Source: Lachnospiraceae bacterium (GTDB taxonomy: Bacteria > Bacillota > Clostridia > Lachnospirales > Lachnospiraceae). From it: a DNA stretch of 13,557 bases. A model generated the notes under the pieces. The model saw nothing but the letters and a program-made list of their open reading frames with translations. It did no database searches and had not been told where the DNA came from. Where the stretch lies: positions 1 to 13,557 of the forward strand of contig DNJW01000127.1 in assembly GCA_003488965.1 (NCBI GenBank). The letters are read 5' to 3'. The position numbers were made by a program, and so were the translations under genes. Below, one piece after another: positions 1-13,557 of the stretch; positions within the stretch are counted from its first letter, which is position 1; each line of letters starts with the position of its first letter.

Positions 1-1
1 G

Positions 2-28
2 CTGCGGGAGGAGCTGAACCGGCTGTGA
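2..28 (+). CDS. Possible 3' end of an upstream gene (partial)
   Basis: An open frame enters from the left edge, reads LREELNRL and stops at TGA (26-28). Eight codons are too few to identify a product. The charged, leucine-containing tail suits a helical C-terminus. It lies 69 nt upstream of the tag start on the same strand, so it could be the preceding operon member. It may also be chance, since any frame shows a short open stretch at a window edge. Confidence 0.3.
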   Translation: MREELNRL

Positions 29-82
29 GGCGGCGGCTTTTTCTTTGTAGACGCTGGTGCAACCCGCAATAACGAATTGATC

Positions 83-90
83 AGGAGGGG
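83..90 (+). promoter_or_regulatory. Ribosome binding site that fixes the tag start
   Basis: AGGAGGGG ends 7 nt before ATG 98-100. It lies downstream of the in-frame TTG at 77, so it supports ATG 98 and not the longer TTG start. The protein from ATG 98 begins MERC, as E. coli Tag does. Confidence 0.85.
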
Positions 91-97
91 AAGCAAG

Positions 98-700
98 ATG
101 GAACGTTGTCCGTGGTGTCTGGGAAATGAGGAGATGATCCGCTACCATGATGAGGAGTGGGGCGTGCCTGTCCATGATGACCGTAAGCAGTTTGAGTTCC
201 TGATGATGGAGGTCATGCAGTGCGGCCTGAACTGGAATATGATGCTTCAAAAGAGAGAGATTTTCCGGGAGTGCTTTGACGGCTTTGATTACGAAAAGGT
301 GGCGGAGTATGGGGAAGCGGATATTCAGCGGATATTGGAGAAGGAGGGGATGATTAAGTCCCGGCGGAAGGTAGAGGCGGTGATTCACAATGCCGGATGT
401 TTTCGGAAAGTGAGGGAGGAATTCGGGACATTCTGCCAGTACCTGTGGGGTTTTTCACAGGGAAAAATGATTCTGTATATGGGGCACCAGAAAGGGCAGA
501 TTCCGGCCAGAAACGGGCTGTCGGATCAGATAGCGAAGGACTTGAAGAAGAGAGGATTCAAGTATCTGGGGTCTGTAACGGTGTATGCCCATCTGCAGGC
601 CTGCGGGATGGTGAACGATCATCAGGAGACCTGCTTCCGATATCGGGAGGTGACGGACGGGACGGAGACGGTGCGGAAGAGACGGGATAAGGAGGCGTAG
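98..700 (+). CDS. tag: DNA-3-methyladenine glycosylase I (Tag)
   Basis: A 200-residue base-excision repair enzyme that cleaves the N-glycosidic bond of 3-methyladenine in alkylated DNA, leaving an abasic site in the cytosol. What I see: it starts MERCPWC, and C4 and H17 (in RYHDEEWG) align with the structural zinc ligands of E. coli Tag. The other two ligands are in NDHQETC near the C-terminus. E38 and W46 (MMEVMQCGLNW) align with the conserved base-recognition pocket Glu and Trp. Length is close to the family norm of about 190 residues, and the frame is intact. The start is ATG 98, chosen from the RBS at 83-90 and the family N-terminus. It converges with the minus-strand aminotransferase gene across about 257 nt. 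The C-terminal tail of about 20 residues is basic/acidic and probably disordered. Identification is firm. Confidence 0.96.
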   Translation: MERCPWCLGNEEMIRYHDEEWGVPVHDDRKQFEFLMMEVMQCGLNWNMMLQKREIFRECFDGFDYEKVAEYGEADIQRILEKEGMIKSRRKVEAVIHNAGCFRKVREEFGTFCQYLWGFSQGKMILYMGHQKGQIPARNGLSDQIAKDLKKRGFKYLGSVTVYAHLQACGMVNDHQETCFRYREVTDGTETVRKRRDKEA

Positions 701-773
701 GAAATCGGCTTTAGTTCCTCCTGCTGCGATTTATACTGCACACCGTTTGAGGTCTTGATTATAACCGATTTCA

Positions 774-838
774 GGCTGCCCTGTGGGGACAATCGTGCTG
801 CTGCTCACTGAATATCAGCAATTGTCGGCGGGGCAGCC
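774..838. repeat. Long imperfect hairpin between convergent genes
   Basis: GGCTGCCC (774-781) pairs exactly with GGGCAGCC (831-838). Inside it GACAAT (788-793) pairs with ATTGTC (821-826), and the GCTG/CAGC segments continue the stem. The loop is around 800-815. It sits between the ends of two convergent genes and could slow transcription from either side, but neither side has a run of T, so it is not a standard intrinsic terminator. It abuts the dispersed repeat at 864-942 and may be part of the same element. The rest of the 701-957 gap shows only a weak AAATCG/CGATTT pair (702-707/727-732). Confidence 0.5.
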
Positions 839-863
839 CGTTTATACTCGTGAACACATTTAA

Positions 864-942
864 TGCCGCTTTCTGCTCTGGATTGCTGATGTGTCCACCC
901 GTTATACTGTGCAGACGGCAATTATTTGCGTTTGTGAGTATA
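864..942 (-). repeat. Dispersed intergenic repeat, copy 1
   Basis: Read on the minus strand, this 79-bp segment matches 4959-5037 on the plus strand at about 71 of 79 positions (my hand alignment, no gaps). The 43-bp part at 900-942 runs from CGTTATAC to GAGTATA. It shares this layout, with GGCAA in the centre, with the repeats at 2634-2678 and 2735-2778. Just outside, 841-862 contains TATACTCGTGAACACATTTA, which resembles the reverse complement of 5141-5160. No convincing gene is in it. A noncoding mobile or palindromic element (MITE-like) is the likely nature. Confidence 0.75.
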
Positions 943-957
943 CATTATGACAGATTT

Positions 958-2163
958 TCAGGCATTGAAAACATACCGGTCCAGTCTGGCAAAAGCCTCC
1001 TGCACCCGGGAGAGAGGCAGGGCCAGATTCATGCGGATATGGCAGGGGCCGTGGAACATCCTTCCGTCCTGCCAGGCAACGCCCACATCCCAGCCGGCCT
1101 GTTCTAATTCTTCAATGGTTTTGCCATGAGCCTCACACCACTCCGTGCAGTCCAGGAACAGCATGTAGGTGCCCTGGGGTCTGGAAACCCTGACACCCTG
1201 GAAATGCTTCCAGATGTAGGTGCAGGCGAAGTCAATGTTGCCTGTGATGACCTGGCACAGTTCGTCCACCCATTCGTAACCTTCAGGCTGACAGGCTCCT
1301 ATCAGGGCATACATGGACAGGACATTCATGCTGTTGTAATGGGAGAGGGAGGACTCTTTTTCCACCCGGTCCCGGACGGTTTTGTTGTAAATAATATGGT
1401 AGCTGCCCACCAGACCAGCCAGGTTAAAGGTCTTGGAGGGAGCATAAAGTGCTACGGTGCGATTGCGGGCATCCTCGCTGACACTCTGTGTGGGTACATG
1501 GCTGTGTCCGGTGAGAATGATATCGGACCAGATCTCATCGGAAACCACCATCACATCGTGTTTTTCGCATAACTCCATGAATTGCTCCACCTCCCATTGC
1601 TCCCACACACGGCCGCAGGGATTGTGGGGGGAACAGAATACGGCGGCATGGATTTTCTGCTCCGTGATTTTCTTCTCCATATCGGCGAAATCCATGCGGT
1701 AGATGCCGTCCTCATCCAAAACCAGCGGACTGTGGACGATATGGTAGCCATTGTTGCCCAGGCTTCCGGTAAAGCCGATGTAGGTAGGGGAGTGGAGAAG
1801 CACATTGTCGCCTTTGGAACAGAAAACATTCAGAGCGCTGATTACGCCTCCCAGCACGCCGTTCTCATAGCCGATGCACTCTTTGGACAGGCCTGTGGCG
1901 CCGTTTCGCTTCTCCTGCCACCTGACGATTGCATCCAGATACTCCTCCCGGGGAGAAAAGTAACCGTAATGGGGGGCTTTCGCACGGGAAATGATGGCTT
2001 CCGGTATCGTGGGAACCGTTGGAAAGTTCATGTCGGCTACCCACATGGGAATCACGTCAAAGCCTTCCTTCGGTTTTGCGGGGGCGCCTCCGGAACCCAG
2101 GCCGTCCACGGCGATGGCATCCATTCCGTTGCGATTCATAATTGACGTAAAATCGTATTTCAT
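958..2163 (-). CDS. patB: MalY/PatB-type PLP-dependent C-S lyase / aminotransferase
   Basis: A 401-residue fold-type I PLP enzyme. Members usually cleave cystathionine or cysteine S-conjugates to homocysteine or thiol, pyruvate and ammonia; some also act as aminotransferases. Residues seen: WVADMNFP near 41-48 (family N-terminal signature), SPHNPCGRVW with N181, SDEIWSD with D209 (contacts the PLP ring nitrogen), SKTFN with K244 (Schiff-base lysine), and HIRMNLALP with R377 (substrate carboxylate). Length matches the family (about 390). ATG 2161-2163 is preceded on the minus strand by AGAAAGGA (2174-2181), a good ribosome binding site. It stops at 958-960, only 15 nt from the repeat at 864-942. 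The gene is monocistronic as far as the window shows. Family assignment is firm. The exact substrate (cystathionine beta-lyase or another C-S lyase activity) cannot be told from sequence, so the symbol is by family. Confidence 0.92.
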   Translation of the reverse strand: MKYDFTSIMNRNGMDAIAVDGLGSGGAPAKPKEGFDVIPMWVADMNFPTVPTIPEAIISRAKAPHYGYFSPREEYLDAIVRWQEKRNGATGLSKECIGYENGVLGGVISALNVFCSKGDNVLLHSPTYIGFTGSLGNNGYHIVHSPLVLDEDGIYRMDFADMEKKITEQKIHAAVFCSPHNPCGRVWEQWEVEQFMELCEKHDVMVVSDEIWSDIILTGHSHVPTQSVSEDARNRTVALYAPSKTFNLAGLVGSYHIIYNKTVRDRVEKESSLSHYNSMNVLSMYALIGACQPEGYEWVDELCQVITGNIDFACTYIWKHFQGVRVSRPQGTYMLFLDCTEWCEAHGKTIEELEQAGWDVGVAWQDGRMFHGPCHIRMNLALPLSRVQEAFARLDRYVFNA

Positions 2164-2249
2164 CTCAGGTACATCCTTTCTGGTTTTCTTTTGGGGACTT
2201 TACAAGTGCGGCTTCCCATAGTTGAATGCGGCGCAAAGGGCGCGCCTTT

Positions 2250-2276
2250 TATCGAAAGCGGAGAATGCTTCCGATA
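2250..2276 (-). promoter_or_regulatory. Leader hairpin of the patB-like gene
   Basis: TATCGAAAGC (2250-2259) and GCTTCCGATA (2267-2276) form a 10-bp stem with one mismatch and a 7-nt loop. The hairpin lies in the putative 5' leader of the minus-strand gene, between its promoter and its start. Next to it is the near-palindrome AAAGGGCGCGCCTTTT (2235-2250). This could be a transcriptional attenuation or protein-binding site. No T-run follows in the gene's direction, so a terminator reading is weak. Confidence 0.35.
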
Positions 2277-2282
2277 AGACAC

Positions 2283-2291
2283 ATTATAACA
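2283..2291 (-). promoter_or_regulatory. Extended -10 promoter for the patB-like gene
   Basis: On the minus strand this reads TGTTATAAT, a perfect -10 box with the TG extension. No good -35 box is present 16-18 nt upstream, as is common for extended -10 promoters. Transcription would begin near 2276 and give a leader of about 110 nt before ATG 2161-2163. Confidence 0.55.
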
Positions 2292-2625
2292 TGAAAGTCT
2301 TTCCGGTGGTATACCTGGAAATAGATTTTATTGAGTGAGTGTTCTGGCAATGTGGAAAAAACATGGTAAATGAATGCGCTCACGAGTACTGTCCGATTTG
2401 CCGTCTGCTGCGGTAAGGCTGCTTCCTTCAGGCAAAACCGCTGTCCTTTGGGTAAGAGCGCGGTTAAAAGTTAAAACGCAGATATTAAATGCGTTGAATA
2501 TAATGTGTCTATAAAAATAAAAACAAAAAAAGTAGCATATTTCGCGGGGGAGGAGTAAAATGTAGTAGGGGATGCTTTGGAAACTCCGTCAGATTGGAAA
2601 TTGCCATGGATGGAGGCGGGAAGCA
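2292..2625. other. Intergenic stretch with weak signals only
   Basis: No gene is supported here. A perfect -10 box TATAAT lies at 2499-2504 on the plus strand, without a clear -35, next to a short inverted repeat ACGCA/TGCGT (2476-2480/2490-2494). GCGCTCACGAGTACTG (about 2378-2393) resembles the edge of the repeat family seen at 2626-2778 and may be a degraded copy. GGGGGAGGAG (2546-2555) is a strong Shine-Dalgarno-like string followed by ATG-TAG-TAG (2560-2568), an immediate start-stop. A short frame of 31 codons from ATG 2572 runs into the first repeat and looks spurious. Confidence 0.4.
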
Positions 2626-2690
2626 GCGCTCATTCGTTATACATTTCATGTTGGCAAATGTTTGTGACCATGGGTATATACTCGCGAGCG
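2626..2690 (+). repeat. CGTTATAC-GGCAA-GTATA palindromic repeat, copy a
   Basis: The 53-bp core (2626-2678) aligns with 2727-2778 with about six mismatches and one gap. Its ends are inverted: GCGCTC (2626-2631) mirrors GAGCGC (2685-2690), and TTATAC mirrors GTATA. Inside, ACATTT (2641-2646) pairs with AAATGT (2656-2661). It also carries TTGGCA (2651-2656) and TATATA (2675-2680) 18 nt apart, a possible promoter facing the small gene at 2798. The fold and repetition point to a mobile palindromic element. Confidence 0.7.
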
Positions 2691-2726
2691 CATTCATTTT
2701 TCGGTGTTCTGTTCTACAATACAGAT

Positions 2727-2778
2727 GCGCTCGCTCGTTATACATTCAGGTTGGCAAATGTTTTTGACCGTGAGTATA
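2727..2778 (+). repeat. CGTTATAC-GGCAA-GAGTATA repeat, copy b
   Basis: A direct copy of 2626-2678 offset by about 101 bp. It starts GCGCTCGCTCGTTATAC and ends GTGAGTATA. It stops 7 nt before the ribosome binding site of the gene at 2798, so the leader of that gene is made of repeat sequence. It has TTGGCA (2751-2756) and TATAAA (2775-2780) 18 nt apart, each 5 of 6 to consensus. A start from that pair would leave an mRNA leader of only about 11 nt. Confidence 0.7.
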
Positions 2779-2797
2779 AATTGAGAGGAAGGAAAAC

Positions 2798-3283
2798 ATG
2801 TCGAAAGAATTTGATGAGTTTATTGCTGATAAACCAGAGGTGAATATCGCTTCAAAAGAAGAGGTTTCCCTGATAAAAATCAAACTTGGAAAGAGCCACA
2901 GGAAGGAATCGGACTGGGAAGTAATAAAGGATATTTTTCAGAGAAGGGACTTTATCACTTTTATTCCGAACAGAAAAATGAGGGGGATTAAAAAGATAGA
3001 AAATTTACCCTGTGAATATGGATACCTGATTGTTTTTTCTAACATAGACGATTGCACAAGGTACATTCAGGGAAAACAATATGGAATGGCAAGTCCAAGA
3101 TATGTCCAGATTATCAGTATTTCTTCTATGGATGTATGGGAGATAGCAGAGCGAAATGGCAGAGATGTTCTCATCGATGTAAATGGGGAGATTAGTTCCA
3201 AGTGCATTATGTATACTCACGGGGAAGGGCGGCTGAAGGCTGTTGTTCTGGCAGACGGATATGGTAACAAGTTTACGCGGTAG
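2798..3283 (+). CDS. Small protein of unknown function (SseB-like at best)
   Basis: An intact 161-residue soluble protein that I do not recognise with confidence. ATG 2798 follows AGGAAGG (2786-2792) with 5-nt spacing. The sequence is mixed alpha/beta, with no signal peptide or membrane segment. Segments of note are FITFIPNRK near 53-61, GYLIVFSNIDDCTRYI near 74-90, and DVLIDVNGEI near 124-133. The last resembles the hydrophobic-strand-then-N-G pattern of SseB-like and related small Firmicute proteins (weak inference). No catalytic motif stands out, and there are only two cysteines well apart. It is preceded directly by dispersed repeats that may supply its promoter, and followed after 26 nt by the broken small gene at 3310. 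It is the only intact gene between 2164 and 5227. Confidence 0.75.
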   Translation: MSKEFDEFIADKPEVNIASKEEVSLIKIKLGKSHRKESDWEVIKDIFQRRDFITFIPNRKMRGIKKIENLPCEYGYLIVFSNIDDCTRYIQGKQYGMASPRYVQIISISSMDVWEIAERNGRDVLIDVNGEISSKCIMYTHGEGRLKAVVLADGYGNKFTR

Positions 3284-3309
3284 GAACCGAAAGAAAAAGA
3301 ACTGAATCG

Positions 3310-3394
3310 ATGACCGGCAGAAAAGACATTACTCTGGAAATGATTCTGCAGGGCGGCAGGGAACTCCCGGATATAGATGCAACCAGGTATCAGG
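3310..3394 (+). pseudogene. 5' half of an interrupted small gene (gene Y)
   Basis: ATG 3310 opens a frame reading MTGRKDITLEMILQGG and on to DIDATRYQ. After the 10-bp AGGTATCAGG at 3385-3394 the frame runs quickly into a stop. The same frame phase resumes after the second AGGTATCAGG at 4441-4450, as RYQAFLEEYCRKK, and ends at TAA 4513-4515. Joining the halves at the repeat gives a continuous 49-residue, highly charged protein. I do not recognise it. The ribosome binding site is weak (AAAGAAAAAGAA region). The join is an inference from frame and sense, not from a homologue. Confidence 0.5.
3385..3394 (+). repeat. Left copy of a 10-bp direct repeat at a gene break
   Basis: AGGTATCAGG, identical to 4441-4450. 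Two reading frames change partner at this point: frame reading RYQ (gene Y) and frame reading GIR (the SWIM-associated-type fragment). It marks the left boundary of the 1,056-bp inserted or rearranged block. Confidence 0.65.
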
Positions 3395-3796
3395 GAGATG
3401 CTCCGCAGGATAGTGGCGGCAGTGGGCTTTGATAAATCGGAATACGAAAAGGGTACTCTAAGGCATATCGGGGAGAGCAATGAGGAATGGTTCCTTACAT
3501 GCTGGCTTCGCTGGAAGCGGACGGTTTCGCTTTCCAACGAGCAGAGAGAAGCGCTTTTTCAATGGGCAGAGGAGCATGTGACTAAGCGCGTGCAGGGCAT
3601 TATGGAAGGGAACCACCGGAACTATTACGGGGAATGCGCCGCCTATATCGCAGCGCTGGGAGAAGCCAGGGAATCCGGAGGAGAGCAAAACGGAAAACAG
3701 GCTACCATGGCGAAGTACATGGATGCATACAGCAGACGGAGCGCATTCCGTCAGGAGATGCGGGGGTATGGGATGGTGGATGGAAGGAAAAAGTAA
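3386..3796 (+). pseudogene. C-terminal fragment of a SWIM-associated-type protein
   Basis: From GIREMLRRIVAAVGFDK the frame stays open to TAA 3794-3796, about 136 residues, without an upstream start of its own. An ATG at 3377 exists but lies inside gene Y sequence. The stretch ECAAYIAALGEARES, then KYMDAYSRRSAFRQEMR, resembles the C-terminal tails I associate with SWIM zinc-finger family proteins; that recall is tentative. No CxCxnCxH SWIM motif is present in the fragment itself. The missing preceding part is found downstream at 4328-4449 in the same frame phase, so the gene is both truncated and permuted. The stop at 3794 overlaps the beginning of the helicase fragment. Confidence 0.5.
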
Positions 3797-4350
3797 TTGT
3801 ATATGATTATGTCGATAGTCATATCCCCATGTTTGACAACATGTATGCGAAAAGGCTTAAAGCATATAAACAGATTGGGTATGAGGTTTGTACTGGAATA
3901 AAAGGTGAAAAACAAACTGCAAATGCTATTTTTGGCGGAGATAATTATGTAGAGGTTTTTCAAAGAGACTTGCTTGAAGCAGATAATAACATTATCATTT
4001 CAAGCCCGGTAATCAGCGGCTCAAAAGTATACGAATTGATTCGTTTGCTTAAAGATAAACAGGTAAATGGAGTTGACGTTACGATAGTGACATGGGAACC
4101 GGATTCTTATAATTTTGGCGATGCGGGCTTCTGGATGCAGCTGCACGAAGAAATAAGGCAGGCTGGATTTTATATAAAGACTGCCCGAGATTCATGTGAG
4201 CACTTTTCCATTATAGACCAGAATATTGTTTGGTATGGCAATATTAACATATTAGGTAATGCAAAGTTCGAGGATAGCATGATGCGTTTGGAGAGTAGGG
4301 AAATTGCTGCAGAATTGATGGAGATAACCTTTGGGGGAAAACCGATATAA
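3793..4350 (+). pseudogene. C-terminal remnant of a DEAD/DEAH helicase with PLD-like domain
   Basis: About 185 residues starting abruptly at VIVYDYVD, with no start codon or ribosome binding site at that point. YDYVDSHIPMFDNMYAKRLKAY followed by GYEV is the signature I know from the end of the helicase core in DEAD/DEAH proteins of the type found in TOTE conflict systems and related restriction-like helicases. A PLD-like C-terminal domain follows: ISSPVISGSKV, then EHFSIIDQNIVWYGNINIL. The usual HxK motif reads HFS, so the lysine is absent, although I believe this is common in this subgroup. All helicase motifs I-VI are missing, so this is a 5'-truncated relic. It sits inside the rearranged block, between the two SWIM-associated-type fragments. 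Confidence 0.65.
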
Positions 4351-4449
4351 GTTAAAACAGGATTATCCCGGAGCCGTCAGTGTACTGAAGGAGATTCGCC
4401 AGATTACGAAGGCGAGTCAGTGGATGGACGAATGGATACAAGGTATCAG
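4328..4449 (+). pseudogene. Internal fragment of the SWIM-associated-type protein
   Basis: An open stretch, in the same frame phase as the fragment at 3386-3796. It reads KLKQDYPGAVSVLKEIRQ, then ITKASQWMDEWIQ, and reaches GIR at the second AGGTATCAGG. Placed before the fragment at 3386, it continues ...MDEWIQ-GIR-EMLRRIVAAV without a break, which suggests that the original gene ran 4328-type sequence, repeat, 3395-type sequence. Its exact left edge is unclear, between the frame's stop at 4325-4327 and about 4352; it overlaps the last codons of the helicase remnant. Confidence 0.45.
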
Positions 4450-4450
4450 G
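4441..4450 (+). repeat. Right copy of the 10-bp direct repeat
   Basis: AGGTATCAGG, identical to 3385-3394, 1,056 bp away. Frames switch here in the reciprocal sense to the left copy. Confidence 0.65.
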
Positions 4451-4515
4451 CTTTTCTGGAAGAATATTGTAGAAAGAAGCTGCTGCTGAAGGAGTTGGAA
4501 TGGGCCCGGGTATAA
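4441..4515 (+). pseudogene. 3' half of the interrupted small gene (gene Y)
   Basis: In the frame of ATG 3310, this reads RYQAFLEEYCRKKLLLKE and on to TAA 4513-4515. It is a charged helical tail. Alone it has an in-frame ATG at 4432 but no ribosome binding site. It is best read as the missing end of the gene started at 3310. Confidence 0.45.
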
Positions 4516-4546
4516 CCATATGGAGAGTTTTCTCGTAAAAGCTGTG

Positions 4547-4591
4547 AAAATTGACAAAAATTGTGTCAATTTTAAAAAATTATGTTATAAT
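4547..4591 (+). promoter_or_regulatory. Extended -10 promoter with perfect inverted-repeat operator
   Basis: TGTTATAAT (4583-4591) is a perfect -10 box with TG extension. AAAATTGACA (4547-4556) and TGTCAATTTT (4564-4573) are a perfect 10-bp inverted repeat with a 7-bp centre, covering the -35 region. TTGACA at 4551 is 29 nt from the -10 box, too far to be its -35; GTGTCA (4563-4568), spaced 17, is the only placement. The layout is that of a repressor-controlled promoter. Only small ORFs of doubtful status follow, so its original target gene has probably been lost. Confidence 0.55.
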
Positions 4592-4676
4592 GTTGGAAGA
4601 GAGAATTTTGAACTAATTTGTATACGTTAAAACGAACAAAAATGTGGAACGATGTAGAATATTATCAGGCGGATAA

Positions 4677-4835
4677 ATGCTTTTCTTTACAAATCCGGAA
4701 GCGGGGGAGGATTTTCTTTCGGCTTCTATAAACAGAGGATTGGACAATGAGAAGTCGATGAATGTAAAGGTAAAGCTTCAGGATTTCATGAATGACTTTG
4801 CTTTTGTAATGGAGATACTTTCAGAAGTAAAATAA
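4677..4835 (+). pseudogene. Short ORF, probable gene remnant (52 aa)
   Basis: ATG 4677 to TAA 4833 encodes MLFFTNPEAGEDFLSASINR and then MNVKVKLQDFMNDFAF. The composition looks protein-like, and the second half has the feel of an HPr-like or similar small alpha/beta domain start (weak). The ribosome binding site is poor (AGGCGG, about 4 nt from the start). A second frame from ATG 4642 (29 codons, MWNDVEYYQADK) overlaps its beginning and might be the same gene before a frameshift near 4677. It lies downstream of the promoter at 4547-4591. Confidence 0.3.
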
Positions 4836-4845
4836 GGGGAATTTT

Positions 4846-4935
4846 ATGATGAAAGCTGTGATTGGCGAAGTGAATAAGGCCAGGGAACTCTTTTATATCA
4901 AAGATTTTCCTGGCAATTTGTTTATTTTGCTTTAG
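4846..4935 (+). pseudogene. Short ORF remnant (29 aa)
   Basis: ATG 4846 to TAG 4933 encodes MMKAVIGEVNKARELFYIKD followed by a hydrophobic end. AGGGG (4835-4839) gives a fair ribosome binding site 6 nt upstream. No family is recognised. It ends 23 nt before the dispersed repeat at 4959, which may have cut the gene off. Confidence 0.3.
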
Positions 4936-4958
4936 GAAGAGAACTACATAGATAGGTT

Positions 4959-5037
4959 TATACCCACAAACGAAAATAATTGCCGTCTATACAGTATAAC
5001 GAGTGAATGCATCAGCAATCCAGAGCAGAAAGCGGCA
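4959..5037 (+). repeat. Dispersed intergenic repeat, copy 2 (inverted relative to copy 1)
   Basis: Matches the reverse complement of 864-942 at about 71 of 79 positions with no gap. The first 43 bp (4959-5001) are the TATACCC...GTATAACG unit; the following AATCCAGAGCAGAAAGCGGC is identical in both copies. The two copies lie 4.1 kb apart in opposite orientation and bracket most of the decayed region. A 65-codon open frame through this area (5007-5204) has no ribosome binding site and is treated as chance. Confidence 0.75.
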
Positions 5038-5126
5038 ATTATACTCAAGATTGCCAGGATTTACTGTTCTGTCTGAGTCGAGCCTATATGGCTGGCGGCC
5101 TTTCATTGTTGATTATTGCAAATTTT

Positions 5127-5170
5127 AATGGCATGCAGTATAAATGCATTTACGAGTATAACATGCCATT
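5127..5170. repeat. Nested palindrome upstream of the methyltransferase gene
   Basis: AATGGCATG (5127-5135) pairs perfectly with CATGCCATT (5162-5170), and the centre holds the 12-bp palindrome TAAATGCATTTA (5141-5152). The inner TAAATGCATTTACGAGTATAA is close to the sequence flanking repeat copy 1 (about 842-863, minus strand), so this is probably the distal end of the same mobile element as 4959-5037. It lies 57 nt before the methyltransferase start and may end up in its mRNA leader. Confidence 0.55.
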
Positions 5171-5227
5171 GTTCAAAGAAGACATAACGTTGATTAAGCT
5201 GTAAGACATCAAAAAGGGTAAAATGTT

Positions 5228-5839
5228 ATGGATGGTACAGACAAGAAGAGCATTCAGGATACGCTTCAATATTATAACAGAAATGCAAAAGACTTTGTCG
5301 GCAACACGGTCACAGTTGATTTTACGGCCACCCAGACACGCTTTGTATCAAAGTTAGGGAGAGGATCTCATATCCTTGATTTTGGATGTGGATCAGGTCG
5401 GGATACGAAATATTTTCTGAGTCAGGGATATCGGGTCACTGCGACAGACGGGTCTGTTGAATTATGTAAACTGGCGAGCGAATATACCGGGATTCCTGTA
5501 AAGCATATGATGTTCCAGGAATTAGAGGAAAAGGAGATTTATGACGGAATCTGGGCCTGTTCTTCTATTCTGCATCTGCCCCTTCTGGAGTTGAACGATG
5601 TCTTTCATCGGATAACGGCGGCATTGAAGAAGGACGGAGTTCTCTATACTTCCTTTAAGTATGGGAGCTATGAGGGGAAGCGGAATGGAAGATATTTTAC
5701 GGATATGACAGAAGACAGGTTTTCTGATATTTTGAAAGATATAAAGGGTCTGGAACTGGAAGAACAATGGGTTACTTCAGACGTAAGGCCAGGGAGAGGC
5801 GATGAGAAATGGCTGAATATTATATTGCGCAAAATTTAG
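5228..5839 (+). CDS. Class I SAM-dependent methyltransferase
   Basis: A 203-residue Rossmann-fold methyltransferase, complete. Motif I is D51-FGCGSGRD (51-59), the glycine-rich SAM loop; D74 in VTATDGS is the expected motif II acid contacting the ribose. IWACSSILHLPLLEL (about 110-125) stands where the catalytic motif IV would be and has no NPPY/DPPY, so this is not an N6-adenine or N4-cytosine DNA methyltransferase of standard type. The overall look is of the TehB/BioC-like small methyltransferase group; the substrate is unknown. The ribosome binding site is modest (AAGGG 5214-5218). Its last 31 nt overlap the start of the PLD-helicase gene in another frame, implying co-transcription and translational coupling. 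It may therefore act in the same pathway, possibly by modifying a nucleic acid, a protein or a small molecule (inference). Confidence 0.85.
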   Translation: MDGTDKKSIQDTLQYYNRNAKDFVGNTVTVDFTATQTRFVSKLGRGSHILDFGCGSGRDTKYFLSQGYRVTATDGSVELCKLASEYTGIPVKHMMFQELEEKEIYDGIWACSSILHLPLLELNDVFHRITAALKKDGVLYTSFKYGSYEGKRNGRYFTDMTEDRFSDILKDIKGLELEEQWVTSDVRPGRGDEKWLNIILRKI

Positions 5840-8292
5840 CGGATGAATTAATCCAGATAGAGACAACGGATGTCATGACCGGTGACAGGAATCAGAGCCG
5901 TTTTTTGTATTATCAACTGAAAAAGAGCATCCGACAGGCACAAAAGATAGATATTATTGTATCATTTCTGATGGAGTCAGGGGTGCGCATGATTCTGGAT
6001 GATTTGAAAGCTGCGCTGGACAGGGGGACTGTTATCCGTCTGCTGACCGGGAATTATCTTGGAATTACGCAGCCCTCAGCATTGTATCTGATAAAGAAAG
6101 AACTGGGGAATCAAATCGATTTACGCTTTTATAACCAGAAGAGACGTTCTTTTCATCCAAAGGCATATATTTTTCATTATGAAAACGGAAGTGAAATCTA
6201 CATAGGGTCTTCAAATGTGTCTAAAAGTGCACTGACTTCCGGCATAGAGTGGAATTACAGATTCAGCAGTCAGAAAGACAGGGGGAATTTTAATCTGTTC
6301 TATTCGACTTTTGTGGATTTATTTGAGAACCATTCAATTATTATAGATGATGTTGAGTTGAAGCGTTATTCTAAAAGCTGGCATAAACCGGCTGTAGCGA
6401 AGGATTTGGAAAAGTATGACAATCTGGAGGATTATCCGGACGCGAAGGTGGAGGCGCTGTTTCAACCAAGAGGAGCGCAGATAGAGGCGTTGTATGCACT
6501 GGAAGACAGCAGGGCGGAAGGGGCTACAAAGGCTCTGGTGCAGGCGGCAACTGGAATAGGAAAGACATATCTGGCGGCATTTGATTCGGCAAAATATGAG
6601 CATGTTCTGTTTGTGGCACATCGGGAAGAGATTCTGAAGCAGGCTGCTGTATCTTTTCGGAATGTCAGGGATTCAGATGATTATGGGTTCTTTTATGGGA
6701 AATTCAAACAGACTGACAAGAGTGTCATATTTGCTTCTGTAGCAACTCTGGGAAAAGAGGAATATCTTCAGGATGCATATTTTAGGCGGGATTATTTTGA
6801 CTATGTTGTAATTGACGAATTTCACCATGCTGTAAACGAACAATATCGACAGATTATCAACTATTTCCGCCCGAAATTTCTACTGGGCCTGACAGCCACT
6901 CCGGAGAGAATGGATAACAGGGATATTTATGAAATCTGCGATTATAATGTGCCCTATGAAATTTCCTTAAAGGATGCCATCAACAAAGGAATGTTGGTTC
7001 CTTTTCATTATTATGGGATATATGATGAGACGGATTATTCTGGTTTTCGCGTGGTTCGGGGGCATTATGAAGAAAAAGACCTGAACGTTGCTTATATTGG
7101 AAATGTCAGAAGATATGATTTGATATATAAGCATTATATGAAATATCGCTCACAGAGGGCTTTTGGTTTCTGCTGCTCTAAAAAGCATGCGGAGGATATG
7201 GCAGAGGAATTTTGCCGACGGGGAATCCCCTCTGTGGCGGTGTACAGCAATTCTGACGGAGCATATTCGGAGGACAGGGATATCGCCCTGGAAAAGCTGA
7301 AAAAAGGGGAAGTTAAGATAATCTTCTCGATAGATATGTTTAATGAAGGTGTGGATCTTCCGGAGGTTGACATGGTATTATTTTTGCGCCCCACAGAGTC
7401 TCCGGTGGTGTTTCTACAACAGTTGGGCCGGGGCCTGCGTAAAAGTAAAGGGAAAGAATATCTTAATGTGCTTGACTTTATTGGGAATTATGAAAAGGCT
7501 GGGAGAATTCCGCTGTTCCTTGGTGGGGAAGTGGTTTATGCGGAGAATGGAGATAAGCGGACAAGCGACATAGAATATCCGGATGATTGCATCGTAGATT
7601 TCGAGATGCGCCTGATTGATTTGTTCAGGGAGATGGAAAAGAAAGGGCTGACCATTCGGGAGATTATCAGAAGGGAATATTTCCGGATAAAGGAATTGTT
7701 GGACGGAAAGGTGCCTACACGAATGGAATTATTTACACACATGGAGGATGACATTTACCAGATGTGTGTGAGAAACGCCAAAGAAAATCCGTTCCGCAGA
7801 TATATGGACTTTCTTCATGAAATGGGTGAGTTGTCTATGGATGAAGAGGCGGTGTTTGGTGGGCTGGGGCGTGAATTTTTAAATTTATTGGAGACCACGG
7901 ATATGCAGAAGGTGTATAAGATGCCTGTTTTATACAGCTTTTATAATGATGGGGATATCCGTATGGCAGTTACGGATGAGGAAATTTTGCAGGCATGGAA
8001 GAAATTTTTTTCTGAGGGGACGAACTGGAGGGATTTGCAGGAAAGGATAACTTATAAGGAGTTTCAGCAAATTACGGATAAGCAACATTTGTCCAAGGCA
8101 AAAACTATGCCGATACGGTATTTGAAGGCTTCAGGGAAAGGATTTTTTATTGACGTGCCGGGGTATGCCATTGGAATCAGGGGAGATTTGGAAACGGTGA
8201 TGATGAACCGGATTATGGGAGTGCAGATGGCAGATATTATTGAGTATCGGACGGTGGAGTATTATCGGAGGAGGTATCGGGATGGTCGGTGA
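5809..8292 (+). CDS. Phospholipase D-type nuclease / SF2 helicase fusion
   Basis: An 827-residue two-module enzyme. Residues about 30-180 form a PLD-like domain with H116-P-K118 and GSSN (133-136), the single HxK...N/S set seen in PLD-family nucleases that dimerise to act. Residues about 215-570 are a superfamily 2 helicase core: ATGIGKT (247-253, Walker A), DEFH (336-339, Walker B), LTATPER (361-367, motif III), EGVDLPEVD (513-521, motif V) and QQLGRGLRKSK (537-547, motif VI with its arginine finger). About 250 C-terminal residues (TRMELFTHMEDDIY onward) are a helical region typical of the relatives I know, with no named domain. ATG 5809 follows GGGAGAGG (5792-5799) and overlaps the methyltransferase gene by 31 nt. 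Such PLD-helicases are found in restriction-like and other defence loci, so DNA or RNA cleavage powered by ATP is likely. All motifs are intact. Confidence 0.9.
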   Translation: MAEYYIAQNLADELIQIETTDVMTGDRNQSRFLYYQLKKSIRQAQKIDIIVSFLMESGVRMILDDLKAALDRGTVIRLLTGNYLGITQPSALYLIKKELGNQIDLRFYNQKRRSFHPKAYIFHYENGSEIYIGSSNVSKSALTSGIEWNYRFSSQKDRGNFNLFYSTFVDLFENHSIIIDDVELKRYSKSWHKPAVAKDLEKYDNLEDYPDAKVEALFQPRGAQIEALYALEDSRAEGATKALVQAATGIGKTYLAAFDSAKYEHVLFVAHREEILKQAAVSFRNVRDSDDYGFFYGKFKQTDKSVIFASVATLGKEEYLQDAYFRRDYFDYVVIDEFHHAVNEQYRQIINYFRPKFLLGLTATPERMDNRDIYEICDYNVPYEISLKDAINKGMLVPFHYYGIYDETDYSGFRVVRGHYEEKDLNVAYIGNVRRYDLIYKHYMKYRSQRAFGFCCSKKHAEDMAEEFCRRGIPSVAVYSNSDGAYSEDRDIALEKLKKGEVKIIFSIDMFNEGVDLPEVDMVLFLRPTESPVVFLQQLGRGLRKSKGKEYLNVLDFIGNYEKAGRIPLFLGGEVVYAENGDKRTSDIEYPDDCIVDFEMRLIDLFREMEKKGLTIREIIRREYFRIKELLDGKVPTRMELFTHMEDDIYQMCVRNAKENPFRRYMDFLHEMGELSMDEEAVFGGLGREFLNLLETTDMQKVYKMPVLYSFYNDGDIRMAVTDEEILQAWKKFFSEGTNWRDLQERITYKEFQQITDKQHLSKAKTMPIRYLKASGKGFFIDVPGYAIGIRGDLETVMMNRIMGVQMADIIEYRTVEYYRRRYRDGR

Positions 8293-8294
8293 AA

Positions 8295-8329
8295 GAGATT
8301 AACGATATCGTGAATTCTCAGTAATTTTT
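8295..8329 (+). terminator. Weak candidate terminator after the helicase gene
   Basis: GAGA...ACGATATCGT...TCTC (8295-8319) forms an imperfect hairpin centred on a 10-bp palindrome, followed by a short T-run (8325-8329). The stem has internal mismatches and low GC. It may partly separate the helicase operon from the primase-RT gene, or merely be a local palindrome. Confidence 0.25.
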
Positions 8330-8438
8330 AAGTTGGTTGTTTTGCATTGATGTACCTAAAATGTATTGTGGATTAAATGCAATTATGCGGCTGTGACTAA
8401 ACAGTGTAAATATGAAAAACATCGGAGGAATCGGAGAA
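8330..8438 (+). other. Short leader of the primase-RT gene
   Basis: No gene is visible. TTGCATT (8342-8348) and AATGCAA (8376-8382) are perfect inverted repeats with a 27-nt centre. Candidate promoter pieces are weak: TTGGTT (8333-8338) with TAAAAT (8357-8362) at 18 nt, or TTGCAT (8342-8347) with TATTGT (8364-8369) at 16 nt. Several defence RTs have a structured noncoding RNA next to the RT gene; this gap has room for only a small one and no strong fold is obvious. Confidence 0.3.
8424..8430 (+). promoter_or_regulatory. Ribosome binding site that fixes the primase-RT start
   Basis: GGAGGAA is within translation range of ATG 8439 but lies downstream of the in-frame ATG 8412, so it supports ATG 8439 (protein MGNDYYRYIKEN). 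The protein then begins right at the helix that precedes the CHC2 zinc finger, as in DnaG. Confidence 0.7.
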
Positions 8439-11400
8439 ATGGGGAATGACTACTATAGATATATCAAGGAGAATATACGAATACAAGATATATGCGGAAA
8501 ACTGGGGATTCCTGTTTATGGACAGGGTAGTACAAATATGTGTAAATGCCCTTTCCATGATGATCGTATTCCATCTATGGCTATATATGAAAATCATGCC
8601 TATTGCTATGCTTGTCATAAAAGATGGGATAATCTTGATTTTGTCGGAGAGCAATTGAGTTTGGACTTTGAAGGGCGAATAGAGTGGATGGAAACGAACT
8701 TTCCAGAAATTTTGTCTAAAAAATCGGAACTTACAAAATCCAACGAGAAAGCAATACCGAAAAGCGGCTACGAAATCGCATATAAGTTATATGCCGATAT
8801 GACTTCCGAGGAGGATAGGAATTTACAGCAGTTTGCGGATAAGCGCAAGTTTAAAAAATCATTTTTACAAGAGCAAGGCATCTTTTTCGCAAAGGGGCGG
8901 AAACTACAGGTATGTTATGTACAGGATGAGAATACGAGTATTGAGGAACGGACAAAGCTCGATAGGTGTAAATTGCTGCTCCGCCAGCCTTGGCATGAAA
9001 GGTCTTTAACGGATCGGTATGCGGATTATTTTCCGACAGATGGAGTGATAATCTCGATTCGGGATAGAAAGAGGGATATCGTAGGGTTTGCTCAGCGTAT
9101 GGCAGAGAACCAAAAGCTGAGATATAAATTTACGAAAGAACTGCCTAAAAGAACGATACTATATCGGGTAGATGTATTTGAAAAAAGGATTCAGACAGAA
9201 AAAAAGAGCCAAAGTATTGAGGTATATCTTGTGGAGGGGATATTTGATGCACTGCGCATGGAGACTGAAGGAAAAAATGCGCTTGCGGTTTTGGGAAGCC
9301 AATTGACAAAAACGCAGACATCGGAATTGGAAACGGTATTGCAGGAGTATAACCGGTCGACATCTATACATATTTTTATGGATCAAGATGAAGCAGGACA
9401 GAGGGGAAATTTGCAGACTCTGAAAAATCTGTGGAGCAAAGAATTCTTTCGGAAGAATTATATAGATATTATAGTTCCGTTAGAAGGAAAAGACCCTGAC
9501 CAATGCTTTCAAAGAGGTAAAGATGCAAAGATAAGGAAATATCTTCCATTTGAGTATTTAGTTCGCTCCAACATACCGGATGAAATAAGGGAAAAGGAGA
9601 TTGATACAAAAAAATGTTTTGAGAGCTTGGGGACGGAAGATAAGGTAATATGCCTAAGTAAAATAAGTCATTGGCTACCCGAGCTTTACTGGCAAGATAT
9701 TTTGGATGCCTATGCCGTAGTGCAGAACAATTACTTTGTCCAGATAATCAGCGCGTATATAGGTAACAGGAGAATAGATCTTTCAGGGGATTCAAAAGCT
9801 TTAAGAACTTCAAAAGTATTTTTAGGCAGAACAGATTCCTATCAGTTTCAAACAGCTTTACAGATAGCCCGAACAAGCTATGGGAGGGAGGCTTTGCCGT
9901 TGGACGAGTTGAGCTGGAATCGGATTCAAGCCTGTGCAGATGCCTTTTTTGCATACTTTAAGGATACTCTCCAAAAAGGGAATACTTTAAGAATTCCTTT
10001 GCTGACTATGCGTTTTCCTAAAAAACTCGGCGAAGAGCGAACAAAATCGATTTATGTTCATGAGCGGCTGATTCTCCAGCAATATGTTCTAAATGAAATG
10101 TTGGGAGAAGGGGATAACGGCTATGCCTCCTATATTCCGGCAGTGCGTTATAATCGGCAGAACAATAGGATTATAACAACAGGGGAAAACATTGATAGAG
10201 AGACAGTTAGCTTTGCCTATCAAATTGATATGGATGCCCTGCTAGAGAGCGGAGTGACAGGGCATGGAATGTACCGGGAATATTATAGCTGTTGGAAAAC
10301 GTATATTCAATATATTCAGGAAGGAATCCAAAAGTTAAATTCTGATCGTATTTACAGAATTAAACTGGACATTCGAAAATTCTATGATAGCATTCCTCAA
10401 TATGCTGTCCGCAGGGCAATTTTTCCAGCATTGTTGAAAGCGCTGAGAGCCGATTCGGATAAATTCTCGACATTTCGAGCAGAAGAAACGGAGGATGATG
10501 TCAACAACCTTGCAGAGAAGGTGACATCCTGGCTTCTCGGGGAATTATTCGAAAGCAAGTATTATGATGCGGAGGACGGAAGTGTAGCTACAAAAAAAGA
10601 AACAACAACGGGCATTCCACAAGGACCGAATCTCTCCGCATATATTGCTAATATAGTTCTGTTTGATATGGACGGAAAGGTTGTGAAACTGGTTGATAAG
10701 ATAAACAAAAGTGCTCCTGAGGGGACGATTATTATTCGTTATGCAAGGTATGTAGATGATATGATTATAATATCTTCCAATGCCGATGCATTACTTGAAA
10801 TGAAAAGCCTGATATCTAGTGAATTATACGAGTTGGGATTGGTGCTCAGTCCTAAGACAGACAGAGAAGATGGCGTTTCGAAAGAGGAAGCATTGGCATG
10901 GACTACGGATCAAAGAGGTGGGTTGGGTGTTTCTACGGTTTTCGACTTTCCCGATGATACATTAGATGACGTTTTGGATGAAATGGAGTCGTATGAAATA
11001 ACAGACCGGAGAAGCGCATTGAAGCTTTTGGAAACTGCTCTTTTTGCGGTGGACAAAGATTTTTTGCCGGAGGAAGCAGATCAGAACCGTCTTTTGAGCG
11101 TTCTTTTTCATACCCAGGAAATTCGTTTTACAGACATGGTGCGTGTTGCCGAATTGTTGCTAATTAAAGCGGCTCGGCAAACTGGAAACATAGATGAAAA
11201 AAACATTTATGACCGTTTTATGGAACTTTGGTCTGTTGGAAAGAAGTCGAGTCCAAGGGATTCATTGTTCTGGGAAGAGGGGATTGAACTTTATCTATTT
11301 ATTGAAGGCTGTAATAAGGTTTTAAAGAGGAAAGGGGATTCCATACGGGCAAAGGAGCGCTTCCTGATTTGGAAAATGGCGAAAGTAGCAATCGGGAAGT

Positions 11401-13557
11401 GCTGGCAGAAAGAGTTTGTTCGGGAGATTGTAAGGCAACTGAAAGAAAAACGGGTACTCAAGGAAAACCAATGGGTATTAGGATTGCGAATAATGGAAGT
11501 TCAATGTCGATTGAAGGAAGAGGGATTTATATCTGGTGGGACATGTGCGCTTGAAGGGAAGAATGCGTTTGAATGTCGGTGGCAGTATGCTTTTTGGGAA
11601 AAAGAAGATGAGCTTTCCTGGAAATTTACTTCGGATAAGGCAGAAGAGAGAATAGTATCGATTTTTCATAGTGCTGCTTTTTATCTGGGCAAGGTATCAG
11701 AAGAAAAGGAATACAGGGAAATAAAAAGTGCCGTGGTGGAAGGAGCACCGGAGATTCTTGTTCAGGAAAACACCGGAATATTGGGACATTGTTTGGCTGA
11801 TTGGTTTCAGGAACAACAGGAAAGAGAACCAGAGGAAGAGAGTACCAGAATCTCTTTGCTTACTTTGCTGAATCTTTTGGAGGATAGTGTAAAAGCTGAA
11901 ATAATTGATAAGCTTTCCCATTTCCAGGAATATATGTTTCACGTGGGGAAGGAGAGTCTGAAGAATTGTCTGCCTGTAGTGCCGGGTGTCGGCTATCCGG
12001 GGATTATTGCGGAGACGGCATCCATGAAACAGGGGAGGAGTGTCGTTAAGAGGGTTGACTTTGTACCATCGGCTAATGCAAAGCCAGAGAATTGGGAAAA
12101 AGAGGAAGAAAACGTTTATTCGCTCTTCTCTATGGTGTTGGACGAGGGATTTGTTGCGTTAGATACATTGTTTGAAGATAACGGGCAAAAGGAGTTACAG
12201 ATACCGTTGATTCTGAATACTTATCAAAGATTGTATGAAGAGATACGGAAAATCCAAGAGGAAAATCCCTTGCAGTCGGTTGTGCTGTCAAGAAAAAACA
12301 TATTTGTCAAAAGGGGGGATGAAAAGGAAGATATCTCGCTTCTTCTCTGCTTTTATCTGCTGCCGGAAACGCATACGGGGAATGGCGTTTTGCTGGATGG
12401 CAGAAGAGGAAGGTTCACCTTTCAAACAATACAAGATTCAGGAAGCTTTTATTGGATTGCGGGTTATCTTGTCAAGGACGTATGCCATTTCGATGCATTA
12501 CGCTTGGAATATGATAATGATGGTATTTCAGAAGAAAAAGCAGATGAAGTCAAAATGATGGAATATACATTTAGGCGTTTAACTGGTGAAAGTCTGAATT
12601 TTGGAAATACGATAAAAAATATTCGTTCTTATGAAAAATCTGTGGATAGAGCAATTAAGCGTACAGAATATTTTCTATCCATGCGAGAGTACAGAGATAT
12701 ATTTTTAGAGGAAAACGCAGCAGTGGATTCCTTTATCAGCCAGAGAATGAGAAGAGAGAACTATGATTACCGTTCGGTGGAATGCAGCTATTATACAGCT
12801 GTCTGGGCAAAAGGGTATTTGCGGGGCAGGTTTGATGCGTTAGTGAAGCTGTCTGAGAAAAATGAAGAGAAGAATAGTAGAAAATATTTCACTGAGAGAA
12901 GAGTGCCGAAAGCTTATCTTGTCCTGGCAGATTGTATAGAGGGACTTGTTAATATGGTGAGTAAAGATATAAAAAGCAAGGAGGATTTTAGGGGGCTCCA
13001 GGCATTAGCCTGCGGACTTCGCGCGGATGCTGTTTTGTTGCACCTAAGAATGCAGGTTTTGGAACTGATAGAGTCGTTTGGCGTGGAACAAAGGGAAAAA
13101 ATGAAAAAGCAGAAAGAGGATTTGCCCTTTGCTGTTTTAGGGTTGGATGAAAATCAGGAGATTACGATGGATGAGAGTCCGATTGAGGAGATTGTAAATT
13201 GTCTGTTGGATGGAAGAAACGATAAAAGACTTAGCAAGATAAATCATATAGGCTGGCTGCTTTTGCTTGAATGGATATTGGAGGCTGAGGGGTTTGAGTC
13301 AAAAGATGAAATGGAATTTTTCGTCGGAGAGATTAAAAAATGGGTTCATAAAATATTAAAGGATACGGAACAAGATGCACTGGAGTTTCCGTTTGAGAAA
13401 ATGAACGCTTTTTTCGCTTTGTGGACCCGTGCTCAGACAGATGAATTTTTTGTGTTATGCGAAGAAATTGATAAAAAGCTTGGGACTAAGGTGGAAGTCA
13501 AATATTCCGATTTTTATTACCAAAAAAAGGGAAAAGTACATATTCTTTTGGATAATC
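8439..13557 (+). CDS. DnaG-type primase (CHC2-TOPRIM) / reverse transcriptase fusion, partial at 3' end
   Basis: One frame without a stop for 1706 codons, running off the right edge. Residues 1-70 hold a CHC2 zinc finger: MCKCPFHDD and CYACHKRWDNLDFV give C37, H40, C56, C59. Residues about 190-250 match the DnaG catalytic N-subdomain (IRDRKRDIVGF at 207-217, RYKFTKELPKRTILY). The TOPRIM domain (about 258-345) has YLVEGIFDA (E266) and MDQDEAGQRG (D315, D317), all metal ligands present. The reverse transcriptase lies at about 510-840: RFPKKLGEERTKSI (525 on), LDIRKFYDSI (D644, D650), GIPQGPNLSAYIAN (725 on), RYARYVDDM (YVDD 771-774), LVLSPKT (K806) and GGLG (about 827-830). PQGP is typical of UG/Abi defence RTs. 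The remaining 860-plus residues are largely helical and unrecognised. The protein could prime with its own RNA and extend it as cDNA (inference). It lies 146 nt after the PLD-helicase gene on the same strand. Confidence 0.88.
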   Translation, partial: MGNDYYRYIKENIRIQDICGKLGIPVYGQGSTNMCKCPFHDDRIPSMAIYENHAYCYACHKRWDNLDFVGEQLSLDFEGRIEWMETNFPEILSKKSELTKSNEKAIPKSGYEIAYKLYADMTSEEDRNLQQFADKRKFKKSFLQEQGIFFAKGRKLQVCYVQDENTSIEERTKLDRCKLLLRQPWHERSLTDRYADYFPTDGVIISIRDRKRDIVGFAQRMAENQKLRYKFTKELPKRTILYRVDVFEKRIQTEKKSQSIEVYLVEGIFDALRMETEGKNALAVLGSQLTKTQTSELETVLQEYNRSTSIHIFMDQDEAGQRGNLQTLKNLWSKEFFRKNYIDIIVPLEGKDPDQCFQRGKDAKIRKYLPFEYLVRSNIPDEIREKEIDTKKCFESLGTEDKVICLSKISHWLPELYWQDILDAYAVVQNNYFVQIISAYIGNRRIDLSGDSKALRTSKVFLGRTDSYQFQTALQIARTSYGREALPLDELSWNRIQACADAFFAYFKDTLQKGNTLRIPLLTMRFPKKLGEERTKSIYVHERLILQQYVLNEMLGEGDNGYASYIPAVRYNRQNNRIITTGENIDRETVSFAYQIDMDALLESGVTGHGMYREYYSCWKTYIQYIQEGIQKLNSDRIYRIKLDIRKFYDSIPQYAVRRAIFPALLKALRADSDKFSTFRAEETEDDVNNLAEKVTSWLLGELFESKYYDAEDGSVATKKETTTGIPQGPNLSAYIANIVLFDMDGKVVKLVDKINKSAPEGTIIIRYARYVDDMIIISSNADALLEMKSLISSELYELGLVLSPKTDREDGVSKEEALAWTTDQRGGLGVSTVFDFPDDTLDDVLDEMESYEITDRRSALKLLETALFAVDKDFLPEEADQNRLLSVLFHTQEIRFTDMVRVAELLLIKAARQTGNIDEKNIYDRFMELWSVGKKSSPRDSLFWEEGIELYLFIEGCNKVLKRKGDSIRAKERFLIWKMAKVAIGKCWQKEFVREIVRQLKEKRVLKENQWVLGLRIMEVQCRLKEEGFISGGTCALEGKNAFECRWQYAFWEKEDELSWKFTSDKAEERIVSIFHSAAFYLGKVSEEKEYREIKSAVVEGAPEILVQENTGILGHCLADWFQEQQEREPEEESTRISLLTLLNLLEDSVKAEIIDKLSHFQEYMFHVGKESLKNCLPVVPGVGYPGIIAETASMKQGRSVVKRVDFVPSANAKPENWEKEEENVYSLFSMVLDEGFVALDTLFEDNGQKELQIPLILNTYQRLYEEIRKIQEENPLQSVVLSRKNIFVKRGDEKEDISLLLCFYLLPETHTGNGVLLDGRRGRFTFQTIQDSGSFYWIAGYLVKDVCHFDALRLEYDNDGISEEKADEVKMMEYTFRRLTGESLNFGNTIKNIRSYEKSVDRAIKRTEYFLSMREYRDIFLEENAAVDSFISQRMRRENYDYRSVECSYYTAVWAKGYLRGRFDALVKLSEKNEEKNSRKYFTERRVPKAYLVLADCIEGLVNMVSKDIKSKEDFRGLQALACGLRADAVLLHLRMQVLELIESFGVEQREKMKKQKEDLPFAVLGLDENQEITMDESPIEEIVNCLLDGRNDKRLSKINHIGWLLLLEWILEAEGFESKDEMEFFVGEIKKWVHKILKDTEQDALEFPFEKMNAFFALWTRAQTDEFFVLCEEIDKKLGTKVEVKYSDFYYQKKGKVHILLDN

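Follow-up and report, generated by a model that had tools for sequence, protein, structure and literature searches.

A UG29-class gene of a Lachnospiraceae bacterium joins a DnaG-type primase core to a reverse transcriptase and may encode a DRT1-like anti-phage protein

Results

The window analysed in this study is the whole contig DNJW01000127.1 (13,557 nucleotides; assembly GCA_003488965.1) of a Lachnospiraceae bacterium, and it carries on the forward strand, at positions 8439..13556, the 5′ 1706 codons of a UG29-class gene for a primase joined to a reverse transcriptase (RT). The contig ends inside this gene, leaving out a 3′ part of ~680 codons in which relatives encode a predicted nitrilase. 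All features of the protein lie on the same strand: a CHC2 (DnaG) zinc finger (residues 7-82, 8457..8684, Pfam PF01807) with the ligands C37, H40, C56 and C59; a DnaG RNA-polymerase core (residues 107-445, 8757..9773) including a TOPRIM domain (residues 261-355, 9219..9503, Pfam Toprim_2 and Toprim_4) with the acidic residues E266, D270, D315, D317, D352 and D354; and an RT with an N-terminal extension (residues ~463-861, 9825..11021) containing the catalytic D644 (10368..10370) and the YVDD motif (residues 771-774, 10749..10760). A mostly helical middle region starts at 11022 and occupies the rest of the translated part (residues ~862-1706, 11022..13556), as indicated by the secondary structure of two models, the second being that of the relative P0003. 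The zinc ligands, the six TOPRIM acids, D644 and YVDD are invariant in 28 of 28 alignment rows, and the same holds for S832 (10932..10934), a serine located after YVDD in a low-confidence loop, which we regard as a candidate protein-priming residue.

An earlier note on this DNA, made from the letters alone, had described an RT and a DnaG-type primase in a single chain, with both active sites complete. This description stands, given the residue invariance and the Pfam matches, since TOPRIM and RT were sought by profile in the window protein and both were found (Toprim_2, Toprim_4 and RVT_1); the primase-RT fusion is real and no artefact. The DnaG features (zinc finger, RNA-polymerase core and TOPRIM acidic residues) are all present according to Pfam, alignment and fold search, with a score of 132.7 bits for the NCBIfam dnaG equivalog, below its cut-off of 283.6. 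Because its zinc ligands and TOPRIM acids never vary among the 28 rows, the DnaG-type core is likely to be catalytically active.

The PADLOC profile RT_UG29 (PDLC03767) matched the window protein with 1040.8 bits (residues 2-1697 against profile positions 2-1634 of 2280), the next-best PADLOC profile being RTasDnaG-like with 101 bits, and it covered almost the full length of four intact relatives, with 1491.7 to 1746.8 bits. The profile itself starts in the DnaG part and continues through the RT. On these matches the window protein is assigned to UG29, its DnaG part, RT and long tail all falling inside a catalogued UG/Abi RT class. Thus, the supposition that the RT was of the UG/Abi kind is borne out, whereas the claim that no catalogued system joins a DnaG-type primase to an RT is contradicted by PADLOC-DB (2023), which holds RT_UG29 (DnaG part and RT) and a separate RTasDnaG-like profile. 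The UG29 class was reportedly defined by Mestre in 2022, in a work that may already describe parts of the present findings. Our literature search, which covered papers other than the class-defining one, found no functional study of UG29 and no account of an RT-DnaG fusion; the myRT paper lists dnaG as one of the domains that occur now and then in the vicinity of RT genes (PMC8934634). As far as searched, the predicted nitrilase effector of the relatives and the tie to DRT1, both presented below, are new.

A protein search returned 22 proteins, namely the window's own and 21 relatives of 2197-2577 amino acids. RVT_1 and Toprim_2 were detected in all 22 and CHC2 was listed in 20, the two others (P0007 and P0019, with 89% and 93% query coverage) being the shortest of the relatives. 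A genome scan gave 64 loci, of which 14 (L014-L027) have primase and RT in one match; the 50 others match in the RT (49 loci) or in the primase (L042). The closest loci, L014 and L015 (Lachnospiraceae), show 79 and 81% identity, L016 and L017 from the same group show 35-36%, and the ten loci L018-L027 show 26-31% and come from Oscillospiraceae, Planctomycetota, Pedosphaera, Haloferula and several proteobacteria (in L018 and L027, the contig ends inside the UG29 gene). Two relatives are plasmid-borne, in Sphingomonas aerolata (28.4% identity) and Polaromonas naphthalenivorans CJ2 (26.9%), with P0003 coverage of 62% and 57%; the protein of the latter, WP_011798575.1, has 2510 residues and bears the annotation of a CHC2 zinc finger protein.

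When the RT_UG29 profile was run at 1e-60 over 398 genomes of the phylum, it picked up the own genome and, with matches restricted to the primase part, two further genomes, and among 14 control genomes it matched Thermotoga maritima, which we took for the DnaG of that organism. Matches occurred in 46 of 98 genomes of relatives (own included) and, apart from the own gene, none of the matches listed passes query residue 425, so that they were read as DnaG or CHC2 proteins. No viral relative of P0003 was found in IMG/VR, while an IMG/VR search with alignment A1 gave 38 loci, of which 37 align with RT parts and L121 alone with a TOPRIM part. Thirty phage records had a match, and the 20 listed all lie inside query residues 1-436 (15 annotated as primase, 5 unannotated). 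A viral origin of the gene was set aside after these searches, which returned part-matches to RT, TOPRIM or primase.

Concerning the gene surroundings, the GC content of the window drops from ~0.51-0.55 to 0.38-0.45 starting at ~2.2-2.5 kb (positions 2200-13557), suggesting an island border. Upstream of the UG29 gene (3634-8292) lie genes for a PLD-domain protein and for a SAM methyltransferase overlapping a PLD and SF2-helicase protein (PADLOC mREase_IV, 334.7 bits), which likely form a separate restriction-type system. Comparison of seven window genes with the 14 UG29 loci gave a single, weak match (that of the window's methyltransferase, in L017, with 28.7% identity over 101 residues), and in view of this lack of sharing the window neighbours were rejected as partners and treated as island neighbours. 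The neighbours of UG29 are often defence-like and variable, e.g., Avs4-like in L025, type IIG restriction-modification in L022 and RdrA/RdrB-like in L016 and L017, and 9 of 20 neighbour proteins scanned with PADLOC gave no match at the thresholds used. Such variable, unshared neighbours fit a self-contained gene residing in defence islands. The RdrA/RdrB-like (RADAR-type) pairs stand upstream of UG29 in these two Lachnospiraceae-type loci (L016:3539-8911 and L017:3320-9232; RdrA 43.8 and 51.1 bits, RdrB 113.2 and 134.2 bits).

Several other arrangements were observed. In two Alphaproteobacteria, a DEDDh-type exonuclease gene directly follows UG29 (L021:17553-18443 and L022:17502-18326; 82.4 and 87.4 bits), and its product might trim the DNA product. 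In L014 (6573-17137) and L015 (4101-14933), UG29 comes after the same two homologous genes, the second being of the SpoIVB-peptidase kind, and in L015 a 104-base piece of the 3′ end of this second gene reappears at 22781-22881 (87.5%), in the manner of a repeat flanking the island. L042 (5055-9012, Pseudomonas antarctica) carries a separate DnaG-like primase beside an MzaA-like gene (RTasDnaG-like 134.2 bits; RT_UG29 171.4 bits over the primase part); three further neighbours were scanned there and gave no PADLOC match, so that no RT was seen.

Fold search and alignment revealed a nitrilase fold and conserved residues in the C-terminal domain of the intact relatives, a region lying beyond the contig end in the window. 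Indeed, E1925, K2000, E2009 and C2049 of P0003 are invariant in all 12 loci that reach this region, and we presume Glu-Lys-Cys catalytic roles for them from their positions and the known nitrilase motif. The best nitrilase in Foldseek had an E-value of 1.5e-3; in four relatives, Pfam CN_hydrolase gave no match at E up to 1 and PADLOC RTasNitrilase none at 1e-10, and between the UG29 tail and the Drt1a alignment hhalign joined only 38 columns (probability 62.7). Taken from fold and residues, the intact homologues are thus predicted to end in a nitrilase. Note that many protein kinases followed the nitrilases in the Foldseek results for the second half of P0003 (E 0.06 and weaker, at a place guessed as ~1190 to 1700); they possibly reflect a degenerate kinase-like part, and were set aside as likely chance, as was a MACPF match below its cut-off.

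The UG29 RT was aligned to that of Drt1a by hhalign over 269 columns (probability 98.7%, E 3e-16), the alignment extending past the RT into the helical part. The Drt1a profile scored 65.7 bits on the window protein, with its best stretch at residues 610-794, i.e., in the RT alone and with no whole-length match. An RT tree placed UG29 and DRT1 on one side, with support of only 67/48 and long-branch warnings; its 48 rows comprised 21 UG29, 18 labelled DRT1 (7 by PADLOC scan, 11 by length and alignment), 5 DRT3a, 2 DRT2 and 2 other sequences, a group II outgroup not being included. UG10 (DRT7) rows were absent from the tree because none was found in 299 genomes, where the controls were blank too, so that this is no evidence of absence. 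The Drt1a alignment (A4) contained 14 rows, five of them scanned with PADLOC.

Among the 50 other loci of the genome scan, 22 have a frame with an [FLI]PE[LF][SA] block, the nitrilase-type Glu motif, at residues 883-1186. Five of these, scanned as long proteins, matched Drt1a with 1113-1406 bits and also RTasNitrilase, and among nine further loci Drt1a was matched by two (at 228.8 and 362.5 bits), Drt3a accounted for five and unclassified RTs for the other two. The sequence of the solved DRT1 structure (PDB 9yfd) could be aligned to the Drt1a profile from end to end; this structure was located by sequence, its lack of a row in the fold-search listings saying nothing on likeness. In addition, a Drt1b|RTasTM gene overlaps the end of UG29 in L024 (Pseudoalteromonas) and L026 (Psychromonas), i.e., in two of the six loci whose downstream gene was scanned (L015, L021-L024 and L026) and in two of the 14 UG29 loci overall; drt1b is reported beside ~18% of drt1 genes (PMC13275509). 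In L024 (9962-17361), the protein is split into two genes with an ATGA overlap, one for primase and RT (1182 amino acids) and one for the helical part and nitrilase (1284 amino acids), followed by the Drt1b-like gene; this is a natural cut between polymerase and effector.

As reported in PMC13275509, DNA synthesis by DRT1 is protein-primed and template-free, and it starts on S402, which lies in a stretch not resolved in the DRT1 structure and is described there as not conserved in other class 3 DRTs. In UG29, residues 832-838 of the structure model have pLDDT below 50. S832 and the DRT1 priming serine were paired in one hhalign run and unpaired in the other, and stood 13 columns apart in five MAFFT settings. 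Moreover, S435 of L032, a serine invariant in 14 of 14 A4 rows, was aligned to S402 in one alignment and lay two residues off in another. The triplet SGP occurs at the serine site in 6 of 28 UG29 rows, all of them distant members, and in 6 of 14 Drt1a rows. Protein priming at S832 is, in our opinion, a testable guess.

Discussion

We propose, at a confidence just under even, that the UG29 protein, cut here by the contig end, is a DRT1-like anti-phage protein in which DNA made by the RT would control the nitrilase of the intact homologues. Judged from sequence and model, the chain of the intact relatives consists of primase, RT, helical middle and nitrilase, with complete active-site residues predicted in three domains. 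The RT would need no RNA template and would prime DNA synthesis on its own chain, the candidate residue being S832, in the way that DRT1 starts on S402. In the weakest step, the primase core would act on single-stranded DNA, either the RT product (laying second-strand primers) or phage fork DNA, which would tie the switch to phage replication. By analogy with DRT1, the state of the DNA would then set the assembly of the chains and hence the nitrilase, which on infection would hydrolyse an essential amide or nitrile compound, so that the cell would be stopped before the phage matures.

The role of the primase in this proposal is a guess, because DRT1 needs no primase. DnaG primases copy single-stranded DNA, not RNA, and work on the RT product therefore fits better than priming on an RNA template. 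We thus favour an order in which the RT acts before the primase, whose substrate would be either the strand made by this RT or phage DNA, although the reverse order is possible. A more specific version, speculative and held with clearly less confidence, is that the chain uses three active sites, the RT extending from its own serine and the DnaG core priming on that strand to give a duplex, and that duplex rather than single-stranded DNA signals whether the nitrilase toxin is held or released. If true, UG29 would combine the effector logic of DRT1 with a DRT7-like duplex synthesis carried out by an unrelated primase.

Other readings of the same chain have to be weighed. The DnaG core could mainly be a sensor of phage fork DNA or replication proteins with minor catalysis, RT and nitrilase being switch and effector. 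Since none of the neighbour genes is common to all 14 UG29 loci, the sensor seems to be built into the chain, but the invariance of the six TOPRIM acids and zinc ligands favours kept catalysis, and we consider this reading unlikely. Somewhat less probable still is the mechanism of the earlier note, in which the primase core would supply a short, template-copied RNA for the RT to elongate into cDNA, with no need of a tRNA, structured RNA or protein primer. Two complete active sites in one chain would suit it, but it leaves the nitrilase without a role and runs against the DnaG preference for single-stranded DNA over RNA. Although direct priming of DNA synthesis has been reported for CRISPR-associated RTs (PMC10415136) and DRT7 is reported to join an RT to a primase-polymerase (PMC13213688), the UG29 RT profile matches that of DRT1, reported as template-free and protein-primed (PMC13275509), and S832 may sit at the DRT1 serine (the alignments disagree); for these reasons, together with the DNA preference of DnaG, priming of the RT by the primase is not favoured.

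A class 2-like mechanism, with a non-coding RNA as the template for DNA synthesis by the RT and with second-strand synthesis by the primase, appears improbable. The RTs of DRT2, Drt3a and DRT9 are among the sequence or fold matches, and for DRT3 a double-stranded DNA product made by two RTs has been reported (PMC13174585), but a search for a template RNA gave no Rfam match at the gathering threshold within the window, and comparison with two relatives that are ~80% identical in the gene revealed no DNA conservation upstream of 8396 (the downstream side of the gene falling outside the window). Finally, the chance that separate genes for a primase and an RT were joined by an assembly or sequencing error is negligible, and this reading was ruled out: the source genome is fragmented (440 contigs, 65% complete), but the protein search found 21 homologues sharing the domain order, P0021 lying in a 5.7 Mb contig and one relative on a complete plasmid record, which excludes the lack of homologues that the earlier note had considered fatal to the fusion.

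Returning to the DRT1-like proposal, DRT1 (UG1; Drt1a with or without Drt1b) resembles intact UG29 in its order of RT, helical middle and C-terminal nitrilase and in its homologous RT, but 9yfd has 1229 residues and no primase, and the Drt1a profile matches UG29 in the RT only. In Retron-Eco2, the TOPRIM domain follows the RT and serves as a nuclease effector, with neither a CHC2 finger nor a DnaG core, and this retron uses msr-msd RNA. It is this description that sets Retron-Eco2 apart from UG29, which it resembles in having RT and TOPRIM in one chain (PMC13275509). DRT7 (UG10) likewise has RT and primase in one chain, and duplex-like DNA was reported for it by a preprint cited in PMC13213688; its primase domain is given as AE_Prim_S_like (PMC8934634), a kind unrelated to DnaG. 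In contrast, the window primase is of the CHC2-DnaG/TOPRIM kind and not archaeo-eukaryotic, and UG10 profiles match UG29 in the RT only.

Conclusions

Defence RTs differ mostly in how they are primed and in the role of the DNA that they make. With a DnaG-type primase and an RT in one chain, joined in intact relatives by a predicted nitrilase, UG29 makes both questions accessible through point mutations in a single gene. Altogether, the proposed function would show that two unrelated primases were recruited to RT-based immunity, an archaeo-eukaryotic one in DRT7 and a DnaG in UG29.
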